A DNA stretch of 64,000 nucleotides, taken from NCBI GenBank assembly GCA_024641005.1, contig JAHEDX010000012.1, positions 1 to 64,000 of the forward strand, given 5' to 3'. The notes under the pieces are model-generated. The model worked only from the letters and a program-made list of their open reading frames with translations, was not told the origin of the DNA and searched no databases. Below are positions 1 to 64,000 of this stretch, in pieces. Origin of the DNA: Acidimicrobiaceae bacterium (lineage in GTDB: Bacteria; Actinomycetota; Acidimicrobiia; Acidimicrobiales; Ilumatobacteraceae). A program made the position numbers and the translations under genes. Position 1 is the first letter of the stretch; each line of letters starts with the position of its first letter.

Positions 1-538
1 GGATGATTGGCGTCACCGCGAGGTGGAGCACGTCGATCAGCCCCGCCTGCAAGTACTCGCGTACCATCGTCGGGCCACCACCGATTCGGACGTCGGCGCC
101 ATCGGCGGCCTCGACCGCCATTGCGAGAACCTCGGCCGGTGGGGCCGCGACGAAGTGGAAGACGGTGCCGCCCTCCATCTCGATGCTCGGGCGCGGTGCA
201 GTGTGGGTGAGCACGAAGACCGGGTGGTGGAAGGGCGGGTTGTCGCCCCACCAGCCTCGCCACTCCGGGTCGTCGCCGAAGATGTGCAGGCCGAACTTGC
301 CGGCGCCCATGATCTCGGCGCCGGTACCCTCGAAGTACTCGATCGCGTAGCGGTCGTTGACGCCGGTCGTGCCGGTCTCATGGTTGCCGAGCACGTTCGC
401 CTGGAAGGTATGGGTTGCGACGTACGGGGCGACCAGGCGCGACCAGTCCTCACCGAGCGGGTTGTCAGGCGTGCCGCTGTTGGGAGGTGGCGCTGCGTAG
501 CCGTCGAGTGAGATGTTGAGATCGGCGCGAACCCGCAT
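1..538 (-). CDS. Dihydrofolate reductase (RibD C-terminal-like) family protein, 3' end truncated by window
   Basis: Minus-strand translation MRVRADLNISLDGYAAPPPNSGTPDNPLGEDW...MGAGKFG...GGTVFHFV...VRIGGGPTMVREYLQAGLIDVLHLAVTPI is typical of this family. Confidence 0.85.
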   Translation of the reverse strand, partial: MRVRADLNISLDGYAAPPPNSGTPDNPLGEDWSRLVAPYVATHTFQANVLGNHETGTTGVNDRYAIEYFEGTGAEIMGAGKFGLHIFGDDPEWRGWWGDNPPFHHPVFVLTHTAPRPSIEMEGGTVFHFVAAPPAEVLAMAVEAADGADVRIGGGPTMVREYLQAGLIDVLHLAVTPII

Positions 539-1002
539 GATCGTTCCTATCGATGGAGTTGCAGAGGCCGAACACCCTACCTCTGGGCGAGTACACCAGA
601 GCCGTCGATCCCCTCGACGACCCCGCTGTCGTGCCACGCAGCGAGCAGCGGACCAGTTCGGCAACCGGCACACCGCTCATCGTCGACCACACATAACGCG
701 GGCTCCGTAATCCGGTCGAGCGCTCTGGCCACGCGCTCCAGTGCGGCCCAAGCCGAGCGTCCGATAATCCCTGACGATCGCACCGACCAGACCGTCCCAT
801 TTCGTCGGATCGGTGTCGCTGGCGGGGCAAACGTTGCCTGACGCGTACTAGGCATCGCGGGTCGCTGTAGGGGTACCCGGCCGGCTCCACCGTTGCGTTC
901 GCAAGCGAACCCGATGCGTGTCACACGACGGGTACGGGCGCGAACGAACCACCTACGGCCTTGGCAGCGCGCCGCGCAGCCGGGCCGTCCGGGCGAGCGA
1001 CA

Positions 1003-1281
1003 TCAGCGCCAGGCTTCGTCCTCGAGGTACTGACGGGTCTTGCGTTGCTCGAGTTGACGGCCTTCGACCAGGTACGCCAGCAGATGGAACGCCAGCGCGA
1101 ATCCCCACATCGCCGTGATCCAATAGGCCCACTGGACGCCTTGCTGACCGAGCGCCAGGTCCATCAGCCAGAACGATGCGTTGATGATCAAGAAGGCGCC
1201 GACGTGCCAGGTCAGCCCGACGAGGTACTTCGCGCGATGCTGAGCGCCGGATTCGCGAGTATCGGCTGGTGCGCTGTTCAT
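1003..1281 (-). CDS. 2TM domain-containing small membrane protein
   Basis: MNSAPADTRESGAQHRAKYLVGLTWHVGAFLIINASFWLMDLALG...YWITAMWGFALAFHLLAYL; two TM segments. Confidence 0.75.
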   Translation of the reverse strand: MNSAPADTRESGAQHRAKYLVGLTWHVGAFLIINASFWLMDLALGQQGVQWAYWITAMWGFALAFHLLAYLVEGRQLEQRKTRQYLEDEAWR

Positions 1282-1432
1282 GGGAGCCTCCCAAGTCGAC
1301 GGCATCAATTGTGCACGTTCGCCTCGGACCCGTCCAGGGAACTTGGACCCGGTTCTCAGATATGCGCCGCGCGACAACCATGATCTCCCGGGCTGCACCA
1401 GTGCCACGGTGCACCGGTCCCGCATACGACTG

Positions 1433-3751
1433 TCACACCGACGAGACGTCGTCGTGGGACGCGATGCTCGTCAGCAGTTCCTCCTCCTGGGCGAAATGCA
1501 GGCGCAGGATGGCATCGAGGGCATACAAGATCCGTCGGGCCTCTCCGCGATCGGCCGGGTCGAACCCGTGCATCGTGGCGTCGTCGACGAGCCGGCTCAA
1601 CAGCGACGCCAGGTGGAAGATCTCCTGATGGGATCGGCTCATCGGGGCCAGCGGGTCGTCGCCGCCGAGATGTTCGGCGACGCCCGGATAGATCTCGGAT
1701 TCATCGTCGCGCTCGTGCGGCACGATCTCCCCAGACACCCGGCGGGCGATGTCCTGGAGCGCGCCGAGTGCGGCAGCGTCGTCCGCGTGGTCCAGCAGCA
1801 GCGCCACCGACCGGACATCTTCGAGGACCAGCCGCATGGGTCCATGCCCCTCGGCGAGCTGATGGCTCCACGATTCCGGGACCTTCGTGGCAGCCCGTTG
1901 GGACCGGGGCGGCCATAACGCCCGGAGTGCGTTGGCGACCGCCAGCACGTCGATCACTTCCTGCGCGATGGCACCGCCGACCGGGGACAGCATGCCGACG
2001 GCGGCACCACCCATCCCGAGGAACGACAGCCCCATCCCGAACAGCACGCTCCCACGAGCGATCGCTCGCGCCCGCTTGGCGATGACGACACCCACCGCGA
2101 GCCGGTCGAGCCGATCCACGATCAGCACGACATCGGCGGCTTCGGACGACGCCGTCGCCCCGCGGGCCCCCATCGCCACCCCCAGGTCGGCCGCTGCGAG
2201 TGCGGGAGCGTCGTTCACACCGTCACCGACCATCACGGTCACTCCTGGCCGGGACGATGTTTCGGCGCGCACCACGTCGAGCTTCTCACCAGGTGTACGG
2301 TCCGCGAACACCTGGTCGATTCCCAGCGACAGTCCGATCGGTTCGGCGACCTCGAGTCGATCGCCCGTCACCATCACCACCCGATCGACACCGGCACGTC
2401 GCAGCGCACGCAGCGCTCGGGAACTGTCGGCGCGTAGTTCGTCGGTGAACAGGATCATCCCGGCCGCTTCGTCGTCGATGACCACGACAGCGGTGCTGCA
2501 CCCTTCGCGGCGAGCGCGGCGCGACGCAGCAACCAGCCAGGGCATGGATGCCTGCGCCACCATGTCCGAACTGGCACCGACCCACACCCGCCGTCCGTCG
2601 ACGGCGCCTCCGACGCCCCGCCCCGGCAGCTCGATCACGTCGCGAGGCTCGACCAACTGCAGTCCCCGGTGCTGCGCCTCGCGAACCAGGGTGCCGGCCA
2701 ACACGTGTGGCGACGCCTGCTCGACCGATGCCGCGAGACCGAGCACCTGGGAGGCATCCCACTCGGGTGACGTCACCACCGCAACGACATGGGCACGCCC
2801 GGCGGTCAGCGTGCCGGTCTTGTCCAGCAGCACCGTACGGGTCTGCCCCATCGCCTCCAGTCCAGATCCGTCCTTGACCACCACTCCGCTGCGCGCGGCA
2901 CAGGCGATCCCCGACACGACGGCGACGGGTGCCGCCAGTACGAGGGGGCACGGCGTGGCCACGACCAGCACCGCGAGCGCCCTCACCGAATCTCCCGTCC
3001 ACCACCAGGCCCCGGCGGCCATGACGAACACGACCGGCACGAACACCAGCGCATACCGATCGGCCAAACGAACGAGCGGGGCCTTGCCGACACCGGCCGA
3101 CCGCACCAACGCCACGATCCCCGCGTAGGAACTCTCGGCAGCTGATGATGCTGCCCGCATTCGGAACGCTCCCCCGGCATTCAGTACGCCGCTCCCGATC
3201 GAACCACCTGCTTCGCACTCGACCGAACGGGACTCACCGGTCAGTGCCGACTCATCGAGGACGGCGGGCTCCAAGGCGAACCCGTCGACCGGGACCACTT
3301 CGCCGGGCTTGACCAGCACCACCTCGCCCGGCACCACAGCATCGACCGGGACCGTCTCGATCGAGCCGTCGATCAATCGATGAGCCACCTTCGGCGCCAA
3401 CGACAGCAACTCGGACAGCGAACGCTGCGCACGGCGATGCGCATACTGCTCGAGCGCATCGCCCGACGCCACCATCAAGGCCAGGATCGCCCCGGCGAGC
3501 GCCTCGCCGAGCAGCAACGATGCGACCAGGGCGACCAGCGCCACGAGATCGACGGCGATCCGCCCCTCGCGAAGACGCGCCGACGTGACGAGCACCAGGT
3601 CGACCGCCACGATCACGGTCGACACCGACCACACGACGGCGCCCAGTTCCCCGGCTCCGGACAAGGACGCGACGGCGCCGACGACGAGCGCCGCGAACAC
3701 GAACGGCAACAGCGTCCGACGCACGATGGATCCCACGGCATCAAGCCTCAC
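1433..3751 (-). CDS. Heavy-metal P1B-type ATPase with C-terminal hemerythrin (HHE) domain
   Basis: TGES, DKTGT, TPCP and MVGDGVNDAPAL motifs; C-terminal ~150 aa contain H...H...HxxxxE...H...HxxxE typical of hemerythrin. Confidence 0.93.
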   Translation of the reverse strand: MRLDAVGSIVRRTLLPFVFAALVVGAVASLSGAGELGAVVWSVSTVIVAVDLVLVTSARLREGRIAVDLVALVALVASLLLGEALAGAILALMVASGDALEQYAHRRAQRSLSELLSLAPKVAHRLIDGSIETVPVDAVVPGEVVLVKPGEVVPVDGFALEPAVLDESALTGESRSVECEAGGSIGSGVLNAGGAFRMRAASSAAESSYAGIVALVRSAGVGKAPLVRLADRYALVFVPVVFVMAAGAWWWTGDSVRALAVLVVATPCPLVLAAPVAVVSGIACAARSGVVVKDGSGLEAMGQTRTVLLDKTGTLTAGRAHVVAVVTSPEWDASQVLGLAASVEQASPHVLAGTLVREAQHRGLQLVEPRDVIELPGRGVGGAVDGRRVWVGASSDMVAQASMPWLVAASRRARREGCSTAVVVIDDEAAGMILFTDELRADSSRALRALRRAGVDRVVMVTGDRLEVAEPIGLSLGIDQVFADRTPGEKLDVVRAETSSRPGVTVMVGDGVNDAPALAAADLGVAMGARGATASSEAADVVLIVDRLDRLAVGVVIAKRARAIARGSVLFGMGLSFLGMGGAAVGMLSPVGGAIAQEVIDVLAVANALRALWPPRSQRAATKVPESWSHQLAEGHGPMRLVLEDVRSVALLLDHADDAAALGALQDIARRVSGEIVPHERDDESEIYPGVAEHLGGDDPLAPMSRSHQEIFHLASLLSRLVDDATMHGFDPADRGEARRILYALDAILRLHFAQEEELLTSIASHDDVSSV

Positions 3752-3889
3752 CAGGTCAGCCTCGCCCGACCCGACCGACGGTGCCAGAGCCCATTGTCAC
3801 CGCTCGGCGGGTCCGCGCGAATGGTCACCTGCCATGGATCGCTCACATGTTCAGGGGATTGACAGCAACCAAGGGTTCTGCCAGACTGC

Positions 3890-3902
3890 CTGACAATGTC
3901 AG
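3890..3902. promoter_or_regulatory. Candidate TetR operator CTGACA-A-TGTCAG overlapping the tetR start codon
   Basis: 13-bp palindrome spanning the ATG at 3896 in the divergent P-ATPase/tetR intergenic region. Confidence 0.45.
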
Positions 3903-4528
3903 GTTCACCGAACAGCACCAGGAAAACCTTGCGACGTCAGGAAACGATCGACGAGATCGTCGCGGAGGCGTGGGAACTCAGCCGAGCCAACGGGCTGGCG
4001 AACTTCTCGATGCGTGAGCTGGGAACCCGTGTCGGGATGCGGGCCCAGTCGCTCTACTCCTACTTCGGCTCCAAGCTGGAGATCTGCGATGCGATGTTCC
4101 TCGACGGCAACCGCAGACTGCTCGAGACCATGCGGGCCGAGACGGACGGCTTCGACATCACCGCCGACCCGACCGGCACGATCGAAGCCACTGCCCGCGG
4201 CTTCCTCCGGTTCTGCACCAGCGACCCAGTCCGATACCAGCTGCTGTTCCAACGCACGATTCCCGACTTCGTGCCATCCCCCGACAGCTTCGCCGTAGCT
4301 CAAGAAGCGTTCGACCTCGCCATAGCCCCCCTTCGCGCGCAGGGCATCGACGACCAGGGCGTCGATCTGTTCACCGCAGTCCTGGCGGGGCTCGCAGCCC
4401 AGCAGATCTCCAACGATCCCGGCGGAGACCGTTGGGAGCGCGTCATCCCCTCTGCCATCACGATGCTGCTCCGCGAGCTGTGTCCGAACCTGTATCCCAC
4501 ACCACCTTCCACGAGGAGCCAGCCATGA
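3896..4528 (+). CDS. TetR/AcrR family transcriptional regulator
   Basis: N-terminal HTH RRQETIDEIVAEAWELSRANGLANFSMRELGTRVGMRAQSLYSYFGSKLEICDAMF. Confidence 0.92.
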   Translation: MSGSPNSTRKTLRRQETIDEIVAEAWELSRANGLANFSMRELGTRVGMRAQSLYSYFGSKLEICDAMFLDGNRRLLETMRAETDGFDITADPTGTIEATARGFLRFCTSDPVRYQLLFQRTIPDFVPSPDSFAVAQEAFDLAIAPLRAQGIDDQGVDLFTAVLAGLAAQQISNDPGGDRWERVIPSAITMLLRELCPNLYPTPPSTRSQP

Positions 4529-5286
4529 CCATCATCGACACCACCACCATCACCCCGCTGACCCACAGCGAAGCGATGGATCTGCTCGGACGCGAGTTCG
4601 AGCAGACGATCGCGATGCTGCGATCGCTCGACGATCACGAGTGGACCATGCAGACCGACTGTCCCGAGTGGGACATCAGGCGTATGTATCTGCACGTCCT
4701 CGGCGCCAGCGAAGCCGGGGCATCGATGCGCGAGAACGTCCATCAGTTGCGCAAGGCGTACGCACACCGCCGACGGCACGACGGCCCGCTCGAGGCGGCG
4801 CTGTCCGGGCTGCAGGTCCGCGAACGCGAAGATCTCAGCGCAGCCGAGGTCGTCGAACGGCTCGAGAAGGTCGCACCCAAGACCGTCAAGGGTCGCCGGC
4901 GCACTCCAGGGCTGATGCGCAACCACGCCAAGCTCAGGGTCGACGGACCGGTGCACGAGACATGGAAGCTCGGCTACCTGATCGACACCATCTATCTCCG
5001 TGACATGTGGATGCACCGGGTCGACACCAGCCACGCGACAGGTCGGCCACTCGTGCTCACCAGCGATCACGACGGGCGCATCATCGCCGACGTCGTTGGC
5101 GAATGGGGCCGACGCCACGGCCGCCCCTTCGTACTCGAACTCGAGGGCGCCGCGGGCGGAACCTTCGCCCAAGACGCTGATGCGCCCGACGCCGAGCGCG
5201 TCACGATCGATGCCGTCGAGTTCTGCCGAACGCTCGCAGGGCGCAACCCGGCAACCGGGCTGCTGACCACCATCGTCCCATTCTGA
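4525..5286 (+). CDS. Maleylpyruvate isomerase / mycothiol-dependent DinB-like family protein
   Basis: LRSLDDHEWTMQTDCPEWDIRRMYLHVLGASEAG is characteristic of the family; ATGA overlap with tetR. Confidence 0.8.
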   Translation: MTIIDTTTITPLTHSEAMDLLGREFEQTIAMLRSLDDHEWTMQTDCPEWDIRRMYLHVLGASEAGASMRENVHQLRKAYAHRRRHDGPLEAALSGLQVREREDLSAAEVVERLEKVAPKTVKGRRRTPGLMRNHAKLRVDGPVHETWKLGYLIDTIYLRDMWMHRVDTSHATGRPLVLTSDHDGRIIADVVGEWGRRHGRPFVLELEGAAGGTFAQDADAPDAERVTIDAVEFCRTLAGRNPATGLLTTIVPF

Positions 5287-5319
5287 GAACACCCACCAGA
5301 GAACAAGAGAGGCACCACC

Positions 5320-6027
5320 ATGACCACCACCATCGACGAGATCGACGATCAGATCTTCCGCATCGCCACCTTCGTCCCCGATATCGGATTGTCCTTCAAC
5401 CAGATCCTCGTCCTCGCCGACGAGCCGATGCTGTTCCACCTCGGCATGCGGGGCCTGTTCCCCGCCGTGAGCGAGGCCGTGCAACGCCTGCTCCCGCTCG
5501 ATCGCCTCCGCTGGCTCGGATTCGGCCACGTCGAGGCAGACGAATGCGGAGCGATGAACCAATGGCTCGCCGCAGCCCCCGGGGCGCAGGTCACGTTCGG
5601 CGGGCTCGGATGCATGGTGTCGGTCAACGATCTGGCGGATCGAGCACCGGTACCCCTCGACGATCAGCAAGTGATCGATCTCGGCGGCAAGCGGCTGCGC
5701 TATCTCCCGACACCCCACGTGCCACACGGATGGGAGGCCGGCGTGTTCTTCGAGGAGACCACCTCGACGCTGTTGTGTGGTGATCTCTTCACACAGACTG
5801 GCGATGGTCCGGCGATCAGTTTCGACTCACCCATCGAGAACTCGATCGCCACCGATCGCCAGTTCGGTTACATGTCCGCCAGTCCCAGCACTGCGACAAC
5901 TCTGGACACACTCGCCTCGCTCGAGCCCACCACCTTGGCGTTGATGCACGGCCCGGCCCAGAAGGGACCCGCGGGCACTTGGCTGCGCGAACTCGCCGAC
6001 GTCCACCGCCACGCCGTGGCTGCCTGA
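5320..6027 (+). CDS. MBL-fold protein, oxygen-binding di-iron (flavodiiron-like) type
   Basis: FGHVEADECGAMNQW resembles the flavodiiron HxExDxxG metal motif; later HVPHGWEAG, LLCGDLFTQ, LMHGPA. Confidence 0.8.
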   Translation: MTTTIDEIDDQIFRIATFVPDIGLSFNQILVLADEPMLFHLGMRGLFPAVSEAVQRLLPLDRLRWLGFGHVEADECGAMNQWLAAAPGAQVTFGGLGCMVSVNDLADRAPVPLDDQQVIDLGGKRLRYLPTPHVPHGWEAGVFFEETTSTLLCGDLFTQTGDGPAISFDSPIENSIATDRQFGYMSASPSTATTLDTLASLEPTTLALMHGPAQKGPAGTWLRELADVHRHAVAA

Positions 6028-6040
6028 CGACAAGGTTCCG

Positions 6041-6071
6041 CCGCGTGAGCGCCGGCGCGTCGCTCACGCGG
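6041..6071. terminator. Hairpin CCGCGTGAGCG...CGCTCACGCGG downstream of the MBL gene
   Basis: 11-bp perfect inverted repeat in a convergent intergenic region. Confidence 0.5.
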
Positions 6072-6320
6072 TGAGTGCCGCGCCGGCCGGGCGCGTCCCG
6101 ATGTGAGATCGGACGGTACCGGTGAGCGATCAGACTGTCCCCGTCGCCACGACCGCAGGGTTGGTGAACACCACTCGGCCCTGCGGGTCGATGAACTCAC
6201 CGAGCACCGATTCGGCGCGTCGCACGAGGTCTGGGTCGTCCGAGGAAAGATGCCCCGCCAGCGGGGAGCCGTCGATCTCACCTCGGAGCAGTGCACCCAC
6301 CGACGAGCCCGAGATTCGGA

Positions 6321-7709
6321 TCAGCGGATCGGGTACTTTGCCTTGTCGGGCAGTCCGGACCGGGTCGTGATCGCCTCGCCGGCGGCCTGAGCCTTCGCAT
6401 ACAGCTGCGCTTCGTCGATCGTGGTCATGCGGCCGTCCTCGACGACGACCTGGCCCCCGACCATCACCGTGTGAACCCCTCGCCCGTCGGCCGACCACAC
6501 CAGTTGATTCATGACGTTCAAGAGCGGGCGCCACTCGGGCCGCTCGGTGTCGTGCAACACGAGATCAGCGTGTTTGCCGACCTCCAGTGATCCGATGTGA
6601 TCGCTCAACTGGAGTGCCGTCGCCCCACCCAATGTCGCCATCTCGAACGCCTTCTCGGCGGGAAACATCTGTGGGTCCTGACGGGCGTCCTTGAACAGAC
6701 CGGCGACGAGATACGTGGCCCGCATCAAGTCCGAGTAGTTGGAGGCATTGTTGCCGTCGGTGCCGATCGCGATGTTGATGCCGGCCATCGCCATTTCGGG
6801 CATCTTGCCGACCTGTGTGATGCCATAGCTGACCTTGAGCGCAGTTGTGGGGCAATGGGCCACCTGGGCACCGGTCTCGGCGATGATCGCGACCTCGCGG
6901 TCGTCGACTTGCACGCAATGCGTCATCACCACATCGGGACCCAGCACCCCGAGCTCGGCGAGGTGCACCATCGGCCGCTGGCCGAACTCGGCGATGAACC
7001 CATCGGGGTCGAGCATCGCCGGCGACATGTGGAAGCTGAACCCGGTACCGCGTTGTGTCGCGAGATCGCGCGCTGCGAGCCACAGCGGATCCGAGCACGT
7101 GGTGTGACCGACGAGGATCGACCAGGCACCGACCCTGTCGTCGGGGCCGGCGGGATAGGCGTCGAGCTGCCGTTCGAGATGGGCGATCGCCTGGTCGGTG
7201 CGCTGCTGGTAGACCGACGGCTCGGGCGGCAGATCCCACACCCAACGACCGACGCGACCACGGATGCCGACCTCGTCGAGCGCTTCGACGACTTCGTCGA
7301 GGAACCGGATCGTGCCCGCCTCGAGAAACGAGGTCGTGCCCGATTTGAGCATCTCGACCGCGGCCAACTGCGCCGACAGACGTTCCTCCTGGGCGGTGAA
7401 GACCGAGTACAGCGGGCACAACCACATGAACACGTTCTCGACGAACGGCGTGTCATCGGGCACGTAGCCGCGGGTCAAGGGTTCGCCCGTGATGTGGATG
7501 TGGCTGTTGACCAGCCCCGGTGTGACCACGAACCGGTCACCACCGATGTTCCGGTGCGCCTCGTAGGCGGCATCGATCACACTCGCCTTGTCGACGGCGA
7601 CGATCCGCCCTGCATCGATCGCGACAGCCCCGTCGCGGATGATGTCGCGTGTCTGGTTCATGGTCACGACCTGCCAGCCGCGAATGATCGAGTCGACGTG
7701 CTGTGGCAT
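6321..7709 (-). CDS. Amidohydrolase / chlorohydrolase (ATZ/TRZ, SAH-deaminase-like) family
   Basis: VVTPGLVNSHIHITGEPLTRG, THCVQVDDREVAIIAETGAQVAHCPTTALK, IAIGTDGNNASN, GSLEVGKHADLVL. Confidence 0.92.
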   Translation of the reverse strand: MPQHVDSIIRGWQVVTMNQTRDIIRDGAVAIDAGRIVAVDKASVIDAAYEAHRNIGGDRFVVTPGLVNSHIHITGEPLTRGYVPDDTPFVENVFMWLCPLYSVFTAQEERLSAQLAAVEMLKSGTTSFLEAGTIRFLDEVVEALDEVGIRGRVGRWVWDLPPEPSVYQQRTDQAIAHLERQLDAYPAGPDDRVGAWSILVGHTTCSDPLWLAARDLATQRGTGFSFHMSPAMLDPDGFIAEFGQRPMVHLAELGVLGPDVVMTHCVQVDDREVAIIAETGAQVAHCPTTALKVSYGITQVGKMPEMAMAGINIAIGTDGNNASNYSDLMRATYLVAGLFKDARQDPQMFPAEKAFEMATLGGATALQLSDHIGSLEVGKHADLVLHDTERPEWRPLLNVMNQLVWSADGRGVHTVMVGGQVVVEDGRMTTIDEAQLYAKAQAAGEAITTRSGLPDKAKYPIR

Positions 7710-8818
7710 CACTCCCCCATATCTGTTGACATTGTCGGCCACCTCGGTTTGATGGCGACGAACTGCTGCTGGAATCCGATCGGTTCGATCAGGCGGATCG
7801 CCTCGAATCCGGCGGCGCGGATCCACTCGGAGAACTGCCTGGCGGTGAACCCGTTGCCGTTGACGGTGCTGGCCATCATCGTCGCGCCCATCAGCACCGC
7901 GTGCGGATTGAGCTTGCGATCGTCGTCACAGAAGTAGTCGGCCAGGATCAGTGTGCCCTCCGGTCGCAACGCTTCGAACGCACGCTCGATCAGATGTCGC
8001 GCGCCTTCGGCACCCTCGGTTCGGCACACGTGCCCCAGCACGACGATGTCGTACCCGTCGGGTTCGAGCGTCACCGTGTGGAAGTCGCCCGGAAGCAGCT
8101 CGGCCCGATCTGCGACGCCGTGTTCGGCGAGCTTGCGCTCGGCAACGTCCACGACGCCGGGCAGGTCATTGATCACCGCGGTCGCTGTCGAGTTGCCGTG
8201 CAGGATCGCGATCGACCACGGGGCCCCGCCGGCGCCGAGGTCGAGCACTCGCGGTGCGTCCAGAGCCGAATATCGCAGCTTGAGGTCGGCTCGCATCGCA
8301 CACCGGTACATGGTGGTGAACGTGCCCTCGACGAGCGGCACGTAGAACGCGGCCGGGTCGTCTTCGATCGGGGTCGCCGGGCGCCCGTTGCGCACGGTGT
8401 CGGCAAGCCGGGTCCAGTTGTCGTGCGGGCCCGGAGCGACCGGGATCAGATCAGCCATCGTGGCCGGACCGTCGCTCACGAGGTACCGCCGGGCGGTGTC
8501 GTTGAGGTCGTAGACGCCGTCGACCTGATCGAGCAGCCCGAGCACGACGATCGAGTCGAGCAGTGTGCGCAGGTGCTCCAGGGAAGCTCCGACCTGGGCG
8601 TTGACCTGCTCGACTCGTGATGGCCCGATGCGCCGCAAGGTGTCGAACAGGTCGAGTTCGAGGGCGGCGACCAGCAGGTGGTACCGCCCGAGCCCCTCGA
8701 TCGCGGCCCACACCGGTGCCGCCGCTGGAGGTTTGAAATCGGTGAACGGGCGGCCGAGATGGGCCATCGTGTGGGTCTTCTTGAGCTCTGGATAAGGGGC
8801 GTCGCGTGGTTCGAACAT
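7709..8818 (-). CDS. SAM-dependent O-methyltransferase (dimerisation + class I fold)
   Basis: VLDLGAGGAPWSIAILHGNSTATAVINDLPGVVDVAERKLAEHG...DIVVLGHVCRTEG; ATGA overlap with the amidohydrolase gene. Confidence 0.88.
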   Translation of the reverse strand: MFEPRDAPYPELKKTHTMAHLGRPFTDFKPPAAAPVWAAIEGLGRYHLLVAALELDLFDTLRRIGPSRVEQVNAQVGASLEHLRTLLDSIVVLGLLDQVDGVYDLNDTARRYLVSDGPATMADLIPVAPGPHDNWTRLADTVRNGRPATPIEDDPAAFYVPLVEGTFTTMYRCAMRADLKLRYSALDAPRVLDLGAGGAPWSIAILHGNSTATAVINDLPGVVDVAERKLAEHGVADRAELLPGDFHTVTLEPDGYDIVVLGHVCRTEGAEGARHLIERAFEALRPEGTLILADYFCDDDRKLNPHAVLMGATMMASTVNGNGFTARQFSEWIRAAGFEAIRLIEPIGFQQQFVAIKPRWPTMSTDMGE

Positions 8819-8930
8819 CACTACCTCGATCGCGGCAGATCGCGTTCGGGGATGCCGGCAGAGCCGACGCCGGCCACGCTGCGGACCGAACAAACAACCC
8901 GAGCACACACGGGACCGGCGACTACCTCGA

Positions 8931-9965
8931 TCATGGCCTCAGCAGGATCTTGCCGAAGAAGTCGTTGGAGACCATCTTGGTGTGTGCCTCGGCCGCTGCC
9001 TCGAGCGGGAACACCGAGTCGATCACGACATCGAAATGTCCGGCACAGAACTGCTGCCAGACAGGGCCGAACTCCTCGGGACGGTACGGGTCGGAGCCGA
9101 GAATCGAGATGCCCGAATGAAAGAGGTAGCCGAGCGAGGGAATCGTGGCCTCGTCGCCCGACGCGTTGCCGCAGTTGACCAATCTGCCGTGCAGGCCGAT
9201 CGCGAACAGTGACTGCCCGAACAGGGCGGTGCCGACGTGATCGAGCACCATGTCGACACCGGCACCTCCGGTCACCTCGCGAGCCCAACCCGTCACGTCA
9301 CCCGTGCGGTTGTTCAGCACATGATCGGCGCCCAGAGTCAGCGCCCGCTCGCACTTGGCGTCGGTCCCCGCCGTGGCGAGCACCGTGGCACCAGCGTGCT
9401 TGGCGAGTTGGATCGCTGCAGTCGACAAACCGGCGCCCGCAGCGTGGATCATCACGGTCTCACCGGCTTCGAGCTTGCCCACGTCGAACAGCGCGTGAGC
9501 CGCGGTGACGTAGCAGGTCGCGAATGGCGCCGCCTGCTCGAGCGAGATGTCGTCAGGCACGAGATACACGTGCGATGCGGGCACCAGACATCGCTCCGCA
9601 TAGCCGCCGTCCGCTGTCGCCCCGATGATGCCGAGTTCGCCGAACAGGTCGCCCCTGCCTCCGAGTTTCGAGCGGTCGTCGACACCGGCGAGCGACGGAT
9701 CGACGACGACGCGATCGCCGATCGCAACGTTCGCGACCTCGTGCCCGATGGACGAGACGACGCCGGCGACATCCATCCCGGCGATGTGCGGCAGCTGGAA
9801 GCCAGGCATGTTGAACCAGCCGTTGCGCTGCACCACGTCGAGCCGGTTGAGCGCTGCGGCAGCCACGTCGATGACCACGTCGACCGGGCCCGGCTCGGGA
9901 TCGGGGACGTCCTCGTAACTGAGCACCTCCGTGCCGCCGAACTCGCGGTACAGCATGGCTTTCAT
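8931..9965 (-). CDS. Zinc-binding dehydrogenase / quinone oxidoreductase (MDR family)
   Basis: MKAMLYREFGGTEVLSYEDVPDPEPGPVDVVI...GMDVAGVVSSIGHEVANVAIGDRV...GETVMIHAAGAGLSTAAIQLAKHAGATVLATAG. Confidence 0.92.
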   Translation of the reverse strand: MKAMLYREFGGTEVLSYEDVPDPEPGPVDVVIDVAAAALNRLDVVQRNGWFNMPGFQLPHIAGMDVAGVVSSIGHEVANVAIGDRVVVDPSLAGVDDRSKLGGRGDLFGELGIIGATADGGYAERCLVPASHVYLVPDDISLEQAAPFATCYVTAAHALFDVGKLEAGETVMIHAAGAGLSTAAIQLAKHAGATVLATAGTDAKCERALTLGADHVLNNRTGDVTGWAREVTGGAGVDMVLDHVGTALFGQSLFAIGLHGRLVNCGNASGDEATIPSLGYLFHSGISILGSDPYRPEEFGPVWQQFCAGHFDVVIDSVFPLEAAAEAHTKMVSNDFFGKILLRP

Positions 9966-10990
9966 CGTCGCCTCCTTCGGCGGTCGGCGGCCAGGCCCGG
10001 CGGGCTCCAACCAACGTCGTCCGGGTTGAGGTCGACACCGGGTGCCACGACCTCGTCGATCGCGTCGAGCGTGTCGGTGTCGAGTCGCAGCGCTGCGGCA
10101 CCGAGCAGATCGTCGAGTTGCTCCTCGGTGCGAGGCCCGATCAGTGCGCACGCCACCGCAGGATGTTCGACGCCCCATGCCAAGGCGAGATGGGTGAGGC
10201 TCACACCGGCCTCGGCGGCGATCGCCGACAGCTTTTCGACGGCATCCAGCTTCGACTCGTTGCCACCGTCGAAATGATCTGGGTTCGTGGCGCCTCGACT
10301 GTCTGCCGGCGGCGGAGCGGATCGGGTGTACTTCCCGGTCAGCCAGCCTCCGGACAGCGGGCTCCACACCAGCACTCCCATACCGAACCGCTCGGCCGTG
10401 GGCAGCACGTCTCGTTCGATCCCACGCAACAGCATCGAATACGGCGCCTGCTCGGTGTGCGGACCCACCTGGCCACGCCGGGCAGCCGCCCAGTGGGCGA
10501 GCACGATGTCCTCGGCCGGAAAGGTCGACGTGCCCCACGACAGGATCTTGCCGGCAGTGACCAGGTCGTCGAGCGCGGCGACCGTTTCGGCAATGTCCGT
10601 GGCGGGATCCGGTCGGTGCACCTGATACACGTCGATCCGGTCGGTGCCCAACCGCCGAAGGCTGTCCTCGACCGCTCGCCGGATCCAGCGCCGCGAGTTA
10701 CCCCGTCGATTCGGGTCGTCGTGGTCGCCGACCGCATAATGGAACTTGGTGCACAGCACCACCTCGTCACGGCGACCGGAGATCGCCGCGCCGACGATCT
10801 CCTCGTTCTCGCCGTCGGCATACATGTCGGCGGTGTCGACCAGATTGACACCGCCGTCGAGCGCCCGATTGATGATCCGCAGGCACGCAGCACGGTCCGT
10901 GTTGCCCCACGCTCCGAGCACCATCGCACCCAGCCCGAAACGACTGACGTGGATCCCGGTGCGGCCGAGTGGGCGGAGTTCGATCGTCAT
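9962..10990 (-). CDS. Aldo/keto reductase
   Basis: RPLGRTGIHVSRFGLGAMVLGAWG...NLVDTADMYADGENEEIVGAAI...RIDVYQVHRPDP. Confidence 0.93.
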   Translation of the reverse strand: MTIELRPLGRTGIHVSRFGLGAMVLGAWGNTDRAACLRIINRALDGGVNLVDTADMYADGENEEIVGAAISGRRDEVVLCTKFHYAVGDHDDPNRRGNSRRWIRRAVEDSLRRLGTDRIDVYQVHRPDPATDIAETVAALDDLVTAGKILSWGTSTFPAEDIVLAHWAAARRGQVGPHTEQAPYSMLLRGIERDVLPTAERFGMGVLVWSPLSGGWLTGKYTRSAPPPADSRGATNPDHFDGGNESKLDAVEKLSAIAAEAGVSLTHLALAWGVEHPAVACALIGPRTEEQLDDLLGAAALRLDTDTLDAIDEVVAPGVDLNPDDVGWSPPGLAADRRRRRR

Positions 10991-11922
10991 GTCAGGCCTC
11001 GCACGAAGGGCCGGGCCAACGCCCCTGGCGGACGCACCCGGTGAGCGAAGATCGCCATCCCGACGAGTGTGACGACGAACGGCAACGACTGCAGCATCTC
11101 CGAGTTGAGCTGGTACCCGAGACCCTGTACCGACAGGCGGAATGACAACGCACCGGCGAAGACGACACACCCGCCGACAGTGCCCCACAACGTCCATCCG
11201 CCGAAGATGACGGCCGCTATGGCGATGAACCCTCGACCCCCGACGATCGAGTCCTCGAAACGACCGACCTGCACGAAGATCAAGAACGCACCACCGAGGC
11301 CACTCGTCATGCCGGCGTAGTAGATCGACTGCCGGCGGCGAAGGTTGACCTTGATGCCCGACACATCGGCGGGCTGCGGATCCTCACCGACGGCACGTAC
11401 CTCGAGTCCCCACCTGGTCCGGTACATCAGCCACCACGAGAACGGGAGCAACGGGTAGAGCAGGTAGAACGGCCAGGGCTGGCCGAACAATGCCTGACCG
11501 ATGAGTGGCAGGTCGCTGAGCAATGGCACGTCGAACGTCGAGGCGATCTTGGTCGCGGGGGCGATCTCACGGTCGAGAAAGCCCGTCAAACCGAAGACGA
11601 GGATGTTCAACGTCAACCCGACCACGAATTGATCGGCCGCCAGCCGATGGCTCATCTCTGCTTGCACCCCGGCCACGATCATGCCGCCGACGACGCCGGC
11701 GAGCAGCCCCAGCGCGACCGACGAGGTCTGGTCGTACGCCACGGCGCTGGTGAATGCTCCGGCGAGCAACATGCCCTCGACCGAGATGTTCAGCGTGCCG
11801 GCCCGCTCGGCCACCCACTCCCCCGTGGCAGCGAAGATGAGCAGGCCGGCGAAGAGCGCTCCGTTGATGTAGGTCGACTCGGCGGTGAAGATCTCGCCGA
11901 TGGCGCGAAACAAGTCGAGCAT
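10987..11922 (-). CDS. ABC transporter permease (BMP/nucleoside-type)
   Basis: Hydrophobic; NISVEGMLLAGAFTSAVAYDQTSS... typical of BPD_transp_2 permeases; ATGA overlap. Confidence 0.88.
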   Translation of the reverse strand: MLDLFRAIGEIFTAESTYINGALFAGLLIFAATGEWVAERAGTLNISVEGMLLAGAFTSAVAYDQTSSVALGLLAGVVGGMIVAGVQAEMSHRLAADQFVVGLTLNILVFGLTGFLDREIAPATKIASTFDVPLLSDLPLIGQALFGQPWPFYLLYPLLPFSWWLMYRTRWGLEVRAVGEDPQPADVSGIKVNLRRRQSIYYAGMTSGLGGAFLIFVQVGRFEDSIVGGRGFIAIAAVIFGGWTLWGTVGGCVVFAGALSFRLSVQGLGYQLNSEMLQSLPFVVTLVGMAIFAHRVRPPGALARPFVRGLT

Positions 11923-11924
11923 CG

Positions 11925-13084
11925 CTAGGTCCTCGCAGTGGTGGCGGCGCGGGCACGGCGCCGATCGCGGATGAAGATGACTGCCGGCGGGATCAAGAGT
12001 GCGAGCACCAGCAGCCCCTGGATGACGTCGGTGATACGACCCTCGACCCCGGTGCTCCCCACGAATCCCGAGCCGGTACGCAGCGCAGCGAACACGAACG
12101 CAACCGGGATCGCTGCCAAGGCCTTCTCGCGAGCCACCAGAGCGACGAGCAGGCCGGTCCAGCCGATATTGGTGGAGAATCCGGGCACGAGGCGGTAGTT
12201 GCCGAACGCGAATCCGCCGCCGGCCAACATCGCCGCGCCAGCGAACCCTGCGAAGGCACCCCCGATCAACAAGGCGGCACTGCCGTACTTGGTCTGTGAC
12301 ACGCCCGCTCGTTGGGCAGCGCGTGGGTTACGGCCGAGCATCCGCAGCCTGAAGCCCCACACGGTTCGTGCCAGCGCCCAGGCCACGAGCACCGCCAACG
12401 CGACGGCGATGAACACCGTGACCGGAAATTCGTTGCCGAACAACGTGTGACGGGGCAGGCGACTGCCGTCCGGAATCTGGTCGCTGACCTGGTTCCGGTT
12501 TCCACGATTCGCCTCGGGGGCCAGCAACAACCAGTCGTACCGGAGGCCGAAGGCGACGGCCTGGCCGGCGATCGTGACGAGCAACAGCGTCGAGAGCACC
12601 TCGGGCACTCCGCGCCAGTACTTCAACACTCCGGCGATGCCTGCCCACAGGGCACCACCCAACGCGCCGGCGAGCAGCACGACGAGCATGTTCAACGGCC
12701 CGGGACCTCCGATCACAAACCCGAGATACGTGGCCATCGCGGCGCCGATCAGCAGCTGGCCCTCCTGGCCGATGTTGACCAAGCCGGCCTTCGCCGAGAT
12801 CACCGTGCCCAGCGCGACCAGCAGCAGCGGGGCGGCGGTACCCAGTGTCTCACCCCACCGACCGGGGGCCCGCAGGCTGCCATCGATCAACGCCGACAGC
12901 ACGGGCCGCCACGACCCGCCCGTCGCCTCGACCAGCACGGCGGAGAGCACGAGTGCGGCGAACACGCTGAGCCCGTACCACATGACCCATTCGGCGACGC
13001 GCGCGCCACGGGCGGGTGCGGTGGACGCGGGCCCGCCGGCCGGTTGGCCTGATCCGGCCACGACGTTCGAATCGGCGATCTCGG

Positions 13085-13088
<4 letters not shown>
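11925..13088 (-). CDS. ABC transporter permease (BMP/nucleoside-type), second subunit
   Basis: VISAKAGLVNIGQEGQLLIGAAMATYLGFVIGGPGPLNMLVVLLAGALGGALWAGIAGVLKYWRGVPEVLSTLLL. Confidence 0.88.
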
Positions 13089-14679
<1,591 letters not shown>

Positions 14680-14683
<4 letters not shown>

Positions 14684-15891
14684 CCGCCGCTGTATGCCTC
14701 GGCCGAGATGCCGCCCAGCTGGTCCATCAGATCGGCATCGTAGGCGCCCAGCAGACCGAAGGCGTCGTCCAGCAACGCCTGAGCCTCTGGTGTCGCGTCG
14801 CACAGCTCGGCGCCGTTGAGGCCTTGCTGGGTCGGGAACTGGTAGGTGCTCCCTTCCGTCAGATCACCGGCGATGATGAGACGCAAGGCCTCGGCGGCGT
14901 AGCGACCACCGTCGAAGACGATGCTCCCGCTCCAGGCGATCCCGTCGTCACGGCTGCAGACGTCGGCCGGACCTGCGGCGAACACCGCGATGCCGTCGTC
15001 GGTCGCCAACTGGCCGACCGGATCGAGCGCTCCACCCAAGTACGCGTAGGCGAGCGTCGCACCGTTGGCCTCGGCATTTGTGAGCGCCGCCGTGGCGTTC
15101 GCCGAGTTGTCGAAGTCGAACTGGAAGTCGCCGGTACCGACATATTCCATCGTGAACGACGGGTCGACCGATTGCAGGCCGAGGACGGTCGCGTTGTACG
15201 ACTCACGCTCGAAGTTGAGGTCGCAGCATCCGAGGAATACCGCCTGGTTGCCACCCTGTTCCTGCAACACGGCACCCATCGCGACGCCGGCCGTGTAATG
15301 GATCGCTGCGCCCCAGTCGGTTGCCTGTGCCAAACCGGGCAACTCCTGGAACCCGGCGCCGCAGTTGCAGTACCAGAAGATGTCGGGGAACTGCTCGGTC
15401 AGATCGGGAAGCGGCTCTGCGATCTCGCTGGCGCCCACGAAGATGATGTCGACGCCCTGCGCCGCGAGGTCGGCCATCGACTGCGCCGCCTCGGCGGATC
15501 CGATGTTGTCGCTCACGATCGGCGGAGCGAACCCGTTCTCGGCCGAGAACTCCTCGGCGAAGGTGACGAGCGACTGGTAGTAACCGTTGTCGTCTCGCGG
15601 ACCTGCCGCGGCAACCCCGATCGTGACCGTCCCGTCGCCATCGGCATCGAACGTCGCGATGATGTCGTCGGTCTCGGGCGCCGCAGCGGTCGTCTCGGGC
15701 GCGTCGGTCGCCATCGGCGCGTCGGTCGCCTCAGGTGCGTCGGTCGCCTCAGGTGCGTCGGTCGCCTCGGGCGCGTCGGTCACCGTGGGCGCGTCGGTCG
15801 CCTCCGTCGCGTCGTCGTCACCGCCGCACGCGGCGACAACGAGCGCAAGCGGAACGAGCAGCGCGCACAGTTTTCTGGACTTGTTGGACAT
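14680..15891 (-). CDS. BMP family ABC transporter substrate-binding lipoprotein
   Basis: Lipobox-like [45 protein letters not shown]; operonic with the ABC components. Confidence 0.88.
15701..15808. repeat. Six tandem 18-nt units (gcgtcggtcgcctcaggt-like) encoding TDAPEA linker repeats
   Basis: Units at 15701, 15719, 15737, 15755, 15773 and 15791; in frame in the lipoprotein linker. Confidence 0.85.
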
Positions 15892-15987
15892 GGTCCCCTC
15901 CCCATCGGAATGCTGATGCTGTTGAAGGTCGTCCTCATCGAGGACGACCTCGTCGCCGTTCAGCTGCGGCGCGAATTGTTGTGATGA

Positions 15988-17166
15988 TCATGATTGTCGA
16001 GCCCGGTCCACCGAGGCCGATCGGTAGCGCTGGACCAGCCACCGGTTGAACTGCACGTGGCTCTCTTCTTGCCACGAGTACCTGCCACGCGGTGCGTATC
16101 GAGAGTTGAGCCCGTATTGCACCTTGGTGGTGGCGTCCTGATCCTGGCGCACGAAGACCTGTACTCCGGCGTCGGACAACGCGACCTTCTCGGCGAACAA
16201 CGGATCGTCGAGCGCCGAGGGGTGGAAGATGTAGCCGATCTCGACATCGATCGTCTGTGCCCCTGTAGGCCGCACGAGAAAGAAGAAGCACTGGTCGGGG
16301 GCAGTTCCGAAACAGAGCGTCGGCGGGATCAGCGAGAACGTCGATCGTGTTCGTTCCTCATCGGTGAGCTCAGGGAAGACCGGCATGATGACGCGGTGGG
16401 TCGCATTGAAGCCGCCGTCGATGTGGGTGTACCCAGAGGTACGGAAGATCACGTTCGAGTCGTCTTTCCACGGCTCGGGAAACGCCGACAGGTTGGATGG
16501 ACAGAAGTCCTGCACGTACTGATGCAGCCGATTGGCGTGGTAGCCGTCGTTGAAGTTCTCGAACATCACCTTCCAGTTCCACGGCATGCCTTCGAGCGTG
16601 AAGGTGCCGGGGCACACGGCCTCGTCGAGGTGGTAGTTCGAGAGATAGGGGGTGTAGCGCTCGAGTGTCGGGGCCAGGGGGGCGGCGTCGGGATCGAAGT
16701 TGACGAAGACGAACCCCATCCACTCCTCGACCTGCAGTTGGGGCAGGCCCCAGTCCGCCTTGTCGAACGCCTCGGTGCGCTCCATCGCAGGGGCACCGAG
16801 CAGCCGGCCGTCGAGCCCGTAGATCCAGTGGTGGTACGGGCACTTGAAGGTGGTGTCGTTGCCCTGTCCTTCACACACCTGCATTGCACGGTGCTGGCAC
16901 ACCGCCGAGACGCAGCGCACCTGGCTCTCCTTGTCACGCACCACGATCAGGGGCTCGCCCACGAGCGTGACAGTGAACCAGTCACCTGGATTCGGGATCC
17001 GTTCGGCCCTGCCGACGCACAACCACTCGCGCGTGAACAATGCCTCCTTCTCGAACGCGAGCACGTCCTCGGAGGTGTAGAGCATCGGCGGCAACGTGGC
17101 CGCCCTGGACACATCGGCGATCGACGCCTCGAGCGAGTCGAGCAATTCGGCGGACAAGGGGTTCAT
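15988..17166 (-). CDS. Rieske aromatic ring-hydroxylating oxygenase, alpha subunit
   Basis: Rieske [25 protein letters not shown]; mononuclear Fe motif [13 protein letters not shown]. Confidence 0.93.
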
Positions 17167-18680
17167 CGCACTGCCTCCTTCAACAGGAACTTGCGGATCT
17201 TGCCGACGCTCGTTCGTGGCAACTCGTCGAGCATCGTGAACTCGCGGGGCACCTTGGCTTTGCCGAGCCGTTCGGTGCACCAGGCCCTGAGTTCGTCGGC
17301 ATCGGGTGGGGCCGTCGGATCTGCGGCGACGAAGAAGGCGACCGGCACCTCGTCACGAACCGGATCGGGGGCGCCGACGACCGACGCCTCGAGCACGCCT
17401 GGATGAGCGGAGACGACCGCCTCGACCTCGACGGTCGATACGTTCTCGCCGGCGACCTTCAACACGTCGGAGCGTCGCCCGTCGAAGAAGAATCGACCGT
17501 CGCAATCGCGACTCGCCCGGTCGCCGGTGAGGAACCACCCGTCGCGGAACGCTGCCTCGGTGGTGGCCGGATCGTCGAGATAGCCGGCAAACAAGGTGAC
17601 ACCGCGGTCGCCGCGTACCACGATCTCGCCCACCGCGTCGGCTGCCGTCGGGACGCCGTCCGGGTCGTGGATGTCGACCTCGCAGCCGTCGGTGACGAAC
17701 CCCATCGACGTGCAGTTCGGCGCGCCGGCAGCATCGGTGAGCACGGCGGGAATCGTTTCGGTCATGCCGTACAACTGACGAGGCAGACAGCCGAACCAGT
17801 CACCGATGGTGTCGTACTGATCGTCGGTGATGTTCTGGGCGAACCAGCAATGGCGCAGTGTGACACCTTCGGTCCGAGCGCCTCTGGCGAGGATCATCCG
17901 CAATGGAGCGGCGAACAAGCTGGCACATGTTGCCCGATGCCGCGCCGCCTGGCCGAGAAAGCCACTGGCCGAGAAGTTGTGCATCAGGGCCACCGACGCG
18001 CCGACCCAGATCGCGGACGCGAACGAGTAGTACTGGGCATTGGCGTGGAACAGCGGCAGCACGACGAGTTGGCGATCGGCGGTGGTGAGCCCCGCCGCCT
18101 CGGCCATGGTCTTGCCGGCAAACGCATAGTTGGCCTGCGTGATATCGACGCCCTTGGGCCGGCCGGTCGTACCGCTGGTGAACATCACGGCGGCCCGATC
18201 TGCGAGCGTCGGCGCCGGCCAGCCGGAGAATTCGGCGTCGGGGAGCCACCCGAAGCCGGCGTCGGACTCGTCGATGAGGAACAGTGTCAGGTCGCCGGCG
18301 GCCGGCAGGTAGGCGTCGACGCGTGCAACGGAGCAGAACCCGACAGCCGGCGATGTGCGATCGATGTGGTCGGCGAGTTCGGGGGTGCGACCCATCGGGT
18401 CCGATGGCACGATCCACGCCCCCAACCTGATGGCAGCCAGCCATGCGGCGATGAACGTCGGACAGTTCGTGAGCGCCAGGTGAACCGACGCGCCCGGACC
18501 GACGTCGTGGCTGACGAGCTCGGTCGCCATGCGGGCGACGATCGAGTCGAACTCGGCGTAGGTCCACTCGGTGACGGTGCCGTCGGCGGCCTCGAAAACG
18601 AGGAACGAGGCGTCGGGGCGTGAAGCCACCGCAGCAGTCCAGCTGCGAGCGAACGTGACGGCGTCGGGCCAGGTCGCCAT
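17163..18680 (-). CDS. AMP-dependent acyl-CoA synthetase/ligase
   Basis: VMFTSGTTGRPKGVDITQANY, LYGMTETIPAVL, FLTGDRASRDCDGRFFFDGRRSDVLKVAGENVSTVEVEAVV. Confidence 0.93.
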   Translation of the reverse strand: MATWPDAVTFARSWTAAVASRPDASFLVFEAADGTVTEWTYAEFDSIVARMATELVSHDVGPGASVHLALTNCPTFIAAWLAAIRLGAWIVPSDPMGRTPELADHIDRTSPAVGFCSVARVDAYLPAAGDLTLFLIDESDAGFGWLPDAEFSGWPAPTLADRAAVMFTSGTTGRPKGVDITQANYAFAGKTMAEAAGLTTADRQLVVLPLFHANAQYYSFASAIWVGASVALMHNFSASGFLGQAARHRATCASLFAAPLRMILARGARTEGVTLRHCWFAQNITDDQYDTIGDWFGCLPRQLYGMTETIPAVLTDAAGAPNCTSMGFVTDGCEVDIHDPDGVPTAADAVGEIVVRGDRGVTLFAGYLDDPATTEAAFRDGWFLTGDRASRDCDGRFFFDGRRSDVLKVAGENVSTVEVEAVVSAHPGVLEASVVGAPDPVRDEVPVAFFVAADPTAPPDADELRAWCTERLGKAKVPREFTMLDELPRTSVGKIRKFLLKEAVR

Positions 18681-18684
18681 CGGG

Positions 18685-20262
18685 TCACTCCACCGCCGCG
18701 TCGGAGATCGGGCCGTACCCGCCACCACCGGGCAGTTCGAGCCGTACGACGTCGCCGGGCTGCAAGGTGAGGCGGGCCTGGGTGACCACCGACTCGCCGT
18801 TGACCTTGAAGCTGCCGGCCTCTCCCGACTCGCCGCCGAAGACACCTTGCGGTGGCTCAGCGAGACGGCTGGTGACGGCATTGAGCTGCCACGGTCTGCT
18901 GGTGGCGACCGAGAACTCGACGACCTGGCCGAGCCCACCCGTCTGCCGACCGGCTCCGCCGGACCCGCGACGCAACGACTTCTCGTGGAACCGGATCGGA
19001 GCCGATGCCTCGACCACCTCGATCGGGACAGCCGAGACACCGGTCGGGTACGAACAGGCGTCGAGACCCGACTTCGTCGCCCGTGCGCCGACACCGCCGG
19101 CGTAGGTGAACATCGCCGTGATGAACGGCTTGCCGCTGTCGTGGTTGCCGTTGACCTGCATGGTCCACACCGCCCCCGAACCTTCGGCCATCGCGTCGTC
19201 GGGTCGCACCTGGGCGAGCGCCTTGAGCAGCGCGTTGGGGAGGAACATGCCGACCACGTGTCGGGCCGTCCCCGGCTGCGGTAGCACCGCGTTGACGATC
19301 GATCCCTCTGGGGCGACCACCTTGATCGGCCCGAGGCTGCCATGGTTGTTCGGGATGTCGGGATTGAGCACCGAACGCACCGTGAACGTGGTGTATGCGT
19401 GGGTGTAGTTCTTGACCACGTTGATGCCCCATGGGCTCGCCGGAGAGGTGCCCTCGTAGTCGACCGTGACCTCCCCGGCGTCGGCATCGACGTTCACCGA
19501 GCAGACGATGTCGATCCGGCTGCCGTCGGCGAGGTCGAGCACGGCCGACGATGCGTACCTGCCGCTCGGGAGTGCCCGGATGCTCTCGCGAGTGGCAGCC
19601 TCTGAGCGGTCGATGATCTCGTCGGCCAGGCCCTCGATGTCGTCGAGGTCGAAGGTGCTGCACAGCGCCGCCAGGCGTTGCGCTCCGACCTCGCCTGACG
19701 CGAGCTGGGCATGCAGGTCGCCTGCCATGTGATCGGGCTGGCGAACATTGGACAGTATGAACTTCCAGACGTCCTCGTTGCGTTCGCCGCGCTTCATCAG
19801 CTTGCAGATCGGGATCCAGAGACCCTCTTCGAACACGTCTCGTCCACCGGCGCCGATGCCGTAGCCGCCGACGTCGGTGTGGTGGATCGTCGAGCCGAAG
19901 AACGCGATCAACTTGCCGTTGCGCCAGGCGGGTACGAGAACGGTGACGTCGAGCAGCTGGCCGGCGGTCTTGTAGGGGTCGTTGGTGATCAGCACATCAC
20001 CGGGTTCGATGCTGTCGAGCGGGTATTCGACGAGCATGTTGGCGGCGCCGATCGCGAGCGAGTTGATGTGCCCTGGGGTGCCGGTGACCGCCTGGGCGAC
20101 CATCCGGCCGCGTCGGTCGAACACTGCGTTCGCCAGATCACCGGCTTCGCGTACGATCGGCGAGAAGGCTGCCCGTTGCAGGGCGCGGGCCTGCTCGTTG
20201 ACCGTCGCGATGAGCGACTGCCACAGGATCTCGAGCTCGACCGGGTCGAACGAACGGCTCAT
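18685..20262 (-). CDS. Hydantoinase B / oxoprolinase family protein
   Basis: DPVELEILWQSLIATVNEQARALQRAAFSPIVREAGDLANAVFDRRGRMVAQAVTGTPGHI...GDVLITNDPYKTAGQLLDVTVL. Confidence 0.93.
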   Translation of the reverse strand: MSRSFDPVELEILWQSLIATVNEQARALQRAAFSPIVREAGDLANAVFDRRGRMVAQAVTGTPGHINSLAIGAANMLVEYPLDSIEPGDVLITNDPYKTAGQLLDVTVLVPAWRNGKLIAFFGSTIHHTDVGGYGIGAGGRDVFEEGLWIPICKLMKRGERNEDVWKFILSNVRQPDHMAGDLHAQLASGEVGAQRLAALCSTFDLDDIEGLADEIIDRSEAATRESIRALPSGRYASSAVLDLADGSRIDIVCSVNVDADAGEVTVDYEGTSPASPWGINVVKNYTHAYTTFTVRSVLNPDIPNNHGSLGPIKVVAPEGSIVNAVLPQPGTARHVVGMFLPNALLKALAQVRPDDAMAEGSGAVWTMQVNGNHDSGKPFITAMFTYAGGVGARATKSGLDACSYPTGVSAVPIEVVEASAPIRFHEKSLRRGSGGAGRQTGGLGQVVEFSVATSRPWQLNAVTSRLAEPPQGVFGGESGEAGSFKVNGESVVTQARLTLQPGDVVRLELPGGGGYGPISDAAVE

Positions 20263-22388
20263 GACTCACCTCCTGCGCGTAACGGATCGATGCCAGGCAC
20301 CGGCCCGTTACGGGTGGCGATCAGGCTGCCGTCGGCTGCCACCTCGACCGACCATCCCGGTCGGATCACCGAGGTCGTCTCGCGTTCCTCGACCACCGCC
20401 GGCCCGTCGAACCTGGCGCCGGCGCCGAGATCGGCCCGGCGATACACCGGGGCGTCGACAGCGGGCGCTCCCCGGCCGAACACCATGGGTCGATGGCTCA
20501 CCGGCTGGGGCGGCCCCGTGGCGATCGCGAGCGTGCTCGATGGCTCGACGATCGTGGTGCGAGCCGAAGCAGACAGCCGCCACGTGACCGCCTCGACCGC
20601 CACATCGGGGATCGTGAGGCCATAGATGCGGCGGTATTCCTGGTCGAAGGCGTCGGTGACGTCGGACGGCGATGCCGGCCACGTGTCGCCCTCGCCGACC
20701 CAGATCGTGATCTCGTTGCCCTGCCCCGAATAGCGGGCGTCGACGCCGTAACGGAACTGGACTGCGTCGTCCGGCACTCCTGCGGCCGACAGCACGCGGC
20801 GCCCTTCGGCCCGCAGCTCGTCGAGCAGCGCGTCGCGCTCGGCGGGGTCGATGGTGTCGATCATCCGCGGGAGCGACCGCGCCAGGTCGATACGAACCGG
20901 CGACACGAGCGTTCCGAACGCCGACAGGACGCTGGCATTGACCGGGAAGATCAGTCGGTCGGACTCGAGCAGGTCGGCGACACCGCACGCGTGAACTGGC
21001 CCGGCACCGCCGAATGCGATCACCGTGACCCCGCGCAGGTCGACGCCCATCTCGACGCTGTGCATGCGTGCTGCAGCAGCCATGTTCTGATTGACGATCT
21101 CGTGCATACCGGCGGCCGTGTCGATGGTCGACAGGCCCAGCTGGGCGGCGACACGAGCGACGGCGGCGTCAGCCAGGTCCTGGTCGAGCGGCATGTCGCC
21201 GCCGAGGAACGCGTCGGGGTCGAGCAGCCCGAGTAGCACGTCGGTGTCGGTGACGGCCGGCTCGGTGCCGCCACGTCCATAGCTGGCCGGGCCCGGCTCG
21301 GCACCCGACGATTCGGGGCCGACCTTGAGCAGACCGAACTGGTCGACGCGACCGAGGCTGCCGCCGCCGGCACCGATCTCGACCAGATCGACCGAAGGAA
21401 CCGAGACCGGAAAGCCGGAGCCCTTCTTGAATCGATACGCGCGGGCCACCTCGAAGGTGTTCGTGAGCTCGGGCTCGCCGTGCTCGATCAGGCATGCCTT
21501 GGCGGTGGTGCCACCCATGTCGAAGCACAGCAGCCGCTCTTCGCCGAGCCGTTTCGCGAACCAGCTCCCCGCGAGCGCACCGGCTGCAGGACCACTCTCG
21601 ACGAGTCGGATCGGCGCCCGTGCTGCGTCGTCCGCCGAGACGACACCGCCATTCGACAGCATCATCAGCACCGAGCCACCGAAACCCTCGGCCGACAACC
21701 ACTTCTGCAGCTCGTCGAGGTAGGGCCCGATCACGGGCATCGTCGCGGCGTTACATGCCGTGGTGATCATGCGCGGGTATTCACGGATCTGCGGCGAGAT
21801 CTCCGCAGAAATGCACACTGGGACCCCGAGCTCGCGGCGTAGGTAGTCGGCAATCTTCTGCTCGTTGACGCGATTCACATAGCTGTTCAACAAGCAGATC
21901 GCGACCGACTCGACATGGGACGAGGCAAGTTGGCCGGCGAGTTGTGCCAGATCGTCCTCGGTCGGGTCGACGAGCACCTCGCCGGTGGCGCTGACGCGTT
22001 CGTCGATCTCGAACGTCAGCTCGCGGGCGATCGGAGGTGCCGGGAATTCGATCTGCAGGTCGTACATGTCGTAACGGTGCTCGTCACGGATCAGCAGAGT
22101 GTCGCCGAAGCCCTTCGTCGTGACCAGTCCGCTGCGCCCGATCTTGCCTTCGATCAACGCGTTCGTGATCAGCGTGGTGGCGTGCACGATCGGTGCGGTG
22201 ATCTCGTGCGGAGCGACGCCCGCTTTCGCCAAGAGCTGTGTGACGCCGGCGCGCACGCCGTCGAGCGGAGCGCTCGGCGTCGTGAGCGTCTTGTCGACCA
22301 CGATCCGCCCGGTTGCGGCGTCGAGCAGTACGACGTCGGTGAACGTGCCGCCGATGTCGACCGCGAGTCGCCAGTCGGTCTGTGTCAT
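20259..22388 (-). CDS. Hydantoinase A / oxoprolinase family protein
   Basis: WRLAVDIGGTFTDVVLLDAATGRIVVDKTLTTPSAPLDGVRAGV; FDMGGTTAKACLI; AFGGAGPVHACGVADLL. Confidence 0.94.
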   Translation of the reverse strand: MTQTDWRLAVDIGGTFTDVVLLDAATGRIVVDKTLTTPSAPLDGVRAGVTQLLAKAGVAPHEITAPIVHATTLITNALIEGKIGRSGLVTTKGFGDTLLIRDEHRYDMYDLQIEFPAPPIARELTFEIDERVSATGEVLVDPTEDDLAQLAGQLASSHVESVAICLLNSYVNRVNEQKIADYLRRELGVPVCISAEISPQIREYPRMITTACNAATMPVIGPYLDELQKWLSAEGFGGSVLMMLSNGGVVSADDAARAPIRLVESGPAAGALAGSWFAKRLGEERLLCFDMGGTTAKACLIEHGEPELTNTFEVARAYRFKKGSGFPVSVPSVDLVEIGAGGGSLGRVDQFGLLKVGPESSGAEPGPASYGRGGTEPAVTDTDVLLGLLDPDAFLGGDMPLDQDLADAAVARVAAQLGLSTIDTAAGMHEIVNQNMAAAARMHSVEMGVDLRGVTVIAFGGAGPVHACGVADLLESDRLIFPVNASVLSAFGTLVSPVRIDLARSLPRMIDTIDPAERDALLDELRAEGRRVLSAAGVPDDAVQFRYGVDARYSGQGNEITIWVGEGDTWPASPSDVTDAFDQEYRRIYGLTIPDVAVEAVTWRLSASARTTIVEPSSTLAIATGPPQPVSHRPMVFGRGAPAVDAPVYRRADLGAGARFDGPAVVEERETTSVIRPGWSVEVAADGSLIATRNGPVPGIDPLRAGGES

Positions 22389-22768
22389 CAGCCGTTCCTC
22401 AGATCGTCTCGTGGCGGAGCGAACACGTCGAGGATCCAGCACTCGTCGTATTCGTCGTCGCCGACGAACACGCTGTCGCCGTGCCACACCCCGTTGGTTG
22501 CCAGATATGCCTGGTGCTCGCCGAGCACCACCCGGTCGGTCGGGTCGTCATCGCCGATCCGGAAATCGAGGGCGCCGCGCACCACCACGCCCAACTGCTC
22601 ATGGTCGTCGTGCTTGTGGAGGAACGAGCCGGTCGCCCCACCCTTGATACGCCAGAAGCACAACTGGAGCTGTTCACCGGTGATGACCCTGCGCCGAAAG
22701 CCCGGACGGTCGGTTTCGACGAACTCGTCGTCATCGAAGAAGTGGCAGTACTGGGCGCTCAGGTCCAC
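22388..22768 (-). CDS. Cupin domain protein
   Basis: GATGSFLHKHDDHEQLGVVVRGALDFRIGD...NGVWHGDSVF; ATGA overlap with hydantoinase A; GTG start uncertain. Confidence 0.75.
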   Translation of the reverse strand: MDLSAQYCHFFDDDEFVETDRPGFRRRVITGEQLQLCFWRIKGGATGSFLHKHDDHEQLGVVVRGALDFRIGDDDPTDRVVLGEHQAYLATNGVWHGDSVFVGDDEYDECWILDVFAPPRDDLRNG

Positions 22769-22900
22769 GCCGGGACCCCGTTCGGGTGTGGATCGACGAT
22801 GCTCGTGGGTGCGTGGTCGGCGCCGCCGAGGCGACGCATTCCCTGGATCGTCATGCCCGATTCTCCCCCGGTGAACTGCCGACCCGATCGGCTGGACTGA

Positions 22901-22911
22901 TGGTCAGACCA
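22901..22911. promoter_or_regulatory. Candidate GntR/FCD operator TGGTCAGACCA upstream of the cupin-hydantoinase operon
   Basis: Palindrome TGGTC-A-GACCA, one of four copies in the locus. Confidence 0.75.
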
Positions 22912-23005
22912 TACCAGACCTCACCCGATTCGACGACTCGAATGATTCCCGACGCGATGCCCGAGCAGCAGCGGGCTCCGGAGCCGGACGGCAGCATCGT
23001 GGCCC

Positions 23006-24001
23006 TCACCCGGTGACCCCGATCAGCGCCGCGAACCGCCGGCGCCATTCGACCGATGCACGGTCGGCTTGTACGTTGACGAGTCCGGTGCGCTCGAGCG
23101 GCATGGTGCCTGGCACCATCTCGAGCATCCGCTTGTCCTCGGCGCCGATCGCCCGGTCGAACGTGATCACCTCTTGTGGATCGACGGAGAAGTCGTCATT
23201 GCGCCACACCACGAACGTGAACAACGAATGGGTGTCGTCGACCGGCGTGCTGCACAGCAACAAGATGTGTTCGAGGCCGTCTTCGTACCGGATCGTGCTG
23301 CGCACCGAGAACGGCAACTGGAAACCGGTGCTCATGTGTCGATGCACCACCGGTTCGGTGGTGCCGGTCGTGGCGACCGCCTGGTCGGGGTTGTTGGCAT
23401 CGACTTCGTAGGCGTAGCCGAACCAACCATTGTCGAGATCGCCGAGCTCGATGCGAGGCACGAGCGTGCTCTGCCCGGCACCGAACGTGCCGGTGTGGAC
23501 CCAAGGGAAATGACTGATGTCGCAGAAGTTGTCGACCATCCGGGTCGCACAGACACTCCAGTGCTGGATGCCGCTGTTGATCCGACGGAACCTCGGGTCA
23601 TCCTCGTGGGAGATCAGCGGGATGCCTTCGGACGGCTCACCGGGACACATCCACACCAACCCGTACCGCTCTTCGACGTTGACGCAACGCAGGTGAGCGG
23701 TCGGGGGAATCGCTGCGCCCTCGCCAGACGACGGCACGCCGATGCAGTGCCCTCGATCGCCGAACGACCAGCCGTGGTACGGACAGGTGAGCACGCCGTC
23801 GACGACGGCGCCCTGAGACAGCGGGGCTTCGCGGTGTGGACACCGATCCGGGGCAGCGACGACCGTTCCGTCGGCGGTTCGCCACACCACATAGCGATCC
23901 CCGAGCAGGGTGACTGCGTGGGGATCGCCGGCGATGTCGACACCTTCGGCGACCGGGTGCCACGCAGCTCGCAGCACCGGACTTGCGACGAATCCCGTCA
24001 T
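23006..24001 (-). CDS. Rieske 2Fe-2S oxygenase (VanA/PAO-like oxygenase component)
   Basis: CPHREAPLSQGAVVDGVLTCPYHGWSFG; DNFCDISHFPWVH mononuclear Fe site. Confidence 0.93.
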   Translation of the reverse strand: MTGFVASPVLRAAWHPVAEGVDIAGDPHAVTLLGDRYVVWRTADGTVVAAPDRCPHREAPLSQGAVVDGVLTCPYHGWSFGDRGHCIGVPSSGEGAAIPPTAHLRCVNVEERYGLVWMCPGEPSEGIPLISHEDDPRFRRINSGIQHWSVCATRMVDNFCDISHFPWVHTGTFGAGQSTLVPRIELGDLDNGWFGYAYEVDANNPDQAVATTGTTEPVVHRHMSTGFQLPFSVRSTIRYEDGLEHILLLCSTPVDDTHSLFTFVVWRNDDFSVDPQEVITFDRAIGAEDKRMLEMVPGTMPLERTGLVNVQADRASVEWRRRFAALIGVTG

Positions 24002-24043
24002 ACATCCCCCTCGGCAGCTCCGGACCGCCACCACAGTCCCGGA

Positions 24044-24054
24044 TGGTCAGACCA
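24044..24054. promoter_or_regulatory. Candidate GntR/FCD operator TGGTCAGACCA upstream of the Rieske gene
   Basis: Palindrome within GGATGGTCAGACCATCTGACCATCC, ~43 nt upstream of the start codon. Confidence 0.75.
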
Positions 24055-24121
24055 TCTGACCATCCGGGATATTACTCAGGGTCGACTCGGAACGCCAGCC
24101 GAACCCGACCGCAACACGCGC

Positions 24122-24865
24122 TCAACGCAAGTCGTCGACGATCGAGTGTTCGACCGTGACGAGGTGAGCGGTGACCGCGTCGTTCATCAGCGCGGAGTTC
24201 CCCGCGGCGAACGCATTCGCGATCGCGCGGTGGCCGGCGATCGCATCGACGACCAGCCGCCGAACCTCAGGCCGGTTCTGCTCATCGCGGAGGATCGCGT
24301 CGAAGTCGCGGGAGCGGAAGAGTTGATCGAGGACCTTTCCGTACAACTCGATCAGGAGCGGATTGCCGCACAGGGAGGCGATCGTCGTGTGGAACTCTCG
24401 ATCGAGCCGTCTGAATTCGTCGATCTCCAGATCGTCGTCGAAACGCTGCAGCAGCGAGCGCACCGCCTCACGGCCGGCATCGTCGGCGCGTTCGGCGGCG
24501 AGCGAGAAGATCGGGGCTTCGAGCACTCGGCGCGTCTCGAACAGCTCGCGCACGAATGTCTTGCGATTGTCACCGCGTTCGACCGACACCTCCGGCAGGT
24601 GCTCGGCGACACACGTGCGATTGCCGCGCCGCTCGATCACACCGAGCGACAACAAGCCCTGGATTGCTTCGCGAACCGACGTTCGAGCGACCTGGAACTG
24701 GTCGCTGAGCTCACGTTCGGACGGGATGCGAGCCCCGGGCGCCAGTTCGCCGGTGGTGATCCGTTGCAGCAGCTGCTCACGGATCTGGGTACTGACCGTC
24801 CGGCGGGACACGGGGTCGAAGGTCACGGGTTCAGACAGGACGGACTCCTCCAAGTGTGTGGACAT
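24122..24865 (-). CDS. GntR family (FadR/FCD subfamily) transcriptional regulator
   Basis: VSTQIREQLLQRITTGELAPGARIPSERELSDQFQVARTSVREAIQGLLSLGVIERRGNR plus helical FCD C-terminus. Confidence 0.93.
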   Translation of the reverse strand: MSTHLEESVLSEPVTFDPVSRRTVSTQIREQLLQRITTGELAPGARIPSERELSDQFQVARTSVREAIQGLLSLGVIERRGNRTCVAEHLPEVSVERGDNRKTFVRELFETRRVLEAPIFSLAAERADDAGREAVRSLLQRFDDDLEIDEFRRLDREFHTTIASLCGNPLLIELYGKVLDQLFRSRDFDAILRDEQNRPEVRRLVVDAIAGHRAIANAFAAGNSALMNDAVTAHLVTVEHSIVDDLR

Positions 24866-24927
24866 GGCGACCTTTGACGACATCTCGACGATACCTGCCG
24901 CGACATCCCAGGGTGACATCGTTGGAC

Positions 24928-24944
24928 CGATGGTCCGACCATCG
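24928..24944. promoter_or_regulatory. Candidate autoregulatory operator CGATGGTC-C-GACCATCG
   Basis: 17-bp palindrome ~63 nt upstream of the gntR start. Confidence 0.8.
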
Positions 24945-24988
24945 GCCCAGTCAGGCTACCGGCGCCGTGATCGCAGGACAAGACCAAC

Positions 24989-24999
24989 TGGTCAGACCA
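24989..24999. promoter_or_regulatory. Candidate GntR/FCD operator TGGTCAGACCA upstream of the VOC gene
   Basis: Fourth copy, ~64 nt upstream of the ATG at 25063. Confidence 0.75.
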
Positions 25000-25062
25000 T
25001 CGGACCGCGAGCTAGTGTTGGGCGAATCCCACGAACGGAACCGTCGCCATCGGAGGCCAGTG

Positions 25063-25551
25063 ATGCACGAATCGACCTACGACATCCACCCCGCCGAGGC
25101 CAGGTGGACCCATGTCGCCCTACGGGTCGACGACATCGACGCCACGATCGACTTCTACACCTCGATGACCCCGATGGTGCTGATCGACAAGCGCCAGGAC
25201 GACATGGGCTTCGGAGCATGGCTCGGCATGCCCGGTGCGACCACCAACCCGTTCATCCTCGTGGTCGCCCAGTTCCTCGAGGGGTGCGATCCCTTCGCCG
25301 ACGCGCCCAAGGAAGTGCTCGCGCCCTTCGCTCATCTCGGTGTCGAATTGCCCAGCCGCGATGCGATCGACGAGATGGCGGCCCGAGCCGAGGCCGCGGG
25401 TTGCCTGGCGATGCCAGCCACCATGATGCCGCCACCGATCGGATACATCTGCATGGTCCGCGATCCCGACGGCAACATGATCGAGTTCTCGTGGGACCAG
25501 GGCGTGTACGCCACCCTCCGCGACAAGTGGGGCCTCCCCGGCGACGCCTGA
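25063..25551 (+). CDS. VOC (glyoxalase/bleomycin resistance/dioxygenase) family protein
   Basis: RWTHVALRVDDIDATIDFYTSMTPMVLIDKRQ...YICMVRDPDGNMIEFSWDQGV. Confidence 0.9.
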   Translation: MHESTYDIHPAEARWTHVALRVDDIDATIDFYTSMTPMVLIDKRQDDMGFGAWLGMPGATTNPFILVVAQFLEGCDPFADAPKEVLAPFAHLGVELPSRDAIDEMAARAEAAGCLAMPATMMPPPIGYICMVRDPDGNMIEFSWDQGVYATLRDKWGLPGDA

Positions 25552-25661
25552 CTCCCGAGCACTCATCGGCCGATCGGCCGGCCGGTTTCGTCGCGAACTC
25601 GCAGATTCCATCCCCGTTGCAGATCTGTGCCGGCTCGGACCCGCCCGAACATGCAGCGACG

Positions 25662-27047
25662 TCAGGATCCAGAGGGGCGGCCACCGAGGGCAATCCACTG
25701 CTGCGATTCGGACAGAACGGGGAAGGCCTGCCGGGACGATCGGTCATACGCCTCCAGCCCTTGGGCGCCGAGGAAGAACGCGAACCGGCCGTCGGGTGAC
25801 CAGATCACAGTGGGAGCGGCGACCGGTTCGCCGAGCTGGACGAACTCGCCCGTGCCCAGGTCGATCAGACCGAGCGTGAACGCCCCGCCGTTCGACCGGG
25901 CGATCACGGCGCACATGGTTCCGTCGGGAGACACCGCTGGGCTGCGCGCCCCACCCCAGTTGGATGTGGGCTCGTAGCTCGTCTCCGGATTCCACGACGC
26001 CTCCAACTCACGCGCCTCGCCGGTCTCCCGGTCGGTCACCCAGACCCCACAACGCAGCCGAGCGTCACAGTCTCTGGCGACAGCGACAACGCTCGAGACA
26101 CCGAGCAGCACACCGGGGGCGACCAGTTCCGCAGACGACTCGCCGACCGAGTAATACTTGCCCGCCACGTCGACGATCAGATCGCCGTCCGCATCGACGG
26201 ACCAGGCCCAGCCGCTCGGCGGTATGTCGATCGTGGCGCCCGTCGTGTCACCGTGAAGATCGATCTCCTCGTAAGCGAGCGGTTCGGCCCAACCTCCCTG
26301 CGAGTAGCCCACGATCCGCCAGAACCGGCCGGTGCCGGGTTGCCACAGCGGTTGCCACGGCTCGCCCAGATTCACCGTTTCGGACGTACCGTCGTCGTAG
26401 GCCACGAGGCTCTCGCCGGCCGGGCCCCCGAACACGATCCAGTCATCCCCGACGACCATCGTGCCCGTATCGATCGAGGCGAAGGGCGGCAGCGGACGTT
26501 CGAGCAGCGTCTGGCTGGCCAGGTCGAGCTCGACCAATTCGCGAGAGCCGGTCACGCCGACCAGGGTGAGCTCGACACCGGCCACTCGCGGATCGAGTTC
26601 GACCGCTGCCAGGGTCGGCGCGCGCACGGTGGTCGTCGGACGAGACGCGGCGATCGTCGTCGTCGTCTCGACCCCTGGTATCGCCTCGCCCGGCAGGAGG
26701 GTGGTCGTCACCGCGATGGTCACGCCCGCCGTGGTCTCGGTGGGCGTGACAGACCCCTCCGTTCCACCGGCACGACCGATCAACCAGCCGAGCAACAACG
26801 CGAACACCCCGACCAGCGTCGCTGTCGTGTACAGCCGACGCTGGCTCGGATTCGAAGAAGTGTGGGACGGTTCGACCGGTTCGCCGATCACGACGTCACC
26901 TGTCTGACGAGCGGCAAGATCCGGGATCTGATCGTCCGGCTGCCGTTCGGGCGAGTGGCGTCCCCGCTGGCCGTCGATCGGATCGACGTTGGATGTCAGC
27001 TCGATCTCGATGCGCTCGGACTCCGGCCGGCCGTCCATCACCGACAT
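25662..27047 (-). CDS. Single-TM protein with beta-propeller-like C-terminal domain, function unknown
   Basis: LYTTATLVGVFALLLGWLIGRAGG TM segment, Thr-rich linker, repeated SPDGT/SPDGRFAFFLG propeller-type motifs. Confidence 0.7.
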   Translation of the reverse strand: MSVMDGRPESERIEIELTSNVDPIDGQRGRHSPERQPDDQIPDLAARQTGDVVIGEPVEPSHTSSNPSQRRLYTTATLVGVFALLLGWLIGRAGGTEGSVTPTETTAGVTIAVTTTLLPGEAIPGVETTTTIAASRPTTTVRAPTLAAVELDPRVAGVELTLVGVTGSRELVELDLASQTLLERPLPPFASIDTGTMVVGDDWIVFGGPAGESLVAYDDGTSETVNLGEPWQPLWQPGTGRFWRIVGYSQGGWAEPLAYEEIDLHGDTTGATIDIPPSGWAWSVDADGDLIVDVAGKYYSVGESSAELVAPGVLLGVSSVVAVARDCDARLRCGVWVTDRETGEARELEASWNPETSYEPTSNWGGARSPAVSPDGTMCAVIARSNGGAFTLGLIDLGTGEFVQLGEPVAAPTVIWSPDGRFAFFLGAQGLEAYDRSSRQAFPVLSESQQWIALGGRPSGS

Positions 27048-27096
27048 CAAACCACATTGCAGCGCATCCCGGTATCGCTCGCTACGGTTCGACGGC

Positions 27097-27492
27097 ATGG
27101 ACGCACGTACGACCGTCGAGCAGTATCTGACCGCGCTGTCGAATGCCGACGTCGACACAGTGATCCGTCTCGTCACCGACGACTTCAGCAACGAGCACAC
27201 CAGCACGCTCGGGTCGAGTTCGGCCGGCCGCGACGCCTACCGGGAACGGCTGCCCGGTTTCCTCGCTCAGTTCGTGGCCCTGCACTACGAAGTCGTCGAC
27301 CTCATCACCGAAGGGAACCGGGTCTCCGCTAGGTACCGGTTGACCGCGAACTTCGACGGCCACCCGATCGACATCCCGGGGGTCATGTTGTTCGAGACCC
27401 GCGACGGGCTGATCTCGCGTCGCACCGACGTCTGGGACAGCCTCACGTTCCTGCGCCAGACGGGGGCGGTCGACGAACGCCCGGCCAGGTAG
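27097..27492 (+). CDS. SnoaL-like / nuclear transport factor 2 family protein
   Basis: VEQYLTALSNADVDTVIRLVTDDFSNEHTS...NRVSARYRLTANFDG...MLFETRDGLISRRTDVWDSLTFLRQTG. Confidence 0.8.
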   Translation: MDARTTVEQYLTALSNADVDTVIRLVTDDFSNEHTSTLGSSSAGRDAYRERLPGFLAQFVALHYEVVDLITEGNRVSARYRLTANFDGHPIDIPGVMLFETRDGLISRRTDVWDSLTFLRQTGAVDERPAR

Positions 27493-27520
27493 GGTGACAC
27501 CGCAACACGACACAGATCAA

Positions 27521-27609
27521 ACGGGGAGCTCGCTGGCGCGGCGGGCTGAGAGGGTGGACGCCACCACCGACCCGAGAACCTGATCCGGGTAATGCCGGCG
27601 GAGGAACGA
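27521..27609 (+). promoter_or_regulatory. TPP riboswitch (THI element)
   Basis: acggggagctcgctggcgcggcgggCTGAGAgggtggacgccaccaccgACCCGAGAACCTGATCCGGGTAATGCCGGCGGAGGAAcg; the conserved THI core, directly upstream of thiamine genes. Confidence 0.95.
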
Positions 27610-27610
27610 C

Positions 27611-28270
27611 ATGGACGAAACAGTCATCGTGGTCACCGGGGCGGAACCACTCGACCCGACAGTCGTCGCGTCGCTCCCGGCACATGGCATCGTGATCGCA
27701 GCCGACGGTGCCCTCGACCACGCACTGTCGGCCGGGCTCACGCCGGCCGGTCTGGTCGGTGATCTCGACTCGGTCTCGGTGGCCGGATTGGAGTGGGCCG
27801 AGGCGCACGCCACCATCGAACGCCACCCTGCCGACAAGAACGAGACCGACACCGAACTCGCGCTGGCCATGGCCGCCGATCTCAACCCTGCCCGGCTGAT
27901 TCTGGTGTCGGGCGGCGGCGACCGGCTCGACCACACGTTCGCGGCGATCGGTGCACTGGGCCATCCCGGGCTCACGAGTGTGCCCGTCATCGAGGCATGG
28001 TGGGGGACGCAGCACATCCGGGTGCTGCACGGCCCCGGCCGACTGAGCTTCGACGTGATCCCCGGCACGACGATCTCCTTGCTCGCGATGCACGGCCGAT
28101 GCAAGGGCGTCTCGATCGCCGGCGTCAAATGGCCGCTCGACGCAGCTCGCCTGACACCCCTCGTCGGTCACGGCGTGAGCAATGTCGCCATCGGCGAGCG
28201 CATCGACATCACCGTCTCGGAGGGTGTGGTCACGATCATGACCACTGCGACGACCGAGCGCTCGTCATGA
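27611..28270 (+). CDS. thiN: Thiamine pyrophosphokinase (thiamine diphosphokinase)
   Basis: IVIAADGALDHALSAGLTPAGLVGDLDSVS...HPADKNETDTELAL...ILVSGGGDRLDHTFAAIGAL. Confidence 0.9.
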   Translation: MDETVIVVTGAEPLDPTVVASLPAHGIVIAADGALDHALSAGLTPAGLVGDLDSVSVAGLEWAEAHATIERHPADKNETDTELALAMAADLNPARLILVSGGGDRLDHTFAAIGALGHPGLTSVPVIEAWWGTQHIRVLHGPGRLSFDVIPGTTISLLAMHGRCKGVSIAGVKWPLDAARLTPLVGHGVSNVAIGERIDITVSEGVVTIMTTATTERSS

Positions 28271-29331
28271 TTCGCCGAACGATCTCGGCGGTCGTCATCA
28301 GCGCCCTCGCACTCGCGGCCTGCGCCGACGACAGCGCCACCAGCGACGAGCCCGACACCATCACGCTCGTCGCGTACGACTCGTTCCCGGCGGCCGACCC
28401 CGAGAACCCGATCTATCTCGCGCTCGCCGAGTTCACCGCCGACACCGGAATCGGCGTCGACATCCTGATCTCCGGCGACCCGGGAACGATGCTGTCCAAA
28501 GCAACGCTCACGGCCGGCAATCCCGAGGGCGACGTGATGTGGGGCGTCGACAACACCTATCTCTCTCGCGCTGTCGATGCCCAGGTCTTCGATCCCTATC
28601 TCGCGACCGGCGCCTCCGAGTTGCCCGACGAGTTCACCGAGCTCGTTCCGAACGGCGAGGCCACCCCGGTCGATTTCGGCGACGTGTGCGTCAACTACGA
28701 CATCGCTGCTCTCGCTGCGGCCGGCATCGAGCCGCCGACCTCGCTCGCCGACCTCGCGCTCCCCGAGTACGCCGGGCAACTCGTCGTCGAGAACCCGGCG
28801 ACCGAGTCGACCGGGCTGGCATTCCTGCTCGCGACGATCGCCGAGTTCGGTGACGACGGTTGGGAGGCGTACTGGACGGCGCTGCGAGCCAACGACGTCG
28901 AGATCGTCGACAGCTGGACGCAGGCGTACTACGAGTCGTTCAGCTGGTCGGGCGGATCTCGACCGCTGGTGGTGAGCTATGGGTCGAGCCCTCCGTTCGA
29001 GATGCTGTATGCGACCGAACCGCTCGAAGCGCCACCCACCGCAGTCGTCGAATCGACGTGCTTCAGGCAGGTGGAATTCGCGGGCGTCCTGCGCGGCACG
29101 GACGCCCCCAAGGCCGCCCGGCAGCTGGTCGACTTCTTGATCACCGAACGGTTCCAGCGTGAGGTGCCGTTGAACCTGTTCGTCTTCCCGGTCAACCCGA
29201 ACGTGGAACTGGCCGACGAGTTCGTCCGCTACGCCACCATCCCCGACCGACCTCTCAGCCTCGACCCGGCCGCGATCGATGCCGGGCGCTCGGACTGGAT
29301 CGACCGGTGGACCGATATCGCGATCCGTTGA
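28267..29331 (+). CDS. thiB: Thiamine ABC transporter substrate-binding lipoprotein
   Basis: Lipobox ALAACADD; LVAYDSFPAAD...GNPEGDVMWGVDNTYLSRAVD...VCVNYD...SYGSSPPFEMLYA. Confidence 0.92.
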   Translation: MIRRTISAVVISALALAACADDSATSDEPDTITLVAYDSFPAADPENPIYLALAEFTADTGIGVDILISGDPGTMLSKATLTAGNPEGDVMWGVDNTYLSRAVDAQVFDPYLATGASELPDEFTELVPNGEATPVDFGDVCVNYDIAALAAAGIEPPTSLADLALPEYAGQLVVENPATESTGLAFLLATIAEFGDDGWEAYWTALRANDVEIVDSWTQAYYESFSWSGGSRPLVVSYGSSPPFEMLYATEPLEAPPTAVVESTCFRQVEFAGVLRGTDAPKAARQLVDFLITERFQREVPLNLFVFPVNPNVELADEFVRYATIPDRPLSLDPAAIDAGRSDWIDRWTDIAIR

Positions 29332-30938
29332 ACCGGCTCCCGCGCTGGTTCGTGGCAGCGGTGGCGGCGCCCCCGCTGGGGTTCCTGCTGCTGTTCTACG
29401 TCTGGCCGTTCGCGACGTTGGCCTGGCGCGGGCTCGGCGTCGACGCGATCGTCGACACCCTCGACCGCGCGGACACGTGGAAGGTGCTCTGGTTCACCAC
29501 CTGGCAGGCGAGTGCCAGCACGCTGCTCACCCTGACGCTCGGGCTCGCGCCGGCCTGGGCGGTCTCGCGATTCTCGTTTGCCGGCCGACGCGCGTTCTTG
29601 AGTGCGCTGACCGCTGTGTTCGTGCTGCCGACCGTGGTGGTCGGAGCTGCGATCGTCGCCGTGCTCCCGGCATCACTCGATCACAGCGTGTGGGCGATCC
29701 TCGGCGCACACGTGGTGTTCAACCTGGCGGTGGTCGTTCGGACGGTCGGCGCGGTGTGGGAGCAACTCCCACCTGAGCTCGAGGAGGCAGCAGCGACCCT
29801 CGGGGCTGGACCGGGGCGCGCATTCCGATCGGTGACATTGCCATTGCTGCGTCCAGCGCTGGCCGCTGCCGGCGCGATCATCTTCCTGTTCACGTTCACC
29901 TCGTTCGGCGTGATCCGCGTGTTGGGTACCGCCGGCCGGTCGACCATCGAGGTCGAGGTGTGGCGGCGCGCCACACAACTGGGCGACCTCGGTGGGGCGG
30001 CCGTGCTGGCCCTGTTGCAGCTGGCCGTCCTCGCGGCGCTCGTCACGTGGTCGGCACGGGCGCAACGACGCCACACCCACACGATCGGCCTGCAAGGGGC
30101 GCTGCCCCGGCGGCGGCCGATCGGCCGCCAACGTTGGTGGGTCGCGTCGAGCGTGGGGGGCGCGCTGGCGGTCGTCATGGTGCCGTTGCTCGCGCTGGTC
30201 GAACGTTCGATGCGAACGGATGGCTCGTACTCGCTGGCCGCATGGAGATCGCTCGGCGACGACGAGATCAGGCCGGGTCTCCGCCTGGGCGTCGACCCAC
30301 TGGGAGCACTGCGCAACTCGGCGACGACCGCGCTGTGGGCGACACTGTTCGCGGTCGTCATCGGGGGGCTGGCCGTCATCGCGATCACCGCCCTCGGGCG
30401 ATCCGGCCGGCTGCTCGACACCGGACTGATGCTGCCGCTCGGGACGTCGGCGGTGACGATCGGGTTCGGGATGCTGATCACGTTCGATGCCCCGCCGGTC
30501 GACTGGCGTGCCTCGTGGTGGCTCGTCCCCGTCGGCCACGCACTCGTGGCCGTGCCCTTCGTGGTGCGCGCTGCGCTCGGGGTCGGCCGAAGCATCGATC
30601 CCGACCTGAGGGCAGCAGCTGCAACCTTGGGTGCCCCACCGATCAGGGCATGGGCAACGACCACGCTGCCGTTCCTGCGTCGCCCGCTCGCCACCGGCGC
30701 CGGGCTGGCAGCGGCGATCTCACTCGGCGAGTTCGGCGCGACGAGCTTCCTCAGCCGATCGGGTTCCGAGACATTGCCGATCGCTATCGAGCGTCTGCTG
30801 GGACGTACGGGCCGGCTGTTCCAGGCACAGGCGTTCGCGCTGTCGGCAATCCTCGCCGCGGCGACGATGACGATCGTGATGCTCGTCGACGCCGGGGCGG
30901 CCTTCGAGAGGCGGGAGGACCATGCTCGGCGTCCATGA
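29328..30938 (+). CDS. thiP: Thiamine ABC transporter permease (iron/thiamine-type, duplicated permease domain)
   Basis: Two EAA-like loops (ELEEAAATLGAGPGRAFRSVTLPLLRPAL; DLRAAAATLGAPPIRAWATTTLPFLRRPL); operon context; TTG start inferred. Confidence 0.88.
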   Translation: MNRLPRWFVAAVAAPPLGFLLLFYVWPFATLAWRGLGVDAIVDTLDRADTWKVLWFTTWQASASTLLTLTLGLAPAWAVSRFSFAGRRAFLSALTAVFVLPTVVVGAAIVAVLPASLDHSVWAILGAHVVFNLAVVVRTVGAVWEQLPPELEEAAATLGAGPGRAFRSVTLPLLRPALAAAGAIIFLFTFTSFGVIRVLGTAGRSTIEVEVWRRATQLGDLGGAAVLALLQLAVLAALVTWSARAQRRHTHTIGLQGALPRRRPIGRQRWWVASSVGGALAVVMVPLLALVERSMRTDGSYSLAAWRSLGDDEIRPGLRLGVDPLGALRNSATTALWATLFAVVIGGLAVIAITALGRSGRLLDTGLMLPLGTSAVTIGFGMLITFDAPPVDWRASWWLVPVGHALVAVPFVVRAALGVGRSIDPDLRAAAATLGAPPIRAWATTTLPFLRRPLATGAGLAAAISLGEFGATSFLSRSGSETLPIAIERLLGRTGRLFQAQAFALSAILAAATMTIVMLVDAGAAFERREDHARRP

Positions 30939-31557
30939 CATCACGATCTCGTTCGAGGGTCGGCCGCTGCTCGAGCGCGTGTCGCTCGCACTCGATGCCG
31001 GTGAGATCGTCGCCTTGCTGGGCCCGTCGGGCAGCGGCAAGAGCACCCTGCTGAGAATCATCGCCGGATTGATCGTCCCCGAAGGCGGCACCGTCGAGAT
31101 CGACGGGGCGGACTGCACACATGTTCCGACCCATCGTCGCTCGGTCGGCATGGTGTTCCAGGACGAGCAGCTGTTCCCTCACCTGTCGGTCGGCGCCAAT
31201 GTCGCCTTCGGACTCAAGATGGCCGGGATGGCGGCTCGTGAACGACGTCGGCGCTCCGACGACATGCTCGAACTCGTCGGGCTGGGGGGGTTCGGTGATC
31301 GGCAGGTCGGGCGCCTGTCGGGCGGCGAGGCGAAACGCGTGGCCCTCGCTCGTTCGTTGGCTCCGACGCCAAAGGTGCTGTTGCTCGACGAGCCACTGAC
31401 CGGCCTCGACCGGGAGTTGCACGATCGACTGGCCGACGAGGTCGCAGCAATTCTTCGCGCCACCGGAACGACGGCGATCTGGGTGACGCACGACGCGGCC
31501 GAAGCTGCGGCGGTCGCCGACCGGATCGTGCGACTCGGTGCGGGCACCAGCTCGTAG
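30922..31557 (+). CDS. thiQ: Thiamine ABC transporter ATP-binding protein
   Basis: LLGPSGSGKSTLLRIIAGLIVPEGG; LSGGEAKRVALARSLAPTPKVLLLDEPLTGLD. Confidence 0.9.
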   Translation: MLGVHDITISFEGRPLLERVSLALDAGEIVALLGPSGSGKSTLLRIIAGLIVPEGGTVEIDGADCTHVPTHRRSVGMVFQDEQLFPHLSVGANVAFGLKMAGMAARERRRRSDDMLELVGLGGFGDRQVGRLSGGEAKRVALARSLAPTPKVLLLDEPLTGLDRELHDRLADEVAAILRATGTTAIWVTHDAAEAAAVADRIVRLGAGTSS

Positions 31558-31567
31558 TCTTGCCCTC

Positions 31568-32014
31568 GTGAACGCGGAGATCGTCGAGTTGCGACCCGAG
31601 GACACCCACGCGCTTCGCCGTTCGATTCTTCGGGACGGCACCGCCAGCGATGTGGTCGAATTCGACGGGGACGAACTCGCGAGCACCCTCCATCTCGGGG
31701 CGATGGCCGACGGTGATCTGATCGCGATCTCCACATGGCTCGTTCGACCCCATCCCGATCTCGCCGACCGGGTCGGTGTTCAGCTGCGCGGGATGGCCAC
31801 CGCCCCCTCTCGCCGGGGTAGCGGAGTGAGCGCTGCGCTGTTGGCGACCGGCATCGAAAAGTGCCGTGCGGCGGGCGTCGATCACATCTGGGCGAGGGCA
31901 CGGGTGGCAGCGCTGACGTTCTATGTCCGCAACGGGTTCGAGCCAACCGGCTCCGAATACGTCGACCAGACGACCGGTTTGGCCCATCGCGACATCGTCC
32001 GGCTGCTCGACTGA
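31568..32014 (+). CDS. GNAT family N-acetyltransferase
   Basis: VQLRGMATAPSRRGSGVSAALLATGIEKCRAAGVDHIWARARVAALTFYVRNGFEPTGSEY. Confidence 0.9.
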   Translation: MNAEIVELRPEDTHALRRSILRDGTASDVVEFDGDELASTLHLGAMADGDLIAISTWLVRPHPDLADRVGVQLRGMATAPSRRGSGVSAALLATGIEKCRAAGVDHIWARARVAALTFYVRNGFEPTGSEYVDQTTGLAHRDIVRLLD

Positions 32015-32052
32015 CCGTTTCCGCTCGCGACGCCTCACGACCCTCACTGGCG

Positions 32053-32349
32053 ATGGAGGTCATCGTGCAACATCACTCGTCCCATCATCCGCTCTCGTCA
32101 GTGCTCCGTCAGCGTGCCGGACATCTCCGCGAACTGGCGTCGGCGATCGAACGCTCGCTGGTGATGAGGCTCGACGATGCCGGCGACACATCATCGTGGA
32201 CGACGAACCGTGGCCGGCTGTGTCGACGGATGTTGGACAGGAATCTGCACCAACTGCATCAAGCCGCCGAGGATCTACTCGAGACGGCGATCAGATTCCG
32301 CCAGCGTGCCGACGAACTCGACCTGATCCACCGGACTCGCGTCGCGTGA
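32053..32349 (+). CDS. Small helical protein of unknown function
   Basis: 98-aa ORF MEVIVQHHSSHHPLSSVLRQRAGHLRELASAIERSLVMRL...SWTTNRGRLCRRMLDRNLHQLHQAAEDLLETAIRFRQRADELD; coding-like composition. Confidence 0.55.
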   Translation: MEVIVQHHSSHHPLSSVLRQRAGHLRELASAIERSLVMRLDDAGDTSSWTTNRGRLCRRMLDRNLHQLHQAAEDLLETAIRFRQRADELDLIHRTRVA

Positions 32350-32570
32350 TCGCCGGCTCCGAACCGTCGCCCCTCGCACTGCTCCGAGACCGAACCACCG
32401 ATGCACTCGCCGATCTCGCCGGATTGCGCAGTCATGATCCAGCGGCGGCGCGGGCCATGAGGGCGGTTCGGCTGACCTGCCACACGCTCGAGTACTTCTG
32501 GGTGCCCGCACTCGACAGCGCGCTCGGAGACGGTCCACATCATGACGGCGCATCTGAGGACGCCTGCTGA
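32346..32570 (+). CDS. Small hypothetical protein, translationally coupled to the preceding ORF
   Basis: GTGA overlap; VIAGSEPSPLALLRDRTTDALADLAGLRSHDPAAARAMRAVRLTCHTLEYFWVPALDSALGDG. Confidence 0.45.
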   Translation: MIAGSEPSPLALLRDRTTDALADLAGLRSHDPAAARAMRAVRLTCHTLEYFWVPALDSALGDGPHHDGASEDAC

Positions 32571-32594
32571 GCAGGCGTCGCCCCCCACCACCGT

Positions 32595-33239
32595 TCAGAA
32601 CAGATCGGCCGGCGCAAGGCCTTCGATGTCGATCCGGCCCATCATCCACCCCAACCGAACGGCCGGTGACATCGCCAACGCCGCGTCGGGCAACGGTGTC
32701 ATACCCATCGGTTTGCGCGCCTTCCACAACATGCCCATCAAGCGCAGGTCCCTGCGCACATAGTCGCTCGGCATGTCGTCGAACCCGTATCCCAGCCCGA
32801 GATCGGCTCGGTGCACCTCGACCTCGCGTTGGCGCAACACGGGCAGCAACGACTTGGGGCGTTCACCCGACAGCAACGTGGCAGTGCCGGCCCAGTCGAC
32901 CTCGCTGCCGGAGAAGCGGGCATCGACCTCCGCTGATGTGCCGGCCACATCGTCGACCAGTTCGGCCCACGAGCGGGTGCTGCCCGACGCGATGTCGGCG
33001 TTGCGCCCCTCGACGCCGTGCGGGTATTGCGGGAGCCCGTCGAGCATGCTGACGTGGCCGTCGGCATTGCGGGCGATGTGCGTGAGCACATGCGCCACGG
33101 ACCACCCCGGCAGCAGGCTCGGGCGAGTCGGATCGACCGGCTCGAGCGATCGCAGGTGTACGACCAGCGAGGCGTGCGAACGGCGACACGATTCGATGTC
33201 GCGCCGGAGATCTCGCAGGTCGTTCGGATCACCGTTCAC
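32595..33239 (-). CDS. Maleylpyruvate isomerase / mycothiol-dependent DinB-like family protein
   Basis: DPTRPSLLPGWSVAHVLTHIARNADGHVSML...VLRQREVEVHRADLGLGY. Confidence 0.88.
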   Translation of the reverse strand: MNGDPNDLRDLRRDIESCRRSHASLVVHLRSLEPVDPTRPSLLPGWSVAHVLTHIARNADGHVSMLDGLPQYPHGVEGRNADIASGSTRSWAELVDDVAGTSAEVDARFSGSEVDWAGTATLLSGERPKSLLPVLRQREVEVHRADLGLGYGFDDMPSDYVRRDLRLMGMLWKARKPMGMTPLPDAALAMSPAVRLGWMMGRIDIEGLAPADLF

Positions 33240-33275
33240 CGCGCGACCGTATCCCGTTCATGGCAGGCTTTGCCC

Positions 33276-34325
33276 ATGGAACCAACCGTGAAGTCCACGA
33301 TGCAGCTCGGCATGATCGGACTCGGTCGGATGGGCGCCAACATGGTCCGCCGTCTCATGGACGACGGGCACCGATGTGTCGTCCACGACGTCAGTGCCGA
33401 AGCCGTGGACGTGCTCGCATCCCATGGGGCGGTACCCGCCCACACCCTCGAAGAACTTGTCGCCACGCTCGAGGCTCCACGCAACGTGTGGGTCATGATC
33501 CCCGCGGCGTTCGTCGACGACACGATCCAGCGGCTGGCACCGTTGCTGTCGCCGGGCGACACGATCATCGACGGCGGCAACTCGTGGTACCGCCACGACG
33601 TCGACCGCAGCGGGCCGCTGCTCGTCGAGCACGGCATCCACTACGTCGATGTCGGCACGAGCGGCGGCGTCCACGGGCTCGAACGGGGTTACTGCCTGAT
33701 GATCGGTGGCGAGACCGAGGCAGTCCAACGGTTGGCTCCGGTCTTCACCTCGCTGGCCCCAGGGGTCGATGCTGCGGGCCGCACCCCTGGACGCCAGGGC
33801 GATCCCGCTCCCACCGAACAGGGTTGGTTGCACTGCGGCCCGTCGGGCGCCGGCCACTTCGTCAAGATGGTGCACAACGGCATCGAGTACGGGTTGATGG
33901 CGGCCTACGCAGAAGGTCTCAACGTGCTGGCGAAGGCGAACATCGGCGCCACCGACCACGCCGCCGATGCCGAGACCGCCCCGCTCGACGATGCCGAGTA
34001 CTACCGGTACGACATCGATCTGGCCGCCGTCAGCGAGGTCTGGCGACGCGGTTCGGTCGTGTCGAGTTGGCTGCTCGATCTCACCGCCCAAGCCTTGCTC
34101 GATGATCCGAAGCTCGATCGGTACGCGGGCAGTGTCAGTGATTCCGGTGAGGGCCGTTGGACGATTCACGCCGCGATCGACGAGGGCGTTCCCGTACCGG
34201 TGTTGTCGGCGGCGCTCTATCAGAGATTCAGCTCGCGGGGCCGCTCGGACATCGGCGACAAGGTGCTCTCGGCGATGCGAGCCGGATTCGGCGGGCACCA
34301 CGAACAGAAGGACTCGAGCCGATGA
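33276..34325 (+). CDS. gnd: 6-phosphogluconate dehydrogenase, decarboxylating (short form)
   Basis: MQLGMIGLGRMGANMVRRLMDDGH; DGGNSWYRHDVDR; DVGTSGGVHGLERGYCLMIGG; GPSGAGHFVKMVHNGIEYGLMAAYAEG. Confidence 0.95.
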   Translation: MEPTVKSTMQLGMIGLGRMGANMVRRLMDDGHRCVVHDVSAEAVDVLASHGAVPAHTLEELVATLEAPRNVWVMIPAAFVDDTIQRLAPLLSPGDTIIDGGNSWYRHDVDRSGPLLVEHGIHYVDVGTSGGVHGLERGYCLMIGGETEAVQRLAPVFTSLAPGVDAAGRTPGRQGDPAPTEQGWLHCGPSGAGHFVKMVHNGIEYGLMAAYAEGLNVLAKANIGATDHAADAETAPLDDAEYYRYDIDLAAVSEVWRRGSVVSSWLLDLTAQALLDDPKLDRYAGSVSDSGEGRWTIHAAIDEGVPVPVLSAALYQRFSSRGRSDIGDKVLSAMRAGFGGHHEQKDSSR

Positions 34326-35731
34326 TGTTCCTCGACACCCACCAGCCCAAGGCGGACGCGCTGGTGTTGTTCGGCGCCACCGGCGACCTCGCCAGGCGCA
34401 AGCTGTTCCCCGCCTTGTACCACCTCGAGCGGACTGGCGCGCTCGACGTGCCGGTGATCGGCGTGGCCCGCAGCGACTGGTCGGACGAAGCGTTCTGCGA
34501 GCACGCTCGCGATGCGATCATCACTGCGGAACCTCATGCCGACGCCGCCGTCATCGACCCGCTGATGCGGCGACTCGACCTGATCCAGGGCGACTACGCC
34601 GAAGCGGCCACTTGGAACAGCCTGCGTGACACCCTCGACCGACACTCGTCGTCGAACGCGGTGTTCTACATGGCGATCCCTCCGACGATGTTCCCCGAGG
34701 TCGCTGGGCGACTGGCGTCGGTCGGGCTCAACGAACGCGGTCGGATCGTGGTCGAGAAGCCGTTCGGGCGAGACCTCGAATCGGCTCGGCAACTCAACAT
34801 GACGCTGCACACGGTGTTCCCCGAAGAGCGGATCTTCCGGATCGATCACTACCTCGGCAAGGAGAGCGTCGAAGACCTGCTCGTGTTCCGCTTCTCGAAC
34901 ACGATGCTCGAGCCGATCTGGAATCGGCGGTATGTGCGCAGCGTGCAGATCACGATGTCCGAGACGATCGGCGTCGAGGGACGCGGTTCGTTCTACGACT
35001 CGGTCGGAGCGATCCGCGATGTGTTGCAGAACCATCTGCTCCAGGTCGTCTCGCTACTGGCGATGGAGCCGCCGGCGGGCTCCGATCCGCAGTTCCTGCA
35101 GGACGAGAAGGCCAAGGTCATCGCGGCGATGACGCCGATCGATCCCACCCGTCTGGTTCGCGGACAGTACGTCGGCTATCGCGACGAGCCCGGCGTCGCC
35201 GACGACTCGACGGTCGAAACCTATGTCGCGGCGCAACTGACGATCGACTCGTGGCGGTGGGCAGGCGTCCCGTGGTTCGTGCGGGTCGGCAAGGGCCTGG
35301 CCGACGCAGCGACCGAAGCGGTGATCGAGTTCCATTCCCCGCCGCGCATGTTGTTCGACGAGGCGGGTGGACCACCGCCCGGTCGCAATCTGGTCCGGCT
35401 CCGGCTCGGCAAGCGCGACGGCGTCACGTTCACCCTGCAGGCCAAGACGCCGGGGCCACACATGGACAGTCAGGACATCGCCGTCTCGGTCGACTTCGCG
35501 GCCGCCCTCGGTGAGCGATCCGAGGCGTACGAACGGCTGCTGGGCGACGCCCTGGGCGGTTCCCCGCGTCGATTCGCCCGCCAGGACGTGGTCGAACAGA
35601 CGTGGCGAGTGATCCAACCGGTGCTCGACGATCCTGGCCCGGTGCACCCGTACTTTCGAGGCACCTGGGGCCCCGCAGAAGCCGAGCGCCTGCTCGCGAC
35701 CGGCGACCACTGGTTCGACCCGAGCAACTGA
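34322..35731 (+). CDS. zwf: Glucose-6-phosphate 1-dehydrogenase
   Basis: VLFGATGDLARRKLFPALYHL; VVEKPFGRDLESA; RIDHYLGKESVEDLLVFRFSN; ATGA overlap with gnd. Confidence 0.96.
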   Translation: MMFLDTHQPKADALVLFGATGDLARRKLFPALYHLERTGALDVPVIGVARSDWSDEAFCEHARDAIITAEPHADAAVIDPLMRRLDLIQGDYAEAATWNSLRDTLDRHSSSNAVFYMAIPPTMFPEVAGRLASVGLNERGRIVVEKPFGRDLESARQLNMTLHTVFPEERIFRIDHYLGKESVEDLLVFRFSNTMLEPIWNRRYVRSVQITMSETIGVEGRGSFYDSVGAIRDVLQNHLLQVVSLLAMEPPAGSDPQFLQDEKAKVIAAMTPIDPTRLVRGQYVGYRDEPGVADDSTVETYVAAQLTIDSWRWAGVPWFVRVGKGLADAATEAVIEFHSPPRMLFDEAGGPPPGRNLVRLRLGKRDGVTFTLQAKTPGPHMDSQDIAVSVDFAAALGERSEAYERLLGDALGGSPRRFARQDVVEQTWRVIQPVLDDPGPVHPYFRGTWGPAEAERLLATGDHWFDPSN

Positions 35732-35796
35732 CCACGTCACAGCCCTGCTACCATCGTCCCACTGGTCGGGCCTTATGTCCCGAATAGTGAGACATC

Positions 35797-36687
35797 ATGT
35801 GGATCCTCATCACCCTCGCCGCAGCGACCTTCCAGATCCTGCGCACGTCGCGGCAACACGAGCTGCGATCGATGCTGTCGACCGGCGCCGCCGGCTACGT
35901 GCGCTACGCCTACGGCGCTCCGCTGGCAGTCCTGCTCAGCATCGTCTTGTTCGTCGCTCTCGGGCGCGAACTCCCCACCGTTCCCCACCGTTTCTGGCCG
36001 ATCATCGTTGCGGCGGCCGTGTCGCAGATCGTCGGGACGCTGGCGCTACTCGCTTCGTTCAAGCTTCGCGATTTCGCGATCGGGACCGTCTACTCCAAGT
36101 CCGAGGTGCTGATCGTTTCGGCCCTCGGAGCGATCGGGGTCGGTGCTGCATTGCGGCCACTCGGATGGATCGGTGCCGTACTCGTCACCGCTGGTGTTGC
36201 ATGGCTGGCATCGAAGGGATCGCTGATCGGGCTGCTCCGGCAGGCCGGTGATCCCGCCGCCCTCATGGGCCTCGCGGCCGGCGCAGGGTTCGCCGGTGCA
36301 GCGATCGGCATCCGCGCCGCGTCGCGAACCCTGACCGGCGCGCCCTCGTTCGATCGCGCCGTTCTGACGCTGACCGTGCTCCTGGTCGTGCAGACCGCTT
36401 TCAACACCGCCTGGTTCCTCGCGACCGATCCGGCAGAACTGACCCGCACCGCGAACGCCTGGCGATCGGCCGCCTGGGTCGGGGTGTTCAGCCTGCTCGG
36501 CTCGATCGGGTGGGCGTGGGCATTCACGCTCGAGAGCGCGGCGAAGGTGCGAACCCTCGGCCAGGTCGAGCTCATCATCGCATTCGCGATCGCCCATTTC
36601 ACCCTCGGTGAACGCCATTCCAGAACCGACTACCTCGCGAGCGCGACCGTGTTGATCGGTGTCGCCCTCGTCGCCGTGCTCGGCTGA
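35797..36687 (+). CDS. EamA/DMT family transporter
   Basis: ~10 hydrophobic segments; two EamA-like halves ending ELIIAFAIAHFTLGERHSRTDYLASATVLIGVALVAVL. Confidence 0.82.
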   Translation: MWILITLAAATFQILRTSRQHELRSMLSTGAAGYVRYAYGAPLAVLLSIVLFVALGRELPTVPHRFWPIIVAAAVSQIVGTLALLASFKLRDFAIGTVYSKSEVLIVSALGAIGVGAALRPLGWIGAVLVTAGVAWLASKGSLIGLLRQAGDPAALMGLAAGAGFAGAAIGIRAASRTLTGAPSFDRAVLTLTVLLVVQTAFNTAWFLATDPAELTRTANAWRSAAWVGVFSLLGSIGWAWAFTLESAAKVRTLGQVELIIAFAIAHFTLGERHSRTDYLASATVLIGVALVAVLG

Positions 36688-36753
36688 CGCGCTGACGCCG
36701 TCCACCCCGACGTCCCCGGCGAGGTCGGTACGGACCATCGGTACAATCAGGGC

Positions 36754-37362
36754 GTGGACATCGGTCACTGGAATGCGGTCTGGCGGGACCGAGCCCCCGA
36801 CGAGATGACCTGGTTCCAGTCCGAGCCGATGCTGTCACTGCGGCTGATCCAAGGCGTCACCAGACCGGACCAGGGCGTCATCGACATCGGCGGCGGGGCC
36901 TCTCGGTTGGCCAGTCACCTGCTGCGCGCCGGATATGGCGACGTGACGGTGCTCGACATCGCGACCGCCTCCATCGACGCCGCCCGGCACCACCTCGGCG
37001 CCGACGCCGCACTCATCACCTGGGTGGTCGCCGACGCGACCGTCGCTGAGTTCGATCGAACATTCGACGTGTGGCACGACCGGGCCGTCTTCCACTTCCT
37101 CATCGAGCCCGATGACCGCGACCGGTACCTCGCGACGCTACGGAGGGCCCTCCGCGTGGGCGGCCACGTGGTCCTCTCGACGTTCGGCCCGGAGGGGCCC
37201 GAACGTTGCAGCGGGCTCCCGGTGCATCGCTACAGCATCGAGTCGCTGCACGAAGCACTCGGTGACGGCTTCGAGCTGCTCACCCACGAGACCGAGCTGC
37301 ACGTCGCCCCCCACGGGAACACACAGCAGTTCGTCTACGGCCTGTTCCGCAGAGTGGCCTGA
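36754..37362 (+). CDS. Class I SAM-dependent methyltransferase
   Basis: WNAVWRDRAPDEMTWFQSEPMLSLRLI...VIDIGGGASRLASHLLRAGYGDVTVLDIATASIDAARHHLG; GTG start. Confidence 0.92.
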   Translation: MDIGHWNAVWRDRAPDEMTWFQSEPMLSLRLIQGVTRPDQGVIDIGGGASRLASHLLRAGYGDVTVLDIATASIDAARHHLGADAALITWVVADATVAEFDRTFDVWHDRAVFHFLIEPDDRDRYLATLRRALRVGGHVVLSTFGPEGPERCSGLPVHRYSIESLHEALGDGFELLTHETELHVAPHGNTQQFVYGLFRRVA

Positions 37363-37394
37363 GCCACCGGAATCGGCACCGACCGGGAACGCGT

Positions 37395-38177
37395 TCAGTC
37401 CAGCGCGTCGCGACGCGGGATCACCACGATCGTCCCATCTGGTTCGCTGTGCACCGTGACCCGGACGCCGTAGAACTCGGCGAGGGTCTCCGCTCGCAGC
37501 ACCTCCTCGGGAACGCCGCTCGCCACCACGGTTCCCGCGTGCAACAACGCCAGCCTGTCGCTGTACAACCCGGCGAGGGTGAGGTCGTGCATCGCCGAGA
37601 TGACGGTGAGGCCGTGATCGTTGCGCAGCCGAGCGACGAGCTCGAGCGCCTGTTGTTGATGGCCGATGTCGAGGGCACTCGTGGGTTCGTCGAGCAGCAG
37701 GATCGGCGCCTCGGTCGCCAACGCCCGTGCGATCACCAGCCGCTGGCGCTCGCCACCGCTCAACCGGCCGAGCCGGCGGTCGGCGAACTCGGAGAGTTCG
37801 AGTCGTTCGAGCACGTCGGCCACCATCGCCCGGTCATGGCGGCTCTCGTGGCCGAAGTAGCCCACATACGGGGCACGGCCAAGTAGCGCGTACTCGAAGC
37901 CGGTCATGTCGGAGGGCATCAGCGGGTCCTGAGGCACGTAGGCCACGATCGCCGCTCGACGCGCGCGGGACCGAAGCGTCATCGACGAACCGTCGACCAG
38001 CACCTCGCCGGCAGACGGGATCACACCCACGATCGCGCGGAGGATCGACGACTTGCCGGCACCGTTGGGCCCGATCAACCCGAGCCACTCGCCCGAGCGC
38101 ACCGTGTCGGTGAAACCCTGGACGACCGTGCGCTTGCCGAACTTGACCGTCAGGTCGCGGAACTCGATCGAACTCAC
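37395..38177 (-). CDS. btuD: Cobalamin (FecCD-type) ABC transporter ATP-binding protein
   Basis: LIGPNGAGKSSILRAIVGVIPSAG; LSGGERQRLVIARALATEAPILLLDEPTSALDIGHQ; operon behind a cobalamin riboswitch; GTG start. Confidence 0.88.
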   Translation of the reverse strand: MSSIEFRDLTVKFGKRTVVQGFTDTVRSGEWLGLIGPNGAGKSSILRAIVGVIPSAGEVLVDGSSMTLRSRARRAAIVAYVPQDPLMPSDMTGFEYALLGRAPYVGYFGHESRHDRAMVADVLERLELSEFADRRLGRLSGGERQRLVIARALATEAPILLLDEPTSALDIGHQQQALELVARLRNDHGLTVISAMHDLTLAGLYSDRLALLHAGTVVASGVPEEVLRAETLAEFYGVRVTVHSEPDGTIVVIPRRDALD

Positions 38178-39226
38178 CGGGAGATCTCCCTCGTGCGCAA
38201 CAACACGATGAAGAACGGTGCGCCGACGAACGCCGTGACGACGCCGATCGGCAGCTCGGCCGGAGCGGTGAGCATCCGTCCGGGGATGTCGGCCAGGATC
38301 AGGAACGCAGCGCCGAACGCCACGGTCAGCGGCACCACCCTGCGGTAGCTCGCACCGGCGACCAGGCGCACCATGTGGGGCACGACCAGCCCCACGAATC
38401 CGATCAGTCCGCTGACCGCGACCACCGCCGCCGTCCCCAACGTTGCGGCGATCACCACGATCAGGCGCACCCTGGTGACGGGCACGCCGAGGGTCACCGC
38501 CTCGTCGTCGCCGACGCGCAGCAGGTCGAGCTGTCGACGATGGAAGAACAACACCACGCAACTGACCGCCACGTAGGGAAACACCAGCCGCACGTCGTCC
38601 CATCGCGCCGTCGACACCCGGCCCAGGATCCAGCTGTACACCTCGCGCACGACCTCAGAGTTGCGCTGCAGCACGAATGTCTGCATCGCCGTCAGCAACG
38701 AGACCATGGCCACGCCGGCCAACACCAGTGTCGAAGTGGTTCGCATCCCGCCGAAGGAAGCGCCCACCAAGTAGGTGATCGCCACTGCCCCCAACGCGAA
38801 CACGAAGGCCACGGCCGGCACCGGGTCGACCGGCCAATCGGACCCGATGTCGTCCCAGATCGCGATCATCAGGGTGGCACCGAGGCCCGCACCCGCAGCT
38901 GCTCCGAGCAGATAGGGGTCGACCAGCGGATTGCGGAACACCCCCTGATAGCTGGCGCCGCCCACCGAGAGCATCGCCCCGACCAATCCGGCCAACACGA
39001 CCCGCGGCATCCGGATGTCCCAGATGATCGACCATTCACGATCGGTCACGCCGCTGTCGATCGAGATCAGTGGCAGATGGTCGAGCAGTGCCAACGGCAC
39101 GCGCCACCACACCGGGCCCGCCGGGCCGATCATCGCGCCCAGCAGCACGGCCAACACGACGGCGAGCACCGAGGCGGGCATCCACCCCACTCGGAACCGA
39201 CGGTCGCCATGCTGCTCGGCGTTCAC
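38174..39226 (-). CDS. btuC: Cobalamin (FecCD-type) ABC transporter permease
   Basis: RMPRVVLAGLVGAMLSVGGASYQGVFRNPLVDPYLLGAAAGAGLGATL; GFVGLVVPHMVRL. Confidence 0.9.
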   Translation of the reverse strand: MNAEQHGDRRFRVGWMPASVLAVVLAVLLGAMIGPAGPVWWRVPLALLDHLPLISIDSGVTDREWSIIWDIRMPRVVLAGLVGAMLSVGGASYQGVFRNPLVDPYLLGAAAGAGLGATLMIAIWDDIGSDWPVDPVPAVAFVFALGAVAITYLVGASFGGMRTTSTLVLAGVAMVSLLTAMQTFVLQRNSEVVREVYSWILGRVSTARWDDVRLVFPYVAVSCVVLFFHRRQLDLLRVGDDEAVTLGVPVTRVRLIVVIAATLGTAAVVAVSGLIGFVGLVVPHMVRLVAGASYRRVVPLTVAFGAAFLILADIPGRMLTAPAELPIGVVTAFVGAPFFIVLLRTREISR

Positions 39227-39230
39227 GGCC

Positions 39231-40205
39231 TCAGCCCGCCTTCGCTGCTGCAGCCTGGGCGACCGCCTCACCCGCGATCTGCAGATATTCGACGATACGC
39301 GGTCCCCAACGCGACGCGATGTCGTCGTTCATCTCGATCACATCGCCGTTCTCGACGGCATCGAGCGATTCCCAGCCCGGTCGGTCCGCCACCGACGCTG
39401 CCGACACGTCGCAGTAGAGCGTGCAGGCGAGGAAGATCAGGTCGGGGTTCTGGGCGAGGATGAACTCGGCGCTGAGCTGCGGGTACGGGTTGCCGTCGCC
39501 CACCGCGTCGGCGATGTTGACGATGCCGATCTCGCTGTATACGGCGCCGATGAAGGTCTCACTCGTGACCGAAAAGAACGTGTCATCGAGCTCGTGGTAG
39601 TAGGTCAATGGCTCGGCGAGCTCTGGCAGACCGGCCTTGACCTCGTCGACATCGGCCTGCATCTGGCCGACCAATTCGGCCGCCTCGGCGATGTGACCGG
39701 TCACCACCCCGAGCTGTTCGATCTGGTCGTAGACGTCGCCGAACGAGACCGCCGCATAGCCCTCCCAGTGGGCGATACCGAGCGTGTCGAGCTGGGCGAG
39801 GAAATCGGGATTCGTCCCGTCCGTGACGAGCAGGTCGGGCTCGAGCCCGGCGATCGCCTCGACGTTGGGCTCCCAACCGTTCAGGCCCTGCATCTTCATC
39901 GCTGCTTCCGCGGGAAAGTTCGAGAAGTCGTCGACGGCGAGCACCTGGTCACCGGCACCGATCGCGTACAGCATCTCGGTCGCCGTCGGGGACAGCGAGA
40001 TGATCGCCGACGGCAACATCTGCGGATCTGGCACCGTGTCGTCCGGTTGTACCGTGTCGTCGGTCGGCATCGTGGCGTCGGCCGCCTGCGTCTCAGTGGT
40101 GGTGACGATCGGTTCGGCGGCAACCGGACCGGGTGTGTCATCACCGCACGATGCGGCGATCAGTACGCAGCCGGCGATCAAACCGGCGAGCGTGGTACGT
40201 GTCAT
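39231..40205 (-). CDS. btuF: Cobalamin ABC transporter substrate-binding lipoprotein
   Basis: Lipobox LIAASCGDD; PSAIISLSPTATEMLYAIGAGDQVLAVDDFSNFPAEA; LEPDLLVTDGTNPDFLAQLDTLG. Confidence 0.9.
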   Translation of the reverse strand: MTRTTLAGLIAGCVLIAASCGDDTPGPVAAEPIVTTTETQAADATMPTDDTVQPDDTVPDPQMLPSAIISLSPTATEMLYAIGAGDQVLAVDDFSNFPAEAAMKMQGLNGWEPNVEAIAGLEPDLLVTDGTNPDFLAQLDTLGIAHWEGYAAVSFGDVYDQIEQLGVVTGHIAEAAELVGQMQADVDEVKAGLPELAEPLTYYHELDDTFFSVTSETFIGAVYSEIGIVNIADAVGDGNPYPQLSAEFILAQNPDLIFLACTLYCDVSAASVADRPGWESLDAVENGDVIEMNDDIASRWGPRIVEYLQIAGEAVAQAAAAKAG

Positions 40206-40274
40206 GGAATCTCCTCCACTTGGGAGGACAAGTGGGCCGGAAGATCGGGAGCCGATCCGCGAACCGCCCTTGCC

Positions 40275-40432
40275 TCGAGGGTCTGGTTATCGCGCACGAC
40301 CGGGTCGACCGGGCTCGCCCCGATCGAGTCGTCGAACTCGTCGGGAACCACCGTTGCGGGACAGCGCCGGGATCTCACCGGACTTCGCACCGTACGTGCG
40401 ATCCGAACGTTACACGTTCGAGCCGCACGCCC
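40275..40432 (-). promoter_or_regulatory. Cobalamin riboswitch upstream of btuFCD
   Basis: Minus-strand core GAAGTCCGGTGAGATCCCGGCGCTGTCCCGCAACGGTGG, then GAGCCCGGTCGACCCGGTC B12-box-like element. Confidence 0.88.
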
Positions 40433-40458
40433 GTCATTGCAATAGGCTCGCCGGCCTG

Positions 40459-41043
40459 ATGACCAACGAAGCCGACTCCACGACCGAAGCGCTCGCCGAC
40501 GACCCCAGACCCGACGGGCTGCGCTCCGCGCCATCTCTCGTCGTGGTGAACACCGGCAACGGCAAGGGCAAGAGTTCGGCCGCGTTCGGCGTCATGCTGC
40601 GGGCACTGGCCGTCGACTGGAACGTGGCGGTCGCCCAGTTCATCAAGTCGAGTGACTGGAAAGTCGGCGAGGAGAAGATGGGCCGTCGGCTCGGTGTCGA
40701 CTGGTTCGCGTTCGGCGATGGATTCACCTGGGACTCCGACAACCTCGACGACGACAAGGCGCACGCACGCGAAGGGTGGGCGACGGCGAAGCGACTCATC
40801 GCTGCCGGCGAGCACCAGCTCGTAATCCTCGACGAACTGACCTATCTCTGCTCGTGGGGTTGGATCGATCAGGACGACGTGATCGCCACCATCACCGGGC
40901 GCCCCGCACACGTCAACATCGTCGTCACCGGCCGCGACGCTCCGGCCGAGCTGATCGCGATCGCAGACACGGTGACCGAGATGACCGAGATCAAGCACGC
41001 CTACCAGCAGGGCATCCGCGCCAAGCGCGGGATCGACTTCTGA
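40459..41043 (+). CDS. cobO: Cob(I)yrinic acid a,c-diamide adenosyltransferase
   Basis: LVVVNTGNGKGKSSAAFGVMLRALAVDWNVAVAQFIK...VILDELTYLCSWGWI...NIVVTGRDAPAELIAIADTVTEM. Confidence 0.95.
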   Translation: MTNEADSTTEALADDPRPDGLRSAPSLVVVNTGNGKGKSSAAFGVMLRALAVDWNVAVAQFIKSSDWKVGEEKMGRRLGVDWFAFGDGFTWDSDNLDDDKAHAREGWATAKRLIAAGEHQLVILDELTYLCSWGWIDQDDVIATITGRPAHVNIVVTGRDAPAELIAIADTVTEMTEIKHAYQQGIRAKRGIDF

Positions 41044-41050
41044 GCCCTCG

Positions 41051-41584
41051 ATGCTGACCATCCTGCTCGGTGGCGCCCGTTCCGGTAAGAGCTCTCTCGC
41101 GGTTCGGATCGGCGAACGCCACGGCGGCGACGTCGTGTACATAGCGACCAGCCCCCGCATCCTGGGCGACGACGACCTCGACACCCGCATCACCGCGCAC
41201 CGCGCCGAGCGACCTGCCGACTGGCGCACGATCGAGGAGGAACTCGATCTGGCCGGAGCGATCGCCGCCGCCGACGCCGGGCTCGTGATCGTCGACTGCC
41301 TCACCGTCTGGCTCGGCAATCTCCTGCACCACGGCTACGACGAGCCGGCCATCACGACCGCCTGCCTGGCGGCTCTGGACGCCGCCCACGAAGTCGCGGG
41401 CGACATCGTCGCGATCACCAACGAGGTCGGTCTGGGCATCGTCCCCGCCAACGAACTGGCCCGCCGGTATCGCGATCAGTTGGGGCGGATCAACCAGCGC
41501 TGGGTCGCTGCGGCAGATCGCTCCTACCTGATGGTCGCCGGACGCGCCCTCGCGCTGACCGACCCGGGCAGCGAGCCGGCATGA
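41051..41584 (+). CDS. cobU: Adenosylcobinamide kinase / adenosylcobinamide-phosphate guanylyltransferase
   Basis: MLTILLGGARSGKSSLAVRIGERHGGDVVYIATSP...RITAHRAERPADWRTIEE...VDCLTVWLGNLL. Confidence 0.95.
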   Translation: MLTILLGGARSGKSSLAVRIGERHGGDVVYIATSPRILGDDDLDTRITAHRAERPADWRTIEEELDLAGAIAAADAGLVIVDCLTVWLGNLLHHGYDEPAITTACLAALDAAHEVAGDIVAITNEVGLGIVPANELARRYRDQLGRINQRWVAAADRSYLMVAGRALALTDPGSEPA

Positions 41585-42597
41585 GCGACCAACTGCGACG
41601 CGAGCTGGCTGAGTTGAGCGGGCGGGACGAGTTGGCCGCTTCGCTCGTGAGGGCACGCTCCGAACAGGTGCTTCGCCCCTCCGGCGCCCTGCAACGACTC
41701 GACGACGTGGCCGTGCACATCGCCGCGTGGCAGGGCTCGGTGACACCGACCGTCGAACGGCCGGCCGTGTTGATCTTCGCGGGCGATCATGGTGTCGCTG
41801 CGGCAGGCGTCAGCAACTACCCGGCCGAGGTCACAGCTGCCATGTTCGCGGCGGTGAGGGCGGGTCGAGCAACGATCAACGCCCTCGCCCGCTCGGTCGG
41901 GGCCACCCTCTCGGTCTTCGATGTGGGCGTCGGGCGGCCCACCGGCGACATCCGGTTCGAGGCCGCCCTGTCACCCGAACGTTTCGATCAGGCGGTCGCC
42001 ATAGCTGTGGCAGCGGTCGACGATGCCGTTGCCGACGGCGCCGACCTGCTCGTCCTCGGTGAACTCGGGATCGGCAACACCACGGTCGCCGCCGCCCTGG
42101 CGGCAGCGCTGCTGCGCGGCGACAACGACGGTTGGAGTGGCCGGGGTACCGGCGTCGACGACGACGGCCTGCAACGCAAACGCCGAGCCGTCGACCAGGC
42201 GGTCGTCCGGGTGTCGTCACTCGACGACCCGATCGAGATCATGCGTGAGATCGGTGGCGCCGAACTCGCGGCCATGGCGGCGGCGTGCGCTCGCGCCCGG
42301 CGCCACCGCGTCCCCGTGGTGCTCGACGGCTATGTAGCGACCGCCGCAGTGCTACCGCTCGACATCGCCTGCCCGGGGGCACTCGACCACTGCATCATGG
42401 GACACCTGTCCGCCGAACCGGGTCATCGGCGCATCCTCGATCATCTCGGGGTCCAACCATTGCTCGACCTGGGTATGCGGCTGGGCGAGGGCAGTGGGGC
42501 ACTCGCCGCCGTACCTCTGATCCGCATGGCCTGCGTGTCGGTCGTCGAGGTGGCGACGTTCGACGAATGGTTCGGCGACGAGCCGTTCGGGCAATGA
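41581..42597 (+). CDS. cobT: Nicotinate-nucleotide--dimethylbenzimidazole phosphoribosyltransferase
   Basis: VLIFAGDHGVAAAGVSNYPAEVTAAM; LGELGIGNTTVAAAL; LDGYVATAAVLPL; LDLGMRLGEGSGALAAVPLI. Confidence 0.95.
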   Translation: MSDQLRRELAELSGRDELAASLVRARSEQVLRPSGALQRLDDVAVHIAAWQGSVTPTVERPAVLIFAGDHGVAAAGVSNYPAEVTAAMFAAVRAGRATINALARSVGATLSVFDVGVGRPTGDIRFEAALSPERFDQAVAIAVAAVDDAVADGADLLVLGELGIGNTTVAAALAAALLRGDNDGWSGRGTGVDDDGLQRKRRAVDQAVVRVSSLDDPIEIMREIGGAELAAMAAACARARRHRVPVVLDGYVATAAVLPLDIACPGALDHCIMGHLSAEPGHRRILDHLGVQPLLDLGMRLGEGSGALAAVPLIRMACVSVVEVATFDEWFGDEPFGQ

Positions 42598-43361
42598 AAG
42601 GTCCACCGATGCAGGGGTTGCTCGGAGCGATCCAGTTCTTGACCCGCGTCCCCGTGCGCACCCGCGAGGCCGTCGAACACGCCGTCATCGTCCCGTGGTT
42701 CCCGATCGTCGGCACGTTGATCGGTGCCACTGTCGGCGCGGTCGCGGTCGGACTCGGCCAACTCGTGCCGACCGCGGTGGCAGGGACGGTCGCGGTGATC
42801 GTCGGCCTGCTGATCACGGGCGCGTTCCACGAGGACGGCCTGGCCGACATCGCCGACGCATTCGGCGGCGGATGGAGCCCCGCCCAACGGCTGGAGATCC
42901 TGAAGGACTCCCGCCACGGCACCTACGGCGTCGCCGCGCTGTCGTCGTCGATTGCGGTTCGCATCGTGTGCGCGGCTTCGATTGCATCGCCCGCAGCGAT
43001 GTTCGCCGCGTTCGTGGCAGCACACACGCTCGGGCGTGGAGCAGCAGTCGCAGCGATGAGAACCGCGCCGCCGGCATCGGACAGCGGCCTCGGCGTTTCC
43101 GCTGCGCGGGCCCTGCGTCCGGCCACCACAGTCCTCGGGCTGCTGACCGGCACCGCGTTGACCGCGCTCGTCGCCGGTTGGTGGGTCGGTCCCTTCCTGG
43201 CGGCCGCGGCCTTCGCGGTGCTGTCGGTCGTCGGGCTTGCCGTGCGCAAGATCGGCGGGCTGGCAGGCGACGTGCTGGGCGCCGTCGAGCAAGTGGCCGA
43301 ATGCCTCGTGCTGGTCGTCGCCAGCGGACTCGCCGCGCACCATTCGATCTGGTGGTCGTGA
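42594..43361 (+). CDS. cobS: Adenosylcobinamide-GDP ribazoletransferase
   Basis: LLGAIQFLTRVPVRT...PWFPIVGTLIGA...GAFHEDGLADIADAFGGGWSPAQRLEILKDSRHGTYGVAAL. Confidence 0.94.
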   Translation: MKGPPMQGLLGAIQFLTRVPVRTREAVEHAVIVPWFPIVGTLIGATVGAVAVGLGQLVPTAVAGTVAVIVGLLITGAFHEDGLADIADAFGGGWSPAQRLEILKDSRHGTYGVAALSSSIAVRIVCAASIASPAAMFAAFVAAHTLGRGAAVAAMRTAPPASDSGLGVSAARALRPATTVLGLLTGTALTALVAGWWVGPFLAAAAFAVLSVVGLAVRKIGGLAGDVLGAVEQVAECLVLVVASGLAAHHSIWWS

Positions 43362-43412
43362 GTCCCGCCGCCGACCCGGCCATCGACCAGAGGCGTTGGC
43401 TAGCGTCGCGGC

Positions 43413-44471
43413 GTGACACAGAACGCCCACGTCGTGGTCGCCACCGACCATTTCACCGATGACCTGAACATGTTGCTGGGCGAGCTCGGCTTCCGCGTCG
43501 ATGTGATCTTCCCAGCGGACTCGCCGTCGACGGCGATCGTCTCCGGGCACGGCGTACGGCTCCGGCTCGAATCGGCCGCCACACCCCGCCCGGTGCTGTT
43601 GCACCTGCTGACGGACCAGCCAGGTGAACGCGTGACGCTCCCGGGTGGTTCGGTGATCGAACCTCGACCCGTCGCCACCGCGTACTCCCTCCCCGACAAC
43701 AGACCATCACTGGTCATCTCCCACGACACGGGCGAGTCCGGCGTCGGTCGGGCAGGCATGAGGTACCGCGACCTGATCCCCGATCGCTGGGGTGGACGCT
43801 TCATCGCTTCCCACATCACGATCCCGGATGGAGGCCCCGTCCCCGATTACGTGCACTTCCACAAGATCCGGTTCCAGTTGATCTTCGTGAAGTCTGGTTG
43901 GGTGAAGGTCGCCTACGAGGATCAGGGCGAGCCGTTCGTCCTGCAAAGGGGCGACTGCGTCATCCAACCGCCGGAGATCCGACACCGCGTGCTCGAGAGC
44001 TCGACCGGGCTCGAAGTGATCGAGATCGGCTGCCCGGCCGAACACGAGACGATCGCCGACTGGTCGCTGCCGCTGCCGACCGGCATCGGCGACCCACAGC
44101 GCACCTGGGGCGGCCAACGATTCGTGCGTCACATCGCCGAAGGCGCTCGCTACCAGCCATGGCGCATTCGAGGTTGGGAATACCGCGACAGCGGCATCGG
44201 CTCGGCGACCGCCGGTCTCGCCGGCGTGCGTGTCGCGCGGCCGACCGGCCCGGTCGACGATGGCTGGATCGCCCACGACACCGAGTTCTCGCAACTCGTG
44301 GTACTGCGCGGCGCGACCATGTTCCACTCCGACGGTGGAGACAGTGTGCGGTTGTCCGACGGCGGCAGCGCCGCCATCCCGGGCGGCCTGCGCTACCGGC
44401 TGACGGACCCGACCGACGACTGCGAGTTGCTCGACGTCACGATGCCCGCCGCGTTCGTCTACAGCGCCTGA
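43413..44471 (+). CDS. Cupin domain protein
   Basis: VHFHKIRFQLIFVKSGWVKVAYEDQGEPFVLQRGDCVIQPPEIRHRVLESSTGLEVIEIGCPAEHETIAD. Confidence 0.8.
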   Translation: MTQNAHVVVATDHFTDDLNMLLGELGFRVDVIFPADSPSTAIVSGHGVRLRLESAATPRPVLLHLLTDQPGERVTLPGGSVIEPRPVATAYSLPDNRPSLVISHDTGESGVGRAGMRYRDLIPDRWGGRFIASHITIPDGGPVPDYVHFHKIRFQLIFVKSGWVKVAYEDQGEPFVLQRGDCVIQPPEIRHRVLESSTGLEVIEIGCPAEHETIADWSLPLPTGIGDPQRTWGGQRFVRHIAEGARYQPWRIRGWEYRDSGIGSATAGLAGVRVARPTGPVDDGWIAHDTEFSQLVVLRGATMFHSDGGDSVRLSDGGSAAIPGGLRYRLTDPTDDCELLDVTMPAAFVYSA

Positions 44472-44556
44472 CGCCGACACCCCTCGGGCACGATGCCCCA
44501 GGGTGCCTGGCCGCCGCGGACGCCGCCTTGCCTCGCCGCCAGTAGCCTTCGCCGAC

Positions 44557-45471
44557 GTGTCTGTTCCCACTCCCGCTGCCCAAGTCGTCCGAGGTTTCAC
44601 GATGGGTGCGGCCGACATCGTGCCGGGTGTATCGGGCGGAACGGTGGCGCTGGTGCTCGGCATCTACGAGCGCTTGATCCGCAACGTCCACACCGGCGCA
44701 CAGTCGCTGAAGTCGCTGATCACCGCCGACATCAAGGGTTTCGGCACGACGATTCGTCAGGTCGAGTGGGTATGGCTGTTGTCGCTCCTGGCCGGCATAC
44801 TCGCCGCCGTCGCTGCGCTGTCGTCGGTCATCGAACGGCTCCTGAACGACCAGCCGGTTCGCATGGCCGCACTCTTCTTCGGGCTCGTCGTCGGCTCGCT
44901 CACGGTCGCATGGCGCCTGATCCGTTCGGTCGGGCCGATCGAGATCGGCACCGTGATCGCGGTGGCGATCGCCTTGTTCCTCGTACTCGGCCTGCGCAGC
45001 GACACGGCCGTCGCCGAAGACGCCGCGGAGGTCGTCACCAAGTCGTGGTGGATCTTCTTCCTGTCGGGTGCGGTGGCGATCTGCGCCATGATCCTGCCCG
45101 GCATCTCCGGATCGTTCATCCTGGTCATGCTGGGGATGTACACCGAAGTGCTGGGGGCCGTGAACGATCGCGATCTGGTTGCCCTCGCCGCCACCGCCGC
45201 GGGTTGTGTCGTCGGCCTCGCCCTGTTCTCGACCGTGCTCAACTGGGCGCTCGAACAGCATCATGATCTGGTGATGTCTGCGATGGTCGGACTGATGCTC
45301 GGCTCATTGCGCGTGCTGTGGCCGTGGCCGTACGGCACCAAGACCACCGAACTCGCGGCACCGTCGGGCGACGTCGTGGTCCCGATCCTGCTCGCGATCG
45401 CCGGATGCGTGCTGGTGATCGGTGTCGAGATCGCGGCGACCCGCAAGACGCGACGCTCGCTCGCCCACTGA
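44557..45471 (+). CDS. DUF368 family membrane protein (family linked to polyprenyl-phosphate transport)
   Basis: FTMGAADIVPGVSGGTVALVLGIYERLI; ALFFGLVVGSL; MILPGISGSFILVMLGMY; GTG start. Confidence 0.92.
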   Translation: MSVPTPAAQVVRGFTMGAADIVPGVSGGTVALVLGIYERLIRNVHTGAQSLKSLITADIKGFGTTIRQVEWVWLLSLLAGILAAVAALSSVIERLLNDQPVRMAALFFGLVVGSLTVAWRLIRSVGPIEIGTVIAVAIALFLVLGLRSDTAVAEDAAEVVTKSWWIFFLSGAVAICAMILPGISGSFILVMLGMYTEVLGAVNDRDLVALAATAAGCVVGLALFSTVLNWALEQHHDLVMSAMVGLMLGSLRVLWPWPYGTKTTELAAPSGDVVVPILLAIAGCVLVIGVEIAATRKTRRSLAH

Positions 45472-45491
45472 ACCCAGCGCTGCGAACGTCG

Positions 45492-46265
45492 TCAACTTCC
45501 GAGCAATCCGACGGCTCGTTCGGCGACGAACGCCGCCAGTGCCGGACCGAGATCGGGCGATCCGAGGGCGTCGAGCCGGTAGGCCGGGCCGTACAGCGTC
45601 GCGACGGCGACCTGTTTTCCGGCGCCATCGCGAATCGGCACCGCGAGGCCGTTCACCTCGAGATCGAGTTCCTGGTCGGTCCAGGCGAACCCCAGGGTGC
45701 GAATGCGCGCGAGTCGAGATCTGATCGCATCGACATCGGTCACCGAATTTGCCGTCGACGCGGCCAACGGCCGGGCGAGCAAAGCGTCGAGACGGTCTCG
45801 GGGCCAATCGGCCATCACCATCAGACCGGGGGCCACCAGGTGGAACGGAAACGTCAAACCCGCCGGGTCGGCGACCTGCACCGCAGTCTGCGAACGGGCG
45901 CTGTCGAGATACAAGAAGCCGTCGCCGTCGTCGATTCCCACCGCCGCGTTCTCGCCGTAGACCCGAGCCATCTCGGCGGTCAGGGGGCGGAGCAGATCCC
46001 GCAACACGGCCGGTGAACGCTCCACGCGACGGGTCAGCGCCGCAAGGCCGGCACCCGGACGCGCTGCGCCCGCGGCAGTGCGCTCGACCATGCCCAGCTC
46101 GTCGAGGATGCCCAGCATGCGTGCCGTCGTCGACTTGGACAGACCGGACCGGCGCGCCAGCTCGCGCACCCCGACGGGCTCATCGGCAGCAACGACCAAC
46201 TGCAGCAACCCGAACGCTCGATGCACCGGGCCGACAGGCCTTGACGCGGTGCCCCAGTCGCTCAT
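45492..46265 (-). CDS. IclR family transcriptional regulator
   Basis: VHRAFGLLQLVVAADEPVGVRELARRSGLSKSTTARMLGILDELGMVERTAAG; C-terminal IclR effector domain. Confidence 0.92.
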   Translation of the reverse strand: MSDWGTASRPVGPVHRAFGLLQLVVAADEPVGVRELARRSGLSKSTTARMLGILDELGMVERTAAGAARPGAGLAALTRRVERSPAVLRDLLRPLTAEMARVYGENAAVGIDDGDGFLYLDSARSQTAVQVADPAGLTFPFHLVAPGLMVMADWPRDRLDALLARPLAASTANSVTDVDAIRSRLARIRTLGFAWTDQELDLEVNGLAVPIRDGAGKQVAVATLYGPAYRLDALGSPDLGPALAAFVAERAVGLLGS

Positions 46266-46291
46266 ACGCTGCAATCTAGCTGAACCGGGAC

Positions 46292-46308
46292 GTCCTATTC
46301 AATAGGAC
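46292..46308. promoter_or_regulatory. Candidate IclR operator GTCCTATT-C-AATAGGAC
   Basis: 17-bp perfect palindrome in the divergent iclR/dioxygenase intergenic region. Confidence 0.7.
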
Positions 46309-46369
46309 ACTCACAGAACGGCACCGCCACGCCACAGGTCGACACGAGCAGGAGAGACGGGGAACTCAC

Positions 46370-47593
46370 ATGAACGCACCGCCACTGACACCCGACTTCA
46401 TCCCACACGAATGGCGACCGTTGGCCTCCGCCCACCTCGCCGACGGATTCGTCACGCTCGAGTGGGCAGACGGCATGACGTTTGCCGCCTATTCGCTGTG
46501 GCTGGCCGAGAACGCCGAAGGGTTCGGCCTCGAGTTACTCACCCGCGAATCGATGCTCGAACCGCGTGACCTTCCCGCACCGAGCGACCTGATGTCTGCC
46601 GGCGTCGACGACGACGGCGCGCTCGTGCTCGGCTGGAGTGGTGGACGCACCGTGCGCGTCCACCCCGGTTGGCTCCGCTATGTCGCCGACGGCGCTCTCG
46701 TGCCTTCCAGCGCCCTGCCCGAGCCGACGATGTGGACGGGCACCGACTTCTCCGAGCCGCCCACGCTCGACGGATCGCGGATCCTCGACGACGACGACGT
46801 GCTCGACCAGTGGATCGCGACCCTCGTGCAATACGGACTGTGCCGCCTCACCGACACCCCGACCGACCTCGACTTCGTCGGCCGTCTCGTCGCTCATGTC
46901 GGCCCGATTCGCGATACCAACTTCGGACCCGTATGGAGTGTGCAGTCCAAGCCCAACCCAGACTCGACCGCATACACCGGGCTCGACCTCGGGCAGCACA
47001 CCGATCTGCCCACCCGCGAGGTGCCACCCGGTTTCCAGTTCCTGCATTGCATCGAGAACAGCGTGCAGGGTGGATGGTCGCGGATGAGCGATGGCTGGGC
47101 GGTCGCCGAGGCGATCCGGGCCGAGCATCCCGACGCCTACGACGCGCTCACCTCGCTCGAATGGGTGTTCATGAATCGCGCCAAGGATGCCGAGCACCGC
47201 TGGATCGGCCCGATCATCGATCACGGCGGCAAGCGCCAGCCCCTCACGTTGCGTGCTTTCTACCCGGTTCGCAGCGCGCCGCACATGGATCCCGCCGATA
47301 TGCCGAGAGCCTACGAATCGCTGCGGGTGTTCGCCGAGATGGCACGCGATCCCCGGTTCCAGGTTGCCTACCCGTTCCGCCCCGGCGACCTGGTGGGGTT
47401 CGACAACCGACGTATCCTGCACGGACGCGACGCGTTCGAGAGCGGCGGTGCCCGACTGCTGCGCGGCTGTTACGCCGACCACGACGATTTCTACTCACGG
47501 TTGCGCGTCCTGCGTCGCGATCGCTCGCGTCCGGCCGGGCCTCTGTCCTACGCTTCCACCCACCTGCCTTCCACCCAAGGGGTTCCAGCATGA
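46370..47593 (+). CDS. Gamma-butyrobetaine dioxygenase-like TauD family protein (DUF971 + TauD)
   Basis: N-terminal DUF971-like region; GQHTDLPTREVPPGFQFLHCIENSVQGGWSRMSDG; VGFDNRRILHGRDAF. Confidence 0.88.
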   Translation: MNAPPLTPDFIPHEWRPLASAHLADGFVTLEWADGMTFAAYSLWLAENAEGFGLELLTRESMLEPRDLPAPSDLMSAGVDDDGALVLGWSGGRTVRVHPGWLRYVADGALVPSSALPEPTMWTGTDFSEPPTLDGSRILDDDDVLDQWIATLVQYGLCRLTDTPTDLDFVGRLVAHVGPIRDTNFGPVWSVQSKPNPDSTAYTGLDLGQHTDLPTREVPPGFQFLHCIENSVQGGWSRMSDGWAVAEAIRAEHPDAYDALTSLEWVFMNRAKDAEHRWIGPIIDHGGKRQPLTLRAFYPVRSAPHMDPADMPRAYESLRVFAEMARDPRFQVAYPFRPGDLVGFDNRRILHGRDAFESGGARLLRGCYADHDDFYSRLRVLRRDRSRPAGPLSYASTHLPSTQGVPA

Positions 47594-48480
47594 GTTCAGT
47601 GTTCATCACGTGTGCCGTCACAGGTAGCGGCGACACCGTCGGCAAGAGCGACAAGGTGCCGGTCACCCCCGAGCAGATCGCCAACGACTGCATCGCGGCG
47701 GCACGGGCGGGGGCCGCCGTCACACACATCCACGTGCGCGACCCGATCACGGGCGCCGGTGCTCGCGAACCCGACCTGTACGCAGAGGTCGTCGAGCGTG
47801 TACGCGCCTCGGATGTCGACGTGATCATCAATCTCACCGCCGGCATGGGTGGTGACCTCGCGTTCGGTTCGGCCGAGCGACCGTTCCCCGTCGACGAGGC
47901 CGGCACCGACATGGCCGGCGCCACCGAGCGCCTCGAGCACGTGCGGCGGATCATGCCCGAGATCTGCACCCTCGACTGCGGCACCATGAACTTCGGCGAG
48001 GGCGACTACATCATGACCAACAGCACCGCGACGCTCAAGGAAATGGCCCGCCAGATCCAAGCGCTCGGAGTGCGCCCCGAGATCGAAGCGTTCGACACCG
48101 GTCACCTCTGGCAGGCCAAGTCGCTGGTCGACGAAGGCCTCATCGACGACCCGGTCATGATCCAACTCTGCATGGGCGTGCCCTGGGGCGCGCCCCCCGA
48201 CATCAACACGTTCATGGCGATGGTCAACAATGTGCCCGATTCGTGGACCTTCAGCGCGTTCTCGATCGGTCGGCGCCAACTCGAATACGTGGCGTTGGCC
48301 GCGATCGCCGGCGGCAACGTCCGCGTCGGGCTCGAGGACAACCTCTATCTCGGGCGCGGCACCCTGGCCACCAACGCCGAACTGGTGACCCGCGCGGTCG
48401 AGATCCTCGAGAGCATCGGATACGGCATCAAGGGCCCCGACCAGGTGCGCGCCGACCTGAAGCTGACCCGACATGGATGA
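47590..48480 (+). CDS. BKACE (3-keto-5-aminohexanoate cleavage) family protein, probable dehydrocarnitine cleavage enzyme
   Basis: VFITCAVTGSGDTVGKSDKVPVTPEQIANDCIAAARAGAAVTHIHVRDPITG; ATGA overlap; context. Confidence 0.92.
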   Translation: MSSVFITCAVTGSGDTVGKSDKVPVTPEQIANDCIAAARAGAAVTHIHVRDPITGAGAREPDLYAEVVERVRASDVDVIINLTAGMGGDLAFGSAERPFPVDEAGTDMAGATERLEHVRRIMPEICTLDCGTMNFGEGDYIMTNSTATLKEMARQIQALGVRPEIEAFDTGHLWQAKSLVDEGLIDDPVMIQLCMGVPWGAPPDINTFMAMVNNVPDSWTFSAFSIGRRQLEYVALAAIAGGNVRVGLEDNLYLGRGTLATNAELVTRAVEILESIGYGIKGPDQVRADLKLTRHG

Positions 48481-49477
48481 TGACACCGCTGCTGCTCCCG
48501 CCACCGCGGCGGCAGCGGTCGGGTGTGGGGTGATCGGTGCCGGCTGGATCGCTCGGCTGCGATTGAGCGGGATCGACGTCCGCGCCTACGACCCCGCGCC
48601 GACGGCGCTCGACGTGATCACACAGGTGCACGACAACGCGCGGCTGGCGTGGCGAGAGCTCGATCTCGAACCCGACGACGACGCGATCGGGTCGCTCACG
48701 ATGTGCGCCACGATCGACGAAGCGGTCGCCGAGGCCGACTTCATCGTCGAGAGCGTGCCCGAACGGCTCGACCTGAAGCACGCCACGCTCGTTGCCATCG
48801 ACGCGGCGTCGATCCCGACGGCGATCATCGCCTCGTCGACGTCCGGGTTCAAGCCGTCTGTTCTGGCCGAACCCCTCACCCACCCACGGCGCCTCGTCGT
48901 GGGCCATCCGTTCAACCCGGTGTACCTGCTCCCTCTCGTCGAGGTGGTGGGCGGAGCCGACACGGCCGACGACGTGATCGAGTGCGCGATGGGGCTGTAC
49001 CGGTCGCTCGGGATGCATCCGCTGCGGGTCCGGGCCGAGATCGATGCCCACATCGCCGACCGGCTGTTGGAAGCGGTTTGGCGAGAGGCACTGTGGCTGG
49101 TCAAGGACGGCATCGCCACCACCGAAGAGATCGACGATTCGATCCGTTACGGATTCGGGTTGCGGTGGGCGCAGATGGGGCTGTTCGAGACCTACCGCAT
49201 CGCCGGCGGGCTCGGCGGTATGCGTCACTTCATCAGCCAGTTCGGCGAGTGCCTGTCCTGGCCGTGGACCAAGCTGATGGACGTTCCCGAGCTGACCGAC
49301 GAGCTGATCGACACCATCGCATCCCAGAGCGACGAGCAATCGGGCCATCTGACGGTGCGTGAACTCGAACGCATCCGCGACCGCAACGTGGCCGCCATGA
49401 TGCTCGCGCTCGAACGCAACGAGTGGGGTGCCGGGCAGGTGGTCGCCGAGATGCGCCAGCGCGGCGCCGTTCGCTGA
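48473..49477 (+). CDS. lcdH: L-carnitine dehydrogenase (3-hydroxyacyl-CoA dehydrogenase fold)
   Basis: GCGVIGAGWIARLRLSGIDVRAYDP; ADFIVESVPERLDLKHATLVAIDAAS; SSTSGFKPSVLAEPLTHPRRLVVGHPFNPVYLLPLVEVVGG. Confidence 0.88.
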   Translation: MDDDTAAAPATAAAAVGCGVIGAGWIARLRLSGIDVRAYDPAPTALDVITQVHDNARLAWRELDLEPDDDAIGSLTMCATIDEAVAEADFIVESVPERLDLKHATLVAIDAASIPTAIIASSTSGFKPSVLAEPLTHPRRLVVGHPFNPVYLLPLVEVVGGADTADDVIECAMGLYRSLGMHPLRVRAEIDAHIADRLLEAVWREALWLVKDGIATTEEIDDSIRYGFGLRWAQMGLFETYRIAGGLGGMRHFISQFGECLSWPWTKLMDVPELTDELIDTIASQSDEQSGHLTVRELERIRDRNVAAMMLALERNEWGAGQVVAEMRQRGAVR

Positions 49478-49635
49478 ACCAGCCGCTCCGCTGATGAGAT
49501 GCCTGTGATGCGTACCAGCCGCGCGCCGAGCACTACCGTCCGATCCGTGACACCACCGAGCGCGGCTCTGCAACCTGATGCCGAGCAACCACGACCAGCC
49601 CGACACCGCGTTGCGGCACCGACGGTCGTGCGGCC

Positions 49636-51510
49636 GTGAGCGAGCACATCTCGAAGGCGCAGACCGCCGGGATCGGCCTCACCGTCGGTGCGCTCGGCGT
49701 GGTGTTCGGCGACATCGGCACCAGCCCGCTCTACGCGTTCCGCGAGTCACTGGCCGGCGAACACAACCTCGCCGTCTCCGAGGCGAACGTGCTCGGTGTG
49801 CTGTCGCTGATGTTCTGGTCACTGATCATCGTGATCACGATCAAGTACCTCCTGATCGTGATGCGGGCCGACAACGACGGCGAGGGCGGCATCCTCGCCC
49901 TCGGAGCGCTGGTCACCGGCGGTGAGGGCAAACGCACCCGGATGCTCGTGCTGATGGCCCTGTTCGGCACCGCCCTGCTGTACGGCGACGGCATGATCAC
50001 CCCGGCGATCTCGGTGTTGTCGGCCGTCGAAGGCGTCGAGGTCGCAGCGCCGTCGGTGCACCAATGGGTGGTGCCGATCGTGGTCGTGATCCTGGTCGCG
50101 CTGTTCTCGGTGCAGCGCCACGGCACCGAGATGATCGGCCGCTTCTTCGGGCCGATCATGTTGCTGTGGTTCGGCACGCTCACCGTGTTGGGCGCCGCCG
50201 AACTGTCGACCGAGCCGTCGGTGCTGCGGGCGCTCGACCCCACCCGCGCCATCCAGTTCTTTGCCGACAACGGCGGCCGCGGCTTTCTCGTACTGGGTTC
50301 GGTGTTCCTGGTCGTCACCGGCGGCGAGGCCTTGTACGCCGACATGGGCCATTTCGGGCGCAGCCCGATCCAGCGCGGCTGGTTCTTGCTGGTGCTGCCG
50401 GCGCTGGTGATCAACTACCTCGGACAAGGTGCGCTACTGCTCAATCGGCCCGATGCGATCGAGAACCCGTTCTTCCTGCTGGCGCCCGGGTGGGCCAACT
50501 GGCCACTCGTCGTGCTGGCCACCGCCGCGACGGTGATCGCCTCGCAGGCCCTCATCACCGGCGCGTTCTCGCTCACGGTGCAAGCGGTCAACCTGGGCTA
50601 CCTACCCCGCATGCGCACCGTGCAGACCTCGCACCACCACCGCGGCCAGGTCTACGTGCCCAGCATCAACTGGTTCCTGTTGGCGGCCTGCCTCACGCTC
50701 GTGTTCTCGTTCCGCTCGTCCAGTCGCCTGGCGGCGGCCTACGGCGTAGCCGTCACGCTCACGATGATCATCACCACGATCCTGATCGCCGCGGTGGCCG
50801 ATCAACGATGGGGATGGTCACGCTTGCGGATCGCGCTCATCACGACGCCACTGATCATCATCGACCTCGCCTTCGTGATCGCCAACCTGTTCAAGATTCC
50901 GGCCGGCGGCTGGATCCCATTGGTGATCGGTGGTGTCGGATTCACCATCTTCACCACCTGGAACACCGGCCGGCGCCTGCTGACCGACCGAGTCGCCAAG
51001 GAGGCGTTGAGCGTCGACCGATTCGTCGAAGGGTTGGCCAAGAACCCGCCCTTGCGTCACCCGGGCACCGGCGTCTACCTGCACCGCACCCCGGGTCGGG
51101 TCCCCCCTGCTCTGCTCACCAACCTCCGACACAACCACAGCCTGCACGAGACCGTCGTATTCCTGTCGGTGGTGACCGACAACCGTGCTCATGTCAACCT
51201 CGCTGAACGCGACCATGTCACCCATTACGACTTGGGCTTCCACACCCTCGAGATGCGCTACGGGTTCACCGACGAGACCGATCTCGCCCAGGACCTCCGC
51301 AATCTGATGGCCGGCGGCCTCACCTTCGATCCCAACCAGACCACCTTCTTCCTCGGACGCGAGCGCATCTCTGTGACCGACCGGCCCGGCATGGTGGAGT
51401 GGCGCGAGCGATTGTTCGCCTTCTTGTTCCGTAATGCCGGCGACCCGGCGTCGTATTTCAGCCTGCCGCCCGATCGCAGCGTCGACATCGGAACCCACAT
51501 CGACATCTGA
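49636..51510 (+). CDS. kup: KUP/HAK/KT family potassium transporter
   Basis: GLTVGALGVVFGDIGTSPLYAFRESL; LLYGDGMITPAISVLSAVEG; GGEALYADMGHFG; GTG start. Confidence 0.95.
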   Translation: MSEHISKAQTAGIGLTVGALGVVFGDIGTSPLYAFRESLAGEHNLAVSEANVLGVLSLMFWSLIIVITIKYLLIVMRADNDGEGGILALGALVTGGEGKRTRMLVLMALFGTALLYGDGMITPAISVLSAVEGVEVAAPSVHQWVVPIVVVILVALFSVQRHGTEMIGRFFGPIMLLWFGTLTVLGAAELSTEPSVLRALDPTRAIQFFADNGGRGFLVLGSVFLVVTGGEALYADMGHFGRSPIQRGWFLLVLPALVINYLGQGALLLNRPDAIENPFFLLAPGWANWPLVVLATAATVIASQALITGAFSLTVQAVNLGYLPRMRTVQTSHHHRGQVYVPSINWFLLAACLTLVFSFRSSSRLAAAYGVAVTLTMIITTILIAAVADQRWGWSRLRIALITTPLIIIDLAFVIANLFKIPAGGWIPLVIGGVGFTIFTTWNTGRRLLTDRVAKEALSVDRFVEGLAKNPPLRHPGTGVYLHRTPGRVPPALLTNLRHNHSLHETVVFLSVVTDNRAHVNLAERDHVTHYDLGFHTLEMRYGFTDETDLAQDLRNLMAGGLTFDPNQTTFFLGRERISVTDRPGMVEWRERLFAFLFRNAGDPASYFSLPPDRSVDIGTHIDI

Positions 51511-51691
51511 CGTTCGCCCCAGGGGCTCGACCCAACCGGGAACCGTCGACATGGACTCGTTTCCTGCCGTCAGGCGACGCCGCCGAGCAGCTCGATCGGG
51601 GGACGACGTACCAGCCGAGCGAACCCATCGAGGTCGTGGACCAGCGTTGGAGCCATGCCACCGGATGTACCCGTTCACCGGACTGTGGTCC

Positions 51692-52519
51692 TCAACTCAC
51701 GACGATGGCGACCGCTCCCATCACGGCGATCACGATCGCCACGGTTTGGCGAAGGGTGACCCGTTCATGGAGCAGGCGATGGGCGATCAGCAGACCGAAC
51801 AGCACCGAGGTCTCGCGCAAGCCTGCGACCAGGCCGAGCGGCTCGGTGCGGGCAGCGATCATCACGAGCAGGTATGCGCCCGCGTTGGCGCCGCCGCCGA
51901 GCAGCAGCCGTCCCGGGCTCTGCAGGACCGCTCGACGCATCCGACCGACGTCGCGACGCGACCAGACGATGACGGTGAACACGAACGCGTACAGGATGAA
52001 GCTCGAGCAGATGTACTGGGCGGCTTCACCGTTGCGACGCACGCCGTACCCATCGACGAATGTGTATGACGCGATCATGAGCCCGGTAGCGATCGCCCAT
52101 CGGGTGTCGTGCAGGGGATGGGCCGTCGCGACCACGCCCAACCCACTCACCACCAGCAGAACACCGATCACCCCGAGGGCGGTGACGCGGTCGTCGAGCA
52201 AGGTGATGCCGGCGATCGTGACGATCACGGGCGCGACACCGCGGGCGATCGGATAGGCGACGGCCAGATCGGCCCGTTCGTATGCGGCGACGAGGAACAG
52301 GTTGTACGCGATGTGGAGCGCGCCGGTCACGACCAGCACCCACCACACCCGCTGGTCGGGCAACCCGACGACCAGCAACACCGGGATACTGACGATGGCT
52401 GCAGCCGACACGATCGCCCAGCTCGTGATGAGCCGGTCGCCGCCCGCTTTGACCAGTGCGTTCCAACCGGCGTGGAGCACCGCTGCGATCAGCACCAACA
52501 CGAACGAGGTGAGCGACAA
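51692..52519 (-). CDS. EamA/DMT family transporter
   Basis: VLIAAVLHAGWNALVKAGGDRLITSW...AVAYPIARGVAPVIVTIAGITLLDDRVTALGVIGVLLVV. Confidence 0.9.
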   Translation of the reverse strand: MSLTSFVLVLIAAVLHAGWNALVKAGGDRLITSWAIVSAAAIVSIPVLLVVGLPDQRVWWVLVVTGALHIAYNLFLVAAYERADLAVAYPIARGVAPVIVTIAGITLLDDRVTALGVIGVLLVVSGLGVVATAHPLHDTRWAIATGLMIASYTFVDGYGVRRNGEAAQYICSSFILYAFVFTVIVWSRRDVGRMRRAVLQSPGRLLLGGGANAGAYLLVMIAARTEPLGLVAGLRETSVLFGLLIAHRLLHERVTLRQTVAIVIAVMGAVAIVVS

Positions 52520-52563
52520 CTTCCCTCCATCCGGTCAGCCCGACCGCCCAGCAACCTACTGAT

Positions 52564-52633
52564 CCCAAACCCCGTTCTGTTCAGCAGACTGCAGACCCGG
52601 GTCTGCAACTTGCTGAACAGAACGGGGTTTGGG
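52564..52633. repeat. Nested inverted repeat: 23-bp perfect outer arms, 18-bp palindrome TGCAGACCCGGGTCTGCA inside
   Basis: 52564-52586 pairs with 52611-52633; inner palindrome 52590-52607; lies just downstream of the ABC ATPase stop. Confidence 0.9.
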
Positions 52634-52641
52634 TCGACGAC

Positions 52642-53784
52642 TCAGGGCGACGACATGGTGGTCAGCGCGACGCCGGTGTCCCGGTCGAAGAGGTGGATCT
52701 GGCTGTGATCGACAGCGAGCCTCAGCGGTTTCCACAAACTCACCTCCCCACGACCGTCGAGGGAAGCGATGACCGTCGACTCGGCCAGGCTCTGCGCGTG
52801 GGTGACGTCGATCACGGAGGCGTCGATGTAGGCGTGGACCCATTGCCGGGACCCGAGTTGCTCGTGGAAGCGGACACTCAGCACGAACTCGCCGTTCGGA
52901 TCTCGGCGAAACGCCTCGGGACGTATGCCGACAACGACCTCACCCCCGATCCTGTTGACGAGATCGGGCCACCGTGCCGAGACATCACCGATCGGAATCC
53001 GGTGCGAACCGACGCACAGAGCGAGACCCGCATCGTCGGCCGCTACCTGACCGACCAGCAGATTCATCGGCGGGATGCCAATGAACTGGGCGACGAACGT
53101 GTCGGTCGGAGCACGATGGATCTCGATCGGTCGCCCGGATTGCACGACCCGGCCCTGCCACATCACCGCCAGATCATCGCCGAGTGCCATCGCCTCGACC
53201 TGGTCGTGGGTCACGAAGATGGTGGTGATGCCGAGCCCCCGCTGCAGTGTCAGCAAGTCGGCGCGCAGTTCGGTCCGCAGTTTCGCGTCGAGATTCGACA
53301 TCGGCTCGTCCATGAGCAGCAGACGGGGTCTGCGCACGATCGCCCGGCCCATGGCGACCCGTTGACGCTCGCCACCCGATAGCCGTTGAGGCAGCTCGTC
53401 GAGCCGCTTCGTCAGCCCGAGCAAGTCGGCGACCTCAGAGACCTTGTCGAGCTTCGTGGCCTTGCCGACCCCGGCCAGCTCGAGTGGGAAGCCGAGGTTT
53501 TCGGCCACAGTCAGGTTCGGATACAGCGTGCTGCTCTGGAATACCATCGACAGATTCCTGGCGTTCGTCGGCGTGTCGTTGACGCGAACGCCGTCGATCA
53601 GGACATCGCCACCGGTGACCGGCTCGAGGCCAGCGATCATGCGCAGCACCGAGGACTTGCCACAGCCGGACGGGCCGACCAGCACGAAGAACTCACCGTC
53701 GACGACATCGAGGTCGATATCGGTCACCGCGACATATCCATCCGGATAGACCTTTCGAACACCTCGCAGTTGCACCGTCGACAT
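52642..53784 (-). CDS. ABC transporter ATP-binding protein (MalK/UgpC-like, with TOBE domain)
   Basis: VGPSGCGKSSVLRMIAGLEPVTGGDV; LSGGERQRVAMGRAIVRRPRLLLMDEPMSNLDAKLRTELRADL; C-terminal TOBE-like region. Confidence 0.92.
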   Translation of the reverse strand: MSTVQLRGVRKVYPDGYVAVTDIDLDVVDGEFFVLVGPSGCGKSSVLRMIAGLEPVTGGDVLIDGVRVNDTPTNARNLSMVFQSSTLYPNLTVAENLGFPLELAGVGKATKLDKVSEVADLLGLTKRLDELPQRLSGGERQRVAMGRAIVRRPRLLLMDEPMSNLDAKLRTELRADLLTLQRGLGITTIFVTHDQVEAMALGDDLAVMWQGRVVQSGRPIEIHRAPTDTFVAQFIGIPPMNLLVGQVAADDAGLALCVGSHRIPIGDVSARWPDLVNRIGGEVVVGIRPEAFRRDPNGEFVLSVRFHEQLGSRQWVHAYIDASVIDVTHAQSLAESTVIASLDGRGEVSLWKPLRLAVDHSQIHLFDRDTGVALTTMSSP

Positions 53785-53914
53785 CACAGCCTCACTGCCG
53801 CAGTGCGCCGATGCCGGCAACAACGGAGCGGCACTGCGTGTGCCGACACTTCACTCACTGCAGCATCCGCGACCGTATCGGATCAACCATCCGCCGATCA
53901 GGGGTGAGACGGGC

Positions 53915-54676
53915 TCACGCCCCGAGCAGACGTCCGGTGACGTCGGTGGACTGGACGTCGATGGCCGAGTAGGGCAGGCGCGCGAAGAACTCGTCGGCAT
54001 TGCGGGCGAGCGTGCGAATAGCGACGTAGTTGGCACTGCCACCGATGAACGCGCCGATACCGATGGGCAACGCTCTGCCGACCGCGATCAGCCCGCGCCG
54101 CGAGCCGTACCGGCGCAGCAACGACCGGCTCATCAGCAAATTCGCCGTCTGCAGGGTGGCGAGCGGCACCCTGTTGTTGACGACCGGCACGGTGCCAGTC
54201 GTCGCCTCGTTGATGGCACGGGTGAGCCCGCCCCTGGCAGAGCTCCCGTAGATCAGCACCGCAAGCACCCACGCCCGGCGCTCGTCGACGGTGGGTTCGG
54301 GCCGGCCATGGGCCGCGGCGATCGTGAGGATCAGATCTCCGGCGCGGGCGGTGAACCATCCGAGCTCGGCCGTGGTGGCCAACAGGGTGGCAGCCGTGCC
54401 GACGGTCGGTGCCACGGCCGCCGCGCCGGCCGCCGCGCCGGTCGCACCGAGCTCACGTGCCAACGAGTCGGTGAGCGCCTTGATCTTCTCGGGTCTGATG
54501 TCTCCGGGAAGCGCGGCGGCACGCCGAGTGGCGGCATCCCATCGATTACTCGAGACGTCGTCGATCGTGTCGAGCATCCGTTGCGAGATCCTGACGACAT
54601 CGTCGGCGCCGACACGGTCCGCCAGGCGGGCAGCCCATTCGGTCGCCCTCGCGTTCAGTCGCGCATTTTGTCGCAC
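53915..54676 (-). CDS. EcsC-like family protein
   Basis: Gly/Ala-rich amphipathic region AVAPTVGTAATLLATTAELGWFTARAGDLILTIAAAHGRPEPTVDERRAWVLAVLIYG; family assignment tentative. Confidence 0.6.
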   Translation of the reverse strand: MRQNARLNARATEWAARLADRVGADDVVRISQRMLDTIDDVSSNRWDAATRRAAALPGDIRPEKIKALTDSLARELGATGAAAGAAAVAPTVGTAATLLATTAELGWFTARAGDLILTIAAAHGRPEPTVDERRAWVLAVLIYGSSARGGLTRAINEATTGTVPVVNNRVPLATLQTANLLMSRSLLRRYGSRRGLIAVGRALPIGIGAFIGGSANYVAIRTLARNADEFFARLPYSAIDVQSTDVTGRLLGA

Positions 54677-54775
54677 GCGAGAGTTCTACCGCATACGAGA
54701 CCTCTGGTGGCGTCCACCGCCCGGCAGACGCGATCGTCACCATTTCGCGGGATGTCGAGACACCCCACCGAACCG

Positions 54776-55966
54776 TCAGCTGACGAGTTCGGCGATGCGG
54801 CGGATGCCCTCTTCCATGTCGGCGTCACCGAGCGCGAAACTGAACCGGGCATAGCCGGGGGCACCGAACGCCTCACCGGGCACGAACGCCACCTTGGCCT
54901 GCTCGAGCACCAGATCGGCGAGTTCGAGCGTGGTGCCGGCGGTCTGCCCGTTGATCGGGCGTCCCAGCAGACCCGACACGTTGGGGAAGCAGTAGAACGC
55001 ACCCTGCGGCTCGATGCACGAGACACCGTCGATGTCGTTGAGCATCCGGTGCATGTTGGCGCCGCGACGGGTGAATGCGTCGCGCATCATCACGACATCG
55101 TCGAGCGAGCCGGCCACGGCGGCCAACGCGGCACGCTGTGCCACATTCGAGACATTCGACGTGGCATGGCTCTGGAAGTTGGTCGAGGCCTTGACGATGT
55201 CGTTGGGGCCGATCAGCCAGCCGACGCGCCACCCGGTCATCGCGTAGGTCTTGGCAACGCCGTTCAACACCAGGCACTGGTCGGCGAGGTCGGGGACGAG
55301 CGTCGGCATCGACGCAAAAGCGTGGCCACCGTAGGTGAGGTGCTCGTAGATCTCGTCGGTGATCACCCAGACGCCGCGCTCGACCGCCCACTCGCCGATC
55401 GCCTTGACCTCGGCCGGGCTGTACACGGCACCCGACGGGTTGTCGGGACTGACGAACAGCAGCACCTTGGTGCGATCGGTGACCGCCGCATCGAGCTGGT
55501 CGATGGTGACCTTGAAACCGGTCTCGTCGGCGGTGTCGATGACCACCGGCACGCCGCCGGCCAACGTGATGGCCTCGGGATACGTGGTCCAGTACGGGGC
55601 AGGCAACAGCACTTCGTCACCCGGGTCGCACAATGCAGCGAACGCCGTGAACACGGCGTGCTTTCCGCCATTGGTGACGAGCACCTGGGCGGCATCGACC
55701 TGATAGCCGGAATCGCGCAGGGTCTTCTCGGCGATCGCCTGCTTGAGCTCGGGGAGACCGCCGGCCGGCGAGTACCGGTGGTTCTTCGGATCACGGCACG
55801 CGGTGACGGCCGCTTCGACGATGTGGGCCGGCGTCGGGAAGTCGGGTTCTCCCGCTCCGAAGCCGATCACATTCTCACCGGCAGCCTGCAGGGCCTTGGC
55901 CTTCGCGTCGACGGCGAGGGTCGCAGAGGGGGCGATGGCAGCGAGTCTTTTCGAGGTTCGGTTCAC
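54776..55966 (-). CDS. aspC: Aspartate/pyridoxal-phosphate-dependent aminotransferase
   Basis: [66 protein letters not shown]. Confidence 0.94.
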
Positions 55967-56015
55967 GATCTCAATGCTGCCAGAGAATCCCCCCGATTCC
56001 CCGCCCGGTAACGAA

Positions 56016-56048
56016 GAGTTGGGGGCCGCGCGATGCGGCCCCCAACTC
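56016..56048. terminator. Hairpin GAGTTGGGGGCCGC-gcgat-GCGGCCCCCAACTC
   Basis: 14-bp perfect stem, 5-nt loop, immediately downstream (minus strand) of the gene ending at 56069. Confidence 0.8.
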
Positions 56049-56068
56049 GTGTGCCCGGCACAGGAAAC

Positions 56069-56734
56069 TCAGTCGATCCGTTCGATCGTGATACGGGCAA
56101 CCGGTCCGATCCAGCCGTGCACGCCGGGATCGAGATCACCGACTCCGAGCACCCCCTGGTGGTGCATGATCACGCCGCCCTCCGGCGCGCGTTCGAACGG
56201 GCTGTTGCCGGCAGGGCCGGGGATGTGCGCCGCCAGCTCGTCGTTGGTCTCCGTGCCGGCGTCATAGGCCCCGACTTCGACGACCTGGGTGCCCCCTCCC
56301 AACCTGACCGAATCGAGGCCCGTGAACGCGTCGTTGGTGTTGACCAACATGCTCACGAGGCTGAGCCGGTCTCCCTGACGAGCGTCGAACTCGAACGAGT
56401 CCGAACCCATCGGGCCGATCGGGGTTGCACCCCCGACGAACGACTGCGACACGCCAGAAGCACCCCCATAGGTGTCGACGAACACGGCGAGGTTGGCGTC
56501 CTCCGCGACCGCGGCGACAGCCGCTGTCGCCGGTGCCCCCGTGCTCCACACGTCCGTCCAACGGCTGTGCACCACCACCCCGGCCGGCGACAATGGCTGG
56601 AACCCGGTCGCGATGTTCTCGATCGTGACCCGGTAGGTGGAGGTCGAACGGCCGTGGCCGGCGTTGGCGACCGCCGGGACGGCAGCGAGCCCGACGACCG
56701 CTGTGGCCGCCGCGAGAGAGTGTCGAATCTTCAT
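56069..56734 (-). CDS. Secreted spondin-domain-like protein
   Basis: Signal peptide MKIRHSLAAATAVVGLAAVPAVANA; YRVTIENIATGFQPLSPAGVVVHSRWTDVWSTGAPATAAVAAVAEDAN. Confidence 0.82.
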   Translation of the reverse strand: MKIRHSLAAATAVVGLAAVPAVANAGHGRSTSTYRVTIENIATGFQPLSPAGVVVHSRWTDVWSTGAPATAAVAAVAEDANLAVFVDTYGGASGVSQSFVGGATPIGPMGSDSFEFDARQGDRLSLVSMLVNTNDAFTGLDSVRLGGGTQVVEVGAYDAGTETNDELAAHIPGPAGNSPFERAPEGGVIMHHQGVLGVGDLDPGVHGWIGPVARITIERID

Positions 56735-56894
56735 GGGAATCTCCTGTTCGAGGTGTGTTCGTGGACGTTCCCCACTCAACGGATCAGCCGGGAAACGAAC
56801 AAGGCGACCTGGCGAAACAAGACGGTCCGAACACGAAACGAATCGTGAAGCGCTCTGTGTGGGAAGCGCAGGAGTGCGCTGCCATGCTGGGCCC

Positions 56895-58025
56895 GTGGAT
56901 CCTCAGACCATCCGACTTCCCGACTCGATCCTGCCCGCCGACGGCCGATTTGGATGCGGTCCGTCGAAGGTCCGCGCCGAGCAGATCGAGGCGATCGTCG
57001 CCGGCGCGTCCACGATCATGGGCACGTCGCACCGCAAGCCCCAGGTCAAGGCTCTGGTCGGGTCGGTTCGTGCCGGGTTGACCGAGCTGTTCTCGCTGCC
57101 CGACGGCTGGGAGATCGTGCTCGGCAACGGTGGCACCACCGTGTTCTGGGACGCAGCGACCTTCGGACTGGTCGATCGCCGCAGCCAGCACCTGGTGTTC
57201 GGCGAGTTCTCGTCCAAGTTCGCCGAGGCCTGCGCCGCTGCCCCCCACCTCGATCGGCCCGACGTCGTCGAGAGCCCCACGGGTGATCATCCGGCACCCG
57301 TCGCCTCCCCGGGCATCGATCTGTACGCCCTGACCCACAACGAGACCTCGACCGGTGTGGCGATGCGACCCGTACGACCCGCCGGCGCCGACTCCGGCGC
57401 GATCGTCGCCGTCGACGCCACCTCGGCCGCCGGTGGACTCAGATGGGATCCGGCGGAGGTCGACGTCTACTACTTCGCCCCTCAGAAGTGCTTCGCCGCC
57501 GACGGCGGGTTGTGGTTGGCCGCCTGCTCCCCCGCGGCGACCGAACGGGTCGAGCGGATCGCCGCCGGTGACCGCTGGCGCCCGGCATCGCTCGACCTCG
57601 GCATCGCCCTCACGAACAGTCGCGCCGACCAGACCTACAACACGCCTGCTGTCGCCACGCTGATCATGCTCGACGCCCAGCTCCGGTGGATGAACGGCAA
57701 CGGTGGACTCGAATGGTGCGCTGCCCGCAGTGACAATTCGGCGGCGATCATGTACGGCTGGGCGGAGGCGCGCGAATGGGCGACCCCGTTCGTCACCGAT
57801 CCGGGCAAGCGTTCGTCTGTGGTCGCGACGATCGACCTCGATGACTCGATCGACGCCAACACGGTCTCGGCGGTACTGCGAGCGAACGGGGTCCTCGACA
57901 CCGACAGCTACCGCAAGCTCGGCCGGAACCAGCTCCGAGTCGGCATGTTCCCCGCTATCGACCCGGCCGACGTCCACGCCCTCACCCAGTGCATCGACGC
58001 CGTCGTCGAGTCGCTCGCCGCCTGA
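56895..58025 (+). CDS. serC: Phosphoserine transaminase (actinobacterial type)
   Basis: DGRFGCGPSKVRAEQIEAI...IMGTSHRKPQVKALVGSVRAGLTELFSLPDGWEIVLGNGGTTVFWDAATF; FAPQKCFAADGGLW; GTG start. Confidence 0.93.
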   Translation: MDPQTIRLPDSILPADGRFGCGPSKVRAEQIEAIVAGASTIMGTSHRKPQVKALVGSVRAGLTELFSLPDGWEIVLGNGGTTVFWDAATFGLVDRRSQHLVFGEFSSKFAEACAAAPHLDRPDVVESPTGDHPAPVASPGIDLYALTHNETSTGVAMRPVRPAGADSGAIVAVDATSAAGGLRWDPAEVDVYYFAPQKCFAADGGLWLAACSPAATERVERIAAGDRWRPASLDLGIALTNSRADQTYNTPAVATLIMLDAQLRWMNGNGGLEWCAARSDNSAAIMYGWAEAREWATPFVTDPGKRSSVVATIDLDDSIDANTVSAVLRANGVLDTDSYRKLGRNQLRVGMFPAIDPADVHALTQCIDAVVESLAA

Positions 58026-58038
58026 CACACTGGTCACC

Positions 58039-58914
58039 GTGAACATCGACGACGTGCTGCAACTCGAGATCGAGGATCTCGGGCCGTTGCGGTCGCCGGT
58101 GATGCTGATCGCCTTGACCGGCCTGTTCGACATCGGCGGCGCTGCGACCACCGCGCTCGATCGGTTCGCTCCGGCCGATACCGCGATCACCATCGGCGAG
58201 ATCGATCCCGACCCGTTCTACGACTTCACCCAGGAGCGCCCACAAGTCGAGTTCGACGAGGGCGAGGTACGCCTGATCAGGTGGCCCGAGAACCAGTTCG
58301 ACGTCGTGCGCGGGCGCGGCGGGCGCGATCTGGTGGTGCTCGTCGGTGTCGAACCACACCTCGGGTGGCGCACCTATTCGGCGTGCATCACGTCGGTCGC
58401 CCGCCGACTCGGTTGCGAGGCCGTCGTGACCGTCGGCTCCGCTGCCGAGGCCGTGCCCCACACCCGCACACCGCTGGTCACTGGCAGCACCACCGATGCC
58501 GATCTCGCACGGCGGCTCGGCATCGGACAGCCGTCCTATCAGGGAGTCACGGGCGTCGTCGGCGTGATCCAATCCGATCTCGCCGAGGCCGGCATACCAT
58601 CGGTCTCGCTGCGGGTCGGCGTGCCGCACTACCTGATGAACGCCGAGCACCCGCAGGCCGTCGCCGCGCTCCAGACCCACCTGTCACACGTGTTGAACGT
58701 CCCGGTGCCCGCCGATGACGGTGAGCTGGCCGACGAGATCACCAAGTGGCGCTCGCTCCACGACGAAGTGGTCGACGGCGACATCCAACTCCAGTTCTAC
58801 GTACGCATGCTCGAACAAGAGCACGACCGTCGCTCCGAGGCCGCGATCCCGTCGGCCGACGACCTCGGGGCCGAATTCGAACAATTTCTGCGCGAACAAC
58901 GCGACGACGACTGA
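58039..58914 (+). CDS. PAC2 family protein (proteasome assembly chaperone-like)
   Basis: VMLIALTGLFDIGGAATTALDRF...FYDFTQERPQVEFDEGEVRLIRWPENQF...LVVLVGVEPHLGWRTY; GTG start. Confidence 0.88.
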   Translation: MNIDDVLQLEIEDLGPLRSPVMLIALTGLFDIGGAATTALDRFAPADTAITIGEIDPDPFYDFTQERPQVEFDEGEVRLIRWPENQFDVVRGRGGRDLVVLVGVEPHLGWRTYSACITSVARRLGCEAVVTVGSAAEAVPHTRTPLVTGSTTDADLARRLGIGQPSYQGVTGVVGVIQSDLAEAGIPSVSLRVGVPHYLMNAEHPQAVAALQTHLSHVLNVPVPADDGELADEITKWRSLHDEVVDGDIQLQFYVRMLEQEHDRRSEAAIPSADDLGAEFEQFLREQRDDD

Positions 58915-58918
58915 GCCG

Positions 58919-60394
58919 TCAGTCGCCGACCAGCGAACCGCGACCGCCCGGTAGGGCCCGCATCGCGGACGCGAGGCGTCGGGCGGCGAGCAGACACGCC
59001 ACCGCCACCACGAACGAGAGCAGCGTCGTCCAGGCGAGACCGGCACCGATCGCGCTTGCCGTCTGCTCGCCGAGCTCGACGTCCTTACCTGCGAGGACGT
59101 CGCGAACCGCCTCGATATCGCCGACGCGACGATCGACGACCAGCAGCAGGATCGCCCCGCCCAACGCGACCCCGTAGGTGATGCACAAGGTGCGGATGAA
59201 CTGATGAGCGGCGTTCGCCCTGCCCATTTCGGATTCGGCGCTGCTCGCCTGCAACAAGGTGAGCCCTGCCGTCGAGACGAACCCGATCGACAAGCCGACG
59301 GCGGCGAATCCGGCGAACACGAACCCGAGGTGCCAGTCGAACGCGATCGCCAGACCCGACAACGTCGTCGCCGGGACGATCAGGACGGCGCCGAGCAGGA
59401 TCACGTCCGACTCGCGCCATCGGTGGAGCAGACGGCTGAACACGACCGACCCGATCGTCCATCCGACGGTGAGGAACATCAGTGAGAACGCGGCGAACCC
59501 CTCCGAACGGCCACGCGTCGTCTGTACATACAAGGGCAGGTAGTTGTCGGTTGCGAGTCCGGCGATCAGCACGAGGCCACTCGTCAGGTGCACCCACCGC
59601 AACGGAAATCTGGTGAGATGCTCGCGATGGAGCACGGGATCGGGGGTGCGACCGCTGTGCCGCCAGTACCCGGTAGCGCTCGCCGTGGTGACCGCTACGC
59701 CGCCGACGACGAGCCACCATCGGTGGCCGATCTCGGACACGGCGATGAGCGATCCGATGGTGACGATCGACAGCAGCGCGACACCGGTCCAGTCCATCCG
59801 GACCGATGTCGCGCGCTCACGCGTGCTCGGCAGGGATCGCCAACCCACGGCGAGCGCGAGGGCGGTCAACGGCAACTGCACCAGGAAGATCGACCGCCAG
59901 TCGCCCATGGTGAGCAGGGCACCGGCGAGCGCGGGCCCGCCGAATCCCATGCCGCCCCAGACGAGGGAATTCGCCGCGAACGCCCTCGGTCGCAGCTCGT
60001 GTGGGTACGCCAGCCCGACTGCGGCCAGCGCCACCGCGATCACCAGCCCGCCACCGAGCCCCTGCATCACCCGCGCCGCGATCAGCATCGGAAGGTTCGG
60101 TGATGCTGCTGCCGCCGCGCTCCATGCGAGGAACCACACGCCGGTGACCCGGAACGTTCGTCGAACACCGATCGCGTCGATCACCGGACCGGCGACGATC
60201 ACCGCGACAGCAGATGTCGCGAGATATGCCGTGATCACCCACGGCACCAGACCGACATGGCCGAGGTCTTCGGTGATGTTGGGTAGGGCGGCGACGATCG
60301 CCAGACCGTCGAACGCCGCGATCGCGACAATGGTCAGGTTCGCGATCGTGACCGGAAGGTACCGACCGGCCCAGATGCTCTGGTCGGTGCTCAC
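58919..60394 (-). CDS. MFS transporter (DHA2-like)
   Basis: AFDGLAIVAALPNITEDLGHVGLVPWVITAYLATSAVAVIVAGPVIDAIGVRRTF plus many further TM segments. Confidence 0.92.
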   Translation of the reverse strand: MSTDQSIWAGRYLPVTIANLTIVAIAAFDGLAIVAALPNITEDLGHVGLVPWVITAYLATSAVAVIVAGPVIDAIGVRRTFRVTGVWFLAWSAAAAASPNLPMLIAARVMQGLGGGLVIAVALAAVGLAYPHELRPRAFAANSLVWGGMGFGGPALAGALLTMGDWRSIFLVQLPLTALALAVGWRSLPSTRERATSVRMDWTGVALLSIVTIGSLIAVSEIGHRWWLVVGGVAVTTASATGYWRHSGRTPDPVLHREHLTRFPLRWVHLTSGLVLIAGLATDNYLPLYVQTTRGRSEGFAAFSLMFLTVGWTIGSVVFSRLLHRWRESDVILLGAVLIVPATTLSGLAIAFDWHLGFVFAGFAAVGLSIGFVSTAGLTLLQASSAESEMGRANAAHQFIRTLCITYGVALGGAILLLVVDRRVGDIEAVRDVLAGKDVELGEQTASAIGAGLAWTTLLSFVVAVACLLAARRLASAMRALPGGRGSLVGD

Positions 60395-60443
60395 CGCGGC
60401 AGAGTAACGAGCGTCGGGGGCGAGGGCGGCACCGTGCCGATGG

Positions 60444-60476
60444 TGTTCGGTTTGGTGCCTGGCACCAAACCGAACA
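60444..60476. terminator. Perfect hairpin TGTTCGGTTTGGTGCC-t-GGCACCAAACCGAACA
   Basis: 16-bp arms, single-nt centre, directly after the metY stop codon (60479, minus). Confidence 0.75.
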
Positions 60477-60478
60477 GC

Positions 60479-61792
60479 TCAACTCGCGGCTGCTGCGAAA
60501 CCCTGATCGAGGTCGGCGATGATGTCGTCGATCAGCTCGAGCCCGACGCTGAGGCGGACCTGGCCAGGGGTCACACCTGCGGCCGCCTGCTCGTCGGCAG
60601 AGAGCTGGCTGTGGGTGGTCGCGGCCGGCTGGATCACCAGGCTGCGAACGTCACCGATGTTGGCGACATGACTGTGGAGCGTGAGCGCCTCGACGAACTT
60701 CTTGCCCGGCTCAGACCCGCCCACGATGTCGAACGCGATGATCGAGCCATAGCCCTTGCCCTGTCCGTACACGCGTGTGCGGTCGTGCCACGGGCTCGAC
60801 TCGAGCCCGGCATACGAGACGCCGGCGACCTGCGGGTGGGCGTCGAGATACTCGCCGACCTTCTGTGCGTTCTCCCAGTGACGGTCCATCCGGAGGCTCA
60901 ACGTTTCGAGACCCTGCAGGATCATGAACGCGTTGAACGGCGAGATCGCCATGCCCATGTCTCGCAGCATCTGGACCCGCGCCTTGAGAATGAACGAGCC
61001 GTGACCGAGCGCGGGCCAGTAGGCCAACCCGTGGTAGCTGGGATCGGGCTCGGTGAAGTTCGGGAAACGACCCGATGCTCCGTAGTCGAACGTGCCACCG
61101 TCGATGATGGCACCGCCAATCGAGGTGCCGTGACCGCCGATGAACTTGGTCAGGGAATGCACCACGATGTCGGCACCCCACTCGAGCGGCCGCACGAGGT
61201 ACGGCGTCGGCACCGTGTTGTCGACGATCAGGGGCACCCCGTGCTCGTGGGCGACCGCAGCGATGTTCTCGATGTCGAGGAAGTTGTTGCGGGGGTTGGC
61301 GAGCACCTCGCCGTAGAACGCCTTGGTGTTGGGCTGTACCGCTGCCCGCCACGCATCGAGATCGTCTGGGTCGTCGATGAAGGTGACCGCGATCCCCATC
61401 TTGGGCAGTGTGTAGTGCAGCAGGTTGTAGGTGCCCCCGTAGAGCGATGCCGACGCCACGACGTGGTCACCCGACTCGCACAGGGTGAGAATCGCCAACG
61501 TCTCGGCTGCCTGTCCGGATGCAACCGCCAGGGCGCCCGGAATACCGATCGCCGTCGTGCACCCACCTTCGAGCGCGTTGAGCCGCGCTTCGAGCGCCCC
61601 TTGCGTGGGGTTCATGATGCGGGTGTAGATGTTGCCCACCTCGGCCAAGCCGAACAGGTTCGCGGCATGCTCGGTGTCGCGGAACTCGTACGAGGTCGTC
61701 TGGTAGATCGGCACCGCCCTCGCACCGGTCGCGACATCGGGTTCGCCCCCGACATGGATTTGCTTGGTCTCGAAACCCCAGTTGTCACTCAT
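60479..61792 (-). CDS. metY: O-acetylhomoserine aminocarboxypropyltransferase / cysteine synthase family
   Basis: GFETKQIHVGGEPDVATGARAVPIYQTTSYEFRDTEHAANLFGLAEVGNIYTRIMNPTQGALEARLNALEGG; DNTVPTPYLVRPLEWGADIVVHSLTKFIGGHGTSIGG. Confidence 0.96.
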   Translation of the reverse strand: MSDNWGFETKQIHVGGEPDVATGARAVPIYQTTSYEFRDTEHAANLFGLAEVGNIYTRIMNPTQGALEARLNALEGGCTTAIGIPGALAVASGQAAETLAILTLCESGDHVVASASLYGGTYNLLHYTLPKMGIAVTFIDDPDDLDAWRAAVQPNTKAFYGEVLANPRNNFLDIENIAAVAHEHGVPLIVDNTVPTPYLVRPLEWGADIVVHSLTKFIGGHGTSIGGAIIDGGTFDYGASGRFPNFTEPDPSYHGLAYWPALGHGSFILKARVQMLRDMGMAISPFNAFMILQGLETLSLRMDRHWENAQKVGEYLDAHPQVAGVSYAGLESSPWHDRTRVYGQGKGYGSIIAFDIVGGSEPGKKFVEALTLHSHVANIGDVRSLVIQPAATTHSQLSADEQAAAGVTPGQVRLSVGLELIDDIIADLDQGFAAAAS

Positions 61793-61810
61793 CGCCCGCG
61801 ACTCTAGACG

Positions 61811-61841
61811 TCTAAACCCGACCTTTCAACTCGGGTTTAGA
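61811..61841. terminator. Hairpin TCTAAACCCGA-cctttcaac-TCGGGTTTAGA
   Basis: 11-bp perfect stem between mdh (stop at 61879, minus) and metY. Confidence 0.65.
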
Positions 61842-61878
61842 ATTGCTGGGAAGATCGACCCACCGGTGAGCCCTCGGT

Positions 61879-62865
61879 TCAGATCAGACCGAGTTCGGCG
61901 ACAGCGTCGCGTTCAGCCGTCAGCTCCGCGGCCGACGCGTCGATCTTGCCGCGGCTGTAGTCGTCGATGTCGAGCCCCTGGACGATCTCGTACTTGCCGT
62001 CCTTGCAGACGCAGGGGAAGCTCGACATGAGGCCTTCTGGCACGCCGTAGCTACCATCGGACGGCACGCCCATCGACACCCAGTCGCCCTCGGGCGTACC
62101 GAGACTCCACGACCGGATGTGGTCGACAGCGGCGTTCGCCGCCGATGCTGCCGACGACGCCCCACGGGCCTTGATGATCGCGCCGCCGCGTGTGGCAACG
62201 GTCGGGATGTAGGTCTGGTCGACCCACTCGTGATCGCCGACCGCCTCGTAGGCGTTGCGGCCGCCGACCTCGCAGTGGAACAGGTCGGGATACTGCGTGT
62301 TGGAGTGGTTGCCCCAGATCGTCATCTTCTTGACGTCGTTGACGCTCACTCCCAGCTTGGTCGCGAGTTGGCTGATCGCCCGGTTGTGGTCGAGCCGGGT
62401 CATCGCCGTGAAGCGGCCGGGATCGAGGTCGGTCGCATTGCTCCTCGCGATCAACGCGTTGGTGTTGGCAGGGTTGCCGACCACGAGCACCTTCACGTCG
62501 CGCTTGGCCGAGCGCGAGAGCGCCTCGCCCTGCGGCTTGAAGATGCCACCGTTGGCAGCGAGCAGATCGGAGCGGTCCATGCCGTCCTTGCGGGGCATCG
62601 CTCCGACGAGCAGAGCCACATCGGCGTCGCCGAACGCTACATCGGCGTCGTCGGTGCACACGACCGACGACAGCAACGGGAACGCACAGTCGTCGAGTTC
62701 CATCCTGACCCCTTCGAGCGCGCCGAGCGCCGGAGTGATCTCGAGGAGCGACAAGGCGATCGGCGTGTCGGGGCCGAGCATCGAGCCCGAGGCGATACGG
62801 AAGAGCAACGAATAACCGATCTGACCGGCAGCGCCGGTCACTGCAACACGAACTGGTGACGTCAT
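61879..62865 (-). CDS. mdh: Malate dehydrogenase
   Basis: [70 protein letters not shown]. Confidence 0.97.
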
Positions 62866-63035
62866 GTCATTGAGCGTATGCGCGCCGTGGCGCGCCGACC
62901 CAACGGATGGCGGCACCGCCTTCGAAACGTGGAGGCGGGACCCGCTTCGGGCATCGCTTGCACACATGCCGACCATCGCGGTCGAAGCTCTCAGGGCGTT
63001 CAGGTGGCGCCGGATTCCACGGGTTCGTCAGCCGG

Positions 63036-64000
63036 TCATCGACCGGTGATGTCACCGATCATGTCGGCGTAGAACTTCTGGCCGTCGGCCGACAGGTGGA
63101 TGCCGTCGGAGGCGAAGCAATTACCGACACAGTTGTTCGAGATCGTGTTCCAGTCGATCAGGATGATGTTGTCGCCCGGGCGGTCGCGCGCTGCGAGCAG
63201 GGCATTGTTCTGCGCCGTCCACGGGCGGTTGGCGCGGACATTGATGAGTAACACGTTGGGCACCTTGCTCAGCGGTCTCAGGAAGTCGTCGAGCGTCTCC
63301 TTCGTGAACGGTCCGTTCGTGCCGAGGTGGATGATCACCGGATCGCCGAACAGGTCTGCCGCGCCGAGCTGTTCCATGACCGGCACCATGTCGATCATCT
63401 GGCGGCTCTTCTCGGCGTTGACGGTGTAGCCACGGTCGGTGAGCACCCCTGCCGCACCCAGCATCACCGAGTCGCCGATCGCGAAATAGCTCACAGGTTC
63501 TGGCGGCAAGGTCGTGGTCGTCGTGGTGGTCGTGGTGGTGGTCGGAATCTCGGGAACGACCGGGATCGAATCGTCGGCGGGCACGGTCGTCTGGGTGACG
63601 GGTGGGTCGGCCGGAGCCGCGCCCTCACCGGCGTTGCCGGAACCCAACAAGTCGTCGAGACTCGTGACGTTCTCTTCGCCTTCGACCAACATCTGATCGA
63701 TCTCGTTGCGTTGCAGGTCGGCGAGGCCGAGACGGAGGACACCGAAGCTCAGCAGTGCGAGGCACGCCAGGGCCGTGCCACCCGCGAGTTTGCGCGGCAG
63801 CGGATCGCGGCGCCGGCGCAGGCTGTCCCACCAGATACCGACCTCGCCTCGGCGGATGGGCGTCTCGATGTAGGTGTACGACACCTCGGTGATCACACTG
63901 GTCACGATCATCGCCACGATGAACTGACGGAAGGTCAGCGCGTTCCCGGCGACCTCACGGATGATCTGATAGATCGGCCACGAGTAGAGATAGAGGCCGT
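63036..64000 (-). CDS. Acyltransferase family 3 (OafA/YrhL-like) with C-terminal SGNH-like domain; 5' end outside window
   Basis: VSYTYIETPIRRGEVG; poly-Thr linker TTTTTTTTTTT; SYFAIGDSVMLGAAGVL...VIIHLGTNGPFTKETLDDFL...DGIHLSADGQKFYADMI. Confidence 0.88.
   Translation of the reverse strand, partial: GLYLYSWPIYQIIREVAGNALTFRQFIVAMIVTSVITEVSYTYIETPIRRGEVGIWWDSLRRRRDPLPRKLAGGTALACLALLSFGVLRLGLADLQRNEIDQMLVEGEENVTSLDDLLGSGNAGEGAAPADPPVTQTTVPADDSIPVVPEIPTTTTTTTTTTTLPPEPVSYFAIGDSVMLGAAGVLTDRGYTVNAEKSRQMIDMVPVMEQLGAADLFGDPVIIHLGTNGPFTKETLDDFLRPLSKVPNVLLINVRANRPWTAQNNALLAARDRPGDNIILIDWNTISNNCVGNCFASDGIHLSADGQKFYADMIGDITGR

Follow-up and report, generated by a model that had tools for sequence, protein, structure and literature searches.

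Gene content of the locus

The window, a 64,000-nucleotide stretch of DNA (contig JAHEDX010000012.1) from a bacterium of the Ilumatobacteraceae, contains a gene for a GntR-type regulator located among genes for oxygenases, hydantoinase-type enzymes and an importer. The genes referred to below are as follows.

14680..15891, minus strand: Bmp/PnrA-like substrate-binding protein of an ABC importer (Pfam Bmp, just under the cut-off)
15988..17166, minus strand: first Rieske oxygenase (Pfam Rieske and Ring_hydroxyl_A)
17163..18680, minus strand: AMP-dependent acyl-CoA ligase (Pfam)
18685..20262, minus strand: HyuB-type hydantoinase subunit (Pfam)
20259..22388, minus strand: HyuA-type hydantoinase/oxoprolinase subunit (Pfam)
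22388..22768, minus strand: cupin, the first of the conserved genes in the main operon (Pfam Cupin_2, just under the cut-off; conserved beside gntR)
23006..24001, minus strand: second Rieske oxygenase with a VanA-type C-terminal domain, predicted target (Pfam Rieske and VanA_C; homologs align from near the ATG)
24122..24865, minus strand: GntR-FCD regulator, predicted repressor (Pfam GntR and FCD; translation may instead begin at the in-frame ATG at 24919)
25063..25551, plus strand: VOC/glyoxalase-family protein, predicted target (Pfam Glyoxalase; operator conserved upstream)

Two of the enzymes gave distant leads only: HyuA scored 489 against caprolactamase alpha (cut-off 1000), and the first Rieske oxygenase scored 138 against GbcA (cut-off 670). 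A search for literature on this cluster found none. An amidohydrolase-like open reading frame (6321-7826, IIRGWQVVTMNQTRDIIRDGAV...) follows the importer genes in the same orientation; its start resembles amidohydrolases that carry the operator described below in relatives (L168).

Four palindromes in the window

A preliminary description of this DNA had reported four TGGTC-N-GACCA palindromes, and exact copies (TGGTCNGACCA) were present at all four coordinates: 22901-22911, 24044-24054, 24931-24941 and 24989-24999. The core at 24931-24941 sits within CGATGGTCCGACCATCG, as quoted in that description. All four sites are intergenic, and a scan of the window for further exact copies found none. 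The genome-wide scan that had been proposed returned only eight exact 11-mers in the 4,137,365 bases of the draft genome (4.14 Mb), the four in the window and four others at C75:2333, C90:9143, C121:15049 and C174:36342. The copies on C75, C121 and C174 lie within open reading frames that were read as coding and have no exact third half-site (see below); the C90 copy is intergenic, between surE and a glyoxalase-type gene. Against a background of 4 copies per 4.135 Mb, the Poisson probability of four sites in 2.1 kb is ~7e-13. Equal frequency of the motif elsewhere in the genome was ruled out, with three of the four other copies in open reading frames and the remaining one a likely true member of the regulon.

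The palindromes had been placed 43-64 nt upstream of the first start codons. This range holds for the second Rieske gene (43 nt from the core to the ATG at 24001) and for the VOC gene (64 nt to the ATG at 25063), but for the other two sites the distance depends on the start chosen. The core of the cupin operon lies ~45 nt from an ATG at 22856, which opens a 31-codon leader reading frame, and ~133 nt from the conserved cupin start at 22768. The gntR core lies 66 nt from the ATG at 24865; with the in-frame ATG at 24919 as the start, the distance falls below 12 nt. The 31-codon reading frame (22761-22856) is located between the operator and the cupin gene and has a good ribosome-binding site. In relatives, a VOC gene designated VOC3 begins at this place, and the reading frame may be a deletion remnant of VOC3. 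No E. coli-type promoters were found near the sites and the sites could not be placed relative to them, and overlap with a promoter therefore cannot be argued.

A probable 19-bp operator with a third half-site

Orthologs of the regulator were present in 47 of 222 genomes of the family Ilumatobacteraceae, from which 40 loci were taken; together with the window these made up 41 loci (581 kb). A wider set comprised 55 FCD-type GntR orthologs, drawn from the Ilumatobacteraceae and from further families of the order, and 18 loci from these further families were compared as well. Genes in relatives were called mechanically and their start codons are approximate, and counts from related genomes are not independent. 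TGGTC-N-GACCA was the commonest 5-N-5 palindrome in the 41 loci, with 77 copies in 33 of the 41 loci; palindromes whose halves had the same composition averaged 0.97. No site fell inside the genes of the cluster. The sites were located before gntR, VOC, Rieske-2 and cupin genes and, in some relatives, also before Bmp.

Alignment of the 77 sites revised the initial view of the operator as an 11-bp palindrome. A third half-site, GWCCR, lies exactly 3 bp outside the core, on one side, in 76 of the 77 sites (61 exact; other offsets gave 0-5 exact matches). The actual unit is thus 19 bp in length, with the composite form TGGTC-N-GACCA-NNN-GWCCR. Each window site belongs to such a unit, TGGTCNGACCANNNGWCCR, and the genome contains exactly five of them, the four in the window and one at C90:9135-9153. 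The putative operators of the window, and a repeat that encloses one of them, are as follows.

22893..22911, minus strand: operator of the cupin-hydantoinase operon, TGGTCTGACCATCAGTCCA (exact composite with its core at 22901-22911; the third half-site, 22893-22897, faces the operon)
24037..24069, no strand assigned: perfect inverted repeat of 33 bp, with 15-bp arms and a 3-bp centre, TCCCGGATGGTCAGA-CCA-TCTGACCATCCGGGA, enclosing the Rieske-2 operator
24044..24062, plus strand: operator of the second Rieske gene, TGGTCAGACCATCTGACCA (exact composite; third half-site gene-distal)
24923..24949, no strand assigned: candidate autoregulatory operator of gntR, TGGACCGATGGTCCGACCATCGGCCCA (G/C-centred core 24931-24941; half-sites on both sides)
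24989..25007, plus strand: operator of the divergent VOC gene, TGGTCAGACCATCGGACCG (exact composite; third half-site on the gene side)

The 19-mer of the cupin operon is identical before the orthologous operon in genomes G109 and G108, as is the VOC 19-mer before the VOC ortholog in the same two genomes. The gntR operator is an exact composite on the minus strand and has one mismatch on the plus strand.

The location of the 24044 site within a perfect inverted repeat could be taken to mean that the palindromes are terminators, members of a mobile repeat family or chance repeats. We consider this explanation negligible, given the Poisson probability above and the failure to find any terminator-like site. 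In addition, information content in the 77-site alignment drops to near zero just beyond the operator, unlike in a mobile repeat, and placement before the same genes is conserved across the order. A terminator at the 33-bp repeat was ruled out, as no T-run follows it, and chance occurrence of the palindromes was ruled out by the 77-copy enrichment, the fixed third half-site and the co-occurrence among genomes described below. In the nearest relative, G109 (L067 near 10364), the repeat is found as a version with 14-bp arms in which two outer pairs are changed, compensating on both sides; it was absent in the other relatives. The compensating changes suggest that a hairpin at the Rieske-2 operator may be under selection.

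The side on which the third half-site lies was fixed for each promoter, being gene-distal at 21 of 21 Rieske-2 sites and gene-proximal at every cupin, VOC3 and Bmp site sampled. The centre of the core also followed the promoter. Twelve of 116 cores were G/C-centred, and all 12 were upstream of gntR, where most are flanked by a half-site on either side; the cores of structural genes were A/T-centred. The autoregulatory site therefore represents a distinct class. Part of this pattern of polarity and centre is due to shared ancestry.

We infer that the 19-bp operator combines two FadR-type sites that overlap about a common dyad with an 8-bp stagger. In the 77-site alignment, position 14 is weakly conserved and flanked by the conserved positions 13 and 15, and this low information fits the centre of a second site. 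Bases 9-11 would be shared by both sites, and therefore only one of the two can be perfect.

Sites with an imperfect core often keep the outer halves around a degenerate middle half, for example TGGTCTGACAGTCAGACCA in L100. Loci L092, L094, L095, L100 and L103-L106 keep the outer 19-bp dyad at equivalent promoters, and the middle half-site is lost. Since a few lineages lose the middle half, the exact binding mode is uncertain. These loci, together with an enrichment of TGGTC-N9-GACCA (57 copies; most other spacings gave 0-11), would fit an operator formed by the outer 19-bp dyad, TGGTCNGA-NNN-TCNGWCCR, bound by a single dimer with wide half-sites, in which case the core would be a by-product of the CCA centre. 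This is unlikely, as most outer dyads hold a perfect core, the core is three times as common as the exact outer dyad (171 vs 57), and the geometry of the FadR subfamily is TKGT-N3-ACMA; the weak position 14 is likewise what a second FadR-type site centred there would produce. Building on two overlapping sites, a further proposal is that two dimers bind cooperatively on the staggered palindromic sites, as NanR does, and that an order-wide promoter code distinguishes A/T-centred, three-half-site catabolic promoters of fixed polarity from the G/C-centred, two-sided gntR promoter. We offer this combined proposal tentatively, as a real possibility somewhat short of probable.

Association of the operator with gntR and its predicted targets

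The exact sequence ATGGTCNGACCAT was present in 37 of the 47 family genomes with a GntR ortholog, compared to 23 of the 175 without. The 19-mer TGGTCNGACCANNNGWCCR was present in 39 of 47 and 4 of 175, respectively (Fisher 7e-31, kinship ignored). The 19-mer recurs in other families of the order, where in most of the 18 loci it is again found next to the GntR ortholog, to Rieske-2 and VOC genes and to the cupin-hydantoinase operon. Conservation upstream of orthologs, which had been named as a check on the palindromes, was thus observed, with the same operator before the same genes across 55 orthologs. The proposed tie of the second Rieske and VOC genes to the main operon is likewise kept order-wide.

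Grouped by similarity, the targets in the family included VOC2 (18 loci), Rieske-2 (16), VOC3 or cupin (15), gntR (11), an FmdA_AmdA family protein (10), VOC1 (9), Bmp (4), amidohydrolase (4) and flavin reductase (2). In the window, no separate operator for Bmp was found between the first Rieske gene and Bmp; a Bmp ortholog with its own operator occurs at L073:772, L077:1081, L081:17557, L082:9767 and L085:15197. The fifth 19-bp operator of the genome (C90:9135-9153; L206:4036-4054) has its core 53 nt upstream of a second VOC/glyoxalase gene, a VOC2 ortholog whose neighbours are surE and an amidohydrolase gene. The presence of the operator before VOC2 orthologs in 18 loci supports the C90 site as a likely real member of the regulon. 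The regulon had been described as local. The four window sites are indeed clustered, but the fifth lies on another contig and the regulon is therefore not purely local.

Since the sites and the gene cluster travel together, co-occurrence alone cannot exclude another regulator. The core is shared among a number of FadR-subfamily regulators, LldR and FadR included, and the genome encodes at least one further GntR protein, of weak similarity (C174, 35% identity), so a FadR-type protein other than the adjacent one might be the main regulator at these sites. We regard this as very improbable. Most loci have a site at the promoter of gntR itself, the sites next to gntR are retained even where the neighbouring genes differ (L078, L209, L216), and hardly any family genome that lacks the GntR ortholog contains the 19-mer. 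Comparative genomics thus supports the adjacent FCD-GntR protein, the candidate named in the preliminary description, as the regulator, with binding predicted for the product of 24122-24865.

The GntR-FCD regulator

The fold of the regulator is clear from its predicted product, which matched the Pfam GntR (62 bits) and FCD (79.8 bits) models, both above the cut-off. The nearest PDB chain was E. coli NanR (6on4, 3.9e-16). The best NCBIfam match was the NanR subfamily at 99.2 bits, below its cut-off of 260, and the protein is not assigned as a NanR equivalog; LldR (71.5 vs 311), FadR (31.8 vs 189) and PdhR (63.6 vs 330 bits) also scored under their curated cut-offs. Alignment of the 55 orthologs revealed conserved winged-helix blocks around PSER, VARTSVREA and RRGNR. 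Residues R69, R79, T80, R83 and G99 (numbered from the 24919 start) were at least 95% conserved, as were the FCD metal residues D173, H177, H230 and H252. We take the former five to be equivalent to FadR Arg35, Arg45, Thr46, Arg49 and Gly66. Ahead of an F-x-P...R-x-T block, the N-terminal extension appears variable rather than conserved among the 55 orthologs, the start codons of which are uncertain. The winged helix and FCD domain, the TKGT-N3-ACMA operator, the contact arginines and threonine with the wing glycine, and the Asp/His metal site support membership in the FadR subfamily of GntR proteins, for which dimer binding and release by a ligand are predicted.

Proposed regulation

The four palindromes are very probably operators of the GntR-FCD protein encoded at 24122-24865, which would act as an autoregulated, effector-released repressor of a dispersed catabolic regulon. 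A dimer would read TGGTC-N-GACCA in the manner of FadR, and the extra half-site, of which every operator has at least one at 3 bp from the core, probably brings in a second dimer or stabilises it, with an 8-bp stagger. When free of inducer, the bound protein would block transcription of gntR, the divergent VOC gene and the second Rieske gene, as well as the cupin-hydantoinase-ligase-Rieske-importer operon and the second VOC gene on the other contig. A metabolite of the pathway would occupy the metal-containing FCD pocket and release the protein from DNA.

Repression rather than activation is predicted from the position of the sites near start codons, as is usual for repressors, and from those relatives in catabolic loci whose mode is known, most of which, like NanR, are effector-released repressors. 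The polarity of the third half-site, which varies between promoters yet is fixed for each, could be read instead as the mark of an activator, or of a protein that activates or represses depending on the promoter; given the points above, we consider this improbable.

The operator set defines, from sequence, a regulon that extends across a little-studied order of actinobacteria and serves a catabolic pathway not yet characterised, with two Rieske oxygenases, ATP-dependent hydantoinase-type enzymes, VOC proteins and an importer. Searching a genome for the exact 19-bp operator can reveal further genes of the pathway wherever they lie, as on C90.

Comparison with known regulators

The FadR-type reading of the sites in the preliminary description was supported. 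TGGT-N3-ACCA has the form of the FadR-subfamily operator consensus, TKGT-N3-ACMA (PMC4494728), and the E. coli LldR box, AAnTGGTCnGACCAnTT (PMC10272880), and the FadR consensus, AACTGGTCNGACCAGTT (quoted in PMC3626644), both match. The 11-bp core is identical to that of LldR and FadR, which are also GntR-FadR regulators of catabolic or metabolic genes. However, the operator described here lacks the AA/TT flank ends and has a fixed third half-site, its targets are different, and the protein scores far under the cut-offs of the LldR and FadR models.

NanR is the nearest solved relative and the best NCBIfam match, and is likewise a metal-binding FCD regulator. On (GGTATA)3, several FCD dimers of E. 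coli NanR pack on close repeats, each in an asymmetric pose, and NanR needs a 32-residue N-terminal extension, which mediates cooperativity (PMC8012715; PDB 6on4, 6wfq, 6wg7). NanR reads direct GGTATA repeats, whereas the sites here are TGGTCNGACCANNNGWCCR with a palindromic core, and the N-terminal extension appears not to be conserved in the present family.

Third half-sites beside GntR-family operators have been described previously. Suvorova et al. (2015) found that many GntR-family sites have an additional half-site at 7-12 nt from their centre, with about half the strength of a true half-site on average, and left the role of these boxes open (PMC4494728). The operator described here is a natural case of such a half-site. 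It shares the arrangement of a palindrome with an adjacent half-site, the centre of which lies 11 bp from the core centre and thus within the 7-12 nt range. It differs in that the additional box hardly varies (present in 76 of 77 sites) and keeps to one side at each promoter, which makes the present case an unusually strong and clean one.
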